A stretch of DNA of 64,000 bases from Thiovibrio frasassiensis (lineage in GTDB: Bacteria; Desulfobacterota; Desulfobulbia; Desulfobulbales; Desulfurivibrionaceae): positions 124,001 to 188,000 of the forward strand of contig NZ_JAPHEH010000001.1 of assembly GCF_029607905.1 (NCBI RefSeq), given 5' to 3'. The notes under the pieces were generated by a model. That model saw only the letters and a program-made list of their open reading frames with translations, made no database searches and was not told the origin of the DNA. Positions 1 through 64,000 of the stretch are shown here, piece after piece. Numbering within the stretch: position 1 is the first letter of the stretch; every line of letters starts with the position of its first letter. Both the position numbers and the translations under genes were made by a program.

Positions 1-14
1 GTTGGCGCTGCCAT
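1..14 (-). CDS. 5' end of a gene running off the left edge
   Basis: Only the first four codons (M-A-A-P) are inside the window. The start is supported by an AAGGAG ribosome-binding site six bases upstream on the minus strand (about 20-26). It lies 30 bases downstream of the cupin-like gene and in the same direction, so the two are probably co-transcribed. No function can be assigned from four residues. Confidence 0.5.
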
Positions 15-44
15 GATTCTCTCCTTGTTATGGTGCGAGCCGAA

Positions 45-578
45 CTATTTCCCCTGATCCCGGAACCCCTCGCGGATCACGCTAAACTTGCCAGAGACCG
101 TATCGAGATCATAAATATTGAAGTTGGTCCGCATGTCGAGCCCCTCGTAATGCACGGCAAAATTAAGCGAGGCCGAGCCTTCCGGACCGCTGACGATGCG
201 GTGAAACACATAACGGGGCCAGACCAGCATGGCGGGTTCGTCAAGGAGCACCTTGCCGCCTTGCAGGATCTGGTGGGGGGTGACGGTGAAGCTCTCCATC
301 CCGTAGGCCTGCAGATAGATGTCCACCTCGCGCGTGCCGTAGAGAACGATGAGGTTGTCGGCCTGATGGGGATGCATGTACCAGGGCCTTACCACCTCGC
401 CCACCGGCCCGGGGGAAACCGCGCTCTTGTCGTGCAGCACCCGGTCGATCGCATCGATCCGGGGCAGGCAGGACATGGGCACGTTGTCGAACAAAACCCC
501 CGGGGTGCGGCGCAGCATCTTCAGGGGGATGATGCGGTAAAAATCCTCCACTTCCTTAAAAATCTCGCAATCAGCCAT
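45..578 (-). CDS. Cupin-like protein of unknown function
   Basis: A 177-residue soluble protein. The start at 578 is preceded by AAGGAGAAAGCCC, a good ribosome-binding site; an in-frame extension upstream to 833 has none and overlaps the dgkA promoter region, so it is rejected. The centre (about residues 65-95) carries WYMHPHQADNLIVLYGTREV, reminiscent of a cupin strand with histidines at the metal site, and a later FHRIVSGPEG segment resembles the second cupin motif. There is no signal peptide. It is probably translated together with the gene that starts at position 14. A sugar epimerase or another cupin enzyme are both possible; the substrate is unknown. Confidence 0.7.
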   Translation of the reverse strand: MADCEIFKEVEDFYRIIPLKMLRRTPGVLFDNVPMSCLPRIDAIDRVLHDKSAVSPGPVGEVVRPWYMHPHQADNLIVLYGTREVDIYLQAYGMESFTVTPHQILQGGKVLLDEPAMLVWPRYVFHRIVSGPEGSASLNFAVHYEGLDMRTNFNIYDLDTVSGKFSVIREGFRDQGK

Positions 579-645
579 GGGCTTTCTCCTTTGTAATCTT
601 TTGCTCTCCCCGAAACTCCCGGATGCCCCACCAAAAAGCCGGGGA

Positions 646-673
646 TGGACTTTTTCAAGATCCCTGCTATATT
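646..673 (+). promoter_or_regulatory. Possible promoter for dgkA
   Basis: TGGACT (646-651), 16 bases, then TATATT (668-673), in the gap between the divergent cupin-like gene and dgkA. The -10 box is good; the -35 box matches four of six consensus bases. Confidence 0.35.
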
Positions 674-756
674 GTGACAGTTTTTGCGGCTTACGGCAAG
701 AGAACCTCACACCGGGGCCAACCATAACAATCACCGCTTTACCCGAGGAAAACAGC

Positions 757-1119
757 ATGGAGAAAAAAAGCGGCGCAGGTCTCACCCGGATTCGCAACGC
801 CTTCGGCTGGTCCATGGCAGGACTCGCCGCCACCTTGAAGCACGAAAAGGCCTTTCAGCAGGAGCTTGGACTCTGCCTTGTCCTGGCGCCCTTCGGGCTC
901 TGGCTTGGCGAGACCGGCGTCGAAAAAGGACTGCTGCTCGGCACCCTCTTTCTGGTGCTGATCGTCGAAATCCTCAACAGCGCCATCGAGGCGGTGGTGG
1001 ACCGTTTCGGCGGCGAACACCACGCCCTGTCCGGACGGGCCAAGGACATGGGCTCGGCCGCCGTATTTCTCGCCCTGGCCAACGTGGGGGTGGTCTGGAT
1101 TCTGGTCCTTTTTTTCTAG
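757..1119 (+). CDS. dgkA: Diacylglycerol kinase DgkA
   Basis: A small integral membrane kinase that phosphorylates diacylglycerol to phosphatidic acid, recycling the lipid left by membrane-derived glycan synthesis. The 120-residue length is the usual family length (about 121). Visible family motifs are HEKAFQQE near residue 29, EILNSAIEAVVDRFG near residue 70 and KDMGSAAV near 92, with three hydrophobic helices. The start at 757 was chosen because it gives the standard N-terminus; longer in-frame starts back to 577 would add an unrelated tail. Transcribed alone, away from the cupin-like gene. Confidence 0.95.
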   Translation: MEKKSGAGLTRIRNAFGWSMAGLAATLKHEKAFQQELGLCLVLAPFGLWLGETGVEKGLLLGTLFLVLIVEILNSAIEAVVDRFGGEHHALSGRAKDMGSAAVFLALANVGVVWILVLFF

Positions 1120-1158
1120 CCGCGGCAGAAGATCCTCCCTGGCAACACCCTCTGCCTC

Positions 1159-1187
1159 TTGACAACGCTCCGCCGGTCGGGAATAAT
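1159..1187 (+). promoter_or_regulatory. Sigma70-type promoter for the YcaO-TPR gene
   Basis: A perfect TTGACA (1159-1164), a 17-base spacer and AATAAT (1182-1187), 60 bases upstream of the 1247 start codon. Confidence 0.6.
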
Positions 1188-1246
1188 CCCCCTCTTCCGT
1201 TGCCGCATATTGTCTTGTTTTTACGATATTAGATACAGGTAGCCCC

Positions 1247-2995
1247 ATGAACAACGCGCCCATCCGCCCCGCCGACTGTTTCAAACAGTATACCCTGGAC
1301 CAGGACAAGGTCTGCTCCCCGATGGAGACGGTGAACCGCTTCAAGGCGCGGCTTGTCGAGGTACAACTGGACATCCTCAAAGAGGTGCGCCGCATCGACA
1401 ACGGCCGCTTGGATATCCCGGTTTATTTCAGCGTCTGCGGCAAGGATGCCCAGGCGGTGATCGGCAACAAGAAACAGATGGGCAAGGGCAGCTCGCCGGA
1501 GCAGTCCCAGGCCAGCGCCTGCATGGAACTGGCCGAACGCTTCAGCTTTTTTTCCTTCAAGCAGAATGAAGAAAATTTCATCACCGACACCTACGCCAAT
1601 CTCAAACAATCCGGCCAGCCGCTGCTCCCCCTGGTGCGCCTCCTGCTCTCGGTCCATGACGAGCATACCGACATCGCCACCCTGGAGCGGCTCATCGAGG
1701 ATATCCCCATCCAGTGGACCTGGGCTACCAATCTGGGCAGCGGCGAGGTGCTGCTGGTGCCCTTCAGCTGGTTTTACGCGATCAACGAGTTCAACGGACC
1801 CTCTGCGGGCAACACCTTTGAGGAGGCGATCCTTCAGGGGATCAGCGAACTGGTGGAGCGGCATGTCTGCTCCCTGGTCAACCACCACCACCTCGCCACC
1901 CCGGCCATCGACCCGGCCACCGTCACCGATCCGGTGGCCCGCGAGCTGCTCGACAAATTCAGCAAGAACAACATCGAGCTCTACCTCAACGACTTCACCC
2001 TGGACACCGGCATCCCTACGGTGGCGGCCCTGGCCATCGACCGCTCCACCTTCCCGGCCAGCAGCGAGATCGTCTATACCGCCGGCACCACCCCGGACCC
2101 GGAAAAGGCCCTGATCCGGGCGATCACCGAGGTGGCGCAACTGGCCGGGGATTTCAACTCCCAGGCCAATTACGTGGCCAGCGGTCTGCCCAAGCCCCTC
2201 TCCATGGACGAGGTGCGCTACCTCACCGATGTGGAAGCGGCCATCTCCATCCACGACATGCCTACGCTTGCCGACAACAACATGCGGGTCGAGATCGAGC
2301 GCTGCCTGGCGGCCCTCTCCCGCATCGGCCTTGAGGTGCTGGTGATCAATACCATGCACGACAAGCTGCAGGTGCCGGCGATCTACTCCATCATCCCCGG
2401 CTGCCATTTCCGGGAACGTTCCCGGATCAACAATGTGGGCCTCTTTGCCGCCAAACTGGTGACCGAGCGGATTGCGGATCTCGACCAACAGCTGGCCCAG
2501 CTCCTCAAGATGCAGCAATACCTGCCGGACGCCTATTTCCTCGAATACTATCTCGGCAAGAACATGCAGGCCCAGGGAGACCTCGCTACGGCGGTATCCC
2601 ATCTGGAACGGGCGCTGACCCTGAACCCGGAGGAGGAGGATGTCCCCTATATCTATTCCCATCTGGGCGACTGCCTGAAGGATCTGGGAGAGTATGACCG
2701 GGCCATCGCTGCCCTGCACAAGGGGAGAGAATACGACGACGAACGGCCGGACCTCCACAACCTGCTGGGTTTCTGCTATTTCAAACGGAATGAATACGAG
2801 ACGGCCATCAGCCATTTCCACCGGGCGGTGGAGCTGAACCCGGCCTCGGCCATCGACTACGCCAACCTGGGGGTCAACCACCGCAGACTCGGCAGCAACG
2901 ACGAGGCCAGGCGCTATTTTGAGCTGGCCCTGGATCTGGACCCGTCCATCGAGTTTGCACGGACCCATCTGGCGGAATTAAGCACGGGTAATTGA
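1247..2995 (+). CDS. YcaO-domain protein with C-terminal TPR repeats
   Basis: A 582-residue protein. Residues about 60-390 form a YcaO domain, an ATP-using fold that activates amide backbones or works with RimO-type methylthiolation. Diagnostic segments are GKGSSPEQSQASACMELAER (near 83) and AGNTFEEAILQGISELVERH (near 187), which carry the glutamates that bind Mg-ATP. Residues about 420-575 hold at least four TPR-like units (for example LGDCLKDLGEYDRAIAALHK and YANLGVNHRRLGSNDEARRY), a protein-interaction scaffold. No precursor peptide, cyclodehydratase E1 or TfuA partner is adjacent, so an azoline-peptide pathway is not supported here. It has its own promoter and stands alone. The exact substrate is unknown. 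Confidence 0.85.
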   Translation: MNNAPIRPADCFKQYTLDQDKVCSPMETVNRFKARLVEVQLDILKEVRRIDNGRLDIPVYFSVCGKDAQAVIGNKKQMGKGSSPEQSQASACMELAERFSFFSFKQNEENFITDTYANLKQSGQPLLPLVRLLLSVHDEHTDIATLERLIEDIPIQWTWATNLGSGEVLLVPFSWFYAINEFNGPSAGNTFEEAILQGISELVERHVCSLVNHHHLATPAIDPATVTDPVARELLDKFSKNNIELYLNDFTLDTGIPTVAALAIDRSTFPASSEIVYTAGTTPDPEKALIRAITEVAQLAGDFNSQANYVASGLPKPLSMDEVRYLTDVEAAISIHDMPTLADNNMRVEIERCLAALSRIGLEVLVINTMHDKLQVPAIYSIIPGCHFRERSRINNVGLFAAKLVTERIADLDQQLAQLLKMQQYLPDAYFLEYYLGKNMQAQGDLATAVSHLERALTLNPEEEDVPYIYSHLGDCLKDLGEYDRAIAALHKGREYDDERPDLHNLLGFCYFKRNEYETAISHFHRAVELNPASAIDYANLGVNHRRLGSNDEARRYFELALDLDPSIEFARTHLAELSTGN

Positions 2996-3035
2996 CGGGG
3001 ATTCAACAAAATAGAGGCTTAAATTGGTATGTTCA

Positions 3036-3416
3036 TTTCTTTGCTTGCCCAAAGAAACGAACCAGCAGCGTAGCGGCGAAGAAAAGGCCCCCTGTGTCCC
3101 TTGTCCCGCCTTTGGCGGGAGGCCCTATGCTCCTCAAAGCTGCCGGGATGTTGCAAACTCGGCTTACGCCTCAAACAGTGCAACCTCCCTTTTCGGCAGC
3201 TTTTCCGGTGCTCGGCTGCGTGCCAATGGGATTTCCCCCCATTTGTCCTGCCGAGCCTCGCAGACGGGGGCGGAAAAAGACGCTAAAACTGTTTGAGGGC
3301 AAAGCCCGAGTTTTTTAGCGTCCCGCCTTCGTCGAGAAGTGAGGGAAGCCCGCAGGGCCAGGACTGGCTGGGGTGCCTTTTTCTTGTTTCTTCTTTTGGG
3401 CACGCAAAAGAAGAAA
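3036..3416. repeat. Hairpin-rich intergenic element (~380 bp)
   Basis: This 432-base gap between the YcaO gene and trmN6 holds no convincing gene. Each edge is a hairpin of the same design: TTTCTTTG / CAAAGAAA around a six-base loop (3036-3057) and TTTCTTCTTTTG / CAAAAGAAGAAA around loop GGCACG (3387-3416). Inside are CCCGCC-TTTG-GGCGGG (near 3110) and a long stem GACGCTAAAA / TTTTAGCGTC (3279-3322) topped by GGGC-AAA-GCCC. The overlapping short open frames in all directions are by-products of the inverted repeats. The architecture suggests a dispersed element or a structured RNA. Confidence 0.6.
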
Positions 3417-3427
3417 AAACCACACTC

Positions 3428-4162
3428 TCACTCCGCATACATCGCCGCCATCGCCGCCATATACCCCCCACCCTTCTCCTTGCAAATAAAAAACTCCGGC
3501 AACACCGCCAAACCCTCCCCCCCATCCTTCTCCGCCTCCACCAACACCAACCCAGCCTTCGCGCCGGGATAGGGACACACCCGCTGCAATCGCTGCGGCG
3601 TCATTCCGTTTTCCCGCAACACCCCAAGCAGAATCTCCTCCCGCGCCGCCGGATAAACAAAAGCCGCCCGTCCCCCGGCTTTCAAGGCATAGGATGCGGC
3701 TCGGGCCATCTCCGCAATCCCGCCCAGGATCTCGTGCCGGGCTCTTGCCCGTTCGCTTTCCGGGTTATACCGGCCGCTTGCGCTCGGATAGTAAGGGGGA
3801 TTCGCCGTCACATAGTCCAAGCTGTTCTCGGGCAGAAGGGAAGCAATCTCGCGGCAATCGGTTTCGAGCACCGTAATCCGGTTTTCCAGACCATTGAGCA
3901 AGACATTGCCGCGAATGAGTGCGGCCAGACGCGGCTGCACCTCAAGAGCGACGAGGCTGGCATCTGGATGGCGGTGGGAAAGGATCAGGGAGATGATGCC
4001 GCAACCACCGCCCAGGTCAAGGATGCGGGCGCCAGGTGGCGGGGTGATGAAATGGGCCAGGAGCACGGCATCGACGGAAAAGCGATACCCCTGCAGGGGC
4101 TGCAGACAACGCAGCCTGCCCCCGAACAGAGGCTCTTCGCTGAGTTCCTCGACAAGACCCAT
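3428..4162 (-). CDS. trmN6: tRNA1(Val) (adenine-37-N6)-methyltransferase-like protein
   Basis: A 244-residue SAM-dependent methyltransferase of the YfiC/TrmN6 group, which methylates adenosine 37 of tRNA-Val. Visible are the SAM-binding loop ILDLGGGCGIISLIL (near residue 46), the acidic end of strand 2 (VALEVQP), and the catalytic NPPYYPSASGR (near 119), the NPPY motif of N6-adenine methyltransferases. The N-terminal FRFSVDA-type segment (here YRFSVDAVLLAHF) is typical of the family. It starts 9 bases after the DUF1015 gene stop and is probably co-transcribed with it. The substrate is inferred from the family only; related enzymes modify other nucleic acids or proteins. Confidence 0.85.
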   Translation of the reverse strand: MGLVEELSEEPLFGGRLRCLQPLQGYRFSVDAVLLAHFITPPPGARILDLGGGCGIISLILSHRHPDASLVALEVQPRLAALIRGNVLLNGLENRITVLETDCREIASLLPENSLDYVTANPPYYPSASGRYNPESERARARHEILGGIAEMARAASYALKAGGRAAFVYPAAREEILLGVLRENGMTPQRLQRVCPYPGAKAGLVLVEAEKDGGEGLAVLPEFFICKEKGGGYMAAMAAMYAE

Positions 4163-4171
4163 AGGCTGGGG

Positions 4172-5536
4172 TCAGTAAGGAACTTTTTCTTGGGGCACGA
4201 TCTTATTGAGCAAGAGCCCGGTGAGCAGTTTCGGGTAAAAATAGGTGGACTTGTGCGGCATGACCAGCCCCTCGTCCGCCACCCGTTTGACCTGGGAAAC
4301 CAGGGTGGGGTTCATGAGAAACAGCAGCGGGCTGCGGTCGCTCCGGCTCTCGCCCTCCTTCACCGCGACATCGAGGCCGGTATCGGAATCGCTGTAATAA
4401 TCCACCAAGCCTTCCTTGACGCAGCGATCATGATCAAGCTGCAACAGCCCCTCGATAATGAGGTCGGAGAGGATCACCACATCCAGTTCGCGCAAGGCTG
4501 CGGGCTGTTTGGCGCCGAGCGCCTCGTCGATCACGCCCTCCCGCAGGGTCAGGAGCAGACAGCGGTCCTCCTGGGGGTGATACAGGCCAAACATCGTGGC
4601 CGCCCCGGAGTTCTCAGACATGCGGGAGAGCACCTCGGTCACCAGGGTCTCGCGGGAGCCGTCCATAACCTCCTCGATGGAAAAGCTCTGCGCAAGCCTT
4701 GCCATCAGGTCAATCAATTTTACCGCCTCGGGCATCCGCACCAAACGGTGGGTGGGGAGCACGGAAAGGCCGGGATCTTCCATGCCGCAGAGATACATCA
4801 TCGTGTGATTATACGGGCTGTCCGCGGCAACCTCGCCCAGCCGCTCCCGCATCAGGGTACGGAACTGGAGGGCGGTGGTATAGCGGTGGTGGCCGTCGGC
4901 AATGTAGAGCGATTTATCCGTAAACAGGGCGCGGACCTGGGCCAGGACCGCCGGGTCAGTCACCCCCCAGATGGTATGGAGGCAGCCGTCGTGATCGGTG
5001 ACGCTGGCCAACGGCTCCGGAGAGCAAGCCCCTTCCAGCAGGGTCATGATCTGCCCCTGGGCATCGGGATACAGGGAAAAGATCGGGCTGAACTGGGCAT
5101 GGCAGGTGTCCAGCAGGCTGAGCCGGTCGGAGGTGACGCCGGAAAAGGTCTTCTCGTGGGGCTTGACGATCCCCTCGGCAAACTCGGCCAGCTGCACCAG
5201 ACAGAGCAGCCCCTTGCGGGTACGCCGCTCGCCCGAGGGCAGTCCGTAATTGGTATGATACACGTAAATGGTCGGCTCGTTGTCGCGGACCAGCACCCCT
5301 TCCTCCTGCCACTTGGCAAAGGTTTCCTTGGCCTGATGGTACCGGCTTTCGGTCAACTGCTCGGCGTTGACGTTCTTGCTCAGATCCAGATGGATCATGT
5401 TGTAGGGATTCCTGGCGGCAAAGGCGGCCTGGGCCTCATTATTGATCACGTCATAGGGCGGGGTGACCACCTCTTCCATGTTCTGGATCTTGGCAGGGTT
5501 GTAACGAAGGGCGCGAAAGGGCGCAATCAAAGCCAT
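4172..5536 (-). CDS. DUF1015 family protein
   Basis: A 454-residue soluble protein spanning the full DUF1015 family. Recognisable family features are the opening FRALRYNP, TPPYDVI (near 27), the invariant IADGHHRYTTALQFR (near 210) and the closing MPHKSTYFYPKLLTGL. The start at 5536 has an AAGGAG ribosome-binding site (GGGCAAGGAGAAAGAACC); the in-frame extension to 5602 is not needed. The DGHHR motif recalls the catalytic motif of free-serine kinases of the SerK/SbnI type, so a small-molecule kinase activity is plausible but is inference. It heads an operon with trmN6. Confidence 0.85.
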   Translation of the reverse strand: MALIAPFRALRYNPAKIQNMEEVVTPPYDVINNEAQAAFAARNPYNMIHLDLSKNVNAEQLTESRYHQAKETFAKWQEEGVLVRDNEPTIYVYHTNYGLPSGERRTRKGLLCLVQLAEFAEGIVKPHEKTFSGVTSDRLSLLDTCHAQFSPIFSLYPDAQGQIMTLLEGACSPEPLASVTDHDGCLHTIWGVTDPAVLAQVRALFTDKSLYIADGHHRYTTALQFRTLMRERLGEVAADSPYNHTMMYLCGMEDPGLSVLPTHRLVRMPEAVKLIDLMARLAQSFSIEEVMDGSRETLVTEVLSRMSENSGAATMFGLYHPQEDRCLLLTLREGVIDEALGAKQPAALRELDVVILSDLIIEGLLQLDHDRCVKEGLVDYYSDSDTGLDVAVKEGESRSDRSPLLFLMNPTLVSQVKRVADEGLVMPHKSTYFYPKLLTGLLLNKIVPQEKVPY

Positions 5537-5613
5537 GGTTCTTTCTCCTTGCCCGGACAGGCCGGACGAATGTCCGCACCTGTCGGCAAATGCTCCCGGC
5601 AATCATGAACCGG

Positions 5614-5642
5614 TTGACTTCCCATAGGGGAATAGCTATGTT
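5614..5642 (+). promoter_or_regulatory. Possible promoter for queD-queE
   Basis: TTGACT (5614-5619), 17 bases, TATGTT (5637-5642). It points towards queD, with the inverted-repeat element at 5674-5798 in the leader. Confidence 0.4.
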
Positions 5643-5673
5643 TCAAGAAAATGCCATTACGTTAACATAGGGA

Positions 5674-5798
5674 ATGGCTAAGCAAAAATCGTCAGAGACA
5701 AGGCGCGCAAATTTCGAGGAATGAGGCGTACACACGTACGCCGCAGTGACGAGATAATGCAGCGCAACGCAGTAACTGGCGACTTTTTGCGACGCCAT
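5674..5798. repeat. 125-bp inverted-repeat element upstream of queD
   Basis: The outer arms are an imperfect inverted repeat: ATGGCTAAGCAAAAATCGTC on the left and GGCGACTTTTTGC...GCCAT on the right. The centre is a perfect hairpin, GGCGTAC-ACAC-GTACGCC (5725-5742). It sits alone in the 360-base gap between the DUF1015 gene and queD, with no coding potential. The form suggests a small dispersed palindromic element, without a transposase of its own, that folds in the queD leader. Confidence 0.6.
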
Positions 5799-5896
5799 CA
5801 ATACATAGTAAAAAAACGTCCCTTTTTCAAGTGGACATTGTACCCGGTACGCTTTCTTTTACAAACGAACTTTTCCAATAATGAAGAGGTTTTCCC

Positions 5897-6268
5897 ATGT
5901 ACGATATCTTCACCCGCACCCATTTTTCCTCCGGCCACCATCTGCGCAACTATCCCGGCAACTGCGAGCGGCCGCACGGCCACAACTGGCATGTGGAGGT
6001 AACCGTCCGCGCCACCGAGCTCGACGAGCTGGGCATGGGCATCGACTTCAAGGCCCTGAAAAAGGCGGTGAACGTGATCATGGAGGATCTGGACCACCGC
6101 GATCTCAACGAGCATCCGGCCTTCCAAAACAAAAATCCCTCCTCGGAAAACATCGCCGCCTATATCTTCGAAACCCTCAAGGATTCGCTGACCTGTGATC
6201 GCTACCGGCCCTACAGCGTCACGGTCTGCGAAACAGAGAACTGCTGCGTGACCTACCGTGAGGGGTGA
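5897..6268 (+). CDS. queD: 6-carboxy-5,6,7,8-tetrahydropterin synthase QueD
   Basis: Converts 7,8-dihydroneopterin triphosphate to 6-carboxytetrahydropterin, the first committed step of queuosine (deazaguanine) synthesis. At 123 residues it has the normal length. The zinc ligands are visible as HFSSGHHL (near 9) and CERPHGHNW (near 23); the catalytic Cys is in the CERPHGH segment, and LDHRDLN and the late CETENCC glutamate are conserved. An AAGAGG site precedes the start. Its last 11 bases overlap queE, so the two are translationally coupled. Confidence 0.93.
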   Translation: MYDIFTRTHFSSGHHLRNYPGNCERPHGHNWHVEVTVRATELDELGMGIDFKALKKAVNVIMEDLDHRDLNEHPAFQNKNPSSENIAAYIFETLKDSLTCDRYRPYSVTVCETENCCVTYREG

Positions 6269-6914
6269 GCCGCCCCTGCAGCTTTCCGAGGTTTTTTACA
6301 GCATCCAGGGGGAGTCGTCCTTTGCGGGCTACCCCTGCCTTTTCTTCCGGCTCTCCGGCTGCAACCTGCGCTGCTCTTACTGCGACGCCAAGTACACCTA
6401 CGAAGAACCGGCCAGCCTCACAACCATTGAGGCTCTGCTCGCCGAGGCGGCCAAATACCCCAACGCTCTGATCGAGATCACCGGCGGCGAGCCGTTATTG
6501 CAAGAAGCGGTCTATCCCCTCATGGACGCACTGCTTGCCGCGGGCCGCACCGTGCTGCTGGAAACCAACGGCAGCCTCTCCATTGGTCGGGTGCCGCAGG
6601 CGGTGATCAAAATCGTCGATCTCAAATGCCCGGACAGCGGGATGACCGAGAAGATGGATCTCTCCAACCTCGAGCTGCTCACCCCCCAGGACGAGCTCAA
6701 ATTCGTGCTCAGCTCCCGCCCCGATTACGACTGGGCCAAGGGGATGATCAGCGAACACCGCTTGGCCGCAAGGGCCAAGCTGATCCTCTCCCCGGTGATC
6801 GACGCCCTTGCCCCCGCCCAACTGGCCCAGTGGCTGATGGACGACGGGCTCCCGGCCCGGCTCCAGCTCCAGCTCCACACCCTGCTCTGGCCGGGAATGA
6901 AGCGGGGGGTGTGA
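6258..6914 (+). CDS. queE: 7-carboxy-7-deazaguanine synthase QueE
   Basis: A radical-SAM enzyme that contracts 6-carboxytetrahydropterin to 7-carboxy-7-deazaguanine in the queuosine pathway. It has 218 residues. The cluster motif is CNLRCSYCDAKYTYEE (near 35), in which the CX3CX2C cysteines bind the 4Fe-4S cluster; FYSIQGESSFAGYPC upstream and EITGGEPLLQ downstream are family signatures. The start is GTG at 6258, inside the end of queD, giving coupled translation. No queC or queF is present in the window. Confidence 0.93.
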   Translation: MRGEPPLQLSEVFYSIQGESSFAGYPCLFFRLSGCNLRCSYCDAKYTYEEPASLTTIEALLAEAAKYPNALIEITGGEPLLQEAVYPLMDALLAAGRTVLLETNGSLSIGRVPQAVIKIVDLKCPDSGMTEKMDLSNLELLTPQDELKFVLSSRPDYDWAKGMISEHRLAARAKLILSPVIDALAPAQLAQWLMDDGLPARLQLQLHTLLWPGMKRGV

Positions 6915-6984
6915 GAGCGCAAAAATAAATCCGTCCCCTTTGTCTTCCAGTCCCGGATCAATGAACACTCAAAAGGAAAACACC

Positions 6985-7386
6985 ATGAAGATGCAAGATT
7001 ATTTTGAAAACACCCCCGGCCGCGGAGTATTGGCCACGGCCGGCAGTGACGGCAAAGTCGATGCGGCAATCTACAGCACCCCCCATGTTCAGGAGGACGG
7101 CTCCGTCGCCTTTATCATGCGCGAAAGGCTTTCCCACCGGAATGTGCAGGAAAACCCCCATGCCACCTTCCTTTTCGTCGAAGAAGGAACAAGCTCCCGC
7201 GGGGTCCGTCTTTTCCTGAAAAAAACCAAAGAAGAAACCGATGCCGAAAAAATCAAGAGCATGATGCGAAGACACCTCTCCGCCGCGGAAGATAAGGCAC
7301 ACGGACCGACCTTTCTGGTCACTTTCGACATTGAGAAAATCCTGCCGCTGCTCGGGGACGACCCGTCCAAGATCCCTTTTGCCTGA
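6985..7386 (+). CDS. PNPOx-fold (split-barrel flavin) protein
   Basis: A 133-residue protein with the pyridoxamine-phosphate-oxidase-like split barrel, a fold that binds FMN, F420 or heme. Visible are the opening GRGVLATAGSDGKVDAAIYS and the strand pattern ending in HATFLFVEEG. The start at 6985 follows AAAAGGAAAACACC; the earlier in-frame ATG at 6961 would place the ribosome-binding site inside the gene. It stands 70 bases after queE and may be co-transcribed. The substrate is unknown; a stress-related flavin reductase role is common for such small proteins. Confidence 0.8.
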   Translation: MKMQDYFENTPGRGVLATAGSDGKVDAAIYSTPHVQEDGSVAFIMRERLSHRNVQENPHATFLFVEEGTSSRGVRLFLKKTKEETDAEKIKSMMRRHLSAAEDKAHGPTFLVTFDIEKILPLLGDDPSKIPFA

Positions 7387-7438
7387 GCCAAAACCCCACC
7401 GCCTTTTGCCGTGACCCCTTCAATCCGAGGAGTACCGC

Positions 7439-8896
7439 ATGGCCGACCCCTGCAAGGTTTTGATCACCGGCGCCACCGGCTACATCGGCCGGCGTCTGAA
7501 GGACAGGCTGCTGAACCACCCGGAACTAGCCCTCCGGCTGCTGGTGCGCAACCGGCACAAGGTGCGGCCCGAGGTGCTCGCCAGGGTTGAGGTGGTGGAG
7601 GGCGACACCTTCAGCCCCGAGGCCTTGGCCGCAGCCCTTTCCGGCATCGAGGTCGCCTTCTACCTCATCCACTCCATGGGCTCGGGCCAGGATTTTGCAG
7701 AGCGCGACCGGCAAAGCGCCGTCAATTTCCGCGACGCCTGCATCGCAGCCGGGGTGAAGCGGCTCGTCTACCTGGGAGGGTTGGGGGTCAAGGAAAGCGC
7801 CAGCCGCCATCTCCTGAGCCGGATCGAAACCGGGGAACTCCTCAGTGCCCGCCCGGAAAGCTTGCAAACCATCTGGTTTCGGGCCGGGATCATCATCGGA
7901 GCGGGCAGCGCCAGCTTCGAGATCATCTACAACCTGCTCCAAAAACTGCCCCTCATGGTAACCCCGAAATGGGTCACCACCCGCACCCAGCCGGTGGCGG
8001 TGGACGACGTGCTCGCCTATCTGGAAGCGGCCATCGCCGTAAAGGTCCAAGGCGATCTGGTGGTGGACATCGGCGGCGAAGCCATGAGCTTTCGGGAGAT
8101 GATGCTCCGGGCCGCCAAGGTCATGGGGCTGCGAAGGTTGCTCCTGCCGGTGCCGGTGCTGAGCCCGCGCCTCTCCTCCTTCTGGCTGATCCTCTTTACC
8201 CCCATCCCCTACCGCATGGCCGCCGCCCTGGTGGAGGGGCTCAAATCGGAAACCGTTATTCAGAACGACCATGCCCAACGCCATTTCCCCGAGATAACGC
8301 CCCGCAGCTATGAAAGCGCGGTGCAGGCCGCCATCGCTGAGCTGGAGCAGGACCTGGTCATCAGCCGCTGGTGCGACAGCTCCACGGAGCCGTTCTGCGA
8401 CATCCTGCACCAGGACAACCCCGGCGCCCCCATCCTGCGGGACCGGAGGGAGATCCCCCTGCACGGGCTGGACCGATCCCTGGTCTACGCGGCAATCAAG
8501 GGGATCGGCGGCGCCGAAGGCTGGGGCGCCTACAATCTGCTCTGGCAGATTCGGGGTTTTTTGGACAAGCTGAGCGGCGGCTATGGCCTGAACCGCGGGA
8601 GGAGGCAGCAGAAGGAACTGCGGATGGGGGATGCCCTTGATTTCTGGAAGGTGGCCGATCTCAAGGAAAACAAACGGGTTCTGCTTGTGGCCCAGATGAA
8701 GGTGCCGGGCAAGGCCTGGCTTGAGTTCGACATCCAGGACGACCGGCTGGTGCAGACCGCCCATTTTCATCCGCGCGGGTTGCTGGGCAGAGTGTACTGG
8801 TATGCGGTCCTGCCCTTTCACGAACTGGTGTTCAAGAATCTTGCCGAAAAAATCGTGGCGCAAGCCGCCAACAAGAGCGTCGCCCCCCGGGGCTGA
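7439..8896 (+). CDS. NAD(P)-binding SDR protein with DUF2867 domain
   Basis: A 485-residue protein. Residues about 1-300 are an atypical short-chain dehydrogenase of the NmrA/complex-I-NDUFA9 kind: ITGATGYIGRRLKDRLL is the dinucleotide-binding glycine motif, and YLIHSMGSGQDFAERDR follows. Residues about 330-480 are a DUF2867 domain, containing a run of W/Y residues around GGAEGWGAYNLLWQIRGF and FHPRGLLGRVYWYAVLPFH. A GAGGAGTACCGC site fixes the start. This two-domain form is a known family of unknown substrate; roles in quinone or lipid metabolism are speculative. Confidence 0.85.
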   Translation: MADPCKVLITGATGYIGRRLKDRLLNHPELALRLLVRNRHKVRPEVLARVEVVEGDTFSPEALAAALSGIEVAFYLIHSMGSGQDFAERDRQSAVNFRDACIAAGVKRLVYLGGLGVKESASRHLLSRIETGELLSARPESLQTIWFRAGIIIGAGSASFEIIYNLLQKLPLMVTPKWVTTRTQPVAVDDVLAYLEAAIAVKVQGDLVVDIGGEAMSFREMMLRAAKVMGLRRLLLPVPVLSPRLSSFWLILFTPIPYRMAAALVEGLKSETVIQNDHAQRHFPEITPRSYESAVQAAIAELEQDLVISRWCDSSTEPFCDILHQDNPGAPILRDRREIPLHGLDRSLVYAAIKGIGGAEGWGAYNLLWQIRGFLDKLSGGYGLNRGRRQQKELRMGDALDFWKVADLKENKRVLLVAQMKVPGKAWLEFDIQDDRLVQTAHFHPRGLLGRVYWYAVLPFHELVFKNLAEKIVAQAANKSVAPRG

Positions 8897-8910
8897 ACAG
8901 GCGGCCCGGA

Positions 8911-9447
8911 CTATTTCCCGGCCAGGCCATCGACCACGGCCTTGTACTTTTCGTGGATCATTTTCCGGTCGAACTCCCAGAATTCGTCCAGCATCGCCTG
9001 GTCCTCGGCTTCGGAAAAATACGCACGGGAGGCGGGGAAAAACACCGTATCCTCTTTTTCGATATGCTTGGGATAAAAATCCACCAGGGTGTGCAAACAC
9101 CTGACAATCTCTTCCAGGGCAGAGGAGTCCCCGTTTCGATAGCGGGTATTTGCCTCGACCAACGCCTTGGTTGTAATCCTGCCGAACACATGCTCTTCAA
9201 TCAGTTCGTCCATGACCCGTTGGTCCGCCTCTGACAGCCCCTTTGTCTTCAAGTCCCGAAACAGGATATCCTCTTCCTTCCCGTGGTGGGCGCGGTCGGC
9301 ATAGGTTTGGACAAAATCAACCGCAATGTCAACAAACACGGGGTCGATTTTCTTGCTTTCCCCTGCCTCTACCAGGGCGTCCTGAATTACGGCGAGCATC
9401 CGTTCAATGAGCCGGTGCTCTATCATGAGCGGTCCGCGTGCTTGCAT
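8911..9447 (-). CDS. Hemerythrin-like HHE-domain protein
   Basis: A 178-residue four-helix protein expected to bind a di-iron centre and O2 or NO. Candidate iron ligands are in MIEHRLIERM (near 8), DRAHHGKEEDILF (near 51), LIEEHVFGR (near 82) and YPKHIEKEDTVFF (near 122). AAAAAGGAGAACAGC upstream of 9447 is a good ribosome-binding site. It is divergent from the histidine kinase gene at 9608 and convergent with the SDR gene. In anaerobes such proteins usually sense or scavenge oxygen or help repair iron-sulfur clusters; which applies here is not visible. Confidence 0.88.
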   Translation of the reverse strand: MQARGPLMIEHRLIERMLAVIQDALVEAGESKKIDPVFVDIAVDFVQTYADRAHHGKEEDILFRDLKTKGLSEADQRVMDELIEEHVFGRITTKALVEANTRYRNGDSSALEEIVRCLHTLVDFYPKHIEKEDTVFFPASRAYFSEAEDQAMLDEFWEFDRKMIHEKYKAVVDGLAGK

Positions 9448-9607
9448 GTGCTGTTCTCCTTTTTTCCGGTGTCCAATGGGCTATCGAATTGTTTTTTCTT
9501 TGCAAAAAGAGATTGCAGGGATAAGATTACCGGCACCAGCAACGCACGAGACCGGCACAATACCTCCGCAGCCAAAACCAAACCGACACAAGACCTTGCC
9601 GCCAAAC

Positions 9608-10774
9608 ATGAACGAAAACCTCTGTCCTTCCGAAACATCCCAGCAGCCGCGCTGCTCACGGGTTGAAATCGAAAACCTGAGCCAAGCCATCGGCGGCAAC
9701 CGTCAACTGCTGGACGTTCTGAATGCCTTCCCCGGCTTTGTCCTGGTTCTCAATCATACCCGGCAAATCGTTTTTGCCAACCAGGCTTTTCTGCATTTTC
9801 TTGGCGCCGCATCCCTTGCCGAGGTGCTGGGGAAAAAACCCGGGGACGCCCTGGCTTGCGAGCGTGCCGTGCAAAGCGTTCTGGGCTGCGGCACCACCGT
9901 CTTCTGTTCCACCTGCGGCGCGGCCAAAGCCACTCCCCCGCTTCTCCTGCACCAGCCGGAAAACGGCGATGCCCAGGAATGCCGGATCAGGCAGGCGGGC
10001 AGCGGCAAGTCCTTTGACTTCCGGGTGCAGACCGCGCCTTTTCCCGGCGGAAACGACAATCTCTATCTCTTTTTTCTCACCGATATCTCCCATGAAAAAA
10101 GGCGGCGGGCCCTGGAGCGCATCTTCTTCCACGATGTGGCCAATATTGCCACCGGCATGGTGGGCATGAGCCGGACCCTCTGCCAGAAAGAACTGGATGA
10201 GGAAAAAAAGAGGCAGTTTCAGGATGTTCTGCACCGCTATGCGCATCGGCTGGCCGATGAGGTCGAGGCGCAATCCGCCCTGGCCGCGGCGGAGAACAAC
10301 GACCTACACCTGCAGGGCGAACCCTGCGCTAGCCTTGCCCTGCTTGAGGAGGTGGTTGCCTTTTACAACAATATCGACAACGGCCGGACCAGCAGGGTGG
10401 AAATCAGCGCCGATGCCGTGGCATCGGAATTTTTCACCGACCCGCGCCTCCTGCACCGCATCCTGATCAACATGACCAAGAATGCCATTGAGGCCTCCCC
10501 CCCGGAGGCCATGATCCGCATCGGCTGCGAGCAGGCCGAAAACGGCCTGGACTTCTGGGTCCATAACCACGGCTGCATGCCCGAAAAAATACAATTGCAG
10601 ATCTTCCAGCGCTCCTTCTCCACCAAGGGGGCGGGGCGGGGTTTGGGCACCTACAGCATCAAGCTGCTGGGCGAACGCTACCTGAAAGGCAAGGTCAGCT
10701 TCACCTCCTCGCCGGAAAACGGCACCACCTTCCGCTTCCGCTGCCCCCGCAACATCAAGGCAGCCTCTTCCTGA
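9608..10774 (+). CDS. PAS-domain sensor histidine kinase
   Basis: A 388-residue cytoplasmic kinase without membrane segments. Residues about 30-155 form a PAS domain containing a cysteine cluster (LACERAVQSVLGCGTTVFCS followed by TCG), which could bind metal or sense redox. The phosphoacceptor box is FFHDVANIATGM (near 174), with N box MTKNAIEAS and G box GAGRGLGTYSIKLLG. The start at 9608 lacks a clear ribosome-binding site; no better in-frame start was found. No response regulator is adjacent, so the partner lies elsewhere. Confidence 0.82.
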   Translation: MNENLCPSETSQQPRCSRVEIENLSQAIGGNRQLLDVLNAFPGFVLVLNHTRQIVFANQAFLHFLGAASLAEVLGKKPGDALACERAVQSVLGCGTTVFCSTCGAAKATPPLLLHQPENGDAQECRIRQAGSGKSFDFRVQTAPFPGGNDNLYLFFLTDISHEKRRRALERIFFHDVANIATGMVGMSRTLCQKELDEEKKRQFQDVLHRYAHRLADEVEAQSALAAAENNDLHLQGEPCASLALLEEVVAFYNNIDNGRTSRVEISADAVASEFFTDPRLLHRILINMTKNAIEASPPEAMIRIGCEQAENGLDFWVHNHGCMPEKIQLQIFQRSFSTKGAGRGLGTYSIKLLGERYLKGKVSFTSSPENGTTFRFRCPRNIKAASS

Positions 10775-10967
10775 GGCTGGCCGTCCCTGGTTACGCCCTG
10801 CCTGCACCAACCTTGCCGTGCAACGCGGCAGGGAGAGAGATTGACACCCTGCCCAAAAAAATGCGATGCTTCTTAAAGCTCTTTGCCCCACTACCGGAAG
10901 GGCAAAGGGCAAATCCCTTGCGTGCTTACCCGCAGCCCGCAACACCTCCATACCCGAGGAGAAAAAC

Positions 10968-11387
10968 ATGCAAATACTGAAGGAATTCAAAGAGTTTGCC
11001 ATGCGCGGCAACGTGGTGGACATGGCAATCGGCATCATCATCGGCAGCGCCTTTGGCAAGATCGTCAGCTCCCTGGTCCAGGACGTGATCATGCCGCCGA
11101 TCGGCTTAATCATGGGCAATGTGGATTTTTCCAACCTGGTCCTCACCCTCAGGGAAAAAAGCGAGACCGCGGAGGCGATCACCCTCAAATACGGGGTGTT
11201 CATCAACACCATCCTGGATTTCACCATCGTGGCCTTCGCGATCTTCATGCTGATCAAGCAGATGAACCGACTCAAGAAAAAGGAGGAAGCGGTTATCGCG
11301 GAACCGACCACCAAGGAATGCCCGCACTGCTGCTCCGCCATCCCGCTCAAGGCAGTGCGTTGCCCGCAGTGCACCTCGGAGCTGTAA
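10968..11387 (+). CDS. mscL: Large-conductance mechanosensitive channel MscL
   Basis: A 139-residue inner-membrane pore that opens under hypo-osmotic tension. The N-terminal [20 protein letters not shown] is the family signature, followed by TM1 ([18 protein letters not shown]) and TM2 ([20 protein letters not shown]). The start at 10968 follows CGAGGAGAAAAAC. The C-terminal tail carries CPHC and, 11 residues later, CPQC, a zinc-ribbon-like pair. A TTGACA box at 10841-10846 may belong to its promoter, but the -10 is weak. A long hairpin follows at 11391. Confidence 0.95.
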
Positions 11388-11390
11388 GGG

Positions 11391-11460
11391 ATGCAAGAGT
11401 TGGCAGACAGAAACAAAACCTTTTCGGAGCCAGCCGCGAAGGTTTTGTTTCTGCTTGCAT
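11391..11460. terminator. Long hairpin after mscL
   Basis: A perfect 15-bp stem, CAGAAACAAAACCTT (11408-11422) with AAGGTTTTGTTTCTG (11439-11453), inside a second stem ATGCAAG (11391-11397) / CTTGCAT (11454-11460). There is no U-run, so it may terminate in either direction, less typically, or stabilise the mscL mRNA end. Confidence 0.55.
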
Positions 11461-11521
11461 AGGGGGATGCCCAGCGCAGGAAACACCGGCAGGCGTAACG
11501 GTTGCGCAGGGAATGCGGGTC

Positions 11522-12052
11522 TTAAATGGGCAGGCGCAAGGCGGCGAGCTTCCAGGAAAAGAGCCCCTCGCGATGGAAGACCAGGCCGATGGCCTCTCCG
11601 GTTTCATTCTTTTGCGTTACGGTAAAGACAAAACGATTCAAGCCCTCATACGCCATCGAGGTCTCGGTACCCGGCTTTGACTCGGACGACTTGCTCTCGT
11701 TCCCGGCAGGCTGCGCCTGCTCCTTATCCCCTTCCATCATAATGGCGAGACTCTCGGGCGTCACCAACGCCTCGACAATCGGGTTGATCAAAGCCGCGGC
11801 CATCGCTTCGCCCATGGCGGCAAAAGGATTTTCGCCCTTCTCCTTGCCCAACTGGGCAGAGAGCTTCGCATTGAAGGTTGTCCTCAAGTCCTCTTTTACC
11901 GCCGGAAAATCAACGTAGCCGGAAAGCTTGGCTGCATTTTTTTCCTCGGCTGCCGAGCGCATACCGTTCACGGTGAGATACGGGGTGCAATAAAACCATA
12001 CAACGAGCACGACAAGCAGTGCGGCGATAGCGTTCGTAATTTTTTTGTTCAT
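11522..12052 (-). CDS. DUF2939 family membrane-anchored protein
   Basis: A 176-residue protein. A hydrophobic N-terminal segment (IAALLVVLVVWFYCTPYLTV, residues about 8-27) is a signal anchor; the rest is exported and has the DUF2939 pattern (AAEEKNAAKLSGYVDFPAVK, then KLSAQLGKEK and MAAALINPIVEALVTPESLA). A serine/lysine-rich linker separates a C-terminal strand-rich part. Three in-frame ATGs lie close together; 12052 is preferred because AAGGA lies eight bases before it. The function of the family is unknown. Confidence 0.8.
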   Translation of the reverse strand: MNKKITNAIAALLVVLVVWFYCTPYLTVNGMRSAAEEKNAAKLSGYVDFPAVKEDLRTTFNAKLSAQLGKEKGENPFAAMGEAMAAALINPIVEALVTPESLAIMMEGDKEQAQPAGNESKSSESKPGTETSMAYEGLNRFVFTVTQKNETGEAIGLVFHREGLFSWKLAALRLPI

Positions 12053-12098
12053 GTTCATCATCCTTGGTTTGTTTGACGTTTCCGCCATCTTTTTTGGT

Positions 12099-13133
12099 TT
12101 AATTTTCGGAATTGAGTTGTCCACATGCCGCCAAGACATCATCGCCCTTGGCACTTCTTATTAAGGTCGGGATCTTGAACGTATCCAAAACCTCTTTAAA
12201 CTTTTCAATTGTATCCAGATTCGGCCGCTTGTACTGCGATCCGGGAAAGGCGTTAAAGGGAATCAGGTTTATATAGGCACTTTTCCCTGCCAGCATGGTG
12301 CCCAGTTTTTCAGCATCCTCAGGAGAATCATTAAAATCTTTAATCAAAATATATTCATAGGTAACAAATTGTTTTCTGCTTAAAGATATCCGGTCAATAC
12401 AGGCCAACACTTCAGCCAGTGGATATTTCCGATTAATGGGAATAAGCTCGCTTCGCTTTTCTTCAAAGGGCGAATGAAGAGACAAGGCAAGGTTCACCCC
12501 GGGGATTTCCCGACTCCACCTTTGAAGTCCGGGGATATAACCAGAGGTGGAAATAGTAATCTTTTGAACCCCAATTGAAGTGCCGTGTTGTGACAAGAAT
12601 ATTTCGCACGCTTTTTTGACACCATCAAAATTATGTAACGGTTCGCCCTGGCCCATAAAAACAATATTTAAAATCCTCTCTTCTCCAACCCTGTTTTTCG
12701 CCAACCAACGCCAAGCCTGGAGAAACTGGCCAACAATCTCACCTGTGGTCAAATTCCTTTTAAGACCTTGTTTTCCGGTAGAGCAAAAAGAACAATTCAT
12801 CGCACAGCCAACCTGCGAGGAAAGACAGATAGAATATTTATTATGAAACGGGATAAGGACGGTCTCAATCTTGTGATTGTCTTGAAGCGTAAAAAGAAAT
12901 TTTACGGTCCGATCTTTTGACTCATGAACCGTATCGATTTCGGGGAGAGAGAAGTCGAAATTATCCTGAAAAAATGCCAAGGCGCCTTTTGCAATTTTCT
13001 CCTGGCATTGAGAACTTTCTTTTTTCTTGTAATGCCAATTAAAAAGAATTGATGCGGCCGAGTGGTTCAAATCATTCTGACCGAGAACCATTTCCAAATC
13101 AGAATAACTCAGATCATAAAAGGATTGTTTCAA
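12099..13133 (-). CDS. RlmN/Cfr-type radical-SAM rRNA methyltransferase-like protein
   Basis: A 344-residue radical-SAM enzyme of the family that methylates C2 (RlmN) or C8 (Cfr) of adenosine 2503 in 23S rRNA. The cluster motif CAMNCSFCSTGKQGLKRNL (near 111), GEPLHNFDGVKKA, SLHSPFEEKRSELIPINRKY, INLIPFNAFPGSQYKRP and the C-terminal catalytic cysteine in GDDVLAACGQL (near 334) are all present. The sequence reads MGQGEP where RlmN normally has MGMGEP. The gene is clearly AT-richer than its chromosomal neighbours and sits beside the cassette array, consistent with transfer. RlmN-like is more likely than Cfr because of CSTG/LKRNLT and the PINRKYP segment, but the site modified cannot be told by eye. 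Confidence 0.85.
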   Translation of the reverse strand: MKQSFYDLSYSDLEMVLGQNDLNHSAASILFNWHYKKKESSQCQEKIAKGALAFFQDNFDFSLPEIDTVHESKDRTVKFLFTLQDNHKIETVLIPFHNKYSICLSSQVGCAMNCSFCSTGKQGLKRNLTTGEIVGQFLQAWRWLAKNRVGEERILNIVFMGQGEPLHNFDGVKKACEIFLSQHGTSIGVQKITISTSGYIPGLQRWSREIPGVNLALSLHSPFEEKRSELIPINRKYPLAEVLACIDRISLSRKQFVTYEYILIKDFNDSPEDAEKLGTMLAGKSAYINLIPFNAFPGSQYKRPNLDTIEKFKEVLDTFKIPTLIRSAKGDDVLAACGQLNSEN

Positions 13134-13208
13134 GAAATATCTCTTTGCAATATCAACATGTTACCAATGCCAGACACGTCAGAATCAGTACCAAAACAGA
13201 GCCTGTTT

Positions 13209-13385
13209 TCAAGACTCTGAAACATTCTGATACTGCGCCTGAACGTTCTTCAGCTTGCTATAAAACTCTTCCTCTGAAACAACCCCCTTCTCAATAAGCA
13301 ACTGTGCGATTGCATCGAGCCGAATCATTTGCGCCATCACAAGTTCATCGGTTGTGACCACTTCTTTGTTATCATCTTTTGACAT
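13209..13385 (-). CDS. Small hypothetical protein (58 aa)
   Basis: A short acidic, helical protein (IAQLLIEKGVVSEEEFYSKL in its second half), without cysteines or membrane segments. GGGAACAAAACCT before 13385 is a weak ribosome-binding site. It starts 43 bases after the last attC-like site and has no attC of its own downstream, so it is either the first gene past the cassette array or a cassette that has lost its site. The C-terminal half resembles short proteins of no known function. Confidence 0.6.
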   Translation of the reverse strand: MSKDDNKEVVTTDELVMAQMIRLDAIAQLLIEKGVVSEEEFYSKLKNVQAQYQNVSES

Positions 13386-13427
13386 AGGTTTTGTTCCCGT
13401 TTCTGTTTCTCTTGTTTGGTTTTGTAA

Positions 13428-13495
13428 ACATAACGTTTTAAACAATGGGCAAGGAACCACAGTCCACATAGTACCGCTTGATTTATTGGTTATGT
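13428..13495 (-). other. attC-like recombination site C
   Basis: On the minus strand the site begins with ACATAAC (R'' box, 13489-13495) and ends with GTTATGT (R' box, 13428-13434), 68 bp apart end to end. Inner complementary stretches (AATAAATCAAG against CATTGTTTAAAAC) allow partial folding. It follows the two-gene cassette ending at 13528. It is the weakest of the three sites, because the inner stem is imperfect. Confidence 0.55.
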
Positions 13496-13527
13496 GATCA
13501 TTTATTATTTTTAATTGCCTGTATCAT

Positions 13528-13917
13528 TTAGAGTGATTGGCACTGTATGTCGTGCATTCCATAAGAATAATCCACATGTTTTTCCCCATCTTTTACAATA
13601 AATGCCGTGCCAAGAATCTGTTGCTTCCCCTTTTTATTTTTGGGGTAAATAACAAACTCAGCCATGTCAGTTCCATACGTTTTTTTGTTATTAAAATGAA
13701 AAATAATATTATGAGCGTATCCATCATCGTGCTTTCTAGAATAAACAAGATTACCTTCAACAGAACGATCTATAAAGTCTGAAAGTTTGGCTTTACCGCT
13801 AACAGTATCCCAACCAATAATTGTATGCATAAACATGCCGTCTATTGAACAAGTTATATTTTCCGCATGTGCAGACACAGTTAAAAGTAACAGCAATAGT
13901 GCAAGAAAATACTTCAT
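13528..13917 (-). CDS. Secreted hypothetical protein in cassette 3
   Basis: A 129-residue protein with a clear signal peptide (KYFLALLLLLLTVSAHA, cleavage likely after residue 18) and a small mature domain rich in aromatic and basic residues. The mature part begins ENITCSID and ends DIQCQSL, so two cysteines could form a disulfide. The start codon overlaps the stop of the preceding gene in an ATGA arrangement, indicating coupled translation within one cassette. No known family is recognised. A periplasmic partner of the upstream protein is a reasonable guess. Confidence 0.7.
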   Translation of the reverse strand: MKYFLALLLLLLTVSAHAENITCSIDGMFMHTIIGWDTVSGKAKLSDFIDRSVEGNLVYSRKHDDGYAHNIIFHFNNKKTYGTDMAEFVIYPKNKKGKQQILGTAFIVKDGEKHVDYSYGMHDIQCQSL

Positions 13918-14354
13918 ATTTTTATCCTGTTTATTTTTAATAGTATGAAATTAAGCCAATCCGTTTTGCAAGGCTGATCCCACGTTGAGAAACTCTCAAT
14001 AATATTGACTTTGTTTTGTGGAATTGCTCCGTAGTTATATTCTTCATTTGATCCGATTAATGGCTTGGATTGATCTGGAAATTGGTCAATAGTTATATCG
14101 TAGATTAAATTGTCAATAGATAGCCAAAAATGGCTTTCATTTCTATACGTGCCAGTAACCAACAATATGTTTCTTTCAGGATATAATTTATTTGCAGTAG
14201 CCCCTAACAAGTATGATGCAAACTCACAACAATTTTTCGGGAAACCATGAATGTAAGGGATTCTTGTTGACTTATGACCAATAAATGACGGAAGGCTTTC
14301 CTGTATACCTTCTTCGATAAGAATCTCCCTGACTCGCTTAGATAAATTTTTCAG
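13914..14354 (-). CDS. Cysteine-protease/transglutaminase-like protein in cassette 3
   Basis: About 146 residues. The only in-frame start that keeps the conserved N-terminal part is CTG at 14354; a nearby ATG (14367-14365) is one base out of frame, so either a rare start is used or a single-base frameshift has occurred. A shorter TTG start at 14210 would remove the likely nucleophile. The sequence has KNCCEFASYLLGA (Cys), then ESHFWLSIDNLIYDIT (His) and DITIDQFPD (Asp), the Cys-His-Asp order of papain/transglutaminase-like folds. It is coupled by ATGA to the secreted protein gene. Substrate unknown. Confidence 0.55.
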   Translation of the reverse strand: MKNLSKRVREILIEEGIQESLPSFIGHKSTRIPYIHGFPKNCCEFASYLLGATANKLYPERNILLVTGTYRNESHFWLSIDNLIYDITIDQFPDQSKPLIGSNEEYNYGAIPQNKVNIIESFSTWDQPCKTDWLNFILLKINRIKI

Positions 14355-14373
14355 TTTATTGTCTCATAATTGC

Positions 14374-14446
14374 ACATAACGTTTGTGCTCACCCGCGCGA
14401 AGGGAGCGGTAGTAACCGTAGCGTTGGGTGCAGTACCTTGTTAGCT
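14374..14446 (-). other. attC-like recombination site B
   Basis: Minus strand: R'' AGCTAAC (14440-14446), then AAGGTACTGCACCC, an inner section, GGGTGAGCACAAAC and R' GTTATGT (14374-14380). The arms GCACCC/GGGTGAGC pair, as in bottom-strand attC hairpins. The stop codon of the membrane protein gene (14441-14443) lies within R''. This is the best-formed site of the array. Confidence 0.72.
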
Positions 14447-15337
14447 GATTACTCTAACGAAAAATAATATTGGCCAGGATAATAAACAAAGAAGCCCCAC
14501 AATGGTTAAAACTGGCAGCTCAAAAACCCACTTCGTTTCAAGAATAACAACTGCACGCTTGGACAGCCTTTTTGCGCCCCCGATGAAAAGAATAGAAAAA
14601 ACAAAGCAAAACCAAATAATTGATGTAGTGTACGTAGTCAATATAAACGAAAGCCAGACACTTCCATTGCCTTGAATTAGGGAATAATCGTTTTTTATAC
14701 ACTCCAAGCTCAAAAGAGCAAGATCTCCAGGAAGGATATATGCCGAATAGAGCGTCCCACTAGCATGCCCCGCAAACCAAATGAGCGAAGTTAAGAACAG
14801 GTCGAGTATAAATAGCGCTGGAAGATTCGCGTTTTTTTCTGTTGCTTTTTTCAATATCCACCCAGTTTCCGCTATTGATACGAAGTCTGGGAGTATATTA
14901 ATGCCTGATGAGTCGAAAAGAACGGCTGCAATATAAATATGATTTAACTTCTCGATAACACCATCAGAATAGCCGAGCCATTCGAAAAAGTAATTATTCT
15001 TGGAGAGATCTATATATTCAAACCCTCCGAGGTATATCGAAATGCGGGTGAGTATAATATAAAATATAAAGGTAAAAAGAATAGAGCTAACGATCGCGGA
15101 GATTAGACGCCGAAATGAAAATATCTTTTCACCATATACTAGATTAAAGAATTCGAGGAACTTTGCGTTTATTTGATCACGATCACTCCATTTTATAAGC
15201 TGCAAGTTCACCCACCAATCTGCTGTAAAATTCCGCCAATCCCTTAATCGGCCTGAAAAATGCAAATAGCCCTCAATGACTCCAGCCATCGCGAGAATCG
15301 GTTCCTGTATTGACCAAAGTTGAGAGTAGGTAATCAT
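14441..15337 (-). CDS. Multi-pass membrane protein in cassette 2
   Basis: A 298-residue protein with about four to six hydrophobic segments, for example AIVSSILFTFIFYIILT (near 85), LPALFILDLFLTSLIWFAGH (near 175), LSFILTTYTTSIIWFCFVFS (near 228) and LPVLTIVGLLCLLSWPILFF (near 274). The N-terminal 80 residues are soluble and aromatic. Strongly AT-rich with unusual codon use for this chromosome. No family is recognised. Its stop lies in attC B, and its start is 16 bases after the R' box of attC A. Confidence 0.7.
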   Translation of the reverse strand: MITYSQLWSIQEPILAMAGVIEGYLHFSGRLRDWRNFTADWWVNLQLIKWSDRDQINAKFLEFFNLVYGEKIFSFRRLISAIVSSILFTFIFYIILTRISIYLGGFEYIDLSKNNYFFEWLGYSDGVIEKLNHIYIAAVLFDSSGINILPDFVSIAETGWILKKATEKNANLPALFILDLFLTSLIWFAGHASGTLYSAYILPGDLALLSLECIKNDYSLIQGNGSVWLSFILTTYTTSIIWFCFVFSILFIGGAKRLSKRAVVILETKWVFELPVLTIVGLLCLLSWPILFFVRVIS

Positions 15338-15352
15338 TTTTTCCTTTTAGTC

Positions 15353-15420
15353 AGTTAACGACAGCGCTCAGGGAAAATTGGCCGGAGGCCAAATTTTCCC
15401 CCTGGGGCACATTGTTAGCC
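15353..15420 (-). other. attC-like recombination site A
   Basis: Minus strand: R'' GGCTAAC (15414-15420), a long foldable interior with GGGAAAATTTGGCC opposite GGCCAATTTTCCC, and R' GTTAACT (15353-15359). The stop codon of the cassette 1 gene (15415-15417) is inside R''. The stem is nearly perfect, with one unpaired base, as expected for an attC bottom-strand hairpin. Confidence 0.72.
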
Positions 15421-16077
15421 ATATATTTCGTTAAGGATTCTTACGAGTTCTTTTCCCCAGAACGTTAACGTGTAGCTTTGACTAATGTGATCAGGTTTTA
15501 CGTGCTCTCCAAAAAGTGCGTCAGGATTGTGTTTTATATATTCTAAATCAATTTTCACCATTCTGTACGGGAGGAAAAATGGCCCAATATCAACCATTAT
15601 GTTAGGGTTTACATGTCCATGGCGTAAATGGTGTAAGTTGAAAAAGAATGTTTTATTAACTGCCTCACACAGCAGCTCAAATGTGTCTTTTGATATCTCT
15701 TCACTAACATATCTCTTGAATAACTCGCCTGTTACCTTGGCTTTTTCGTCATCATCTGCTTTATCAAGAAGTATGAGAAGTTTTTCCCCAACCTTTTTTC
15801 GGTAACCCTCTTTATCCAATTTCTCGAGAAATTTGCTTAAAGACTCTTGGTCTACCGAATTTATTTGATTAAGGAATATTCCTATTTTTCTTATTAGATA
15901 TCTATCTCTAAATGCTAATACTGCCTTCCCTGTATTGGTCAAATTACTAATTATGGGGATTGATTTAATAAGTTCATCTTCGCAAATTTGGTCTAATATT
16001 ACTTCCGAGTTATTGATTAATAAATCTCGGCAGTTCTTATCCCTAAGTAAATCAATAAATTTTGAAGAGAGAGACAT
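15415..16077 (-). CDS. Uncharacterised helical protein in cassette 1
   Basis: A 220-residue, mostly helical, AT-rich gene product. An amphipathic segment (PIISNLTNTGKAVLAFRDRY, near 40) is followed by charged helices containing LLDKADDDEKAKVTGELF and EISKDTFELLCEAV, then a C-terminal strand YTLTFWGKELVRILNEIY. The central pattern resembles uncharacterised proteins found in accessory regions, but no named family can be claimed. The start at 16077 lies 15 bases after a GTTAGCC recombination box; the stop TAA is inside attC A, marking it as a cassette gene. Confidence 0.72.
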   Translation of the reverse strand: MSLSSKFIDLLRDKNCRDLLINNSEVILDQICEDELIKSIPIISNLTNTGKAVLAFRDRYLIRKIGIFLNQINSVDQESLSKFLEKLDKEGYRKKVGEKLLILLDKADDDEKAKVTGELFKRYVSEEISKDTFELLCEAVNKTFFFNLHHLRHGHVNPNIMVDIGPFFLPYRMVKIDLEYIKHNPDALFGEHVKPDHISQSYTLTFWGKELVRILNEIYG

Positions 16078-16092
16078 AGTTTTATTTTCTTA

Positions 16093-16283
16093 GGCTAACA
16101 ATAATATTATCGAGCTAGCTCGAGTTGTTTTTTTCTGCTCGATTTCTGGCCCTTTAATTGATTTTCCCGGGCAAGTTTTGAGCATTTTTTCACTTAAATA
16201 GCCACATATCCACCCCGCAAGGGGGTGTTATCGAGCTGGCTACATAATTCCGGCTAAAATTATCCGGGGGTGTTATATCTCTA
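16093..16283. repeat. Repeat-rich flank of the cassette array
   Basis: This gap of 306 bases between the first cassette gene and the M23-like gene carries no gene. It contains a near-identical 14-mer TTATCGAGCTAGCT / TTATCGAGCTGGCT (16107 and 16228), an 11-bp direct repeat GGGGGTGTTAT (16221 and 16266), a hairpin TAGCCA...CACCCC-GCAA-GGGGTG...TGGCTA (16199-16242) and a TCGAGCTAGCTCGA palindrome (16110-16123). The GGCTAAC box at 16093 is the array boundary. It may be a decayed attI or attC. Confidence 0.5.
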
Positions 16284-16383
16284 CCTGACACCATAGAGCA
16301 ATTCAAGATTATTATCCTGAGAATGGCCTGAACAAAACACCGGCCTCGACACCTCACCTTCTTCCTCGCCTGACCCAATACCC

Positions 16384-16947
16384 ATGATCCCGGACTCCCA
16401 ATTTACCAGCACCTTCCTGAACCTGAACCACCTTGCCGGAGTATGCCCCGGCTGGCTCTTCCTCCCCGGCATGCTCTTTCAGAACACCGAAGCGTGGTGG
16501 AAACACAGCTCCCGCCAAACCCCGCACGAAGGTATTGACCTGCTCTTTCTGACAGACCGCGATGGACAGCGGCAGGAGCTGCCGAAGCAGGGTCTGATTC
16601 CGCCGCTCTGGGATGGTGAGGTGATTGCGCTGTTCGACGATTTTCTCGGCAGCACCGTGGTGGTCCGGCATTCGGTGATGGATGGGCAGGGGTGGAGGCT
16701 TGTTTCCCTCTATGGCCATGTTCACCCTTTGGTGGAATGCGGAGCGCAGGTTTGTGCAGATAAACCGCTGGCAACGGTTGCAACAGGCAAGGTGCGGGGA
16801 TCTTCGGCCCCGCCGGATCATCTCCACCTCTCCCTTGGCTGGCTGGCGCCGGGCTGGCGGGCTACGGAGCTGGAGTGGCCGACCCTCTGGCGCAACCCCG
16901 GCATCGTGCTGATCGATCCCCTGCCCTTGATTCAGCCCAAGGCGTGA
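16384..16947 (+). CDS. M23-like (lysostaphin-type) metallopeptidase domain protein
   Basis: A 187-residue protein. The zinc-peptidase signature is visible as HEGIDLLFL (His and Asp, near 48), LYGHVHP (near 110) and the paired histidines DHLHLSLGWL (near 145), the usual H...D...HXH order of peptidoglycan endopeptidases. No signal peptide or LysM domain is present, and the spacing is short, so it may be degraded or act on another substrate. Its 3' end overlaps the CofD-like gene by 16 bases in convergent orientation. No clear ribosome-binding site precedes 16384. Confidence 0.65.
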   Translation: MIPDSQFTSTFLNLNHLAGVCPGWLFLPGMLFQNTEAWWKHSSRQTPHEGIDLLFLTDRDGQRQELPKQGLIPPLWDGEVIALFDDFLGSTVVVRHSVMDGQGWRLVSLYGHVHPLVECGAQVCADKPLATVATGKVRGSSAPPDHLHLSLGWLAPGWRATELEWPTLWRNPGIVLIDPLPLIQPKA

Positions 16948-19181
16948 GCGGCGGAAGGCTGCAACTGCGGGGCGTTGTAGCGGAAGACCACGGTGCGGAA
17001 GAAATCGATCATCGCCTGTCTGCGCCCGGCGATCCGTTTCTGCTCCGGGATCAGGCCGCAGGAGGTCATGCGGTCGATGGACATCTTGTATTCGATATGG
17101 CAGACATGGCGGTTGTCCAGGTACCAGGCATAGGTTAACCCGAAGAGCAACCCCGGCGGGGTGAACCCTTCGTCGCCGTTGACCAGCCGGGTATAGAGAT
17201 TGGGATCGCTGGTGGACTGCCGCATCCGCACTAGGCCGAGAAACTGGGCCAATTCCTCCGGGCTAAAAAAAGAGCGCAACTCCGTTTCCGGCCGCAGCCG
17301 CAAGCGAAACTCATAGCCCAAGGATTCGCCCTCCCGCTCCACGGGCAGCCTTCGTTTTTCCTTGGCATAGTTGCCCAGCAATGACTGGCCCAAGGCGATC
17401 AACAGCCCCACCTCAAACTGCTCCGGTTCACCGAGGATATCCTTGCGGATCTTGATCATCCGGTCCCGTGGATCATAAAACGAAAGGATGGTATCCCAGG
17501 CCAGGTTCCGCCCCCATTCCTCCCGATCCAGCAAAACGATGCCCGCCACCCCGTCGAGATGGCTGAGGGGAATATCCCCGTGCCGCCAGAAGATCTCGGC
17601 CAGCACCGGTTGCAGCTCCGGGGCAATGGCCAGAGCATGCAGCCGTTTTCGGATCGCGCCAAAACGCTGGCTCGCCGTCTGGCCGTGGGGATCGAGAAGT
17701 ACCTCCACCCCGCCGCCTGAGCCGGGAAGCCGCTTGGCTTCGGTTTTCCCCAAGGATTCGCGGATCGCCCACATCACCCGCACCGCCGCGGCCAGGGAGG
17801 CGGGATCATGCTGGATCACCCGCCGCTGCTCCATATCCGCCTGATCGTACAGCCGGGCCTCCACCGGAGCAAAACCCATCTTTCGGACCTTGTCGCGGTC
17901 GAGATAGATGGGCACCTTGTTTTCCAGGGCGTAGCTCTGGAGGATAGAACCGGGGATATCCCCCAGCCCGAGGACGAGAATCTGGGCAAACAACCCCTCC
18001 ATCCCGCCGGGGATGTTGCGGTGATAGGCGGCAAGCAGATCGGAGACATGGAACCGCTTTTGCTGATCGTCGTGGGCCATGTCGGTTTCCCCGGCCTGGA
18101 TCCAGAGATTAGCAACGAGCATCTTAAGCGCCCAGCGGTTATCGCGGATCGCCTGGGCAATGCCCGGCACCTGCAGGATCGGGACGATACTGGTAAAGAG
18201 GCTGCCCGGAGCGAAGAGGATGATATCCGCCTCCGCGATGGCAGCCAGGACCTGGGGCGGGGCCTGGGGCGCAGCGGCATACTCCACGAAGACCCGGTCC
18301 ACCGGATAGCCGCGCCGGACCTGGCCCGACTTGAACTCGCCGCTCACCAGCACGCCGTTGGCGTAGAGCACCTTGAGCCGGGCCGGGGTGGTGGTGCAGG
18401 GAAAGACCGCCTCGGGATTGGCGCCGATCAGTTCCGCCAGCCGGGAGATCCCCGCCACCTCGTCATGCCGGATGAGGATACTGGCGGCAAGGAGCAGATT
18501 ACCCAGGCAATGGGACCGGTCGAGCTGCAGGTTCAAACGGGGCTCGGAAAACAGCGCTTCGAGCAGGTGCGAAAGCCCTTGCCCCATACCTTGGGGCAGC
18601 AAAGCCAGATCCACGCCCGCATCGCGGAGCAGATCACGGGACGAAGCAGGCCGGGCAGTGAAGCGGTGATTGAACAGGGCATGGATCTCCCGGCAGGCCA
18701 GGAGCGCTTCCTGCTCGTCGAGATCGTATTGCTGGTGCAGCTGCGCCTGGCGGATGGAAGAAAGGAGCACGTGGCGGAGATCGCCCAGGGCAATGAGGGG
18801 CAGATCCTTGAGCAGCTCGCCGGTGGAGCCGCCATCGTCGGTGACGCAAACCACGGCCCGGGTCTGGGGAAAAACCTCCTTCAGTCCCTGGAAGGGATCA
18901 GCGGGCCAGAGGGGATTGCGGCTGTCGCCGCCGATGAGGTTGGAAAGCCCGGTGCCGCCGCCGAAAACCACCACCCGGACATCCTTGGTCTGGGTGGCGT
19001 TCAGGGCGGCGGTCAGACAGGCCAGCTCCGTGGCCATGCCCGGGGGGGCAGGCGGGGGGCCGGACAGGGCCAGGGCGATGAGCTTTTCGGCCAGATCGCC
19101 CTCGGGCAGCAGATCGAGCAAACCGAAGCGCGCCTCGGCCTGGCGGGCAATCAACTCGTTGACGGACAGGGATTCAGTCAA
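16932..19181 (-). CDS. CofD/YvcK-like (gluconeogenesis factor family) protein
   Basis: A 749-residue protein. The central part (residues about 80-470) is a CofD/YvcK domain, which binds nucleotide-sugar-like ligands: VVVFGGGTGLSNLIGG, VCVTDDGGSTGELLKDL and the later ILFAPGSLFTSIVPIL are the diagnostic loops. The C-terminal ~270 residues are an additional domain without a recognised family (includes FRLRLRPETELRSFFSPEEL). The start is TTG at 19181, chosen because GGAGAAG lies four bases upstream; the frame continues upstream but overlaps the mdh terminator. YvcK homologues control cell wall and carbon use; the extra domain makes the role here uncertain. Confidence 0.8.
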   Translation of the reverse strand: MTESLSVNELIARQAEARFGLLDLLPEGDLAEKLIALALSGPPPAPPGMATELACLTAALNATQTKDVRVVVFGGGTGLSNLIGGDSRNPLWPADPFQGLKEVFPQTRAVVCVTDDGGSTGELLKDLPLIALGDLRHVLLSSIRQAQLHQQYDLDEQEALLACREIHALFNHRFTARPASSRDLLRDAGVDLALLPQGMGQGLSHLLEALFSEPRLNLQLDRSHCLGNLLLAASILIRHDEVAGISRLAELIGANPEAVFPCTTTPARLKVLYANGVLVSGEFKSGQVRRGYPVDRVFVEYAAAPQAPPQVLAAIAEADIILFAPGSLFTSIVPILQVPGIAQAIRDNRWALKMLVANLWIQAGETDMAHDDQQKRFHVSDLLAAYHRNIPGGMEGLFAQILVLGLGDIPGSILQSYALENKVPIYLDRDKVRKMGFAPVEARLYDQADMEQRRVIQHDPASLAAAVRVMWAIRESLGKTEAKRLPGSGGGVEVLLDPHGQTASQRFGAIRKRLHALAIAPELQPVLAEIFWRHGDIPLSHLDGVAGIVLLDREEWGRNLAWDTILSFYDPRDRMIKIRKDILGEPEQFEVGLLIALGQSLLGNYAKEKRRLPVEREGESLGYEFRLRLRPETELRSFFSPEELAQFLGLVRMRQSTSDPNLYTRLVNGDEGFTPPGLLFGLTYAWYLDNRHVCHIEYKMSIDRMTSCGLIPEQKRIAGRRQAMIDFFRTVVFRYNAPQLQPSAAHALG

Positions 19182-19195
19182 TACGCTTCTCCGCG

Positions 19196-19227
19196 AAAAA
19201 GCGGTGCAAGGCGATGCGCCTTGCACC
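19196..19227 (-). terminator. Rho-independent terminator of mdh
   Basis: A perfect 11-bp stem GGTGCAAGGCG / CGCCTTGCACC (19203-19213 and 19217-19227) followed, on the minus strand, by GC and a five-U run (19196-19200). It begins 12 bases after the mdh stop codon and ends 14 bases before the CofD-like start codon. Confidence 0.82.
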
Positions 19228-19239
19228 TTTGCCGCTTAT

Positions 19240-20169
19240 TTACAGACCGGTGGCAGCCATCTGCTTGCGCACCGCCGTCTCGGACTCGGCCATGGCCTTC
19301 TGTTCCTCGTCGGTGAGCTTGAACTGGATGATCCGCTCAACCCCCTTGTCGCCCAAGACCACGGGCACCCCGAGGAAGCAGCCGGAAAAGCCGAACTCAC
19401 CCTCCACATAGGCGGCACAGGGCAAGACCCGCTTGCTGTCGGTGAGCACCGCTTCGGCCATCTCCACCGCCGCCAAACCCGGGGTGTAAAAGGCGCTGCC
19501 GGTCTTGAGATGGTTGACGATCTCGGCCCCGCCGTGCTGGGTGCGGTGGACGATGGCCGCCAGCTCCTCTGCAGACAACAGGTCGGTGACCGGAACCCCC
19601 GCCACATTGGCGAGCCGGATCAGCGGCAGCATATTGTCGCCGTGGATGCCCATGACCAGCGCATTCACGTCGCGGGGCGCCACACCCAAGGCCTCGGCCA
19701 GGAAGGTGCGGTACCGGGCGGAATCGAGGACCCCGGCCATGCCGATCACCCGCTCCCTGGGGAAGCCGGTGACCTTAAAGGCCGTGTAGACCATGGCGTC
19801 GATGGGGTTGGTGACCACGATCAAGACGCAGTCCGGGGCATGCTTGGCCACCTGCTCGGCACAGGACTTGACGATGGCCACGTTCTTGGCCAGGAGATCG
19901 TCGCGGCTCATCCCCGGCTTGCGGGCCAGGCCGGCGGTGATGATCACCACGTCGGAACCGGCCAGATCGGCGAAGTCGTTGGAACCGGTGATCCGGTTGG
20001 AAAATCCATCCACCGGCCCGGATTGCAGCAGATCCAGAGCCTTGCCCTGGGGCACGCCTTCCACCACGTCCAACAGGAGGATATCGCCCAGGCCCCGGCT
20101 GGCGGCCCAGTGGGCGGCGGTGGCGCCGACATTGCCCGCGCCGATGATGGTGATCTTGTTTCTTCTCAT
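19240..20169 (-). CDS. mdh: Malate dehydrogenase
   Basis: NAD-dependent interconversion of malate and oxaloacetate, in the cytoplasm. At 309 residues it is the LDH-like (MDH type 3) length. The NAD loop IIGAGNVGATAA is at the N-terminus, the substrate arginine loop ARKPGMSRDDLL near 84, NPIDAM near 120, and the catalytic histidine GIHGDNM near 177. GAGGGAAAAGAG precedes the start. A strong promoter lies directly upstream and a terminator directly downstream, so it is transcribed alone. Its product links to the carboxylase pair at 37-40 kb through oxaloacetate. Confidence 0.95.
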   Translation of the reverse strand: MRRNKITIIGAGNVGATAAHWAASRGLGDILLLDVVEGVPQGKALDLLQSGPVDGFSNRITGSNDFADLAGSDVVIITAGLARKPGMSRDDLLAKNVAIVKSCAEQVAKHAPDCVLIVVTNPIDAMVYTAFKVTGFPRERVIGMAGVLDSARYRTFLAEALGVAPRDVNALVMGIHGDNMLPLIRLANVAGVPVTDLLSAEELAAIVHRTQHGGAEIVNHLKTGSAFYTPGLAAVEMAEAVLTDSKRVLPCAAYVEGEFGFSGCFLGVPVVLGDKGVERIIQFKLTDEEQKAMAESETAVRKQMAATGL

Positions 20170-20183
20170 CTCTTTTCCCTCAA

Positions 20184-20212
20184 ATTATATGGTTAACAGT
20201 AGGTAATCTCAA
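20184..20212 (-). promoter_or_regulatory. Strong promoter for mdh
   Basis: Minus strand TTGAGA (20207-20212), 17 bases, perfect TATAAT (20184-20189). Transcription would begin near 20178, leaving a very short leader just long enough for the ribosome-binding site. Confidence 0.65.
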
Positions 20213-20242
20213 TAATGTCCGGTTGACTTTTCGCATTAAACT

Positions 20243-20349
20243 CCCCCTCCCTCGACGGGAGGGGGTTGGGGGGTGGGTGAGGTTGCCAACCACCTCAGAC
20301 TCTGCACGTTCCCCCTCACCCTATCCCTCTCCCGCATGGGGAGAGGGGG
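20243..20349. repeat. C/G-tract inverted repeats between mdh and kdsB
   Basis: Two hairpins of similar composition: CCCCCTCCC-TCGAC-GGGAGGGGG (20243-20265) and CCCTCTCCC...GGGAGAGGG (20325-20347), joined by a CCCCTCACC-type stretch. The pattern is the kind of dispersed CCCTCxCCC repeat seen between genes in many genomes. No coding capacity. Confidence 0.5.
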
Positions 20350-20418
20350 ACTCCGGGGGGAGAAGGGACTTTCTTATCGTCTGCAATTTTCCCACCGGAC
20401 CATGCTGGGTCAAACTCG

Positions 20419-21192
20419 TTATTTGCCGTCTCTGCGGATCAGCTCTTCCACCCGCTCCAGATCCTGGGGGGTATCCACCTCGATGGAATCGTGCGCGGTG
20501 AGCACCACCTTGATGCGGTAGCCGAATTCCAGGGCCCGCAGCTGCTCCAATTTTTCAAACCGCTCCCACTCCCCCTCGGGCAGCCCGACAAAGGTGAGGA
20601 GAAACCCCTTGCGGTAGGCGTAAAAGCCGAGGTGCTTGTAGTAGGTGGGCACCTCCGGCTCCTCTGGGTTGCGCTGAAAGGGGATGGAGGCGCGGGAAAA
20701 ATAAAGGGCGTTGTTCTGCCGGTCGAACACGGTCTTGACGTGGTTGGGGTCGGTGATCTCCTCCTGGCGCACGATCTTGTAGATCAGGGTGGACATGGGC
20801 AGGGCCGGATCTTCGAGGAGCGGGGTGGCGACCTGGGCAATCACCTCCGCCTCGAAAAGCGGCTGGTCGCCCTGGATGTTCACCACCACGTCCTGCTCAG
20901 CGATCTCCATGATGGAGGCGGCCTCGGCCAGCCGGTCGGTGCCGGAGACATGGTCGGAGCGGGTCATCACCACCTCGCCGCCGAAGGAGCGGACGCACTC
21001 GGCGATCCGCTCGTCGTCGGTGGCCACCGCCACCCGGGAGAGCAGGGCCACCGCACGAGCCCGTTCGTAGACGTGCTGGATCATGGGCTTGCCCGCGATC
21101 TTGGCCAGGGGCTTGCCCTCGAAACGGTTGGAATGGTAGCGGGCCGGAATGATGGCGACAACTTTGGCTTGTGCTTTATGCTGGGTATCCAT
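20419..21192 (-). CDS. kdsB: 3-deoxy-manno-octulosonate cytidylyltransferase KdsB
   Basis: Activates Kdo (or amino-Kdo in some species) with CTP to CMP-Kdo for lipid A core assembly. It has 257 residues. The nucleotide-binding start IIPARYHSNRFEGKPLAKI, ATDDERI near 59, MTRSDHVSGTDRLAEA near 76 and VNIQGDQPLFE near 104 are the family motifs. An extended -10 (TGG then TATAGT, 21257-21265) lies upstream, and AGAGAAGATA provides the ribosome-binding site. It stands alone between mdh and the divergent rsmJ. Confidence 0.94.
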   Translation of the reverse strand: MDTQHKAQAKVVAIIPARYHSNRFEGKPLAKIAGKPMIQHVYERARAVALLSRVAVATDDERIAECVRSFGGEVVMTRSDHVSGTDRLAEAASIMEIAEQDVVVNIQGDQPLFEAEVIAQVATPLLEDPALPMSTLIYKIVRQEEITDPNHVKTVFDRQNNALYFSRASIPFQRNPEEPEVPTYYKHLGFYAYRKGFLLTFVGLPEGEWERFEKLEQLRALEFGYRIKVVLTAHDSIEVDTPQDLERVEELIRRDGK

Positions 21193-21256
21193 TATCTTCT
21201 CTGCTGTATGTGGTGCTGTTTGGCCGGAAAACCCCGGCCCGCAAAAAAACCTTTTG

Positions 21257-21265
21257 ACTATACCA
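21257..21265 (-). promoter_or_regulatory. Extended -10 promoter for kdsB
   Basis: Minus strand TGG followed by TATAGT. No good -35 box is visible, which fits an extended -10 type. It is 65 bases upstream of the kdsB start. Confidence 0.42.
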
Positions 21266-21344
21266 TGTACGGGAAATGATGCACCGGGAAAAAGTCGCCC
21301 ATCCCCTTCCCTCCTCCAAACCAGGAATCCAATCGCCAGCCGCC

Positions 21345-22133
21345 ATGACCAGCCCCGCTGAGAAAAACCCCATCGCCGTCAGTGCTGCCGAGCCGAGCCT
21401 GGCCGGGAAAGCCGCGAGCCTGGCCGCGGAGCTGGGGCTGCCGATTTACGAAAACGAAACCCCGCCTCCCCCCCTGCTGCTCACCCTGAGCCCGGAGCGG
21501 CTGGAGCTGCGCCAGACCGACAAGGGCGCGGAAGGTCCTTTGTATGTTGATTTCATCGGCGGCGCCATTGAGTACCGCCGCAAGCACACCAGCAGCCGCA
21601 AGGAGGGGATTGCCCGGGCCGTGGGCATCAAGGGGGCGCAACCGCCATCGGTGCTCGACCTCACCGCCGGTCTGGGCCGGGACAGCTTCATCCTCGCCAG
21701 CCTCGGCTGCACGGTGCGGATGGTGGAACGCTCTCCCGTGGTGGCCGCCCTGCTGGCGGACGGGATGGCGCGGGCACAAGCGGCGCCGAGCCTGGCCGGA
21801 ATCATGGCCCGGCTCACTCTTATGCTGGGCGACAGCCTGGAGATCCTGACGCACTGGCAGGGGAAACGACCCGAGGTGGTGTACATCGACCCCATGTACC
21901 CGCACCGCAGCAAAAGCGCCCTGGTCAAAAAAGAGATGCGGCTTATCCGGCTGCTGGTGGGAGATGACCAGGACAGCGATGCGCTGCTCACCGCCGCTCT
22001 GACCGTGGCCAGCAAAAGAGTGGTGGTGAAACGGCCCCGCTTGGCCCCGCCCCTGACCGGACCCGCCGCCAACTTCAGCCTCGGCGGCAAGAATAGCCGC
22101 TTTGATGTCTATCTGGTGCCACCAGCCCCCTGA
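21345..22133 (+). CDS. rsmJ: 16S rRNA (guanine-1516-N2)-methyltransferase RsmJ
   Basis: A SAM-dependent methyltransferase acting on the small ribosomal subunit. Family segments are abundant: YVDFIGGAIEYRRK near 66, VLDLTAGLGRDSFILASLGC near 102 (SAM loop), VVYIDPMYPHRSKSALVKKE near 185 (catalytic DPMYPH) and VKRPRLAPPLT. The start at 21345 is a choice among in-frame ATGs (21276, 21279, 21345); none has a strong ribosome-binding site, and the shorter form gives the usual family length (about 262 residues). Confidence 0.88.
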   Translation: MTSPAEKNPIAVSAAEPSLAGKAASLAAELGLPIYENETPPPPLLLTLSPERLELRQTDKGAEGPLYVDFIGGAIEYRRKHTSSRKEGIARAVGIKGAQPPSVLDLTAGLGRDSFILASLGCTVRMVERSPVVAALLADGMARAQAAPSLAGIMARLTLMLGDSLEILTHWQGKRPEVVYIDPMYPHRSKSALVKKEMRLIRLLVGDDQDSDALLTAALTVASKRVVVKRPRLAPPLTGPAANFSLGGKNSRFDVYLVPPAP

Positions 22134-22335
22134 ACCGCCTAACACCCCGCGCCACCCGCCTGCACGCAAAGGCAAACCATCTCTGCCCGCCGCGTCTCAA
22201 TGCAGCCATTTTTATCTGGACAACAGGTGCCTTTTTGTCGGAAACTAGAGAAGAATCCATGGCCGCTGCCCCACCATCCATTCTTCATTTTCTCTGTTTT
22301 TCCACGGCTCGACAGCCCATACCCTCTGACTGGTG

Positions 22336-25071
22336 ATGCGCATGTTTACCCCCACCCTTAATACCCCCTTCAGACGGGTTGGCCCCCTGCTCCTCCTCCT
22401 GACCTTCCTCTTTATTCTGGTCTGGAAGCTCCCCCCCATTGCCATGCCGCAGGGCAGCCAGATCATGGCGTTGTGGGTACACATCACGACCGAGACCTTT
22501 TCCATCATCATCGCCGGCTTGATCTTCGCCGTCACCTGGAATGCTTACAGCAGCGAACGGCCGGCTCCCTTGCTTGTCCTGGCCTGCGGCCTGCTCGCCG
22601 TCGGCCTCCTCGACTTCGGCCACCTCCTCTCCTTCAAAGGCATGCCGGACTTTATCACCCCGGCCGGCACTGAAAAAGGGTTGAACTTCTGGCTGGCAGC
22701 CCGTCTGCTCTTTGCCCTGACCATGGTGGCGATCACCTTTCTGCCCTGGACACCATTTCGCCAGCCGCAACTCCGCTACTGGCTGCTGGCCGCCAATCTC
22801 TCCGTGGTCGGGCTGGTCTTCTGGCTGGCGCTCTACCAGCCGCAGGTCTGGCCGCACACCTTCATCGAAGGGCAAGGACTGACCCCCTTCAAGATCTCCA
22901 TGGAATACCTGATCATGGGCTTGCTGCTGATCCCGGCCGTGCTCTTCATGATCAAGGCGTGGCGGGATCATAAAGCCATCCAGGCCGATTATCTGGCGGG
23001 CGCCGCCGTGGTCACCATCCTCAGCGAACTTGTCTTCACCCTCTATACCGATGTCAGCGACATCTTCAATCTGCTCGGCCATCTGTACAAGATCGTGGCC
23101 TTTGCCCTGATCTATCGCGCTATTTTCGTGGTCAGCATCCGCGAGCCATTTCTCCGTTTGCGCCAAGCCAACATCGAGACCAATCAGGCCAAGGCCCATT
23201 ACACCACCCTGGCCGAACTTGCGCCGGTCGGCATCTTTCGCACCGATGCCATGGGCGACTGCCTCTATGTCAACGACCTTTGGCTGGAGATTTCCGGCCT
23301 CACTTTGTCCGAGGCCTTACGGGATGGCTGGACCCAGGCGCTCCATCCGGAAGACCGCGCCCGGATCAAGGCAGAGTGGGAGCGGAGCGAACAGGGACCA
23401 AAAAAATTCCAAGCCGAATACCGATTCCTGCGCCCGGATGGCAAAATCACTTGGGTTTGGGGGCAGACCAGACCGGAACTGAACAGCAACGGCCAGGTGG
23501 TCGGCCATGTGGGCACCATCACCGATATCACCGAACGCAAGAAGGGAGAACAGGAGCTCCTTACGGCCAAAGAGGAGTGGGAACGGACCTTTGCCGCCAT
23601 CGGCGATGTCGCCACCATCCTGGATGGGGATCTCCGCATCCTCCGGGCCAACCGCAAGGCCTGCGACATGCTCGGCCTTACGCCCGAGGAGTTGAAGGGA
23701 AGATTCTGCTACGAGCTCTTCCATGGCGACAGCCAACCCTGCGAGGGGTGCCCGGCCGTGCGCACCGCCAAGGATCTCAACGCCCATAGCGCGGAGATTG
23801 AACATCAGAATCTGGCCAAGACCTTTTCCGTCTCCTCCTCCGCGGTTTGCGGCCCGAACAACGAGTTGCTGAGCATTATCTATATCGCCAGGGATATCAC
23901 CGAACTGAAAACGCTGGAACGGCAATTGCGGCAGGCCCAAAAGATGGAAGCGGTGGGCACCCTGGCCGGCGGCATCGCCCATGACTTCAACAACATCCTC
24001 ACCCCGGTGCTGGGCTATACGGAGATCATCATCGAAAGCCTCCCCCCCGAGAGCCCGCTGAAAGAGCTGGCCCAGGAGGTGCTCAAGGCAGGCAGACGGG
24101 CACGGGATCTGGTCAAGCAGATCCTCACCTTCAGCCGGCAGACCGAACAGGAACGCACCCCCTACCAGATCCACCTGGCAATCAAGGAGGCGCTCAAACT
24201 GCTCCGTTCCTCCCTGCCCAGCACCATCGAAATCAAGCAGAATATTGCCAGCGAGGGCATGGTTCTGGCCGACCCGACCATGATCCATCAGGTGGTGATG
24301 AATCTCTGCACCAACGCCTACCATGCCATGCGGGAAAGCGGCGGCATCCTTGCCGTTTCCCTGACCGAGGTGGAGATCGGCAGCGATGAATATATCACCG
24401 AGCTGCATCTCAAAGCCGGCCCCTATCTGCGGCTGGAGGTGAGCGACACCGGCTGCGGCATGGAGCATCATCTTCTGGAACGGATCTTTGAACCCTACTT
24501 CAGCACCAAGGCCAAGGGGGAAGGGACCGGCTTGGGCCTCTCGATGGTGCATGGGATTGTCACCGGTCTTGGCGGTCATGTCACGGTTTACAGCGAACCG
24601 GGCAAGGGCACGACCTTCCACGTTTACCTTCCCAAGTGTCTGGAGCAAAAAGGGGCGCAAAAAATCGCGCCAACGCAGGCCCCCTTGCCCAGGGGGCATG
24701 AGCACATCCTGGTGGTGGATGACGAGAAGGTGATTGTCGAGATGATGCAGAAAACTCTGGAGATGCTGGGCTATCGGGTGACCACCTGCATCGACTCCCG
24801 CCAGGCACTGGAGCTTTTTGCGGCGCAGCCGGCTGATTTCGATCTGGTGCTCACCGATATGACCATGCCGCACCTGACCGGAGCCGAGCTGGCCCAGCAG
24901 CTCATGGCCATCCGGCCGGAGCTGCCGGTCGTCCTCTGCACCGGCTTCAGCGAGATCATCAATGAAGAAAAGGCCCGGGATATCGGCATCCGGAAGCTGC
25001 TGATGAAACCGGTGCTGCGCGATGAACTGGCCAGGGTGTTGCGGCAGGTGTTGGCTCAGCCGGAAGGGTAA
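22336..25071 (+). CDS. MASE3 hybrid sensor histidine kinase
   Basis: A 911-residue membrane sensor. Residues about 15-235 form a MASE3-type domain of six to seven membrane helices (for example [37 protein letters not shown]). Two PAS domains follow (about 285-400 and 410-520), then HisKA with [19 protein letters not shown] (phospho-His near 545), HATPase with [15 protein letters not shown], and a C-terminal receiver ([12 protein letters not shown], phosphoacceptor Asp in VLTDMTMPH near 839). The start could also be GTG 22333. The 3' end overlaps mscS by 16 bases. The signal is unknown; MASE3 is a membrane sensory module. Confidence 0.9.
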
Positions 25072-25982
25072 GAGGCTCCAGACTGCGCCCGCTCCAGCAG
25101 CTGCACCGCCACCGGCTTACTTGCCTCGCCAAAATACAAGGTCTGGTGCGGGAAGGGAATCTCGATGCCGCTGGCATCAAAGGCCAGCTTGACCCGGCGG
25201 AGAAACTCGCGACCGACCTCCCACTGCTGGATCGGCACAGTTTTGATCCTCCCCTTGATAACCACGGCGGAGGTATCCAGCTTATCCACCCCGAAGATCT
25301 CGGGTTCTTCTAGGATCATCGGGCCGATGACCGGATCCTCTTTCAATTTCCTCCCCACCTCCGCGAGAATCGCGACCACCGCATCGGTATTTTCCTTATA
25401 GGCCACCCCGATCTCGAAGACATAGGCCGACCATTCCTTGGTGAGGTTGCTGAGGGTATTGATCGTCCCATTGGGGAAGATGTGCACCACCCCGCCGAGA
25501 TCCCGCAAGACGATGGTGCGGAAATTGATCTCTTCCACCAGCCCGCCGCTGCCGTTGATGATCGCCACATCCCCAACCCGGATCTGATTTTCGAGGATAA
25601 TGAAAAACCCGGAGATGACATCGCGGACCAGATTCTGGCCGCCGAACCCCACGGCCAAGCCAACGATGCCGGCGCTGGCGAGAAAGGGGCCGATTTCGAC
25701 GCCGATTTCCTTGAGGATGAGCAGACCCACGATCAGCCAGAGGACAATGAGGGCGCCCTGGCGGACCAGCATGATCAGGGTTTCCACCCGCTTGCCGGAC
25801 TCGAGCGGGGATTCGTGCGCGGCCAAGCCCCGCTCGTAGAGGCGGTTTTTCAGGCTCCCCAGGACCTTGTCGAGGATCGACCTGGAAAACCAGGCCATAA
25901 CAAGAATGAACACCACCCGTAAACTGCTCTTGGCGAGCAGTTGCCATTCGATGATTCCCAGATATTCGTTTACAAAGCTCAT
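25056..25982 (-). CDS. MscS-family small mechanosensitive channel
   Basis: A 308-residue inner-membrane channel. Two or three helices precede the pore helix (FLASAGIVGLAVGFGGQNLV, near 101), whose glycine/alanine pattern is that of MscS TM3, followed by the beta domain signature IRVGDVAIINGSGGLVEEIN and FPNGTINTLSN. The C-terminal domain ends in FPHQTLYFGEA. It is convergent with the histidine kinase, and has AAGAG as ribosome-binding site. It may act with mscL in osmotic protection, which would fit the sucrose genes just upstream, if sucrose serves as an osmolyte. Confidence 0.9.
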   Translation of the reverse strand: MSFVNEYLGIIEWQLLAKSSLRVVFILVMAWFSRSILDKVLGSLKNRLYERGLAAHESPLESGKRVETLIMLVRQGALIVLWLIVGLLILKEIGVEIGPFLASAGIVGLAVGFGGQNLVRDVISGFFIILENQIRVGDVAIINGSGGLVEEINFRTIVLRDLGGVVHIFPNGTINTLSNLTKEWSAYVFEIGVAYKENTDAVVAILAEVGRKLKEDPVIGPMILEEPEIFGVDKLDTSAVVIKGRIKTVPIQQWEVGREFLRRVKLAFDASGIEIPFPHQTLYFGEASKPVAVQLLERAQSGASYPSG

Positions 25983-26049
25983 AATCTCTTACCCCGCAGG
26001 TATGATTGCCCGAACCCTTCGGGTGTATTGCTCTTGAACACTCCTCTCC

Positions 26050-28446
26050 CTACTGGCGGTCAATGGCGGCGGCGCGCGCCTTGATGTAGAGATGGTACAG
26101 TTGATTCCAGCATTGGGCCATGCGGGTCTTGGCGTGCTCGGACTGCGAGTAACGCCAAAAACCGTGCACCTTGGCCAGCCTGGTCAATTTCCGGCAATAG
26201 AGCTCCCAGGTAAAATTGCTCTGGGCCCTTTTGAGCCCGGCCTTGGCAATTGTTGCCCAGTACTTGGGGCTTTCCGTACAGCGGATAAAAAAGTCAGCCA
26301 GATGGGCGGACATTGCCTCATGGTTGGTCGGATTGATGAGAAAGCCTGACTTCTCGTGTTCGACAATCTCCACCGGCCCGCCGAACATGGTGACGAACAC
26401 CGGCAGCCCCGAATGCATGGCCTCGAGAATGGTAAGGCCGAACGCCTCGAAGAGGGCGGGCTGGACAAAGACGCCCTGGCGATCTGCCATGATCCGGTAA
26501 GCCTCTCCGGTGGCGCGCTTGTCCAGCAACTTGCCGACCCAGCGAACGCTGGAGTGGAGGTCGTACTCTTCGAGAATCCGGTGCATCTTGCGGATCTCCG
26601 CCGCCTCCTCGCCGTCCCGGGAACGCTCGGGATCCACGACGCTGGCGATAACAATCAGGTTGGCCCGCTCCCGCAGCTCCCGGTTCTTGCCGTAGGCCTC
26701 GACCAAGCCGGTGAGGTTCTTGATCCGGTCCAGCCGGGCAATGGAGAAGATGGGCGGCAGCTCCGGCCGGGCCAGGCAGCCGAGGCAGTCCTGATCCTCC
26801 CGGCCGAAGAGGAGCTCTTCCAGTTCCCGGCTCGCCTTCTGGTCCCTTCTTTTGTGTTGGCTGTTCGGGAAAAAGGTTGCCGGATCGACCCCGGGCGGAA
26901 TGACGTTGAAGCGGGGGTGGAAAAGATTGATGCCGCTGGTCACATTCAACAACCCGGGCATGGTAAAAAACTGGTAGGACTCATACTGGCCGATCACCTG
27001 GTCCGTGCCGATGATCTCCTGGGAGGTGCTGGAAATAATAAAATCCGCCAGGTTCATGGCCATGAGATCCGCCATGAATTGCACGGAAAAATGATATTCT
27101 CCTTCAAAATTTTCCCAATGGAGATCGCTGAAAAGATATTTTGATTTTTCCAGGGCATGGGCAATGGTGCTTTGCGTAACCCCCATATTCTGAGAAAGTA
27201 GGGTGGCCACCAGATTGCCGTCCGAATAGTTGCCCACAATGAGATCGGGCCGGCCGCCGAATTCCTGGCGCAGCTCCTCTTCGACATCGATGGCGAATTG
27301 GTCCAGATAGGGCCACACCCGGAAGCGGGAAAGCCAGTGCCCCACCACCTCGTTGTCCGCATCCCGGAAGGGCACCCGCAGGATCCAGACGTTCTTGGTC
27401 TGCCACACCTTTTCCAGCCGCTGGTTTGAGGTGGTTCCCTCATTTTCGGGGATGAGCCGGGTGACAATGAGGATCATCGGGTCGATATCCAGCCCGGAAT
27501 TCCGCAGATCCTCGGCAAGAAACTGCTCCAGGGCCTTGGCCTGATCCAGCACGTACACCACCTGCCCGCCGGTGTCCGGCCGGCCAAGGACATTTTCCTG
27601 GGCAAACCAGCCGTGCGGGGAGATCAGGGCAACCTTGGAAACCATGGGGATCCTGGCCAAAAACTCCTCGATGGTCTCCTCATTGGGCTGTTCGATAATG
27701 TCCTGCAAGAGATGCATGGTCTCGATAATCCGTTCCGGGCTGCTGCCCCAACCAGCCAAAAATCCGAGATGCCCGAGCTTTTTTTGTAAGCGGGACATGT
27801 CCTCGCGGCCGCTGGCACGCTCCACCATGTCCATCCCGTATTCCAGTGCGTTTTCCAGATCCTCGACGTTGCGGATTTTACCGCCGTCCAGCAGGAGCTG
27901 TACCCCATGGAGCTGGTGGAGCTTCAAGAATTCATACAACGCCTTTTGCCACTTATCCGGCTGACTGGCCAGATTCGTGGAGAGATAGCGGTTGAGGTGC
28001 TTGATGCCGTGGCCGATGGTATTGGGATCCTTCAGGCTTGGCCCATAATCGTAAAAGGGGGCGAGATTCAACTCCATGGTCCGCTGCTGCGCGGGGAGAT
28101 TGGGGTTCACCAGCCGTTCCTTGACCGCAAGAAAATTGCGGGCGCTCAGGGGCAAGAGCTGCTCGCTCTCTTGCCTGATCGCATAAATACGGCAGCTGGC
28201 TTTCCGGTGGCGATAGACCACAATCCGCTCTTCCTGCAGGCAAAGGATCTCCTGGACCTTGCGCAGAAATCGCCAGGAACCGGGGAGCTCTTCCCCCTTG
28301 CCCTGTTCGCCGGCCCAGATCTCAAAAGCGAGCAGGATATCGTTTCGCAGCAAGATCGAAGATTCCGGGGCGGGAATGGAAAAAAGAAAATCGAGCAGCA
28401 GGGGGATTTCCTGCTCATCAATGAAATTGGCGAGAGTATCGGGCAT
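26050..28446 (-). CDS. Sucrose synthase
   Basis: A GT4-family, GT-B fold enzyme that reversibly splits sucrose plus a nucleoside diphosphate into fructose and a sugar nucleotide; bacterial forms generally prefer ADP. The 798 residues match the sucrose synthase length. Hallmarks: N-terminal regulatory region, SPHGWFAQENVLGRPDTGGQ (near 268, acceptor and donor loop), SIARLDRIKNLTGLVEAY (near 563) and the EX7E motif ALFEAFGLTILEAM (near 673). The start ATG shares its A with the TGA stop of sucrose-phosphate synthase and follows AGGAGGAG, so the two are coupled. Confidence 0.92.
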   Translation of the reverse strand: MPDTLANFIDEQEIPLLLDFLFSIPAPESSILLRNDILLAFEIWAGEQGKGEELPGSWRFLRKVQEILCLQEERIVVYRHRKASCRIYAIRQESEQLLPLSARNFLAVKERLVNPNLPAQQRTMELNLAPFYDYGPSLKDPNTIGHGIKHLNRYLSTNLASQPDKWQKALYEFLKLHQLHGVQLLLDGGKIRNVEDLENALEYGMDMVERASGREDMSRLQKKLGHLGFLAGWGSSPERIIETMHLLQDIIEQPNEETIEEFLARIPMVSKVALISPHGWFAQENVLGRPDTGGQVVYVLDQAKALEQFLAEDLRNSGLDIDPMILIVTRLIPENEGTTSNQRLEKVWQTKNVWILRVPFRDADNEVVGHWLSRFRVWPYLDQFAIDVEEELRQEFGGRPDLIVGNYSDGNLVATLLSQNMGVTQSTIAHALEKSKYLFSDLHWENFEGEYHFSVQFMADLMAMNLADFIISSTSQEIIGTDQVIGQYESYQFFTMPGLLNVTSGINLFHPRFNVIPPGVDPATFFPNSQHKRRDQKASRELEELLFGREDQDCLGCLARPELPPIFSIARLDRIKNLTGLVEAYGKNRELRERANLIVIASVVDPERSRDGEEAAEIRKMHRILEEYDLHSSVRWVGKLLDKRATGEAYRIMADRQGVFVQPALFEAFGLTILEAMHSGLPVFVTMFGGPVEIVEHEKSGFLINPTNHEAMSAHLADFFIRCTESPKYWATIAKAGLKRAQSNFTWELYCRKLTRLAKVHGFWRYSQSEHAKTRMAQCWNQLYHLYIKARAAAIDRQ

Positions 28447-30629
28447 CAATCGTCTCCTCCTATGAAATCGTAATGCCGCAGACCGTCGATGATTCCGGCC
28501 GCATATGCCTTGTTACTGAAATAGATCCGCCGCATTCCCTTCAGCTTCTCAAGCTCCTTGCTGTAATTGGCCACCACCAGTCCGTTGGTGTCTCCCCGGA
28601 GCATGGATTCGTCGTTGCCGGAATCACCGCAGACCATGATATCGGCCAGGGGGATGTTCCACTTGTAGCTCAGATAGCGGATCGCCTTGCCCTTGGAGGC
28701 TCGGTAGGGAAGGATATCGAGAAACTCGCCGTGGGAATAGACGAGATGATAGCGGATCTTGTTGATCTGGAGAACCTCATGCACCCTGGCAAGCAATTCC
28801 GGATTGTCTTCCATGTAATAGCTGACCTTGAAGGGTTTTTGTTTTTCCGGCTCCTGCATTTCCAGAAAGGCCAAACGCCCCAGTTTTTCCCTGATCACCT
28901 CCGGCCGCCATTGATAGGCGATATGCCGGTGCCACCCTTTATCCGGGGAAAGAGTGGCGCCGTAGTAAATTTCCGTGCCCACCGAGCAGATCAGAATATC
29001 CGGCCGCTCCACCGCATGTTCTTCAAGAATCTGAATGGTTTTTGCCAGACAACGCCCGGTGGATACCCCCCAGCAGAGCTTCTCGACATTGGCGTTCAGC
29101 AGGGGCAGGAGCTGCTGCAGGGATGCGTCATCGCCTATCAGGGTATTATCGATGTCGCTGATAAGCATGCGTTTCACCTCGGCAAGCCGCTTGCCGATGG
29201 CGGTTTTTCTCACACCCTCCAGGGTTTTCGGCACGGCAGGCATCTGGGAGATAACTTTTTCAATGGCCTCAAGGGTCCGATCGCAATGCGAGGACCAGGA
29301 ATAATGGCGCTGCACCCGATTGATGCCGTTTTGCGAATACCGCTGCCACAACTCTTTATCCACCAGGATTTTTTTGCAGGCGGAGCCGATCTCCCGACTC
29401 TTGGTGGGGTCGATGAGGATCCCGTTGTCGCAGTTGGCGATGATATCGGTGGGCCCGCCGTCATGGGTGGCGACAATGGGCAAGCCGCAGGAGGCGGCCT
29501 CGATCAGGGTCAGGCCGAAGGGTTCCACCAGGGCGGGATTGACAAAGACCCCATAGCTGTCGGCGCAGAGCCGGTACAGCTCGGGCACCTCGATGGAGAA
29601 GTCGTGTTTTTTAGGGATGGCCAATTTGCCGTAGAGGTCGTACCGGTCCATGAGGAGCAGCATCTCGGTGAGGACATTGCGCTCATTGTCCTCCATTTCA
29701 GCGATATCTTTACGTATTCCGGCAAAGATCGCCAGATTGGCAATGGCCTGCAGCTCCTTGTCCTCGCCGTAGGCGGTGATCAAGCCGGCAATGTTCTTGC
29801 GCTGGTCCGGGCGGCAGAGCGCGAGAATAAAAGGCTTTTCCGGGGAAACCCAAAAACGGTGGAGTTCCCGGAGCAGCACCACCCTGGCCTGCCGGGTGGA
29901 TTCGTCGCCGGCATCCGCATCAAGGTGCGGCGCGTAATGGGGATAGAAGGTCTCCACGTCGATCCCCGGCGGATTCACCAGATATTGGCCTGCCCCGAAA
30001 TTGGGATAGAGGCTGTACTGCCGCTCGATTTCGTGGTTGGTGCTGACGAAGATCTGCTCGGCATCCTTGATGATCCGATCTTCCACCAAGATGCGGTGGT
30101 CGATATGGTAGCGCCGGTTGATCTCTTCGCCGGTCAACCCTTCGGAGAGCAGCTTCTTTTTCTTGTGCGCCCCCATGGAGTGGCCGGTGAAGATAAAGGG
30201 GGAGCCGAAGATGCGCGCCAGTTCGCCGGCCACATAGCCGCCATCGGCGTAATGGCCGTGGAAGACATCCGGCACCCGGCCGGAGCTCTTGATAAACTTC
30301 AGGGTCTTATCCACCATCTCATCGAGATGGGACCAGAGCAGCTCCTTGCGCATGTATTTGCGGCCGCCGCACTGGATGCGAACGATCCTCGCCTTATCCG
30401 AAATTGGCTCGATGGGGCAGGAATAATCCGGGGAAACCCCCTTATCGACAATCAAACGGGTGATGAGGTCAACCTGGGCAACATCGGCTCGGGCGGCAAG
30501 GGCGCGGGCCAATTCCAGGACATACTTCACCTGGCCGCCCGTGTCCGCATCGCGGCCAAGTTCCAAGGAGGTTCCCCGAACCAAGCCATGCACACTAAAA
30601 AGTTGGATGTATACTCCTGACGTTTTCAC
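28446..30629 (-). CDS. Sucrose-phosphate synthase with HAD phosphatase-like tail
   Basis: A 727-residue two-domain protein. Residues about 1-455 form a GT4 glycosyltransferase that makes sucrose-6-phosphate from a nucleotide-glucose and fructose-6-phosphate: IQLFSVHGLVRGTSLELGRD at the N-terminus, DVFHGHYADGG, ALCRPDQRKNIAGLI and VEPFGLTLIEAASCGLP (EX7E). Residues about 475-720 form a HAD domain related to sucrose-phosphatase: ISDIDNTLIGDD (nucleophile Asp and acid), later VCGDSGNDESML. The start is GTG at 30629, preceded by GGGAGG; an ATG six codons upstream would place that site inside the gene. Confidence 0.92.
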   Translation of the reverse strand: MKTSGVYIQLFSVHGLVRGTSLELGRDADTGGQVKYVLELARALAARADVAQVDLITRLIVDKGVSPDYSCPIEPISDKARIVRIQCGGRKYMRKELLWSHLDEMVDKTLKFIKSSGRVPDVFHGHYADGGYVAGELARIFGSPFIFTGHSMGAHKKKKLLSEGLTGEEINRRYHIDHRILVEDRIIKDAEQIFVSTNHEIERQYSLYPNFGAGQYLVNPPGIDVETFYPHYAPHLDADAGDESTRQARVVLLRELHRFWVSPEKPFILALCRPDQRKNIAGLITAYGEDKELQAIANLAIFAGIRKDIAEMEDNERNVLTEMLLLMDRYDLYGKLAIPKKHDFSIEVPELYRLCADSYGVFVNPALVEPFGLTLIEAASCGLPIVATHDGGPTDIIANCDNGILIDPTKSREIGSACKKILVDKELWQRYSQNGINRVQRHYSWSSHCDRTLEAIEKVISQMPAVPKTLEGVRKTAIGKRLAEVKRMLISDIDNTLIGDDASLQQLLPLLNANVEKLCWGVSTGRCLAKTIQILEEHAVERPDILICSVGTEIYYGATLSPDKGWHRHIAYQWRPEVIREKLGRLAFLEMQEPEKQKPFKVSYYMEDNPELLARVHEVLQINKIRYHLVYSHGEFLDILPYRASKGKAIRYLSYKWNIPLADIMVCGDSGNDESMLRGDTNGLVVANYSKELEKLKGMRRIYFSNKAYAAGIIDGLRHYDFIGGDD

Positions 30630-30866
30630 ACAGTACCTCCCGGTCATAGTTTCTTACGAAAAGGGCTATTCCCGCTACGGATCATACTAGGGTAACAGGA
30701 AAGGATTTTTTTTTCATGCGGCCGAGGGGGGAAGATCTGCTCTCTGCGCCGGTATTACTGAGCAAACAGGGGGGGAATTTTTTTGTCACTTTTCTCGCAC
30801 ACACTATCCAGGCCGCTTATCTGCTACGGAATTTCGCCTGCAGGGTCAGAAGAGGCAAACAACCGA

Positions 30867-31760
30867 TCATCGCAACATCTCCGGCGCAAGGAGCATAACC
30901 AGACCGAGTCCGCTCAGGACAACGCCGCCCAGCAGCTTACCGTATTTGGCATAGCCGCTGCCGAGCGTGGTTTCACAAGCAAAGGCGGCCAGGGAGAAAA
31001 TAATGAGGTCATCGAGCATGAAAAAAAAGTCATAGAGCAGGATATAGCCGTAGTACTGAAACGCAGAGAGCGGCCGCAGGGAGAGGGTATGGGTGAAGAC
31101 GGCGGGCAATCCGGCCGAGCAGGCAAACTCGATGGTGTTCACCGTAAAGGCCAGGGCAATAACGCCCAAAAGGGAGGCCAGGGAAACCGGCGCGGCAACG
31201 AGGCGCTCCATCCTGTCCATGGTCCGCTGCTTGAATCCGGGGTTGCCCACCGCACAGACCGGCGCACCCCGGGTCATAACAAAGGAGCGCAGGTCCAGCA
31301 CTCCGACCACCAGTGCGGTGCAACCGATGACAATGGTCACCGGCCGCAAGAAACCGATGAAGAGGAAGACATTGAGCCAGGCGGTCATAAAGAGGAAATA
31401 GAGCACCCCCGAGGCGAGGACAAAGGACCCCACCAGCAGCCAGATCTTTTTGCGCTCCTGCAAGGTGACGAGCAAGGAAAGCAGATAGACCAAGGCCCAC
31501 ATGGCGCAGGGATTGAAGCCATCGGCAAGGCCAAGCACTACGGCGAGACCCGGCAGAGAGAGATCGGCAAGGGAGACATTGCCGAACACCGTCAGCGACA
31601 CCGAATTCGGATGCCAGACCTCCGATGGGGCGGCAGCAAGCCCCTGCGCCAAAGCAAAAGACGGCTCCGCCGGCCGACCGCCCAAGGCACTGCCCGGCAC
31701 AACCGATGCGACCAGACAGCAGCAGACCCCGAGCAAAAGAAAACGCACCGCACCCCCCAT
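30867..31760 (-). CDS. CcdA/DsbD-like membrane protein
   Basis: A 297-residue polytopic protein with a signal peptide or first helix (FLLLGVCCCLVASVVPGSAL). GLADGFNPCAMWALVYLLSL near 77 carries the proline-cysteine helix typical of DsbD/CcdA thiol-reductant transporters, and a second candidate cysteine is in NTIEFACSAGLPAVF near 210. GGAGGGATTGCC precedes the start. No thioredoxin or cytochrome c maturation gene is adjacent, so its partner is unknown. It would pass reducing equivalents across the inner membrane to periplasmic thiols. Confidence 0.78.
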   Translation of the reverse strand: MGGAVRFLLLGVCCCLVASVVPGSALGGRPAEPSFALAQGLAAAPSEVWHPNSVSLTVFGNVSLADLSLPGLAVVLGLADGFNPCAMWALVYLLSLLVTLQERKKIWLLVGSFVLASGVLYFLFMTAWLNVFLFIGFLRPVTIVIGCTALVVGVLDLRSFVMTRGAPVCAVGNPGFKQRTMDRMERLVAAPVSLASLLGVIALAFTVNTIEFACSAGLPAVFTHTLSLRPLSAFQYYGYILLYDFFFMLDDLIIFSLAAFACETTLGSGYAKYGKLLGGVVLSGLGLVMLLAPEMLR

Positions 31761-31843
31761 GGCAATCCCTCCAGTGTGTGATTACACTATGAGTATACCG
31801 CATCGGGAATCGGGTCCGGGGAAGAAAAGAGACGGATTGGCCC

Positions 31844-31890
31844 TTGACAATAAGGCGGAGCAGCGATAAATTGTACCAAACGGTCAGTTT
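31844..31890 (+). promoter_or_regulatory. Promoter and possible operator of the TetR gene
   Basis: A perfect TTGACA (31844-31849), a 17-base spacer and TAAATT (31867-31872), followed at once by an imperfect palindrome AAACGGTCAGTTT (31878-31890) that could be the TetR operator and would give autorepression. Confidence 0.5.
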
Positions 31891-31913
31891 ATTTTACCCT
31901 CAAGGAGCAGGCA

Positions 31914-32501
31914 ATGTCCACAACCAGCAAGGGCGAGAAAACCCGAGAGCACATCCTGAAGACAACCCGGAAAATCCTCGTGACGCAGGGGTTTCACAAC
32001 ACCAGCATCAGCGCGGTCATCGCGGCCACCGGGGTCAAGAAAGGGAACCTCTACTACCATTTCACCAGCAAGGAGGATCTCGGCCTCGCGGTGCTTGAGG
32101 ATGCCAAGGATGAATTCTTTTCCTTTCTCGCCAAAGCGCTCACCGGGAGCGACCCAGTCGAAAAAATCATCAATTCCTGCAAGGCGATCTTTAGGGAACA
32201 GGAAAAAAACAATTTTGTCGGGGGGTGCCTGTTCGGCAACACCGCCCTGGAGATGGCCGACAGCAATCAGAACTTTTCCCAGGTTATCCAAGAGGTTTTC
32301 AGCCGCTGGATCGAGATACTGGAAGAGCATCTTGCGGAAGCAAGGAAAACAGGGTTGCTGCCGCCGGCCAGCCAACCCCGCCTCTTGGCCAAAACCGTGG
32401 TGGCGACCTTGGAGGGAGCGATCATGATCTCCAGGGTCAGCAAAGAAAAAAATGACCTGAACGATTTCCTTGCCGCCATCACCGGCTTGCTGGACCGGTG
32501 A
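31914..32501 (+). CDS. TetR/AcrR-family transcriptional repressor
   Basis: A 195-residue regulator. The N-terminal helix-turn-helix is unmistakable: TREHILKTTRKILVTQGFHN, TSISAVIAATGVKKGNLYYH and FTSKEDLGLAVLE. The ligand domain includes GGCLFGNTALEMADSN, the pattern of the AcuR/NemR-like group, in which a cysteine may sense electrophiles. CAAGGAGCAGGCA is its ribosome-binding site. It lies divergent from the CcdA-like gene (154 bases away) and upstream of a lipoprotein gene; either may be the target. Confidence 0.9.
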   Translation: MSTTSKGEKTREHILKTTRKILVTQGFHNTSISAVIAATGVKKGNLYYHFTSKEDLGLAVLEDAKDEFFSFLAKALTGSDPVEKIINSCKAIFREQEKNNFVGGCLFGNTALEMADSNQNFSQVIQEVFSRWIEILEEHLAEARKTGLLPPASQPRLLAKTVVATLEGAIMISRVSKEKNDLNDFLAAITGLLDR

Positions 32502-32568
32502 CTTCTCCCTCGTAAACCAAACACAGGGGCGGACGCAAATGCCCCCACAAGACCACAGGAGGTCTGCC

Positions 32569-33015
32569 ATGAAACACACCCATCTCGCCTTACTTCTTCT
32601 CGCCGTCTCTCTCTTCTCCCTCCAGGGGTGCGCCGGAAAATCCTCTCAGCAGGCGCGCTTGCAGAGCATGGACAACAGCATCTGCCAGGATACGGTCTCG
32701 GGGAGGATGTGGCAGATCGAAAAAGGGCCCATGGCCTTCAGCCTGGCGGAGGCCGAGCAATATGTCCGCAGCCTGAACTTGGGCGGGTACAATGATTGGC
32801 GACTGCCAACGGTCAGTGAACTCTACGACCTGAATTATTACTTTGATCTCTTCCTGGTAGGCGACTGCACCCTGGATCGCAAGGGAAGCTACTGGTCCAG
32901 CGAGAAAGATGGAGCCGGCAAGGCCGGAGCCTGGGAGATTGGCGCCAGCCAGTGCGATCCGTCCCGCGAGTACACACCATCTGCCATGGGGTATGTTCGG
33001 GCCGTGCGGCCCTAA
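32569..33015 (+). CDS. DUF1566 lipoprotein
   Basis: A 148-residue lipoprotein. The signal peptide LALLLLAVSLFSLQGC ends in a lipobox with the acylated cysteine at about residue 21. The mature part is a DUF1566 domain: SGRMWQ, LGGYNDWRLPTVSELYDL and GYVRAVRP at the end are the family pattern, a small C-type-lectin-like fold. CAGGAGGTCTGCC precedes 32569; a longer in-frame start at 32470 overlaps the TetR gene and lacks a site. It is followed by a strong terminator. The function of the family is unknown. Confidence 0.85.
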   Translation: MKHTHLALLLLAVSLFSLQGCAGKSSQQARLQSMDNSICQDTVSGRMWQIEKGPMAFSLAEAEQYVRSLNLGGYNDWRLPTVSELYDLNYYFDLFLVGDCTLDRKGSYWSSEKDGAGKAGAWEIGASQCDPSREYTPSAMGYVRAVRP

Positions 33016-33035
33016 GCAGTAAGAGCCACTCCACA

Positions 33036-33077
33036 AAAAATCCCCTGCTTCGGAGTTTCCGAAGACAGGGGATTTTT
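33036..33077. terminator. Bidirectional terminator
   Basis: The stem AAAATCCCCTG...CAGGGGATTTT contains an inner stem CTTCGGA-GTT-TCCGAAG, with A-runs and T-runs on both sides. It serves the DUF1566 gene on the plus strand and the KdnA-like gene on the minus strand. Confidence 0.85.
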
Positions 33078-33101
33078 GATGGTGCGCAAACGAGACAGGG
33101 C

Positions 33102-34310
33102 TCAGGAAAGCGCGGCAACCGCCTTTTCCACCGCCGCAGCGATCTGGCCAAGCCGCTCCTGGGAAAGCTTGATGGGCACCGGGTAGACCAGGAGCCGATC
33201 CATGATCGCCGCCGATTTCGGCAGCGCCTGGGCATCGTAGACCACCCGCTTTTTCCCGCCCGGCTCGACAAAGGGCCAGCCTGATTTGGCCAAGGTGGCG
33301 CCGGCCAGGAGATGCTCCCATTTGGGATAATAATGCCAGGTGTTTTCGGCAAAGCAGATCGCCCCGGCTCCGCCTGCCGCCAAGGCCGTTTTCACCTTCT
33401 GGGCCTTATCCTTGTCCGGCAGGAAGAAGGCGAGGAAGGAGGCGTTGTCTCCCTTCTCGTCAAGAATGGTGCGGAAGGTCACCCCGGGAATCCTGGCCAC
33501 AAGCGCCTTCATGGCTTTTTTATTCTGCTGCTGGGATGCGACGATCCCGTCGAGTTTGGCCAGTTGAGCCAAGCCGATAGCACCCTGCAGCTCCATCATC
33601 CGATAGTTGGAGCCGATAAAGCTGCGCCCCTCGCCGCCCCGGCCGCCGGGGTTGACCGCATGGTCATGGCCGTGGTCGTGGTACTCGGACATATCCCGCA
33701 TAAGCTTTTCGTCGTTGGTGACGATCATCCCGCCCTCGCCGGTGGTCATGGTCTTGACCGGGTCGAAGGAAAAGGTGCCGCAGGCACCGAAGGAGCCGAG
33801 GCGACGGCCATTGAGGCTGGCGCCGGCGGCCTGGGCCGTGTCTTCCAACACCGGTATCCCGTGCTTGTCTCCAATGGCTTTGATCTCTTCGATGCGCGCC
33901 GGAGCGCCCATCATGTGTACCGGGATGATCAGCTTGGTTTCGGCGGTGATCTTCTTTTCCAGATCCGCCGGGTCCAGGTTCAGGGTTTCGTCCACCTCGG
34001 CAAACACGGGGATGGCGCCGATTTCAAGAATCGCCTCCCAGGTGGCAACAAAGGTGAAGCCCTGGGTGATGACCTCGTCTCCGGGTCCGATACCCAAGGC
34101 AGCCATGGCAACTTTAAGCGCCGCGGTGCCGGAGGTCACGGCCTGGCCGCACTTCACCCCGCAATAGGCGGCGAACTTCTCTTCAAAGGTGCGGACCTTG
34201 TACACCCCCTTGCGCTGCTCGGGGAACTCGTAGCGGAACAGCACTCCGGTGTCCAGCACCTCCAGGATCTCTTTTTTTTCTTCCTCGCCAAATATCTCAA
34301 AACCGGGCAT
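33102..34310 (-). CDS. KdnA-like sugar aminotransferase (DegT/DnrJ/EryC1 family)
   Basis: A 402-residue PLP-dependent enzyme. The PLP lysine is in FSFDPVKTMTTGEGG (near 186), the cofactor Asp and Gln in LEDTAQAAGAS (near 155). The opening MPGFEIFGEEEKKEI and the segments HDHGHDH, GSNYRMMELQGAIGLAQL and NTWHYYPKWEHL are those of KdnA, the 8-amino-3,8-dideoxy-octulosonate transaminase of Shewanella, as I recall it. The next gene is an iron-type dehydrogenase, the KdnB family, so together they could make 8-amino-Kdo. GAGGAGCGCATT precedes the start. The DegT family is broad, so the exact sugar is unproven. Confidence 0.82.
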   Translation of the reverse strand: MPGFEIFGEEEKKEILEVLDTGVLFRYEFPEQRKGVYKVRTFEEKFAAYCGVKCGQAVTSGTAALKVAMAALGIGPGDEVITQGFTFVATWEAILEIGAIPVFAEVDETLNLDPADLEKKITAETKLIIPVHMMGAPARIEEIKAIGDKHGIPVLEDTAQAAGASLNGRRLGSFGACGTFSFDPVKTMTTGEGGMIVTNDEKLMRDMSEYHDHGHDHAVNPGGRGGEGRSFIGSNYRMMELQGAIGLAQLAKLDGIVASQQQNKKAMKALVARIPGVTFRTILDEKGDNASFLAFFLPDKDKAQKVKTALAAGGAGAICFAENTWHYYPKWEHLLAGATLAKSGWPFVEPGGKKRVVYDAQALPKSAAIMDRLLVYPVPIKLSQERLGQIAAAVEKAVAALS

Positions 34311-34379
34311 AATGCGCTCCTCTGATTGCTGCCTGTATCTGTTTTAACTTTTCACTTTTAATTGGGCACTCTTCCCAAC

Positions 34380-35552
34380 TCAGCCCCACCCTTCCATGGC
34401 CGTTTCGTAGACCTGGATCACATCCTCCAGGGAGGGCTTGCGCGGGTTATTCTCCACCGGCCGGGTCACGGTGAGGGCGATCTTGGCCATCTCCGGGATC
34501 TTCTTGGCCGGAATCTTCAACTCGGCCAGGCTTGCGGGAATGCCGAGATCCTGGTTCATCCGGTAGACGAATTCCACGCCGGCTTCGGCCGCCTCGCGCT
34601 CGGGCAAGCCCTCGACCTTGGCGCCCATCACCTCGGCCAGCATGGCAAAGCGGCCGGGGTTGCCGATGAGATTATAGGCCATCACATAGGGAAGCAGTAC
34701 CGCGTTGGCCAGCCCGTGGGGGATACCGAACATCCCGCCCAAGGGATAGGCCATGGCATGCACCAGCCCGACTCCCGCCGTAGCCAGGGCCTTGCCGGCA
34801 AGGAGGCTGCCGAGGAGCATGTTGGAGCGGGCCTCCAGGTTGCCGCCATGGGCATAGGCCAAGGTCAGATTGGAGCTGATCAGCTCAATGGCCTCCAGGG
34901 CATACATGTCGGAGATGGGGTGCGCCTGGGTCGAGACAAAGGCCTCCAAGGCATGGGTCAGGGCGTCCACCCCGGTGGTCGCGGTAATATGCGGCGGCAG
35001 GGAGACGGTGAGGGCCGGATCGAGGATGGCGGCCTCCGGGTACAGCGGATCGCCGTTCATCCCCCCCTTGGACTTGGTTTTCTCGTTGATGAAGACGGCG
35101 GTAAAGGTGACCTCGGCCCCGGTCCCGGCACTGGTCGGGATCATGATCTTCGGCACCCCTGGTTTCTTGATCTTGCCCAAGCCAAGGTAATCCTCGGCCT
35201 TGCCGCCGTTGGTGAGCAGGATACTGACCGCCTTGGCCACATCCATGGCGGAACCGCCGCCCGCACCGACCACGCAATCGCATTTCGCCTTCTTGGCCAG
35301 CTTGAGGCCATTGTCGGCCAATTTCAACCCCGGCTCGGGATCGACCTTGTCGTAGAGTTCAAACCCAATCTTGGCCTTGGTCAGCGGGGCGGTGATCCGC
35401 TCCACCAGCCCGGCTTTGACAAGGCCCGGATCGACCACCAGGAAAACCTTGCTGCCGCCAAGCTCTTTGACCAGGGCGGGAAGATCGTTGATCGCATCCA
35501 CGCCAAAACGGATCCGGGTGGGCTGGGTGACGGTAAAGGATTGGGAAATCAT
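34380..35552 (-). CDS. Iron-containing alcohol dehydrogenase (possible KdnB role)
   Basis: A 390-residue group III dehydrogenase. The NAD loop is VVGAGGGSAMDVAKAVSIL (near 93). Metal ligands are in THALEAFVSTQAHP (near 197) and AMAYPLGGMFGIPHGLANA (near 266). AAAAGGGGACCACC precedes the start. It lies 69 bases upstream of the KdnA-like gene and points the same way; KdnB is an enzyme of this superfamily that oxidises Kdo at C8. The protein is not an obvious close copy of the Shewanella KdnB, so an ordinary alcohol or lactaldehyde dehydrogenase remains possible. Confidence 0.85.
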   Translation of the reverse strand: MISQSFTVTQPTRIRFGVDAINDLPALVKELGGSKVFLVVDPGLVKAGLVERITAPLTKAKIGFELYDKVDPEPGLKLADNGLKLAKKAKCDCVVGAGGGSAMDVAKAVSILLTNGGKAEDYLGLGKIKKPGVPKIMIPTSAGTGAEVTFTAVFINEKTKSKGGMNGDPLYPEAAILDPALTVSLPPHITATTGVDALTHALEAFVSTQAHPISDMYALEAIELISSNLTLAYAHGGNLEARSNMLLGSLLAGKALATAGVGLVHAMAYPLGGMFGIPHGLANAVLLPYVMAYNLIGNPGRFAMLAEVMGAKVEGLPEREAAEAGVEFVYRMNQDLGIPASLAELKIPAKKIPEMAKIALTVTRPVENNPRKPSLEDVIQVYETAMEGWG

Positions 35553-35682
35553 GGTGGTCCCCTTTTTTGTTTAAAAAACTTGCGGGCAATGCTACTGTCC
35601 CAGGATACAAGATGAATGATAACTGTCTGCAAATACGCAACTGTCCAGCCTAAGCCGGAATCGAACAAAAAAACCACAAGAT

Positions 35683-35788
35683 GTAACTGCTCAGCAATAC
35701 CGCAGATGCGCGAAAGAGGCCGACGAAGTGTGCTATTGCACATGAGCCGGCCGATGACAAAGCAGATGTGGTATTGCTGAGCAGTTAC
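35683..35788. repeat. Inverted-repeat element, copy 1
   Basis: The arms are a perfect 19-bp inverted repeat, GTAACTGCTCAGCAATACC (35683-35701) and its reverse complement (35770-35788). Inside are TGTGC-TATT-GCACA and GGCCG...CGGCC. The inner stretch CCGCAGATGCGCGAAAGAGG closely matches one in the element at 63558, so the two belong to one family. No coding capacity. It lies 28 bases before the darP start. Confidence 0.72.
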
Positions 35789-35816
35789 GCGAAATACTAC
35801 TGTAGCGGGAACTTGA

Positions 35817-36419
35817 ATGGCAACTAAAAAATCAAGCAGCAAAGATACCGACCCGCAAGAAATCTATGTGAGCCGTTCTGAAAAGAAACGGTTGGCCAAG
35901 AACATCGAAGAGATCGCCAAGGAGCTGGTTGAGCTCTCCCCGGCCCATATCAAGAAACTGCCCGCCGACGATCTGTTGAAAGCGGAACTGACCAGCTCCC
36001 GTGAGCTCAAAGGCGGGGCGCTGAAACGGCAGACCAAATACATCGCCGGCATGCTGCGGGAAAGCGGCACCGATGAAATCCTGGCCTTCCTCGCGGAACG
36101 CAAGGGGTCCCACCTGAAAAAGACCGGGGAATTCCATGAGCTGGAACGGCTGCGGGAAGACATCATCACCGAAGTGCTGCAAGCCCGGGAGGAAGCGTGG
36201 CATAACCACGAACGCCTCACGGAAAGCTGGGAGTCCGAGACCATTCCCGCTGCCTGCCGCAGGTTCCCGGCCCTGAACCCCAAGGCCCTGCAGAAATCGG
36301 CCCTGCGCTATGCCGCCACCCGCAAGCCCGTGCATCGGAGGGAGATATTCCGGCAACTGCACGCCGCCATGGAGCGCCAGCAATTTGCCGAGCCAACCCC
36401 GCCTGCGGAAGAGGTATAA
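35817..36419 (+). CDS. Ribosome biogenesis factor DarP/YjgA-like protein (DUF615)
   Basis: A 200-residue, charged helical protein. SRSEKKRLAKNIEEIAKELV near 20 and the KGGALKRQTKYIAGMLRE segment near 68 match the DUF615/YjgA family, which binds the late 50S ribosomal subunit and promotes peptidyl-transferase-centre maturation in E. coli. The C-terminal part ends in KPVHRREIFRQLHAAME, the family's closing helix. The start has a weak site (GGGAACTTGA). It is 11 bases from the PPC-domain gene and likely co-transcribed. Confidence 0.83.
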   Translation: MATKKSSSKDTDPQEIYVSRSEKKRLAKNIEEIAKELVELSPAHIKKLPADDLLKAELTSSRELKGGALKRQTKYIAGMLRESGTDEILAFLAERKGSHLKKTGEFHELERLREDIITEVLQAREEAWHNHERLTESWESETIPAACRRFPALNPKALQKSALRYAATRKPVHRREIFRQLHAAMERQQFAEPTPPAEEV

Positions 36420-36430
36420 GGAATACAGCC

Positions 36431-36871
36431 ATGGAATACCGAAGCGGCTCGATCAAACGGGTTTTCACCGTACGTTTTGACGAAGGCGACGACTTTCTCG
36501 GTGGTCTGCGCCAGCTTATCATCACAGAAAACATCCGCTGCGGCTGGTTCCATGTCCTCGGCGGCCTGCGGGAGGCAGGGGTGGTCACCGGCCCCAAGGA
36601 ACCGGTCATGCCGCCGGACCCGGTCTGGGCGCAGCTAGAAGGCGCCCGGGAAACCCTGGGCAGCGGCTCCATCTTCTGGGATGCAACCGAACCGCGCATC
36701 CATCTCCATGCCGCCCTGGGCCACCACGGCGAAACCATTCTCGGTTGCGTGCGCAAGGGCACCAAGGTCTATCTGATCCTTGAGGTTCTGATCTTCGAAC
36801 TGGACGGCATCGATGCCAGCCGCCCGTGGTTTGCCGAGGGCGGCTTCAACCGCCTCACCTTTGACGTCTGA
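36431..36871 (+). CDS. PPC-domain (DUF296) protein
   Basis: A 146-residue single-domain protein of the PPC/DUF296 fold, which trimerises and, in plants, occurs with AT-hook DNA-binding motifs. Family residues: FDEGDDFLGGLRQLI near 17, ILVLGGLREAGV-like GWFHVLGGLREAGV near 38, and the histidines in PRIHLHAALGHHGETI near 79, which form a likely metal site. AGGAATACAGCC precedes the start. It ends 43 bases before a strong bidirectional terminator. Function unknown. Confidence 0.85.
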   Translation: MEYRSGSIKRVFTVRFDEGDDFLGGLRQLIITENIRCGWFHVLGGLREAGVVTGPKEPVMPPDPVWAQLEGARETLGSGSIFWDATEPRIHLHAALGHHGETILGCVRKGTKVYLILEVLIFELDGIDASRPWFAEGGFNRLTFDV

Positions 36872-36913
36872 TCCTTCCCTGCTTTCGCAAACCCTGCGAA
36901 CCATGTAACCAAA

Positions 36914-36948
36914 AAAGGCCGGTGCGCACCATGTGCGCACCGGCCTTT
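36914..36948. terminator. Bidirectional terminator
   Basis: A perfect 16-bp stem AAAGGCCGGTGCGCAC / GTGCGCACCGGCCTTT with a three-base loop. It separates the convergent PPC-domain and carboxyltransferase genes. Confidence 0.88.
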
Positions 36949-36974
36949 ACATCACAGAAACAATCGCTTCGCCC

Positions 36975-38885
36975 TTAGGCTGCAGGGGTCACCTTGACCA
37001 GCTCATCGCCGGGCTGCACAGCATCACCCACCTTGCCGACAATCTTACCGACCACCCCATCAATTTCGCTGTTTACCGGGGTTTGCATCTTCATGGCCTC
37101 AAGGACCACCAGCTTCTCCCCGGCCTTTACCACCTGCCCTTCCTTGACGGAAATCTCACAGACATTGGCGGTGAAAGGCGCCCGAACATCCCCGGCCTTG
37201 GCCAGGTCCTCGATCTCTTTCTTGCTCAGCTTGGCCGCTTTTGCCTCGCCAGCCTGGGCCACCGCGTTTTCAAAAACAAAATTCCGCTGGTGATGATCGA
37301 TATTGAGGTAGACGTTGGTTTCGGTCCCGTCCTCACTCTCCTGCATGGGGCCCATCTCGATGATGTGCTCCTTGCCGCTATGATCCTTGAAGGTAATGGA
37401 CTCTCCCAGCTTGAACCCGCCCCGCCGGAAAAGAATGGACGGCGGCAGCACATAGACCTTGCCGAACTTCTCTTCGAAGCGGAAGAAGTTTACCGCATCG
37501 TTTGGATGCTGGAGATAGGTGACCAATTGCTGCTCGGTGGGCGCATACCCCAGCTTGTCGGTCAGGGCCTTGCGTTCCTTGTCGAGATCGATATCCTCGA
37601 TGGCCTCCATGCCGCCCTGCTCCTCGAGCACCTTCTTCCAGTCCGGGCCAAAGGCCTTTTCATAGATCCAATCCGGCGGCTGCCGGAAGGGAAACGGTCC
37701 ATACTTGCCGAGCAGCAGATTTTTCAGATCGCCGGAACAGTTCCCGTAACGATCGCCGCCCTGCACATTGCTCACCGCCGTGGTCCAGAGGATCTGGGAA
37801 CCGGGGGTAACGCTCCAGTAGTTGCCCAGCTCAATCTGCACCTTGGGCAGTTCCTTGTGCAGGATCTCCGGCATCTTGTCGAGAAAGCCGCCCTTGGCTG
37901 CCTGCTCGAGGCTGCTGCCCATGGCGCCGCCGGGCAGTTTGTGGATCTGGACCGTGGGATCAAAGCCCTTGATCTGGGATTCGAAATATTCGTAGTACTT
38001 GCGCTCGGGCTGCAGGATCTCGGAGGTTTCCATGATGGCCTCCTCGTTGATACCCACGGCAGTGCGCCCGTATTCCTTCAGGGTGTGGATAACGCTCAGG
38101 ATCGGCGGCGGACCGTAATAGCCGGTGAAGGCATGATCGGAGGCATCGACAATCTTGGCCCCGGCCATGGCCGCGGAGACGATGCGGCCGATGTCGTTGC
38201 CGTCGGTGTTATGGCCATGGTAGTGGATGATCATCTCGGGATACTTCTGGAGAATCGCATCCACCAGCTCGCCGATCCGCTTGGGGGAACCGAGGCCGCC
38301 GTGGTTCTTGATACAGAGGAGCATTTCCTCCCCGGTAACGTCAAGAATCTCCTGGACCTTCTTCACATAAAATTCGTTGGTGTGCTCGGGACCGGTGGAA
38401 AAACAGATGCACGGCTCAAGGATCTTACCGGCAGCCTGCACCTCTTCAAAAACCGCCTGCATGTTGGGCACGTGGTTCATGAAGTCGAACACCCGCCAAA
38501 CGTCGACGTATTTGGCAAATTCCTTGACCACGAAACGGATCACGTTCTGCGGATAGGGGCGGTAACCGAAAAGATTGATCCCGCGGCACAGGGTCTGGAA
38601 CATGGTATTGGGCATCTTTTCCCGCAAGAGTTCCAGCTTGAGAAAAGGATCCACCTGCTTGCGGAGGATATCCACATGCACCGAAGCGCCGCCGGTGATC
38701 TCGAGAGAGAAATAACCTGCCTCCTCGCGGGAAGGCGCGGCCAGCAGATCGGTGTGCAGCAGGATTCTGTTCTTGTAATCCGACTGCGACATATCCCGGG
38801 CGGTATTGGTAATATAATACCCGTCCGCTTGCCGCATACTCTTGAGTACCTCAGTGATACTCATACCTTGAACAATGCGTTCCAT
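36975..38885 (-). CDS. Pyruvate carboxylase subunit B-like carboxyltransferase with biotin domain
   Basis: A 636-residue protein. Residues about 1-330 are a TIM-barrel carboxyltransferase: metal histidines in HYHGHNTDGNDIGR (near 213), the probable carbamyl-lysine in CIKNHGGLGSPKR (near 190). The C-terminal ~75 residues are a biotinyl domain with VLEAMKMQTP. Two motifs differ from textbook pyruvate carboxylase: RDMSQS stands where RDAHQS is usual, and IKNHGG where IKDMAG is usual. AGGAGTCGTC precedes the start. It follows the biotin carboxylase gene by 75 bases. It probably makes oxaloacetate from pyruvate, but another acceptor is possible. Confidence 0.85.
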   Translation of the reverse strand: MERIVQGMSITEVLKSMRQADGYYITNTARDMSQSDYKNRILLHTDLLAAPSREEAGYFSLEITGGASVHVDILRKQVDPFLKLELLREKMPNTMFQTLCRGINLFGYRPYPQNVIRFVVKEFAKYVDVWRVFDFMNHVPNMQAVFEEVQAAGKILEPCICFSTGPEHTNEFYVKKVQEILDVTGEEMLLCIKNHGGLGSPKRIGELVDAILQKYPEMIIHYHGHNTDGNDIGRIVSAAMAGAKIVDASDHAFTGYYGPPPILSVIHTLKEYGRTAVGINEEAIMETSEILQPERKYYEYFESQIKGFDPTVQIHKLPGGAMGSSLEQAAKGGFLDKMPEILHKELPKVQIELGNYWSVTPGSQILWTTAVSNVQGGDRYGNCSGDLKNLLLGKYGPFPFRQPPDWIYEKAFGPDWKKVLEEQGGMEAIEDIDLDKERKALTDKLGYAPTEQQLVTYLQHPNDAVNFFRFEEKFGKVYVLPPSILFRRGGFKLGESITFKDHSGKEHIIEMGPMQESEDGTETNVYLNIDHHQRNFVFENAVAQAGEAKAAKLSKKEIEDLAKAGDVRAPFTANVCEISVKEGQVVKAGEKLVVLEAMKMQTPVNSEIDGVVGKIVGKVGDAVQPGDELVKVTPAA

Positions 38886-38960
38886 GACGACTCCTATCTA
38901 GTGCTGCAGTTGGACCAAAAGCGCTTTGCGCCCTTTCGGAGCAACAAGTAATTTTTAACC

Positions 38961-40403
38961 TTAGACGGCGTAGGGGTTTTCCCCTTTGTAATGAATCTCG
39001 GCGATGAGATGGGCCAGCTTGTTGCCTTCGCTGACTTGGTCCTCATAGTTGATCAGGTGCGAATGGGTTTCAATAAAGGAGGTGTCGAAATCGCCCTTCT
39101 TGAAATCCGGGTCCTGCACCAGATTCACATAATAGGGAATCGTGGTTTTCGGGCCGGTGATCACAAAGTTGTTCAGGCAGCGAAGCAGCCTGTCCACGGT
39201 TTCACTCCAGGAAAAACCGAACACGGTCATCTTGACCAGGAGCGAATCATAGACCTTGGGGATGGTGAAGCCCTGGTAGACGAACCCATCCAACCGCACG
39301 CCGTAGCCGCCCGGTGAACGATAGACGGAAACGGTCTTGCCGCCCTCCGGCATGAAGTTGTTCTGCGGGTCCTCGGCGTTGATCCGCATCTCCACGGCAA
39401 ACCCACGGATATGTACGTCATCCTGGGTAAAGGAAAGGTTCTTGCCCAGGGCCAGCTTGATCTGGGTCCGGACGATGTCGATGCCGGTGACCATTTCGGT
39501 AACCGTGTGCTCCACCTGCACCCGGGTATTGATCTCCATGAAATAAAACTTCCAATCCCGGTCAACAAGGAACTCCACGGTACCCGCGTTCACATAATGC
39601 GAGGCCTTGGCCGCCGTCACCGCGGTTTCGCAAATCTTGTCAACCAGAGCCTTATCCTGGATCAGCGAGGGGGCGATCTCCACCAGCTTCTGGTTCCGCC
39701 GCTGGATCGAGCAATCCCGGGAGCCCAGATGCACGGTATTGCCGTCCTTGTCGGCAATGATCTGGACCTCGACATGCTTGGGATTGATCACTGCTTTTTC
39801 AAGAAAGACCGCGTCATTGTTAAAGGCAGACTTTGCCTCCGCTCTGGCCATGGGGAGTTCGGCCCGCAACTGCTTTTCGTTTTCCACCCGCCGGATGCCG
39901 CGCCCACCCCCACCGGCGGTGGCTTTCAGCATAACCGGATAGCCGTATTTATCGGCAAAATCGATGGCTTCCCGGAGACCGGCATCACCGGCGGACAGAT
40001 TGTCCGTGCCGGGCACCATGGGGATCCCGGCATCCAGCATGATCCGCCGGGCCGTCACCTTATCGCCCAAGGCCTGGATAACATCGGAGGGCGGGCCGAT
40101 GAAAATAATCCCGTTGTGCTCACAAGCCTTGGCAAAATCAGGGTTTTCCGCCAAAAATCCGTACCCCGGATGAATGGCATCAGCCCCAGATTTTTTGGCG
40201 ACCCCGATGACCTTTTCGATGTTCAGGTAATCACAACGGGGACCATCGCCAATCCAGATGGCCTCATCCGCCGTACGGATGTGCAGCGCATCCTTGTCCG
40301 GCGTTTCATAAATAGCCACGGCAATATGCCCAAGCTCTTGCACCGCCCGAATGATCCGCAGGGCAATTTCACCTCGGTTGGCTATCAAGATCTTCTTCTT
40401 CAA
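38961..40403 (-). CDS. Biotin carboxylase subunit (pyruvate carboxylase subunit A-like)
   Basis: Carboxylates the biotin of its partner with ATP and bicarbonate. It has 480 residues. Family features are ILIANRGEIALRIIRAVQEL at the start, the ATP loop KATAGGGGRGIRRV (near 160), EVQIIADKDGN, and FYFMEINTRVQVEHTVTE (near 280) with catalytic residues. The start is TTG, preceded by GAGGTGATTCG. A promoter lies 60 bases upstream. Together with the gene at 36975 it forms a two-subunit biotin-dependent carboxylase; no acetyl-CoA carboxylase genes are nearby. Confidence 0.92.
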   Translation of the reverse strand: MKKKILIANRGEIALRIIRAVQELGHIAVAIYETPDKDALHIRTADEAIWIGDGPRCDYLNIEKVIGVAKKSGADAIHPGYGFLAENPDFAKACEHNGIIFIGPPSDVIQALGDKVTARRIMLDAGIPMVPGTDNLSAGDAGLREAIDFADKYGYPVMLKATAGGGGRGIRRVENEKQLRAELPMARAEAKSAFNNDAVFLEKAVINPKHVEVQIIADKDGNTVHLGSRDCSIQRRNQKLVEIAPSLIQDKALVDKICETAVTAAKASHYVNAGTVEFLVDRDWKFYFMEINTRVQVEHTVTEMVTGIDIVRTQIKLALGKNLSFTQDDVHIRGFAVEMRINAEDPQNNFMPEGGKTVSVYRSPGGYGVRLDGFVYQGFTIPKVYDSLLVKMTVFGFSWSETVDRLLRCLNNFVITGPKTTIPYYVNLVQDPDFKKGDFDTSFIETHSHLINYEDQVSEGNKLAHLIAEIHYKGENPYAV

Positions 40404-40459
40404 CGAATCACCTCATTATTAAGACAATTTTCAGGCCAAACCCAACGAGTCGGCCCGTA

Positions 40460-40489
40460 ATTATGAAATATCTTTGGGGGCGCAATCAA
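40460..40489 (-). promoter_or_regulatory. Promoter for the carboxylase pair
   Basis: Minus strand TTGATT (40484-40489), 18 bases, CATAAT (40460-40465), 57 bases upstream of the TTG start. The rest of the 265-base gap up to 40668 shows nothing further. Confidence 0.45.
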
Positions 40490-40668
40490 CGCAACACCGC
40501 ATGAAACCGTGAAAAACCGAACCCAGAACAACGGCACAGCCAGAACACTCAATTTTGCAAATTACCATACCGTATTTTCAAGGGCAACAGTTTATGTCCA
40601 CAAAAAATAAGGAGGGGCAGGACACCCCTGACCGCGCTGAATCCCTTGGCAAGCCGGAGCTCCCACGA

Positions 40669-42336
40669 TCAGGCACCACCACCTTTCTCGCTTTGCAGGC
40701 CAGCGAGAACCCCGGGCAGATGGGCCCGGCAGGCCGCGGCAAAATCCTCGGGAAAATGGCCATTGACCCAGCGCAGCTGGGCCTCGCTGAAGGCACCCAT
40801 GGAATAGGGAAGTTTGGGAAGAAGCGCATAGAGCAACCGCTGCCCTCCTGACTTCGCCGTGATCCGGCTCGAATATTCGATGCTGCTCACCAAGCGGGCG
40901 CCCAAGAGAGCAAGAATCTGCTGGGCGATGAGCAGGGCGCGGTCCAAGGAGGCGCGGGTATCCGCGTCCGCCTCCAGGATATTGCCCACCTCTCCCAAGG
41001 CCATGATCTGCAACTCCCACTGAGAGGTCTGCGCCTTGGGCACAAAAAGCAAAACCCGCTCGTCCTCGTAGACGACCAGGCTGGTGTTTTCGTTTGCCAT
41101 GGTGTCCATCCGCCTGTTGTTGCGGATCGCCTGAAGATAGGTGGGGAAAAAATCGCACCCGGCCTCTTCTTTGTAGCGCGCACAGAATTCCGCCACCAGA
41201 TCCCCGCAGGCGTAGCTCGATACCGGTTCCAGGGCGGCTTGACCGCCATGATGCCAGGCAGGAACCGTCCGCGGCAGCAGGGCGAACTGCTGGTGGATCT
41301 GCTGATGCGAGGCATGGAGGCGATAGCCGCTGGCTGCGAAGTCAAACCCGTAGTTCCAACCCCAGAGGGTGGCGGTGAAGGGCAAGGCAGAGGAGTCCTT
41401 TTCCTGCAGGGCTTGGACCACACCAAGCCGCAGTTCTTCGAGTTCGCGCACGGTCATGGTCTTGCGCGTGACGGGCAAGGGCAGATGCAACTCGGCCCCA
41501 AGACGGAGAAAGGTGCGTTGATAGTAGAGATGCCGCAACCCCCGCATGTCGGCAGCGGCAAGATCCACCGTGCTGTAGCGGACAGCATCATCCGCCATAT
41601 TTGCCGCGTAATGCCCCCAGGGAATATAGCTGTTGCTGCGCAGATATTCAAAAACGTGGCATCCCTGCTCCGGGTCATGATACTCGCCCACGATTTCACT
41701 GCCCCCCTGCACTCCGGGCCGCAGAACCATAACCCTTCGAAAGATCTCGGGCAGATAGGCGTTGTTGACCACCACCTCGAACAGATCATGGCGGAGAATT
41801 TTTGCCCGCGCCGGACCATTTTCGCCTGCTGCGTAACGAAGGCCGACCGGCGCCCCTGATCCGTCCCAGCAAAATTCACAGCTCATACCAGCCAGCGCCA
41901 CCAGATCCTCCGGATCGGTGGACGTGGCGGCCAAGGTCAGCAACACGGTTTCAGGAAGAACAGCAAAACTTTTTTGCACATCCTGAACCGTTCCGGCGGG
42001 CATGAGCCCCTTGAGCGCCTGACACATGGAGACAGCCTTGGGCGGCGGCAACTTGATGGAGGATGGGTTGCGTGCTCTTGGCGCGGCCCAACCGCTGCTG
42101 ATATAGGTAACCCCCCGAAACGGCAGGGGGTTGACGACCTCATAGATCGTTTCCGCCTGCACAACCTGCAGATCGCCCTCGGGGAAATTATCCTGATTCG
42201 AACAGGGGGTGCCATCCGCCAATGCGCCGAGCGGCTCGACAAAATCGTTTTCCCGCAGGTTGGCAACCCGGTATGAAGGCGCATGCACCCCATAGACAAA
42301 CTGCCCGGAAGGGTGGACACAGGAACGTACGGTCAT
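40669..42336 (-). CDS. Conserved unknown with HIT/GalT-like motifs
   Basis: A 555-residue cytoplasmic protein. The start at 42336 follows GGAGGTTTTAT; upstream in-frame codons are not supported. I do not recognise a named family. Near residue 342 is LHASHQQIHQQFALLP, similar in layout to the active-site HxHxx-type stretch of galactose-1-phosphate uridylyltransferase and Ap4A phosphorylase; near 450 is VLLFVPKAQTSQWELQIMAL followed by GEVGNILEAD, resembling the late strand of those enzymes. The N-terminal half is rich in conserved G/N/P runs such as PEGDLQVVQAETIYEVVNP. A nucleotidyl transferase or phosphorylase is possible but unproven. Confidence 0.68.
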   Translation of the reverse strand: MTVRSCVHPSGQFVYGVHAPSYRVANLRENDFVEPLGALADGTPCSNQDNFPEGDLQVVQAETIYEVVNPLPFRGVTYISSGWAAPRARNPSSIKLPPPKAVSMCQALKGLMPAGTVQDVQKSFAVLPETVLLTLAATSTDPEDLVALAGMSCEFCWDGSGAPVGLRYAAGENGPARAKILRHDLFEVVVNNAYLPEIFRRVMVLRPGVQGGSEIVGEYHDPEQGCHVFEYLRSNSYIPWGHYAANMADDAVRYSTVDLAAADMRGLRHLYYQRTFLRLGAELHLPLPVTRKTMTVRELEELRLGVVQALQEKDSSALPFTATLWGWNYGFDFAASGYRLHASHQQIHQQFALLPRTVPAWHHGGQAALEPVSSYACGDLVAEFCARYKEEAGCDFFPTYLQAIRNNRRMDTMANENTSLVVYEDERVLLFVPKAQTSQWELQIMALGEVGNILEADADTRASLDRALLIAQQILALLGARLVSSIEYSSRITAKSGGQRLLYALLPKLPYSMGAFSEAQLRWVNGHFPEDFAAACRAHLPGVLAGLQSEKGGGA

Positions 42337-42445
42337 ATAAAACCTCCGATGGATCACACGGGAAAAGCGGCAAGATTGCCCGGGCAATATAACCGGGAAC
42401 CACTCTCCCCCTCCACAAGAAAAATGGAAAAAGAGTCAACCCTGC

Positions 42446-43684
42446 TTGCCTTTGCCTCGAAATCTGCTACCATGGGAAAAATCCACCCTCTTTTTCCTTC
42501 TGCCTTATGGTGTGTGTCTTTTGATAAAAGCCCTTTTTCACAGATTGCTGCCGAGCAGAAACCGCCCCCCCTCACTGCTGGAGGAGTCCTTCTGCAAGTC
42601 CTCCTGCATTTTTACCGATGTGTTGCGGGATATCGATACCGGCCTCATCATTCTCGACACCACGGAAAAAAAGGTTTTCTTCAAGAATGGCCATGCGGTA
42701 AAAATTCTTGAGCCGCTCCATGCCGCCCAGGATTACGAGGGTCTCGCCGCCCTGCTGTGCAGCGACCTGGATCCCCTGCAGCAGCCGGGGCGGACCAGAA
42801 GCCGGCAGACCATCATCCATTATGAACACCGGGTGCTTGGCTATACCGTCTATAAGATTCCCGGCGATCAACGCCACATTTCGATCTTCATTCAGGACAT
42901 CACCGACCGCCACCGATTGGCCGCCATCGACGAAGCCACGGAAATGATGAACAACATCGGCTGCCTCTTCTCCGGCATCCGCCATGAGATCGGCAACCCC
43001 CTCAATTCCATCAAGATGGCACTCACCGTCCTGCAAAACAACATCAAAAAATATTCCCCGGAAGAAATCGATGTCTATTTCAACAGAATCTCCGGGGAAA
43101 TCAGCAAGATGGAGACCCTCCTCAAATCGCTCAAGAATTTCAGCATGTTCGAAACGCCCAGAACCAGCGATGTCGACCTGGCGATGTTTTTCGACAACCT
43201 CATGCAATTGCTGGGGGCGGACATTCAGGCAAAAAAAGTTGCGGTCCGCATAGACATCGCGCCGGACGCAAAGCAGATCATGGTGGACCCCAGAGCCCTG
43301 CAGCATGTCACCATGAACCTGCTCGCCAACGCCGTGGATGCCATGACGGAAACCCCCAAGCCGCAGTTGCTGGTGCGCAGCCAAAGCCGCGGCAATGTCA
43401 TCCTGCTCTCCATCACCGACAATGGCTGCGGCATGTCGGAGGAATTGGCGCGCGATGTCTTCAAACCATTTTTCACCACCAAACCCCATGGCACCGGACT
43501 GGGGCTGGTTATTTCCAAAAAGATGCTGACCCAGATGCACTGCGGCATAGAGCTGGTCAGCGAAAAGGGGATCGGCACCACCTTCCACCTGACCCTGCCC
43601 AAAAGTGCGAGCAAGGCACCGCGGGGAGATGCCGCCATCGGAAGATCCCGGGAAAACGCGCGTCCTTCCGCTTTCGCCTGTTGA
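42446..43684 (+). CDS. Membrane-anchored sensor histidine kinase
   Basis: A 412-residue kinase. A single N-terminal hydrophobic segment (LFFLLPYGVCLLIKALFHRL) is followed by a PAS-like domain (about 55-160), a HisKA domain with SGIRHEIGNPLNSIKMAL (phospho-His near 180) and an HATPase with LLANAVDAMTE and GTGLGLVISKKM. The start is an in-frame TTG at 42446 with no clear ribosome-binding site; GTG at 42508 is an alternative that would remove part of the anchor. No response regulator is adjacent; the next genes are a heme sensor and an OmpA-type protein. Confidence 0.82.
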   Translation: MPLPRNLLPWEKSTLFFLLPYGVCLLIKALFHRLLPSRNRPPSLLEESFCKSSCIFTDVLRDIDTGLIILDTTEKKVFFKNGHAVKILEPLHAAQDYEGLAALLCSDLDPLQQPGRTRSRQTIIHYEHRVLGYTVYKIPGDQRHISIFIQDITDRHRLAAIDEATEMMNNIGCLFSGIRHEIGNPLNSIKMALTVLQNNIKKYSPEEIDVYFNRISGEISKMETLLKSLKNFSMFETPRTSDVDLAMFFDNLMQLLGADIQAKKVAVRIDIAPDAKQIMVDPRALQHVTMNLLANAVDAMTETPKPQLLVRSQSRGNVILLSITDNGCGMSEELARDVFKPFFTTKPHGTGLGLVISKKMLTQMHCGIELVSEKGIGTTFHLTLPKSASKAPRGDAAIGRSRENARPSAFAC

Positions 43685-43783
43685 AGAGCATGCGGTGTTT
43701 ACGGTACAATCCACCGGTTACCAAGGCTTACGCCCTTTCTGGGCCGGACCTTGCTGAACAATTACACTTGTAAGGAGAGATAG

Positions 43784-44653
43784 ATGGGGATTCGGTCACG
43801 TTTCATGATCATCATGGCAATTATTTTCGGCGTCGCAACCGTGGGCATCGGGGCATCCAGCTACCTGTTCAGCAAGCGCAACGCCATGCTGGAGGCGAAA
43901 AGCAAAGGGGAGCTGATCTTCAATTATATTCTGGCCACCCGGGATTTTTACACGGAAAAACAACGCCCCCTCATCATGGAGGTTTTCGAGAAGGATCGTT
44001 TTTACCCCGAGCTGATGTCCGGCTTTGTTCTCACCCGCGGCACCTTTGACATCTTCAAAAAGAATCTGACCGGCTACAACTTCAAACAGGCAACCCTTGA
44101 TCCGCTCTTCCCGCCGAACAAGGCAGACGAATGGGAGACCCAGCTGATCCGCAAGTTCGCCGGCCAACCGGAGCTTAAAGCGGACGAAGGCACCATGGAG
44201 CGCAACGGCGAGACCTTCTTTTATCTCGCCAAACCCATCAAGGTCGCAGGCAAGGATTGCCTGCGCTGCCACGGTGATGTGAACGATGCGCCCAAGGATC
44301 AGGTTGAGATCTACGGCTCAACCAACGGTTACAACTGGAAGAATGGCGAGACGGTGGCCGCATACGTGGTTTACGTTTCAGTGGAAGAAGCCTTGGCCAA
44401 CGCCAGGAAGGGAGCGATCACCCTCTACCTCATCGGGGCAGGCTGCCTGCTGGTGGCCCTGATCGGGATCTGGCTGTTCATGGACCGCTTTGTGGTAAAT
44501 CCCATTGTCCGGCTGAGCATCAAAGCCGAGGAAATCAGCCTTGGCAAGAATATGGAAGAGAGCGTCAGCATCAAACAAAATGACGAGATCGGTGCCCTGG
44601 CCAGCGCCATCGAACGGTTGCGCATGAGCATGGTCCGTATCCTCAAACGGTGA
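43784..44653 (+). CDS. Heme-c Tll0287-like sensor with HAMP domain
   Basis: A 289-residue membrane protein. An N-terminal helix (FMIIMAIIFGVATVGIGASS) and a second at about 208-230 bracket a periplasmic Tll0287-like (DUF3365) domain that carries the c-type heme motif CLRCH (near 161) in the segment KVAGKDCLRCHGDVNDAP. A HAMP domain follows the second helix (WLFMDRFVVNPIVRLSIKAE). There is no catalytic output domain, so it must signal through a partner. AAGGAGAGATAG precedes the start. The next gene begins 4 bases after it, so the two are co-transcribed. Confidence 0.85.
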   Translation: MGIRSRFMIIMAIIFGVATVGIGASSYLFSKRNAMLEAKSKGELIFNYILATRDFYTEKQRPLIMEVFEKDRFYPELMSGFVLTRGTFDIFKKNLTGYNFKQATLDPLFPPNKADEWETQLIRKFAGQPELKADEGTMERNGETFFYLAKPIKVAGKDCLRCHGDVNDAPKDQVEIYGSTNGYNWKNGETVAAYVVYVSVEEALANARKGAITLYLIGAGCLLVALIGIWLFMDRFVVNPIVRLSIKAEEISLGKNMEESVSIKQNDEIGALASAIERLRMSMVRILKR

Positions 44654-44657
44654 GCAT

Positions 44658-45566
44658 ATGTCAATAGGTAACGAAAACAAACAGACCCGACCTGCAGCCC
44701 GGCAGAATACACCCTTCTCTCTTCTGCTGCTCTGCGGACTGACCCTGTCCTGCCTGCTCCCGCCGCCTGCTTCGGCGGCGGATTGCAAAGGCCTTGCGGC
44801 AAAAATCCAACAGGAACGCAGCCCCATTGCCCGCCGCGATCTGCTGAAGGATGCCATCAAACAGTGCCCGAAAGATCCGGAGATCAACTTCATGCAGGGC
44901 TACAACCTTGAACGATTGCGCGATTACAAGGAGGCCTTGCCTTATTATGTTACCGCCTCAACCCTTGATCCAAAACAGGCCAAAGCCTTTTTCGGCATGG
45001 GGGACATCTACATGGTAACGGACAATGCCCAGAATGCGGTAACTTCCTATGAAAAAGGATTGGGTCTAGATCCCGGCAATAAACGGGCGGCAAAATCGCT
45101 GGAATCGGCACGGATCAAGCTGAAGGCACAGCGCGGCGAATCGGTGAGCTCCGAAGAGGCGGCCACCGTTCTTTTCGCGGAAAAATCCAAAGACCGAGAG
45201 ATCAGCCCCATCGAAGCGACGATCCTCAGACTGCTGATCCTTTTCCCCAACAAGTCTGCGGAACTACCGGAAGAAGGGGGTGACCAACTCAGCATCGTCG
45301 GGACCCGCGCCTTTACGAGCCGCGAGCTCAAAGGCGCCACCTTCGAAGTGGTCGGCAATACCGACGACTCCGGCGATGCCGCGGTCAACATGGCCCTTTC
45401 CCGCAAGCGGGCCGAAGCGGTGCGCAATTATCTGATCAAAAGTTGTAATATCGAGGCGAAGAAGCTGCAGGTGGTAGCACTGGGACAAACGCACCCCATT
45501 GTGCCAAATACCACGGAACAAAACAGAAAGATAAACAACCGGGTTGAATTCAGACGGCTGAAATAG
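44658..45566 (+). CDS. Exported TPR-OmpA protein
   Basis: A 302-residue protein with a signal peptide (FSLLLLCGLTLSCLLPPPAS). Residues about 50-150 are TPR units (FMQGYNLERLRDYKEALPYY; FFGMGDIYMVTDNAQNAVTS). The C-terminal part is OmpA-like: FEVVGNTDDSG near 231 and NRKINNRVEFRRLK at the end, the peptidoglycan-binding signature. It lies in an operon with the heme sensor and ends at a strong terminator. It probably anchors an envelope complex. Confidence 0.84.
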   Translation: MSIGNENKQTRPAARQNTPFSLLLLCGLTLSCLLPPPASAADCKGLAAKIQQERSPIARRDLLKDAIKQCPKDPEINFMQGYNLERLRDYKEALPYYVTASTLDPKQAKAFFGMGDIYMVTDNAQNAVTSYEKGLGLDPGNKRAAKSLESARIKLKAQRGESVSSEEAATVLFAEKSKDREISPIEATILRLLILFPNKSAELPEEGGDQLSIVGTRAFTSRELKGATFEVVGNTDDSGDAAVNMALSRKRAEAVRNYLIKSCNIEAKKLQVVALGQTHPIVPNTTEQNRKINNRVEFRRLK

Positions 45567-45585
45567 AAAGAGCAGTGCCAGAGAT

Positions 45586-45624
45586 AAAAAGGCTTGCTCC
45601 CTCACGAGGGGGCAAGCCTTTTTT
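45586..45624. terminator. Bidirectional terminator
   Basis: Stem AAAAAGGCTTGC / GCAAGCCTTTTTT with a short inner CCCTC-ACGA-GGGGG loop. It separates the convergent OmpA gene and the last gene of the Mgl-type operon (45633). Confidence 0.85.
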
Positions 45625-45632
45625 GCGTGTAC

Positions 45633-46283
45633 TTAACGGGGGAGCAACATTTGCGTCTCTACCCGAAATTCCTTTTCCAACCCTGGGTCCCCTATCTCCT
45701 GGCAGAAAAGAGCAACCAGCTCCGGGAAACGCTCCTCGGCGCACGCCCCGCCCTGTAACCATTTCCCGACGATCTCCTTGACGATCATCGCGGCAATGGG
45801 GCCGATGGCCTTGGCCAGTGCATCCTGAAAAACGGGAAGGGCACTTTTCATTGGCTCTTCGTTCTGGGCCTGACCAAAATCCATGCTCCCCGCCTTTTTC
45901 GCCGAGTTTGCCTGCAGGGCGCCCTCGGGATTGGCACGGACTTTTTCCACTCCCTGGGCAAGTTCGCCAAGAAGCATATTGCTGGTCATGTTGATCAGCG
46001 AAAAATTTGCCTCTGTCTCACAGAGAATCACCAGCGAAGAACCGTCGCAGATCTCCTTCACCAGCACCATGGCCTCGGGAAAACGCATCTCCACGGAATT
46101 GACACTGAGCTGGCAGGAGGCATTCATCTTGAAAAGACGTTGCAGGGAAACCCCCATCGCCTTGAGTGTCTCATGGTCAAAACCGGTGGGCACATAAGAA
46201 AAAACGATATCCGGTTTATCGACAGAGACAAAAACCCCCTGAACACCGGGGAGCATTTTTATTTCCTGTAAAATTTCATCCAT
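45633..46283 (-). CDS. Roadblock/LC7-like protein with extra C-terminal domain
   Basis: A 216-residue protein. Residues about 1-110 have the roadblock pattern: LPGVQGVFVSVDKPDIVFSY, then FPEAMVLVKEICDGSSLVIL and a closing helix INMTSNMLLGEL. The second half is a helical domain (VFQDALAKAIGPIAAMIVKE) with no recognised family. Roadblock proteins act as GTPase regulators or scaffolds for MglA-type switches. It is the last gene of the six-gene operon, 15 bases after the response regulator. Confidence 0.7.
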   Translation of the reverse strand: MDEILQEIKMLPGVQGVFVSVDKPDIVFSYVPTGFDHETLKAMGVSLQRLFKMNASCQLSVNSVEMRFPEAMVLVKEICDGSSLVILCETEANFSLINMTSNMLLGELAQGVEKVRANPEGALQANSAKKAGSMDFGQAQNEEPMKSALPVFQDALAKAIGPIAAMIVKEIVGKWLQGGACAEERFPELVALFCQEIGDPGLEKEFRVETQMLLPR

Positions 46284-46298
46284 GCTACACGCTCCTCA

Positions 46299-47441
46299 TT
46301 ATGCCTGGGCCTCAAGCTGCTGCGCTTCGGCAAGGGCCGGGCCGATGGCCGCAACAATCTTGGTGGGGGAAACTCCAGACTCAACCTCTATTCCCACAGA
46401 CAACTCCGTTCCCGGTATGATCAGCAGCTGTTCGCCTTTCTCCTGACTCAGGATGATATGGGAGGGAAGATGACCATAGCCGAGAATCCCCCTGATTTTA
46501 TCCGCCGCCACGGCAACATAGGTCACAAAAGGCTTAAACTCCTTATTGTCAATGTTCCGCTGCACCCTGACGGTTCCATCCTTGGCAACAAGCACCACCC
46601 GGTTGACACCCTGGACTGCATTGAGCGTCTCCTCAAGACTTGCCCTGCCGCCCTGCGCCAACGCCGCCGCCATGGCCGCGCCGGCAGGAGGCAACGGCGA
46701 GGTGGCGAAATCAAGATCCTCCAGGTGATCAAATTCATCATCGCGCTCTCCTGCGGCCTGAGCAGGCATATCACCCCGCTCATCGCTCAAGCGGGCCCCT
46801 TCAATGAGAATAAATCCCAGGGGAGCGTCAATGGTCTGTTTCCGGTTCTGACAGAAATTGTAAATCTCGATCTCCGCCTGTTCCCAGCTGATGATCTCAA
46901 AGGCGGCGTCCAAGCCGACAAGAGGCTCGGCATAGGCGTTGATCAGGCTGCCGTTTTCGAAAAAAAGCAGTCCGGTGCGGGCGCCGGCCCTTGCCATGAT
47001 GGTACAGGTTTTCCGGTCAAGCTCAAGGAGCTGCAGAAAAGAGGACAATGAAACGCCGGAGACATGTCCTTTTGCGCCTGCGGCCAGACCATCCTTGATT
47101 TTTTGCAGCAGCAGTTCAAAATCGACAGGCTTTTCGATGTATTGGAAGGCGCCCAGATTCATGAGCCGGTCTTCCATTTCCGGGGTGCCGAAAGCGGTCA
47201 TGGCAATAACCGGCACCGAATTGCGCAGCCTGCTCATCCGGCTGACCAACTCGAAGCCGTCCATCTCCGGCATCTTCAAATCGGTGACCACCAGATGCAC
47301 CGGCTGACTGCCCAAGACAGCCAACGCTTCCTTCCCGTTCCCCGCGGTAACGATCTCAAAGGAATCGACCCGCTCGCGGCACATGTCCTGCAAACTCAGC
47401 AAAAACCCATGGTCGTCATCAACAACCAATACTTTTTTCAT
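46299..47441 (-). CDS. PatA-like response regulator with DUF4388 and roadblock domains
   Basis: A 380-residue protein. Residues about 1-120 are a receiver: VLVVDDDHGFLLSL, phosphoacceptor Asp in VVTDLKMPEMDG (near 54), and the lysine in YIEKPVDF. Residues about 130-215 form a DUF4388/PatA-type domain (VSGVSLSSFLQLLELDRKTC; GLLFFENGSLINAYAEPLVG). Residues about 270-370 form a roadblock-like domain (LNAVQGVNRVVLVAKDGTVR; LIIPGTELSVGIEVESGVSP). The start at 47441 is the receiver's normal start; no strong ribosome-binding site is visible. It lies 40 bases downstream of the ATPase gene. Confidence 0.82.
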   Translation of the reverse strand: MKKVLVVDDDHGFLLSLQDMCRERVDSFEIVTAGNGKEALAVLGSQPVHLVVTDLKMPEMDGFELVSRMSRLRNSVPVIAMTAFGTPEMEDRLMNLGAFQYIEKPVDFELLLQKIKDGLAAGAKGHVSGVSLSSFLQLLELDRKTCTIMARAGARTGLLFFENGSLINAYAEPLVGLDAAFEIISWEQAEIEIYNFCQNRKQTIDAPLGFILIEGARLSDERGDMPAQAAGERDDEFDHLEDLDFATSPLPPAGAAMAAALAQGGRASLEETLNAVQGVNRVVLVAKDGTVRVQRNIDNKEFKPFVTYVAVAADKIRGILGYGHLPSHIILSQEKGEQLLIIPGTELSVGIEVESGVSPTKIVAAIGPALAEAQQLEAQA

Positions 47442-47481
47442 AGAGACTGCCCCTGTTGCAATACGATTATTCTTTCCGCTT

Positions 47482-49821
47482 TCATTTGATGCAGGCCGCC
47501 CGGACCTGCAAGAGATCGGTTTGTCCCGCCAGCACCTTGCGGATCCCGTCCTGCTTGAGGGTAAGCATACCCACCCGCAACGCCTCATCCCGGATCTCAA
47601 CGATGGGGCTGTTCTTGACAATAAGCAGCTTCAGCTGGTCATCGACCGTGAGCAGTTCATGGATGGCAAGCCGCCCGAGATAACCGGTTTTTTTACACTT
47701 GTCACACCCCTTCGGCCGGTACAAAGTGGCCCGCTCAATCTCCGCCATGCCCAACGGGCTCAAGGGATGCTCGCCATATTCCACTTTAATCAGCTCTTTT
47801 TCCACCGCATCGGGCGCGTAGGCCTCCCGACAGTGCGGACAGAGCCGCCGCACCAAACGCTGGGCCAGAATGCCCAGCAGCGAGTCGGAGAAATTAAAGG
47901 GATCGATCCCCATGCCCAACAGCCGGGTAACGGTTTCCGGGGCGGAGTTGGTATGGAGGGTCGAAAAAACAAGATGGCCGGTGAGCGCCGCCTCGATAAC
48001 GGTCTCGGCGGTTTCCTGGTCCCGGGTCTCGCCCACCATGATGATATCGGGGTCGGCCCGCAAAAAAGCTCTGAGGATTTTGGCAAAATCGAGCCCGATC
48101 TTGTTTTCCACCTGCACCTGCCGCAGTCCGTCCTGGACGATTTCCACCGGGTCCTCGACGGTCCAGATCTTTTTTTCCGGCCGGTTGACATAATTGAGCG
48201 CGCTGTGCAGGGTCGTGGTCTTGCCGGAACCGGTGGGGCCGACCACAAGAACCAGCCCGTAAGGCAGATCAAGGAGGCGGCGCAACTCGGTGAGATTGCG
48301 TGCCGACAACCCCATTTTCTCCAGGGGCAGGGCGGAGCCGGCGGCAAGAATACGCAAGACCATATCCTCGTTGCCTCCGTGCGTGGGGAGGGAGGCAACC
48401 CGCAGTTCGATCTTGCCCCGGCGGGTTTTGAACTTGATCTTACCGTCCTGGGGCAGTCGTTTCTCCGAGATATCAAGCTTGGCCAAAATCTTGAGGCGGG
48501 AAATCAATGACCGCTTGTAGGCAAAGGGGATATTTTTATAGTGGGAACAGATGCCGTCAATCCGAAAACGGACCGAGGTCCCCTTCTTACCGGGCATCGA
48601 TTCGATGTGGATATCGGAAGCGTTGCGGGCCACCGCATCTTCGATGATCTTATTGGCCATCTGTACCACAACCCCATCGGCCGCACTGCCCACTTCCTCG
48701 TCATCATCGGCGCTCCCCTCAAACTCCTCTACAAGCTCAAGCTCTTCGAAAACATTCTGCGCCCCCTGATCCAGGGAGTATTTCCCATAAAAAAAATCGA
48801 TGAATTTGCTGATGTCATCCTTGAGTCCCACAGCAAAGCGGAAGGGGGCGCCATGGAGTACAGCGCGGATATTGTCCTGCTTGCCGAGGTCGTGGGGATT
48901 ATCGACCAGGACAACAATGTGGCCATCCTCCTGACCGATGGGGATAAAGACATTGGCCCGAAAATAGCTTTCCTTTGCCCCCTGGATACAGGCAGGCGCC
49001 TCCGGCACTTCCGTTTCAACGAACTCAACAAACGGACACCCATAGTATTCGCTGATGGAGGCGCCAAGCTGTTTTCGGTCAATGCCAAAATCACCGAGCA
49101 GAGCGCTGTCCAGCGTCTTATTGTGCTGCCGGGCCTTGACCCGCGCCGCATCAAACTGATCCGGGCTCAGAAGTTTGTTACGGATCAGGCCATAAAACTG
49201 GCCATACTTGGTTGTGCTCTGGGAGAGGTTCGCAAGTCGCTGGGCGGCGTTGCGATAGGAGGGATCAAGGGCGACCATTTCCTCCAGGGTTTTGATGGTG
49301 GAAGGTGTCGAGCCGGTACTTTCATAGGCCAGGGCAAGCTGGTCGAGAAGCTGAAGACGTTCGATCTTGCGCTCGAATCCGCCTTTTTTGCTCGCTGCGG
49401 CTTCAAAATGTTCAATGGCTTCAAAGGGCTTATCAAGCTGGAGACAGCAGACGCCGATCCGGGCATGCACCACGGCAGGCTTGAAACCGGTGGGGAGCAA
49501 GGCCCGTAACTCTTCCACTGCCTCGCGGTAAAACCCTGCCACCATCAACCCGTGGCAGTTCTCGAAACGGTCAGCCTCGGAAACCTTGCCGGCGGTCGCA
49601 GAAGGGGCCCTCCCGGATGCCGCCATGCCCCGTTCGGTTTGCAAAACGACCAGCCTTTCCTCGACCAAATCCCGGAGAATCGGATCGCTGGCGACCTGGG
49701 CGAGCAGCGACTCGCACAGGGCCAGAGCCTCATCCACCAGCCCTTGCCCGGCGTAGAGGTCGGCTTCGGCAAGTTTTGCCTCGATGGCTTCCCTGGCACC
49801 CATGGAGATAGTCATTTCCAT
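47482..49821 (-). CDS. GspE/PilB-type ATPase with N-terminal TPR domain
   Basis: A 779-residue AAA-type secretion/pilus motor. Residues about 15-210 are TPR-like helices; 215-340 form an MshEN/GspE N-terminal domain (GASISEYYGCPFVEFVETEV). The motor has Walker A VVGPTGSGKTTTLHSAL (near 537), the Asp box WTVEDPVEI, Walker B DPDIIMVGETRDQETAET and His box FSTLHTNSAPETV; the tetracysteine zinc site is CPHC and CDKC. It sits in a switch operon rather than beside pilin or platform genes. Start codons at 49821, 49815 and 49803 are possible; 49821 is used. Confidence 0.85.
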   Translation of the reverse strand: MEMTISMGAREAIEAKLAEADLYAGQGLVDEALALCESLLAQVASDPILRDLVEERLVVLQTERGMAASGRAPSATAGKVSEADRFENCHGLMVAGFYREAVEELRALLPTGFKPAVVHARIGVCCLQLDKPFEAIEHFEAAASKKGGFERKIERLQLLDQLALAYESTGSTPSTIKTLEEMVALDPSYRNAAQRLANLSQSTTKYGQFYGLIRNKLLSPDQFDAARVKARQHNKTLDSALLGDFGIDRKQLGASISEYYGCPFVEFVETEVPEAPACIQGAKESYFRANVFIPIGQEDGHIVVLVDNPHDLGKQDNIRAVLHGAPFRFAVGLKDDISKFIDFFYGKYSLDQGAQNVFEELELVEEFEGSADDDEEVGSAADGVVVQMANKIIEDAVARNASDIHIESMPGKKGTSVRFRIDGICSHYKNIPFAYKRSLISRLKILAKLDISEKRLPQDGKIKFKTRRGKIELRVASLPTHGGNEDMVLRILAAGSALPLEKMGLSARNLTELRRLLDLPYGLVLVVGPTGSGKTTTLHSALNYVNRPEKKIWTVEDPVEIVQDGLRQVQVENKIGLDFAKILRAFLRADPDIIMVGETRDQETAETVIEAALTGHLVFSTLHTNSAPETVTRLLGMGIDPFNFSDSLLGILAQRLVRRLCPHCREAYAPDAVEKELIKVEYGEHPLSPLGMAEIERATLYRPKGCDKCKKTGYLGRLAIHELLTVDDQLKLLIVKNSPIVEIRDEALRVGMLTLKQDGIRKVLAGQTDLLQVRAACIK

Positions 49822-49830
49822 GCCGTCCGG

Positions 49831-51267
49831 TTACACGCTCCTCAAGGTTATAACCGGAACGCTTTTCCCGTTGACCATAAGATTACCGGCAACCAGGGTG
49901 GAGGGGTCAGCCAGCGGCTCCCAGCAACAACCGTTGGAGGTATCGATCTGCTCCGTCGGTCCATCAAGCCAGAATGCCATGCCGCTGTTGGCTTTGAACA
50001 GGACAAGCAGGGGGCTGTCAGCCTTGGCTTCATTTTCTACCGAAGCCGAAGTTTTGGCCACCGGAATGGTCAGCGTTTTCAAGATGGCTTCCTCAAGAAA
50101 ACCCAGTTCACCCCGGACAACCAAACCGATTTTGCCGAAAAAACCACGCTTAAGATTTTTCAAGGACAAAAAGGAGCCGCATTTTCTCACCCTGCCCCCT
50201 GGGGTATCCTCATAGACGATCTGCTCCGGCAGAAAACCCACCATTTTTCCACCCCAGGTGGCAAGCGCCACAGTCTGCCAGGGACAAGGCGTGGCCGCCG
50301 AGGCGGCTGGCTTTGCAGACTCGGCCGGAACAGCGGCATCCGCCTGATAATCCCCGCCCAAGGCATTGAGCAGATTCTGTTTTTGCTTTTCCAACCGTTC
50401 TCGCAACTCGGTGTGGATGGCATGCAATTTTTCATAGCCGGGGGTTTTGGCAAAAAGATTTTCAACCGGAATAATCCGTTTGGCAATACACTTCCCCAGT
50501 ACAACAAGATGGGCATTCACCGCCTCAATCAGCACCTGGGCAGCCCTGGTGCCGGATGCAGCAGGAAGTTCCGGTAAAAAATCCTCGTCCCCGGAAACGG
50601 ACTGAACCGGGGGGATGGTCGCCCGAACGGCAGCAGTTGGGGGGGAAATGGTTTTCTGCTCGCTTGCGGAGAGATTTTGCGTTTTGGGTGCTGCCGCCTG
50701 CCCAAACTGGCTGTAATCCTTTGGGATATTAGGGATAGCGGAACGCAGCTCCGAAAGGGTGGGGTCAATCAGGGTTTGCTCGACAAGGGAGAGATCTTCG
50801 GCACCTGCGGCGGCCCGTAAGGTTTGCAACCCTTCCTGCAAGATCTTCGGGGCGGAGGTGGGAACCCTTTGCGGGGCGATGACCATGACCTCCAGCAACC
50901 GGTCCATGAGCGCAAAAATTTCCGTCAGGGCGACCGCCTTATCCACCTCGAAACAGCCCTGGATTTCCTTGAGGGCATTCCGGGCTGTTTCTATATTGCC
51001 GGCTGAAATCTCCCAGTCCAGGGAGAGCAGCGCTTCCTCAAAGGGGATAAAGGCATCCGTTCCGTCGGCGGAAAGCAGGCTGACCGGCACGGGTACGACT
51101 TTTTCCGAGGTCGGCACGGCTGGCGCCGGAGTCGCCGATTTTTCGGAAACCGGGGCCACAGGAGTGTCCAACCCTGCCCCGGCATGGGGGGCAAAAAGGT
51201 TGTCAATGGCGTCGTCTATTTCGGCGTGAAAATCACGCTCGGGGGCATTGTCAGTCATAAACTCCAT
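49831..51267 (-). CDS. Protein with CheW-like C-terminus
   Basis: A 478-residue protein with a proline/alanine-rich, probably disordered N-terminus (residues 1-60) and a helical middle. The C-terminal segment VAGNLMVNGKSVPVITLRSV resembles the closing strand of CheW (GVINLRGRVVPVIDLR type), and WGGKMVGFLPEQIVYEDTP resembles its first strand, so a degenerate CheW fold is likely. The lysine/glutamate-rich part between includes KCIAKRIIPVENLFAKTPGY. It lies between mglA and the ATPase gene, 9 bases from the latter, so it is a candidate link between switch and motor. Start may be ATG 51258. Confidence 0.6.
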   Translation of the reverse strand: MEFMTDNAPERDFHAEIDDAIDNLFAPHAGAGLDTPVAPVSEKSATPAPAVPTSEKVVPVPVSLLSADGTDAFIPFEEALLSLDWEISAGNIETARNALKEIQGCFEVDKAVALTEIFALMDRLLEVMVIAPQRVPTSAPKILQEGLQTLRAAAGAEDLSLVEQTLIDPTLSELRSAIPNIPKDYSQFGQAAAPKTQNLSASEQKTISPPTAAVRATIPPVQSVSGDEDFLPELPAASGTRAAQVLIEAVNAHLVVLGKCIAKRIIPVENLFAKTPGYEKLHAIHTELRERLEKQKQNLLNALGGDYQADAAVPAESAKPAASAATPCPWQTVALATWGGKMVGFLPEQIVYEDTPGGRVRKCGSFLSLKNLKRGFFGKIGLVVRGELGFLEEAILKTLTIPVAKTSASVENEAKADSPLLVLFKANSGMAFWLDGPTEQIDTSNGCCWEPLADPSTLVAGNLMVNGKSVPVITLRSV

Positions 51268-51308
51268 TCTCCTTGAGAAATCGCCAACCTCGGGACATTC
51301 CGGCAGGC

Positions 51309-51929
51309 CTATTTTGTCTCATGCAGCAGATGCTTATTGGTGACGTAACGCACAGTCTGTTTGCTGATTTCCCGCAAGGTTTCAAAGACCCCCATCCCCG
51401 TAACGGCCGAGGCCTCAAAGGTCTTTGCCTTGAAGACGCTATTGAGATCGGCGTCAAGTTCTTCCACGGTCAGGGTTGGGATCGGGGTACCGACAAGATC
51501 CCGTTTATTATATTGGATGACCAAAGGAATTTCTTCCAACTTGAGACCGTAATCCAGGAGGTTCGTCCGCAGGTCTTCCAGACTTTCGATGTTGCGCTCC
51601 CGCCGCACCTGAAGAGGGTCGGCAACAAAAACCAAGCCATCGGCCCCTTTCAGAACAAGCTTGCGGGTGGCGGCATACATGACCTGACCCGGCACGGTAT
51701 AGAGCTGAATCCGGATATTAAACCCTCGAATTTTCCCCAGGTTCAAGGGCAGCAGGTCAAAAAACAGGGTCCGGTCGCCTTTGGTTTCGATGGTCAGCAT
51801 CTTGCCCCGGGCATTATCCGCCATGGAGCTGTGCACGGTGAGCAGATTGGTCGTCTTGCCACATCGACCGGGGCCGTAGTAGACAATCTTGCAATGAATT
51901 TCCTTCTTGCTGAGATCAATGAGCGCCAT
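51309..51929 (-). CDS. MglA-like small GTPase
   Basis: A 206-residue Ras-like GTPase of the MglA type, which sets cell polarity of pili and motility proteins. The P-loop is YYGPGRCGKTTNL (near 17); the G3 segment is LYTVPGQVMY (near 76), with the MglA-type VPG in place of DXXG; G4 is QYNKRDL (near 139). No membrane anchor is visible. It starts 3 bases after the roadblock gene at 51933, so the two are co-translated. The MglB-like neighbour is its expected activator. Confidence 0.88.
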   Translation of the reverse strand: MALIDLSKKEIHCKIVYYGPGRCGKTTNLLTVHSSMADNARGKMLTIETKGDRTLFFDLLPLNLGKIRGFNIRIQLYTVPGQVMYAATRKLVLKGADGLVFVADPLQVRRERNIESLEDLRTNLLDYGLKLEEIPLVIQYNKRDLVGTPIPTLTVEELDADLNSVFKAKTFEASAVTGMGVFETLREISKQTVRYVTNKHLLHETK

Positions 51930-51932
51930 TGG

Positions 51933-52328
51933 TCATCCTTCAAAAATTTGCAGGAGGGTATCGGTCAGGTCGGTCACCCGGCAGCGCACCAGGCCGAGGG
52001 AAACATCTTCTCCGAAAATGGTGATGAGAATAAGCTCTTCGCCGATCCGCCCGAAATGGATATTCCCGTTTTTCCCTTTATGAAAGAGCAGGGAAAAATC
52101 CTCCTCACCGATCAGTTTGGCGATCTGGGAGGTTGCTCCCAGATTGGCCGCAGCCAAGGCGGCCAGGGAAATGGCGTCGATATCATCGGAGTCATGTCCG
52201 CAGTTGGACAGGATATTGCCTGCCCCGTCGATGAGCAAGGCGGTGCGAACACCCGCCTGAATGAGCGAGCCTTCTATAGCATTCCTGGCTTTTTCCAGAA
52301 TTTCCGCAGTCAGGATAAAATCTTGCAT
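51933..52328 (-). CDS. Roadblock (MglB-like) protein
   Basis: A 131-residue single-domain roadblock/LC7 protein: TALLIDGAGNILSNCGHDSD, LAALAAANLGATSQIAKLIG and VSLGLVRCRVTDLTDTLLQI. The start at 52328 was chosen because GGAGA lies about nine bases upstream and it gives the usual length; in-frame ATGs at 52367 and 52394 would lengthen the tail. MglB-type proteins are GTPase-activating partners of MglA, and the adjacent mglA-like gene supports this. First gene of the six-gene operon. Confidence 0.78.
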   Translation of the reverse strand: MQDFILTAEILEKARNAIEGSLIQAGVRTALLIDGAGNILSNCGHDSDDIDAISLAALAAANLGATSQIAKLIGEEDFSLLFHKGKNGNIHFGRIGEELILITIFGEDVSLGLVRCRVTDLTDTLLQIFEG

Positions 52329-52484
52329 ATCCCGTTTTCTCCCATGGTGAGGGTTTGGATGCTCCATCACAGCAAACAGGTAAGGTTGCCGCACACAGAG
52401 GGGGGCGAAAACTGCCGCTAAGCAGCTTCGGAACCGGCTGAAACGCTGTGTATCTGCTGAATTTCCGGCAAAACACGTCTCTAT

Positions 52485-52513
52485 CGTGTACCTGGAAAAA
52501 AAACCCGTGTCAA
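52485..52513 (-). promoter_or_regulatory. Promoter for the Mgl-type operon
   Basis: Minus strand TTGACA (52508-52513), 17 bases, TACACG (52485-52490). The -35 and spacing are ideal and the -10 weak, as often seen when an activator helps. It gives a leader of about 150 bases before 52328. Confidence 0.45.
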
Positions 52514-52800
52514 GCGGAAAGCGTGCAGAAATAATGTACTGATTCCAATCAACTATGCAGGCATAGAAGAATTTACTCTGCTACGCAAAAATCCCGACAC
52601 CATCCCTTGCCCGGAAACCGTCACGCCGAAAAAAAAGAGACCGTTTTGCTGCATTGCAAGAGGGAACACCTGGAAACAGCGCCTGTTTTTTTTAGACAAT
52701 CCTCCTCTTCTCTCCTTGTCGAACCCCCTGAAAATGGAGTATCGTATCTTTTTTGGAAAAAATAAAAGAATCAGCCGGTTAGGCGGCAAGGATCTTCATC
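52514..52800 (+). other. Non-coding region upstream of trpB
   Basis: No gene is apparent. A short stem AAACAG-CGC-CTGTTT followed by a T-run (52674-52693) is a weak terminator-like hairpin, and TTGTCG-18-TATCGT (52716-52745) is a weak promoter candidate for trpB. A trp leader peptide with tandem tryptophans was not seen. Confidence 0.4.
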
Positions 52801-54033
52801 ATGAACAAACCAGGCTATTTTGGACAATGGGGCGGCGCCTATATTCCGGAAGTGCTGTACGAAACCTTCCGGGAGCTGCGAGAGGTTTACGCCAAGGCCA
52901 AGGCAGATCCAGCCTTCTGGCAGGAATATGTCGCGCTTATGAGTTCGTACTCCTGCCGCCCCACCCCCCTGACCCACGCCGACAACCTGAGCCGTCACTT
53001 CGGCGGTGCCCAGATCTTCATCAAGCGCGAGGACCTCAACCACACCGGGGCGCATAAAGCCAACAACGTCATGGGCCAAGGATTGCTGGTCAAGCGGATG
53101 GGCAAGACCAGGGTCATTGCCGAAACCGGCGCGGGTCAGCACGGGGTGGCCTGCGCCACCATGGCCGCAAAGTTCGGCTTTGCCTGCACCATTTACATGG
53201 GCGAGGAAGACGTCCATCGCCAGCGGCCCAATGTCTTCTGGATGGAAAAACTGGGCGCCACCGTGGTCCCGGTCACCACCGGCAGCCGCACCCTCAAGGA
53301 CGCGATCAACGAGGCCTTCCGCGACTGGGTTTCCAATATGGACACCACCCACTACGTGATGGGCACGGTCTGCGGCCCGCACCCCTTCCCGGAGATGGTC
53401 GCTTGGTTCCAGTCCATCATCGGGATAGAGGCACGGAAACAAATCATCGCCTCCCACGGGAAACTTCCGGCGCGGATCTACGCCTGTGTGGGCGGCGGCT
53501 CCAACGCCATGGGGATCTTCCAGGGCTTCCTGGCTGATTCCGAGGTAGAACTGATCGGGGTGGAGGCAGGCGGCAAGGGGATTGACACCGGCCAGCATGC
53601 AGCACGCCTCGCCAGCCAGGACGCTTCGCCCGGCGTGGCCCAAGGCTACAAAACCATGTTTCTCCAAGATTCCGATGGTCAAATGCTCGACACCCATTCG
53701 GTGGCCGCAGGTCTTGACTACATCGGGGTCTCTCCCCTGCTCACCGACCTTTGGGAAAAAGGGCGGGTCCGCTTTACCGCGGCCACCGACCAGGAGGTCA
53801 TGGCGGCGCTGGATCTGACCATCAAAAAGGAAGGGATCATCCCGGCCCTCGAATCCAGCCATGCCTTTGTCCAGGCCTTTAAGGAAGCGGGAGAGCTGTC
53901 CAGCGATCAGGCTATCATTATCAACCAGTCCGGCCGGGGCGACAAGGACATCTTCACCATTGCCCATGCCTTTGATGATCCGTCCTGGAAGGAGTTTATC
54001 CGGAAGAAAGGAGAGGAATATGCAACTCGCTGA
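52801..54033 (+). CDS. trpB: Tryptophan synthase beta subunit
   Basis: Condenses indole with serine to tryptophan using PLP. The 410 residues fit the TrpB1 family. The PLP lysine is in EDLNHTGAHKANN (near 83), the phosphate loop GGGSNAMGIF near 231, GAGQHGVA near 106. The opening YFGQWGGAYIPE and the COMM-domain stretch RPTPLTHADNL are conserved. It overlaps trpA by 14 bases, so the two form the standard alpha-beta complex. No other trp genes are in the window. Confidence 0.95.
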   Translation: MNKPGYFGQWGGAYIPEVLYETFRELREVYAKAKADPAFWQEYVALMSSYSCRPTPLTHADNLSRHFGGAQIFIKREDLNHTGAHKANNVMGQGLLVKRMGKTRVIAETGAGQHGVACATMAAKFGFACTIYMGEEDVHRQRPNVFWMEKLGATVVPVTTGSRTLKDAINEAFRDWVSNMDTTHYVMGTVCGPHPFPEMVAWFQSIIGIEARKQIIASHGKLPARIYACVGGGSNAMGIFQGFLADSEVELIGVEAGGKGIDTGQHAARLASQDASPGVAQGYKTMFLQDSDGQMLDTHSVAAGLDYIGVSPLLTDLWEKGRVRFTAATDQEVMAALDLTIKKEGIIPALESSHAFVQAFKEAGELSSDQAIIINQSGRGDKDIFTIAHAFDDPSWKEFIRKKGEEYATR

Positions 54034-54784
54034 GCAGCTCCGGGAAGCCCGGAGCAAAAAAGATATTTTGCTCATGACCCATCTGGTGCTGGGCTACCCA
54101 TCCTTTGCGGCAAACCGTGAGGTAATTCACCAGATGGTAGAAAACGGCGTGGACGTGATCGAACTCCAGATCCCCTTTTCCGAACCCATGGCCGACGGCC
54201 CCATGATCATCAAGGCCAACCAGGAAGCCATCGCCTCCGGGACCACGGTCGCAGACTGCCTCGCATTTGCTGCGGAGATGGCGGCACAACACAAGATCCC
54301 CTTCCTGTTCATGACCTACTATAATATCCTCTTCAAATACGGCGTGCGGGAGTTCCTGCACAAGGCAAAGGAAATCGGCATCCGAGGCTTCATCATCCCT
54401 GATCTCCCCCCCGAAGAAGGCGAGGAATATCTTCGGCTGGCGAAGGAGTTTGATCTTGCCGCGATCCAGATCTTCGCCCCCACCTCCACCGAGGAACGGA
54501 TGCGCACCCTGGCCGGACATGGGGACGGGTTTATTTACTGCGTGGCCCGGCGGGGCGTCACCGGCAGCAAGACCGAGTTCGACGCTTCCTTCGACGACTA
54601 CCTGGCCCGCTGCCGCAAGGCAACGGATCTGCCGCTCGCCGTGGGCTTTGGCATCAGCAGCCGGGAAGACGTGCAAATCCTGACCGGCAAGGCCGATCTG
54701 GCCGTGATCGGCACCGCTACCATCCGGCTGGTGGAAGAAAAAGGGGCGGCGGCGGTGGGCCCTTTCATCGCCGGGCTCCGCTAG
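54020..54784 (+). CDS. trpA: Tryptophan synthase alpha subunit
   Basis: Cleaves indole-3-glycerol phosphate to indole, which channels to TrpB. The 254-residue TIM barrel has the catalytic residues in IELQIPFSEPMADGP (Glu near 47, Asp near 58) and FIYCVARRGVTG (near 172), with the phosphate site VGFGISSREDV. The start at 54020 follows AGGAGAGGAAT in the end of trpB. It is followed by a PAS-LuxR gene 3 bases later. Confidence 0.95.
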   Translation: MQLAEQLREARSKKDILLMTHLVLGYPSFAANREVIHQMVENGVDVIELQIPFSEPMADGPMIIKANQEAIASGTTVADCLAFAAEMAAQHKIPFLFMTYYNILFKYGVREFLHKAKEIGIRGFIIPDLPPEEGEEYLRLAKEFDLAAIQIFAPTSTEERMRTLAGHGDGFIYCVARRGVTGSKTEFDASFDDYLARCRKATDLPLAVGFGISSREDVQILTGKADLAVIGTATIRLVEEKGAAAVGPFIAGLR

Positions 54785-54787
54785 ACG

Positions 54788-55639
54788 ATGAAAGCCGGCC
54801 CCTCAGATGCCGACAAAACGCTGACAAACGAGACCTCCCGTCTCCATGAACTTGCGGCCCTGTGCCTTGAGTGGGCCTGGGAAACAGATGCACAGGGCAA
54901 TTTCACCTATTGTTCGCCAAGCTGTACTGTGCTCTATGGCTATAAGCCCATGGAACTCCTGGGTTGCAACAGCATCGAAACGCTCATCCCCCCGGAAGAT
55001 CGGGAGACCCAACGACAAATCCTGGAAAAGATCCGCCTGAGCAAAAAACCTAGAAACGGCTGGCGGCGACGGGGAGTTCGGAAAGACGGCACCGTCATCC
55101 CCATCGAAACCCACTGCCTGCCCCTATTGGCAAGAACAACCGTGGTGGGTTTCCGCGGCATCTCCAGAGACATCAGTGCATTACAGGCACTCGAACTCCG
55201 CCTCGAGCACAAGGCCCGAGAACTCACAGAAGTCAACAACGCCCTCACCCTTCTCCTCCATCAAGCCGCCGAAGCCAGAGCCGAGCACGAACGCAGAATT
55301 CATGACAATCTCCAACGGTTGGTAATCCCCTATCTCGACAAAATACAGGACCGGGCCAAGGACGAGGAACTGCAGCTCTACCTACGGGTGGCATTAAACA
55401 ATCTTGAAAAAATCACCTCCACCTTCAGCCTGGCGCTCTCCACCAGGTTGGACGGACTTACCCCCCGGGAGCTGGAGATTGCGGAACTGACCAAACAAGG
55501 CAGATCCACCAAGGAAATGGCCGCTATCCTTGATATTTCCAGCCGAACCGTAGAATTTTACCGCGATAAACTTCGCGTTAAACTCGGCCTCAAATGTAAA
55601 AAAATCAATCTGCGCTCATACCTCTCTTCCCTTGTCTGA
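54788..55639 (+). CDS. PAS-LuxR transcriptional regulator
   Basis: A 283-residue protein. Residues about 20-130 are a PAS domain (EWAWETDAQGNFTYCSPSCT; GRISRDIS-type end at FRGISRDISALQ), a coiled-coil helix bundle follows, and the C-terminal 60 residues are a LuxR helix-turn-helix: LTPRELEIAELTKQGRSTKE and MAAILDISSRTVEFYRDKLR. It starts 3 bases after trpA, so it is probably transcribed with trpBA, although there is no obvious link. No receiver is present, so the signal is sensed by its own PAS domain. Confidence 0.84.
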   Translation: MKAGPSDADKTLTNETSRLHELAALCLEWAWETDAQGNFTYCSPSCTVLYGYKPMELLGCNSIETLIPPEDRETQRQILEKIRLSKKPRNGWRRRGVRKDGTVIPIETHCLPLLARTTVVGFRGISRDISALQALELRLEHKARELTEVNNALTLLLHQAAEARAEHERRIHDNLQRLVIPYLDKIQDRAKDEELQLYLRVALNNLEKITSTFSLALSTRLDGLTPRELEIAELTKQGRSTKEMAAILDISSRTVEFYRDKLRVKLGLKCKKINLRSYLSSLV

Positions 55640-55748
55640 CACGCATTCCCACTGACCCAGTATTTTTCCCGTATTGCTATTGACGTCCAACTCCATTAAT
55701 AGCAAAACTCTGCCGTAGCGGCAGCCTGCCACCAAACCGGGGGGAACG

Positions 55749-56825
55749 GTGGCAAAAAAACCGCCCTTTCCGCCTGACACTTTCGGCCTAAAATTTCGGC
55801 TCCAACGTTCCGGCATGAGTACAATTGAAAGCAGAAATACAACAGGAGCGTATAGCTTGAATACCCCCGGAAACATCCCCCTAACCCTGCTCCCCTTGCT
55901 TTTCAACCCAATCCTGGATGACGTCCATTGCGCTGTGTGTGTTATTGAAATCCGCAGGGACGACTTCGGCACTCCCACGGAATTTGTGGGCAGGGTTGCC
56001 AGCCAGCTTTTGTGCGAATTACTCTCGCTGAAAGAAGGCGACATCCTAGGAAAGACACTGCCGGAATCCCTCAGCCAAACCCTGGCTCTGCCTGCACTGC
56101 TGCACGAACTCACCCTCTCCGTAACACCACAAATACACAAAGAGTTTCTTCTTGGGCCCGGCCGGATCTGCACCCTCCAGGCGCATCTCCCTTGCCCGGA
56201 GCTGCTGATCATAGCCATCCGCAATACGCAACCCTTACAGGCAATGGTCAGCTCCCAGGCCGAAGTGATTCTTGCCAGCCTGGGGGAGCCATGCACCATC
56301 ATCGACCGTAACTTCAGCATTCTCTACGAAAACGAAACAGCCAAGCAACTCTGGGGCTCCAACTTTGGCAGAAACTGCTACACCATCTACCATGGCCGAC
56401 AGAGCCGCTGCGAATCGTGTCATGCCGAGGAAGTTTTTAACGACGGGGAAATCCACAAAAACGAAAAAGTGGCCCGCATTGATGGCAGCGAACGCCACCT
56501 GGAGATCACCTCGGCACCGTTAAAAGATGATACCGGTCAGGTCACCGCCGTGGTGAATATCACCCACGATGTAACCATCCGCAAGATGACGGAGAAGGGC
56601 AAGGAACATCTCATCCGAGAGCTACAATCCTCCCTGACCAAGACAAAAAGACTCAACGGCCTTCTGCCCATCTGTTCCTACTGCAAAAAAATCAAGGATA
56701 AGAGCGGGTCCTGGCAACAACTGGAGAGCTATCTTCGCAGTCACGCCGAGGTGGAGTTCAGCCACGGCATCTGCGAGGAATGCGGAGAACAACACCATCC
56801 CCAGGTTTTCCCCAAGAAAAAGTAA
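55749..56825 (+). CDS. PAS-domain protein with C-terminal zinc-ribbon-like motif
   Basis: A 358-residue protein without a catalytic domain. Two PAS-like regions (about 45-150, weak, and 165-285, with GEPCTIIDRNFSILYENETA) precede a conserved tail LNGLLPICSYCKKIKDKSGS and FSHGICEECGEQHHP, containing four cysteines that could bind zinc. Such tails are common on PAS signalling proteins in these bacteria. The PAS segment YTIYHGRQSRCESCHAEEVF has a CXXCH that may bind heme c or metal, although no export signal is seen. GTG at 55749 has GGGGGGAAC upstream; ATG 55815 is the alternative. Confidence 0.72.
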   Translation: MAKKPPFPPDTFGLKFRLQRSGMSTIESRNTTGAYSLNTPGNIPLTLLPLLFNPILDDVHCAVCVIEIRRDDFGTPTEFVGRVASQLLCELLSLKEGDILGKTLPESLSQTLALPALLHELTLSVTPQIHKEFLLGPGRICTLQAHLPCPELLIIAIRNTQPLQAMVSSQAEVILASLGEPCTIIDRNFSILYENETAKQLWGSNFGRNCYTIYHGRQSRCESCHAEEVFNDGEIHKNEKVARIDGSERHLEITSAPLKDDTGQVTAVVNITHDVTIRKMTEKGKEHLIRELQSSLTKTKRLNGLLPICSYCKKIKDKSGSWQQLESYLRSHAEVEFSHGICEECGEQHHPQVFPKKK

Positions 56826-56975
56826 ACGCAGCCAATTTCTGGTCCGCAGCTCTTTTTTTTACATTTTGTTTTACAGTTCCCTGGCAGACAGGGTAGATTT
56901 ATTATAATAGAGAGAACGGCATCCGGCCGCACCCCGAGCTCAGACCGCTACCCCGCCACAAATACGATACCAACC

Positions 56976-57896
56976 ATGGGCCCAGACAAAACTCTCAGGG
57001 AGATATTCAGCAAGGTCAACATGAGCGAGCTTCCTGCCATGTCCGACCATGTTGAAGAACTCCTCCAGCTCCTCAACAGCGACGAATCCAGCGCCGAAGA
57101 AATCGCTGCGGTTATTCTCAAGGATGCCTCCCTGACCACCAAATTGTTGCAGGTGGTCAACTCGGCTTTCTACAGCCGGTCGGCCCCCATTTCCAACATC
57201 AGCCGGGCCATCACCACCCTCGGCCTTACCACCCTGAAGGAACTGGCCGTCAGCCTGGCCCTGTTTGAAGATTTCCTGAAGGCCGGCGTTGAAAAGGAAG
57301 AGATCAGCAAGCTCCTGGCCCTCTGCTTCGTCAGCGCCTCCCAGGCAAAGATTCTTTGCCGGGCCAAGAAAATCAATGTGCAGGAAGAAGAGGTCTTTAT
57401 CTGTACCCTGCTGCACCAGCTGGGCAAACTCATCATCCTGGTCTATCTCCCGGAGCTGTACCGCAAGGCCCAGGATCTCATCGACCGGGGCTACTCGGAT
57501 GAATTTGCCGCGAAAACGGTGCTGAACGACCTCACCTTCTCCTCGGTGGGCATGGAAATCGCTCGCTTCTGGAATTTTTCCGAAAAGATCGTCCTGAGCA
57601 TGGGGCAGAACCCGCCCCAGCCGACCAACAAATTCGACTCCCAGCTCTACCTCCTCAATGTCGCGGCCTTCTGCAACCGCCTGACCTCGATCCTCTGCTA
57701 CGGCTCAAGCCTGGAACTCGGGGAGTTACTCCTGCACTACGGACCAATCCTGGGGATCAGCAAAAAGGAGGCCTTCGGCCTGGCCAACAGAAGCCTGGAG
57801 GTCGCCGAAGCAATGTCGGACAACATCATCCGTTTCGGCTTGGCCAAGCTCAAGATCAGGACCAGGATCGCGCAGAAAGCAGGAACCTCCCCCTGA
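56976..57896 (+). CDS. HDOD-domain protein
   Basis: A 306-residue regulator of the HDOD family, relatives of the HD phosphohydrolases that usually lack the metal-binding residues and act through protein contacts. Family segments are LPAMSDHVEELLQLLNSDES near 18, ILKDASLTTKLLQVVNSAFY near 47, ISRAITTLGLTTLKELAVSL near 74 and LLHQLGKLIILVY near 148. No second domain is present. It ends 92 bases before the convergent glgC gene. Its role may be in c-di-GMP or motility control, as an inference. Confidence 0.88.
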   Translation: MGPDKTLREIFSKVNMSELPAMSDHVEELLQLLNSDESSAEEIAAVILKDASLTTKLLQVVNSAFYSRSAPISNISRAITTLGLTTLKELAVSLALFEDFLKAGVEKEEISKLLALCFVSASQAKILCRAKKINVQEEEVFICTLLHQLGKLIILVYLPELYRKAQDLIDRGYSDEFAAKTVLNDLTFSSVGMEIARFWNFSEKIVLSMGQNPPQPTNKFDSQLYLLNVAAFCNRLTSILCYGSSLELGELLLHYGPILGISKKEAFGLANRSLEVAEAMSDNIIRFGLAKLKIRTRIAQKAGTSP

Positions 57897-57987
57897 CCCC
57901 CCGCAGGGGGAAATCAGGGCCGAGAGAAAAAGGGCGCATGCCCCCACGATCTCCAGCCCCGCAATTCTCCCCTACGAACCTTACGAA

Positions 57988-59253
57988 TCAGATGGTTTCG
58001 CCGGTGGCGATGTTCAGGGAAGGGAAATCCCCACCCTTGCGGGAGGGGGTCACCACGCAGTTGCGGCCGATCACGGTCCGGTCCGGCACCTCCGCCTCCT
58101 TGCCGATCAGGGTGATCCCGGTGTAAAGATGCTTCGGGAATGACTTGTTTGGCGTTGCCTTGTCCTCACCCTGCCCCACCACTACCCCCTGCCCAACCCG
58201 GACCCGTTTATCGAGAATGGCCAGATCCACCACCGCCCCCTCCTCAAGAATGCAGTCGTGCAGGATGATGGAGTCCTTGACCCGGACATGCTTTCCCACC
58301 CGCACCCCGGGCGAGAGCACGGAATTGAGCACCTCTCCTTCAATAACACAGCCGGCCGAGATCATGGAGCCTTCCACCACACAACCCTGGGCAAAGCGGG
58401 CGGGACAGCGGTCCTCCGCCAACCGATCCGCATAGGGGTTTGGCCGGATGCCCCAGGCCTGCGGGGAGATCTCGGAATCGACTTTCAGCAGATCCATGTT
58501 CGCTTCCCAGTATGCCTGGACCGTACCCACATCCCGCCAATAGCCATGAAAAGGATAGGCAAAAACATTATCCCGCTCGATGGCCTTGGGAATGAGATGC
58601 ATGCCGAAGTCCACCTCCTCGCGATTTTCCTCAAGCAACCGCAGCAGATATTCGGTATCAAAGACATAGATTCCCATGGAGGCCAGATCGGTGCGGGGCA
58701 CCTTGGGTTTTTCCTCCCATTCGATGATACGCCCCTCATCGTTGGTGATCCCGGCCCCGAACTGATGGATCTCGGAAAGCGGCACCACCATCATGGCGAT
58801 GGTCACCTGGGCCTGCTTCCGACGATGGAACCGGAGCAGATCGTCGAGATCCATGCGGTAGATATGGTCCCCGGAAAGGATGATCGTTTCCTTTGCCGGG
58901 TGGGCGCGGATAAAATCGATGTTCTGGCGCACCGCGTCGGCGGTGCCCTTGTACCAGTCGGAATCATGGGCTCCGGTGCGGGGGGGGAGGATCTTCACCC
59001 CCCTGGTCCGGCCGGTGAAATCCCAGGCCTCGCCGGTGCCGAGATGACGCATCAGGGAAAGGGGCTTGTACTGGGTGAGCACCCCGACCTGACTCAAGCC
59101 CGAATTCATCACGTTACTCAAGGAAAAATCAATGATCCGGTAGAACCCGGCAAAGGGCACGGCCGGCTTGGCCCTGGTCTGCACCAGAACATTGAGGCGG
59201 CTGCCGACCCCGCCGGCCAGCAGGAGAACCAGGGTATTGTCGCCTAGGATCAT
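57988..59253 (-). CDS. glgC: Glucose-1-phosphate adenylyltransferase
   Basis: Makes ADP-glucose from ATP and glucose-1-phosphate for glycogen. It has 421 residues. The pyrophosphorylase loop LLAGGVGSRLNVLVQTRAKP is intact, followed by AVPFAGFYRIIDFSLSN, YKGTADAVRQN near 100, and the catalytic Asp in LSGDHIYRMD near 130; KPKVP lies near 180. The C-terminal third is a left-handed beta helix typical of GlgC. The start overlaps the stop of the other glgC-like gene (ATGA), so the two are translationally coupled. A mixed oligomer is plausible. Confidence 0.9.
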   Translation of the reverse strand: MILGDNTLVLLLAGGVGSRLNVLVQTRAKPAVPFAGFYRIIDFSLSNVMNSGLSQVGVLTQYKPLSLMRHLGTGEAWDFTGRTRGVKILPPRTGAHDSDWYKGTADAVRQNIDFIRAHPAKETIILSGDHIYRMDLDDLLRFHRRKQAQVTIAMMVVPLSEIHQFGAGITNDEGRIIEWEEKPKVPRTDLASMGIYVFDTEYLLRLLEENREEVDFGMHLIPKAIERDNVFAYPFHGYWRDVGTVQAYWEANMDLLKVDSEISPQAWGIRPNPYADRLAEDRCPARFAQGCVVEGSMISAGCVIEGEVLNSVLSPGVRVGKHVRVKDSIILHDCILEEGAVVDLAILDKRVRVGQGVVVGQGEDKATPNKSFPKHLYTGITLIGKEAEVPDRTVIGRNCVVTPSRKGGDFPSLNIATGETI

Positions 59254-60512
59254 CGGACCACCTCGCCGTTGCCGATTTCCCCGACCATCTGCTCCGGTCG
59301 CAGATTGGGGTGCAGGGTGCAGCCGGAACCGATCACCATGCCGTCGAGGAGATGGTTGTTCCAGCCGATCACGGTCACCTTCTCGCCTTGGGGCACCCCG
59401 GCAGCACCGCCGACCCGAACCCGGGCGCCGAAGGTCACGTTGACATCGCTCACCACCGTGTCGAGGATGGCCCCGTGTCCCACCACATTGTCGTAAAAGA
59501 GCACGGAGTTCTTCACCTCCGCCCCGGACTTGACATGAACCCCGGGAAAGAGGATGGAGTTCTCCACCCGCCCTTCCACGACACAGCCGTTATAGACCAG
59601 GCTGTTCTCAATGCTGGCCCCGGTCCCCACCTTGAGAGGCTGGCAGTCCCGGACCGACCGGTGCTCCAGATTGGTGCGGATGCCCCAGTCTGCAAGGCGG
59701 ATCTTCGGTTCCGGACCCAGGAGGTCCATATTGGTCTGCCAATATTCATCAACCGTCCGGGTGTATCCCCAATAGCCGCGAAACTTAAAACCGAACACCC
59801 GCCGCTGGCTTGCCATGATCCGGGGCAGGATATCCCGGCCGAACTCAAAGGAATCGTCCTCCCGGGCATTGGCCTCCAAGACCTCATAGAGGACGGAGGG
59901 CCTGAAGCAGTAGACGGTGAGCGAAGCCCAGTTGAATTTGGGGTCGACCGGTTTTTCCTGGTACTGCAGGATGCGGCCGCCGCGCTCGCCGTCCTCGTCG
60001 TCGATCTCCGCCACCCCGAAACGGCTGGCCTCAGGCATGGGAACCTGCAGGCAGGCGATGGTCAGGTCGGCATCCTTCTCCCGATGGTACTGGAGGATCT
60101 CCCGGTAATCCATCTGGTAGACATGGTCGCCGGAGAGGACCAGAATGGTTTCCGGATCGTGATACTGAATAAAATCGAGATTCTGATGGATGGCATCCGC
60201 CGAACCACGGTACCAGCTGCTCTGGCCCGAGCCCTGGGAAGGGGGAAGGATGGAAACCCCACGGTACCGCCCGGTCATGTCCCAAGCCGCGCCGACCCCG
60301 ATATGATTGATCAGGGAAAAGCTCCGGTACTGACTGAGAATGGCGACCCGTTCCAGGCCGGAATGCATGAGATTGCTCAGGGCGAAATCGATCACCCTGG
60401 CAAAACCGCCGAAGGGGACAGCCGACTTGGGCCGGTAGGCGGTGAGCACGTTCAACTCATCAACGCGCCCCCCGGCAAGGATCATGGCCAGAACCTTCGG
60501 TTTCAGTTTCAT
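59250..60512 (-). CDS. Second, divergent glucose-1-phosphate adenylyltransferase-like protein
   Basis: A 420-residue paralogue of the glgC product at 57988. The nucleotide loop reads MILAGGRVDELNVLTAYRPK, so the GXGXRL stretch of classical GlgC is altered (VDEL for GSRL), while KSAVPFGGFARVIDFALSN, WYRGSADAIHQN and LSGDHVYQMD (Asp) are kept. The beta-helix tail is present. It lies first in the pair, with glgC overlapping its stop. It could be a regulatory subunit, in the way GlgD partners GlgC in some firmicutes, or an enzyme with different allosteric control. Confidence 0.85.
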   Translation of the reverse strand: MKLKPKVLAMILAGGRVDELNVLTAYRPKSAVPFGGFARVIDFALSNLMHSGLERVAILSQYRSFSLINHIGVGAAWDMTGRYRGVSILPPSQGSGQSSWYRGSADAIHQNLDFIQYHDPETILVLSGDHVYQMDYREILQYHREKDADLTIACLQVPMPEASRFGVAEIDDEDGERGGRILQYQEKPVDPKFNWASLTVYCFRPSVLYEVLEANAREDDSFEFGRDILPRIMASQRRVFGFKFRGYWGYTRTVDEYWQTNMDLLGPEPKIRLADWGIRTNLEHRSVRDCQPLKVGTGASIENSLVYNGCVVEGRVENSILFPGVHVKSGAEVKNSVLFYDNVVGHGAILDTVVSDVNVTFGARVRVGGAAGVPQGEKVTVIGWNNHLLDGMVIGSGCTLHPNLRPEQMVGEIGNGEVVR

Positions 60513-60671
60513 GGAATGCCTGAAAAAAGAGGGGAATTGCTACTTCAGTTCCTGGTTGCAAGTCCATTATGGAAAGGGTTGCGCCAAAAAGCAAGCAGAG
60601 GAATGTGAACGGAGCAAGATTTCCCAAAAGATCTGGTGCCCATCGCACCAAAGCGGACAGGCGAGGAGAGG

Positions 60672-61688
60672 TTACAGCAGATGTTTGGTGGTGAGGCGCA
60701 TCAGGGTCTTGGTAGAGAAATCCTGCATCTCCACAGGGAGATTACGGAGCGGCACCTCGGCTCTGGCCGCTTCCCGGTGTCCTCCCGCGGAACCGATCGC
60801 ATTAAACATCTTCTCCGCCAGCCGGCCGGCATTTTTCTTGTAGCCGTCACAACGGAAGATGACCACCAGCTTATCGTTGTGCATGCCGGAAACAAAAACC
60901 CAGGCGACCTCATGGACCTGATTGAGGAAATCGGCGATAAGCACCAGCATATCCGGGCTGGGAACCCGACCAAGATGGGCATAGAGCCGCTGCTTGCTCA
61001 CCTTCATTTCGTTGAGGGCGGTCTTAAAATAATTCAGCTCCGAACGTCGGAAGGAAGATTGCTCTATCTTGCGGACCAAGTTTGGATTGGCGATATTGAA
61101 GAGATAGCGGAAGGAGATGGCGTCCGCCAAGGTGGCCTTTTTTTCAAAATTCCGGGTATCCACCTTGATCGCATAAAAAAGGGCGGTGGCCAAGGCCACC
61201 GAGGGCTTCAGATTTGCGGCCCGCAGGTACTCGACAAGCATGGAAGCGGTGGCGCCAAAATCCTTGCGGATATCGACAAAAGGAGCCACCCACCCCTTGG
61301 TGGCGGGATGGTGGTCAATGACCACGTCAAAGGTGATATTCTCGAAACAGGGCAGATGACTGGGCTGGGAATCGAGCATCACCTTCTTGCTGAAACTCCC
61401 GATCTTGACCGTATGCAAACGCTCCATGGGGATCTTCAAGAGATCCACCATAACCACGTTGTTGAGCCGGCGGATTTCGTTGGGATAGGCGATGGTGACG
61501 CTTTTGACCCGGTAGCGGAGCAGACGCTTCACCGCCATGGCGCTGGCAATGGCGTCCGGGTCGGCATTGATCACCACCAAAACCTCATCCTCCTTACTAA
61601 AAAGACCCCAGAACTCCAGCAAGCGATCCTTGGCGGTCTTCTTTTTATTGGATATCGGTTTTTTAGGAACCTCAATCTTTCCGTTCAT
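60672..61688 (-). CDS. DHH-family phosphoesterase
   Basis: A 338-residue protein of the DHH/DHHA1 superfamily (relatives of RecJ and NrnA). Motif I is VVINADPDAIASAMAVKRLL near 38 (with DPDAIAS for the usual DxDGxxS), the DHH motif itself is VVIDHHPATKGW near 127, and the later region has a DHHA1-like end, AIGSAGGHREAARAEVPL near 302. The start at 61688 is one of several in-frame ATGs; none has a good ribosome-binding site. Such proteins degrade nanoRNA or cyclic dinucleotides. It is not tightly linked to its neighbours. Confidence 0.84.
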   Translation of the reverse strand: MNGKIEVPKKPISNKKKTAKDRLLEFWGLFSKEDEVLVVINADPDAIASAMAVKRLLRYRVKSVTIAYPNEIRRLNNVVMVDLLKIPMERLHTVKIGSFSKKVMLDSQPSHLPCFENITFDVVIDHHPATKGWVAPFVDIRKDFGATASMLVEYLRAANLKPSVALATALFYAIKVDTRNFEKKATLADAISFRYLFNIANPNLVRKIEQSSFRRSELNYFKTALNEMKVSKQRLYAHLGRVPSPDMLVLIADFLNQVHEVAWVFVSGMHNDKLVVIFRCDGYKKNAGRLAEKMFNAIGSAGGHREAARAEVPLRNLPVEMQDFSTKTLMRLTTKHLL

Positions 61689-61815
61689 GCCCACGCCATC
61701 ATCCCCGCCGCCCATGAAAAGCAGACCGAAAACCGTCCGCCCAGATCTGTGCATCGCCAAACAACCGATGCCCTATACCACATGCAAAGATAAATTTCAA
61801 ATTGCCCTTCGCAAA

Positions 61816-63363
61816 CTATTCCCCGTCAAAGAACGGGACCGAAGGGAAGAGCGCATGCTCGGTGTGGGGAATAAAGCGGGAGCCGGAAAAACGCAGCATG
61901 AACTCCTGGTTGACGTTCAACTCGATGTAGGTGATCTTTTTCACCAGTTCCAGGCACCGTTGCCGCGCCGCGCTTTCCAGCAGGATCCGCTGGGCTCCGG
62001 CCAAGGAGCTGTTGCCCACCGGTTCATAGGTGGCAAGGGGCAGATCGGGCAGCATTCCCAAAACAATGGCCTGCCTCGGCGAGATATGGCGGCCAAAAGC
62101 GCCGGCCACATAGATCCGGTGCAGATCAACAAAAGCGACCCCCACCTGGTTGGTCAGGGTGGTGAGGATGGCATACATGGCCGCCTTGGAACGCATGAGG
62201 GCATCGAGATCCACCTGCCCCAGCACCACGGGCTGGCCATCCGCCGAATCCTTGCCCGGAACCACCACGAACTGGTAGCCGTCGCTCCCCGGAATCAAGC
62301 GATCGCCGTCAGCCTGGGGCCGGAACTTGCCCCGGATATCGATCTGCCGGGTCAGATAGAGCTCCGCCACCAGATCGATGAGCCCGGAACCGCAGAGCCC
62401 CTTGGGCTTGCCCTTGCCGATGGTTTCATACCGGATCTCGCCGCTGTCCGGATCGATCCGCACATGCTCGATGGCGCCGGGGCCCGCCCGCATCCCCATC
62501 CGGGCCACGCCGCCTTCCAGGGCCGGGCCTGCAGCGCCGGCACAGGCGATGAGCCACTCCCGGTTGCCGACAATGACCTCGGCATTGGTACCCACATCAA
62601 TGAGCATGCAGGTCTCCGTCTGCTGGTCCAACCCGCTCGCCAGCACGCCGGAGATCAGATCCCCGCCGAAATAGCTGCCCACGCTGGGCAAAAGCCAAAC
62701 CGGCGCGGCCGGGTGGATGGCCAGGTTCAATTCTCCGGCCAGACAGGGATCCGGAGCGTTGACCATGGGAATGTATGGCTCGCGGCAGAGATGGTAGGGA
62801 TTGATCTTGAGAAAAAAATGAACCATACTGGTATTGCCGGACACGGAAAGGGCCCGGATCTCGGCCACCGCCAGACCGGCCGCCCCGGCAAGCTCCGCGG
62901 CCAGCTGATTGACCGAGTCGATTATTGCCCGGTGCAGCTCGGCCAGCCCCTCGTCTTTGGCTGCATGATGGATTCGGGTGAGGATATCGGCCCCGTAGCG
63001 GATCTGGCCATTTTCCAGGTCTGCTCGAGCCAGGATTGCGCCGGTACCCAGATCAAGCAGGGTTGCTTCGAGATGGGTGGTCCCCAGATCGAGGGCCATC
63101 CCGGCCAGAATCACCACCGGCTGGGGGAGAAAATCAACCAGCACCGGAGGGCCGGGGAGCACATTAATAATCGCACTCCCCTGAAAGCCGGCGGCGCGGA
63201 AGCGGCCGGCCACCTTGGCCAAACGATGATAGGGCACCACCGGTATTGCCCCGTTTAGATGCGGGGCCAGCGCCTTTTTCAAGCGATCGAGATCGCCGGT
63301 ATTATCGCCAAGACTGGGAGGGAGCGCGGCCACGGGAATGGTATGCACCAAGGCGTTCAGCAT
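61816..63363 (-). CDS. ASKHA-domain protein (DUF4445, RACo-like)
   Basis: A 515-residue protein with an actin-like ATPase fold. The phosphate loop ALDLGTTHLEATLLDLGTG (near 90), the second loop MLIDVGTNAEVIVGNREWLI (near 252) and the adenosine-type loop IYVAGAFGRHISPRQAIVLG (near 420) are the ASKHA signature. In RACo, which reactivates corrinoid iron-sulfur proteins, a 2Fe-2S ferredoxin domain precedes this fold; here the first 85 residues have no cysteine cluster. It stands alone, with no corrinoid protein or methyltransferase nearby. Confidence 0.82.
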   Translation of the reverse strand: MLNALVHTIPVAALPPSLGDNTGDLDRLKKALAPHLNGAIPVVPYHRLAKVAGRFRAAGFQGSAIINVLPGPPVLVDFLPQPVVILAGMALDLGTTHLEATLLDLGTGAILARADLENGQIRYGADILTRIHHAAKDEGLAELHRAIIDSVNQLAAELAGAAGLAVAEIRALSVSGNTSMVHFFLKINPYHLCREPYIPMVNAPDPCLAGELNLAIHPAAPVWLLPSVGSYFGGDLISGVLASGLDQQTETCMLIDVGTNAEVIVGNREWLIACAGAAGPALEGGVARMGMRAGPGAIEHVRIDPDSGEIRYETIGKGKPKGLCGSGLIDLVAELYLTRQIDIRGKFRPQADGDRLIPGSDGYQFVVVPGKDSADGQPVVLGQVDLDALMRSKAAMYAILTTLTNQVGVAFVDLHRIYVAGAFGRHISPRQAIVLGMLPDLPLATYEPVGNSSLAGAQRILLESAARQRCLELVKKITYIELNVNQEFMLRFSGSRFIPHTEHALFPSVPFFDGE

Positions 63364-63557
63364 AACCGGGCAACTCCGAAAAGATTCTTCATGGGCTTCT
63401 GTATCATGCCCGATATACTATGCCTCCTGCCGGGAAAAGTCCCTAAAAAAATGGACCGGGCAGCCCCGAGCACATCAGAACAGCGACAGGCTTGACGTTC
63501 AGGATGGGCAATGGTAAAGAGCCAGATCAGGGTCGAAAATTACGAATAGCCTCAGAG

Positions 63558-63704
63558 CTGTAACTGTTCAGCAGCGCCACTTCGCTGCTGCCGCAGAGGC
63601 GCGACAGAGGCCTAAGCGCTATACATCGGTGCGTTTAAACCGATAACAGCCAAGCGAGCACAGCGAGACTGCGAAGCAGAGCGCTGCTGCAGGACAGTTA
63701 TAAC
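63558..63704. repeat. Inverted-repeat element, copy 2
   Basis: Left arm GTAACTGTTCAGCAGCGC (63560-63577) pairs imperfectly with GCGCTGCTGCAGGACAGTTA (63681-63700). The inner CCGCAGAGGCGCGACAGAGG closely matches the element at 35683 (two mismatches in 20), and an internal hairpin is ATCGGT...ACCGAT. Copy 2 ends at the lptF start codon, and its AGGA (63691-63694) is the only ribosome-binding site in view for that gene. The rest of the 341-base gap from 63364 has no gene. Confidence 0.7.
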
Positions 63705-64000
63705 ATGCCCTTATTGCTCTATACTTACATCGCCACCGAGATCCTGGCCCCGTTTTTCGCGAGCTTTCTCATCATCAATGCCATCCTCTTTCTCGGCAAG
63801 CTTGTCCCCCTGCTGAACATGATCTTCGACTTCGGCGTCGGCTCCGGCGACTTCCTCCGCCTCTGCGCCTACATGCTCCCCAACCTGATGCTCTTTTCCA
63901 TTCCCATGGCCAGCATGACCGCGGTCATTGTCGCCGTAACCAGGATGGTGAACGACAATGAGATCATGGCCCTCAAGGCCAACGGCATCGGCCTGGTTCG
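63705..64000 (+). CDS. lptF: LPS export permease LptF (5' part)
   Basis: The first 98 codons of a YjgP/YjgQ-family permease, the inner-membrane part of the LptBFG transporter that extracts LPS from the membrane. Visible are the opening LLLYTYIATEILAPFFASFL and the following helix LFLGKLVPLLNMIFDFGVGS, then MLPNLMLFSIPMASMTAVIV and NDNEIMALKANGIG, the conserved end of the first membrane block. It continues past the right edge. The LptF versus LptG assignment rests on the N-terminal part only. Its ribosome-binding site lies in the repeat at 63558-63704. Confidence 0.88.
   Translation, partial: MPLLLYTYIATEILAPFFASFLIINAILFLGKLVPLLNMIFDFGVGSGDFLRLCAYMLPNLMLFSIPMASMTAVIVAVTRMVNDNEIMALKANGIGLV

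Follow-up and report, generated by a model that had tools for sequence, protein, structure and literature searches.

A three-cassette array without an integrase gene adjoins one of six attI-like platforms in Thiovibrio frasassiensis

We analyzed a 64,000-nucleotide stretch of the Thiovibrio frasassiensis genome (the window, G000:C1:124001-188000; the genome, G000, comprises 2.84 Mb in 3 contigs and is 95% complete), focusing on a region that an earlier note, made from the sequence alone, had read as an integron-type cassette array without an integrase. The limits given there, positions 13428 and 16099, are correct at single-base resolution: cassette 1 is preceded by a G^TT whose G is 16099, and the third R' box finishes at 13428. 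Between the G^TT points at 16099 and 13434 lie three cassettes with four ORFs, all on the minus strand and together spanning positions 13528 to 16077. The region is AT rich, as had been noted, with a GC content of 0.34 to 0.39 in the cassette ORFs versus 0.57 for the whole window. Three sites on the minus strand match the attC plan R''-spacer-L''-loop-L'-spacer-R', namely site A (15353 to 15420, whose folded bottom strand is the plus strand), site B (14374 to 14446), and a degenerate site C (13428 to 13495; R'' ACATAAC, R' GTTATGT) that closes the array. Cassette 1 (15354 to 16098, minus strand) runs from TTAGCC to the G of the R' box of site A, and the reverse complement of its R'', GGCTAAC, is identical to its first 7-mer, GTTAGCC. 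The earlier claim that the stop codon lies inside R'' in two cassettes also holds, with a TAA at 15415 to 15417 in cassette 1 (GGCTAAC) and at 14441 to 14443 in cassette 2 (AGCTAAC); the stop of cassette 3 is upstream of R'' and not inside it.

The ORF of cassette 1 (15415 to 16077) encodes a helical protein of 220 amino acids and that of cassette 2 (14441 to 15337) a 298-amino-acid protein with hydrophobic segments, both of unknown family. Cassette 3 contains two ORFs that overlap by ATGA, the first (13914 to 14363) encoding up to 149 amino acids without an ATG start and the second (13528 to 13917) encoding 129 amino acids with a signal-peptide-like start. None of the four ORFs matches a known family above the curated cutoff, in agreement with the view that these cassette genes are undescribed. 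The cassette 1 ORF has three distant relatives in the phylum (25 to 30% identity), one of them adjoining a gene with an N6-methylase-type NPPY motif; its structure model gave no meaningful match in the PDB, and plasmids contained no match to it. For the first ORF of cassette 3 we obtained a weak, below-cutoff match to YunG (E = 0.0044), a low-confidence predicted structure (pLDDT of 46), and three weak plasmid matches from Pseudomonas (34%), with no annotated cassette context at the single Pseudomonas plasmid locus examined.

A scan of the window with Rfam returned nothing at the gathering thresholds and no match to an attC family; therefore, we built our own covariance model, R1, from 36 attC sites located beside IntI genes of other members of the phylum, leaving the sites of the window out of the training set. 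A trained model was used because a simple pattern and fold search was too unspecific, with 43 matches in the window, and was rejected. The base pairs of R1 covary, with 96 cells changed on both sides compared with a mean of 42 in shuffles. On the 64 kb, R1 found exactly two matches, site B (30.4 bits; E = 3.5e-4) and site A (18.9 bits; E = 0.09), where the E values are rough. Run without filters on 3.5 kb, the model again placed these two sites at the top, with lower scores of 18.5 and 12.2 bits. Site C was detected in neither scan and scored at background, so that two of the three proposed sites stand out from the background. The fold z-scores against shuffles were −2.39 for site A, −0.34 for site B, and +0.79 for site C, the last thus folding no better than shuffled sequence; its R'' and R' boxes are complementary at 7 of 7 positions. 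Across the G000 genome, R1 yielded at least three further matches elsewhere (150 of 869 candidates scored).

Although site C is at background in the model, it sits at an exact junction between species. Beyond the array, homology of 90 to 95% to G399 and to two loci of G400, both relatives within the genus, starts exactly at GTTATGTTTACAAA, the R' box of site C, and the sequence before this box differs among G000, G399, and the two G400 loci. The right junction is located at a G^TT (G^TTATGT) in three species and four loci. Since homology resumes exactly at the R' box of site C, the right junction can be placed at this G^TT (13434) independently of how well the hairpin is preserved.

On the other side of the array, the ∼200 bp upstream of cassette 1 are a repeat that ends in a conserved attI-like core, ACTCGAGCTAGCTCGATAATATTATTG^TT. 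This element, referred to as a platform here, was first seen when two further attC matches in G000 turned out to have almost the same upstream sequence as the window array. In the window it covers ∼200 to 240 bp (16093 to 16330, minus strand, with a fuzzy left edge) and consists of a decayed intI start, the intI-attI intergenic region, and the attI-like core (ACTCGAGCTAGCTCGATAATATTATTGTT; 16097 to 16125, minus strand), with the crossover after the G at 16099. The intI 5' stub (ATA GAG CAA TTC AAG and onward; 16293 to 16325, plus strand) has lost its start codon. G000 contains six platforms, at C1:140093 (the window), 194407 (194k), 225556 (225k), 424324 (424k), 683164 (683k), and 2154462 (2154k), the last being more diverged than the others. 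The six copies align up to ACTCGAGCTAGCTCGATAATATTATTG^TTA and diverge beyond, with cassettes behind each G^TT. The core is identical in four of the six, and the rest of the element shows 85 to 91% identity to the window copy in the four nearest copies; the identity of the core despite the diverged remainder suggests selection or recent use. Over 29 copies from the genus, the ∼29-nucleotide core is the most conserved part of the element, mostly at ∼90% or more, and conservation collapses directly after GTT.

Two further features of the element were observed. The core contains a palindrome, CGAGCTAGCTCG, that is terminator-like on both strands, and its TTATCGAGCTAGCT (16110 to 16123) recurs 121 bp away inside the platform (16228 to 16241); palindrome and repeat may have an additional regulatory role. 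The left edge of the platform was considered as an IntI excision site and dropped, as its GTT motifs face the wrong way.

The first bases (TTRRRY) of a newly inserted cassette circle derive from its R' box, the pairing partner of the R'' of the same cassette. We examined this register in the 16 platforms followed by an attC that the model had detected. In 12 of them, the 7-mer closing the core is the reverse complement of the R'' of the first attC, and 58 of the 64 variable positions agree; 200,000 shuffles gave 29.7 on average and 48 at most. In G000 itself, the first cassette bases match their own R'' at 7 of 7 positions for all six platforms; R1 gives no score for the short attC of the sixth (2154k), which was therefore inspected manually. 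Given this agreement, the core ends exactly at the recombination point, and the first cassette starts at the G^TT crossover, as is the case for an attI site.

A search of G000 for the IntI family, together with a protein search using the IntI of G409, a member of the genus, identified only XerC and XerD. Thus, the check for integrases elsewhere in the genome came back empty, and what is left of intI at the window platform is the decayed 5' stub, which distinguishes the locus from a complete integron. An overlooked intI in this 95%-complete genome is possible but unlikely. With two R1 matches, a third site that is degenerate but located at the exact junction, and no integron integrase nearby or in the whole genome as searched, the array is by definition a CALIN and thus of a known kind. 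The attC matches, the junctions, the register, and the lack of IntI in the genome bear out the earlier description as an integrase-less array; that description is incomplete, since the array is no isolated remnant but adjoins an attI-like platform that carries an intI 5' stub, and the genome has six such platforms. Apart from the platforms, an AT-rich island at G000:C1:∼324000-327361 has an attC match of 23.4 bits and, upstream, a second attC-like site, with a stop codon in R''; as no attI-like core was found near it, this island is a CALIN without a platform.

The stub has an intact counterpart in a relative, G409, which encodes a complete integron integrase (TIGR02249; 435 bits, with a cutoff of 265). 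The ATG and the first 15 codons of this intI lie inside the left part of the platform repeat. The G409 contig ends 82 to 89 bp into the repeat, before the core, and for this reason we can only infer the full linkage of intI, core, and cassettes. The window stub corresponds by homology to the initial codons of the G409 IntI (MEHYKQF and onward). The best-preserved stub, that of the 2154k copy, reads MEQYKQFILSRRLVT (E = 4e-7); the other G000 copies carry decayed stubs, and in that of the window the ATG itself has become ATA. A second relative, G401, has an integrase 97% identical to that of G409 and broken at a contig end: at G401:C10:86427-87585, this cognate intI is cut at about codon 27 by an unrelated sequence that resembles an insertion sequence end at the contig edge. 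A flag for an internal TGA in the G401 and G409 genes was discarded, as it merely marked the natural stop. The next-closest integrases (54%; G401:C28 and G410:C74) are accompanied by a related attI motif, CGCGCTAGATAATAATATA^GTTAT, which is absent from more distant integrases.

Copies of the platform are present in 11 of 17 genus genomes (G000 included) and in none of 10 genomes from other genera of the family. Among 84,980 species genomes (∼85,000), the search for the core returned 16 stretches, all of them in records that match genomes of the genus, and viral contigs did not contain the core. The genus is uncultured, and the core-bearing records are draft genomes labeled as Desulfobulbaceae (UBA2273) or as uncultured Deltaproteobacteria or Proteobacteria.

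Every G000 platform has a counterpart at the same locus in at least one other species, and the cargo differs where it could be read, often being defense-like; most of these relatives are draft metagenome-assembled genomes, some of them incomplete or contaminated, and in several the contigs stop before the cassette content is complete. The window locus lies between a peptidase-like gene (16384 to 16947) and rlmN. At this locus, G399 carries DUF4062, SLATT, and ThsB-TIR genes, the platform of G401 is followed by a TIR gene and then the contig end, and G400 provides two further cargo versions. The gene content of the locus is therefore not fixed among relatives, with different cassettes in G399, the two G400 loci, G401, and G409, and on this point, as on the attC scores, the outcome favors the earlier reading. 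Of the other platforms, 424k (an aldo/keto reductase locus) has counterparts in G401 and G404, 225k (the ykgJ locus) in G398, G400, and G395, 683k (at a pseudouridine-synthase-like gene) in G396, 194k (at an amidohydrolase-like gene) in G398, and 2154k (at ogt) in G396. The island behind 683k includes a Phd/YefM-ParE toxin-antitoxin pair that is 96% and 91% identical to a pair on a different, nonorthologous platform of G396, which suggests movement between slots, judging from the sequences. A search with an empty-site pattern did not find a clean empty platform. At the ykgJ locus of G400 (C15), we observed a near-empty platform with a short leftover between the core and the flanking gene.

Some observations concern the surroundings of the array. 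The rlmN gene beside it (12099 to 13133) has a GC content of only 41%; it adjoins the peptidase gene in G000, G399, and G400 and was not found within the examined stretches of G408, G396, and G410, so that rlmN itself may be a newcomer. Farther away, a strong AT skew (0.42) is confined to a single 1-kb step of the window (31001 to 32000).

Across the genus, the slot cargo includes ThsB-TIR, TIR, SLATT, FRG, HEPN-type, and toxin-antitoxin genes. In G399 (L168:1918-4017), the DUF4062, SLATT/DUF4231, and ThsB-TIR genes are grouped on the platform of the window locus, and this group is a candidate for a Thoeris-like or other new defense set. The 424k platform (L101:2037-4785) carries genes for MauJ/DzbB-like, DUF4145-like, and HEPN pEK499_p136 proteins, followed by a Phd/YefM antitoxin gene. 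The 194k platform (L100:1616-2870) encodes a 242-amino-acid protein without a family and a pyrimidine-dimer-glycosylase-type protein; the ORF of the latter runs through the attC and may be read across the cassette boundary. Because defense-type genes (FRG, HEPN, DzbB-like, ThsB, and TIR) occupy the same kind of slots, a role in defense is a fair guess, and no more, for the four unnamed ORFs of the window, none of which has a homologue on any other platform compared.

Based on sequence comparison, we favor the explanation, at a probability of roughly 0.78, that the platforms are dispersed attI sites at which a cognate integrase, now lost from this genome, formerly acted in trans. The window array would then represent three cassettes that entered an attI-like site separated from its intI. 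An IntI of the G409 type, encoded elsewhere and acting in trans, would join the folded bottom strand of the attC of a circular cassette to the G^TT of the platform, and cassettes would have been gained and lost at fixed chromosomal slots during the divergence of the species. In G000 the integrase would since have been lost or be supplied only from outside, and the arrays are therefore probably frozen now. We extend this only tentatively, and at slightly less than even odds, to a multi-slot integron, in which many attI platforms stayed at fixed positions through the divergence of the genus and receive, or once received, their cassettes in trans through one integrase; there would then be several independently placed first-cassette positions in place of the usual one, with much phage-defense-like cargo. 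Under this reading, the strong conservation of the core would reflect selection that maintains the slots even without intI.

Platforms at shared loci would also be compatible with inherited copies of old integrons, each of which has lost its intI. That the six platforms of G000 are former complete integrons, whose own intI genes were deleted one by one with no single trans-acting integrase involved, is nevertheless unlikely in our view. Such a history would explain the stubs at the platforms, and some members of the genus do have several intI genes (three in G401 and four in G403), but the longest stubs (2154k, 194k, and 683k) stop near the same place, at about codon 15, which points to the copying of one truncated element, and cognate-type integrases are limited to one in G409 and one in G401, against six platforms in G000. 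We consider it quite improbable that an integrase from elsewhere inserted cassettes at non-classical genomic (attG) sites and that the repeat merely holds a good target. IntI can insert at attG sites, and CALINs can arise in this way, as cited in a passage of PMC12444791, with G^TT as the sole strict requirement; however, attG sites are described as scattered and divergent, whereas G000 has a conserved ∼200-bp element with an intI stub that abuts intI in G409 and whose most conserved part stops precisely at the crossover point in 29 copies. Finally, AT-rich genes with chance inverted repeats would account for the background score of site C and for a site B that folds no better than shuffles, but the only two model matches in 64 kb are both at the claimed places, and the register agreement together with the exact junctions across species refutes this explanation for practical purposes.

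Dispersed attI platforms served in trans would bear on the origin and continued activity of CALINs, which is an open question; according to a passage of PMC9024848, CALINs are proposed to be degraded integrons. With integrase-free arrays on recognizable attI copies, at shared loci and with exchanged cargo, the genus allows a direct test of cassette loading in trans. The presence of several comparable slots in each genome is also an aid to finding new genes, and unnamed cassette genes such as the four in the window are fair candidates for defense functions, given the slot cargo across the genus.

In the open literature (PMC; subscription journals were outside the scope of the search), we came across no account of attI platforms dispersed without an integrase. 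The window array shares with CALINs as defined by IntegronFinder (PMC9024848) the presence of two or more attC sites, the lack of a nearby intI, and the chromosomal location, and it differs in having a recognizable attI-like platform with an intI stub and in being one of six such islands in its genome, at loci shared with relatives. As far as the excerpts of that paper go, the CALIN definition does not include attI, and attI sites outside class 1 were not searched for; attI is described there, and in an excerpt of PMC9668308, as typically single, near intI, and poorly described outside class 1. The CALINs of Xanthomonas are likewise integrase-less arrays at positions common to species of a genus, and the excerpts of PMC12444791 make no mention of an attI platform or a shared upstream repeat. 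Insertions at attG sites (Loot et al. 2024, as cited in passages of PMC12444791 and PMC12901181) resemble the G000 arrays in placing cassettes on the chromosome away from intI with a G^TT crossover, but these sites are described as divergent and widely scattered, whereas G000 reuses one conserved element. The truncated attI (delta-attI) cassettes of mobile integrons, in the parts of PMC12901181 that treat them, are also partial attI copies off their usual place; they stand inside arrays in place of attC, whereas the G000 platforms precede arrays of their own on the chromosome and include the start of intI. With sedentary chromosomal integrons, the G000 arrays have in common an attI-type site, attC cassettes, cassette turnover, and, in the relative G409, a cognate IntI, but where those integrons have one attI and one array beside intI, G000 has many short arrays on detached attI copies and lacks intI.
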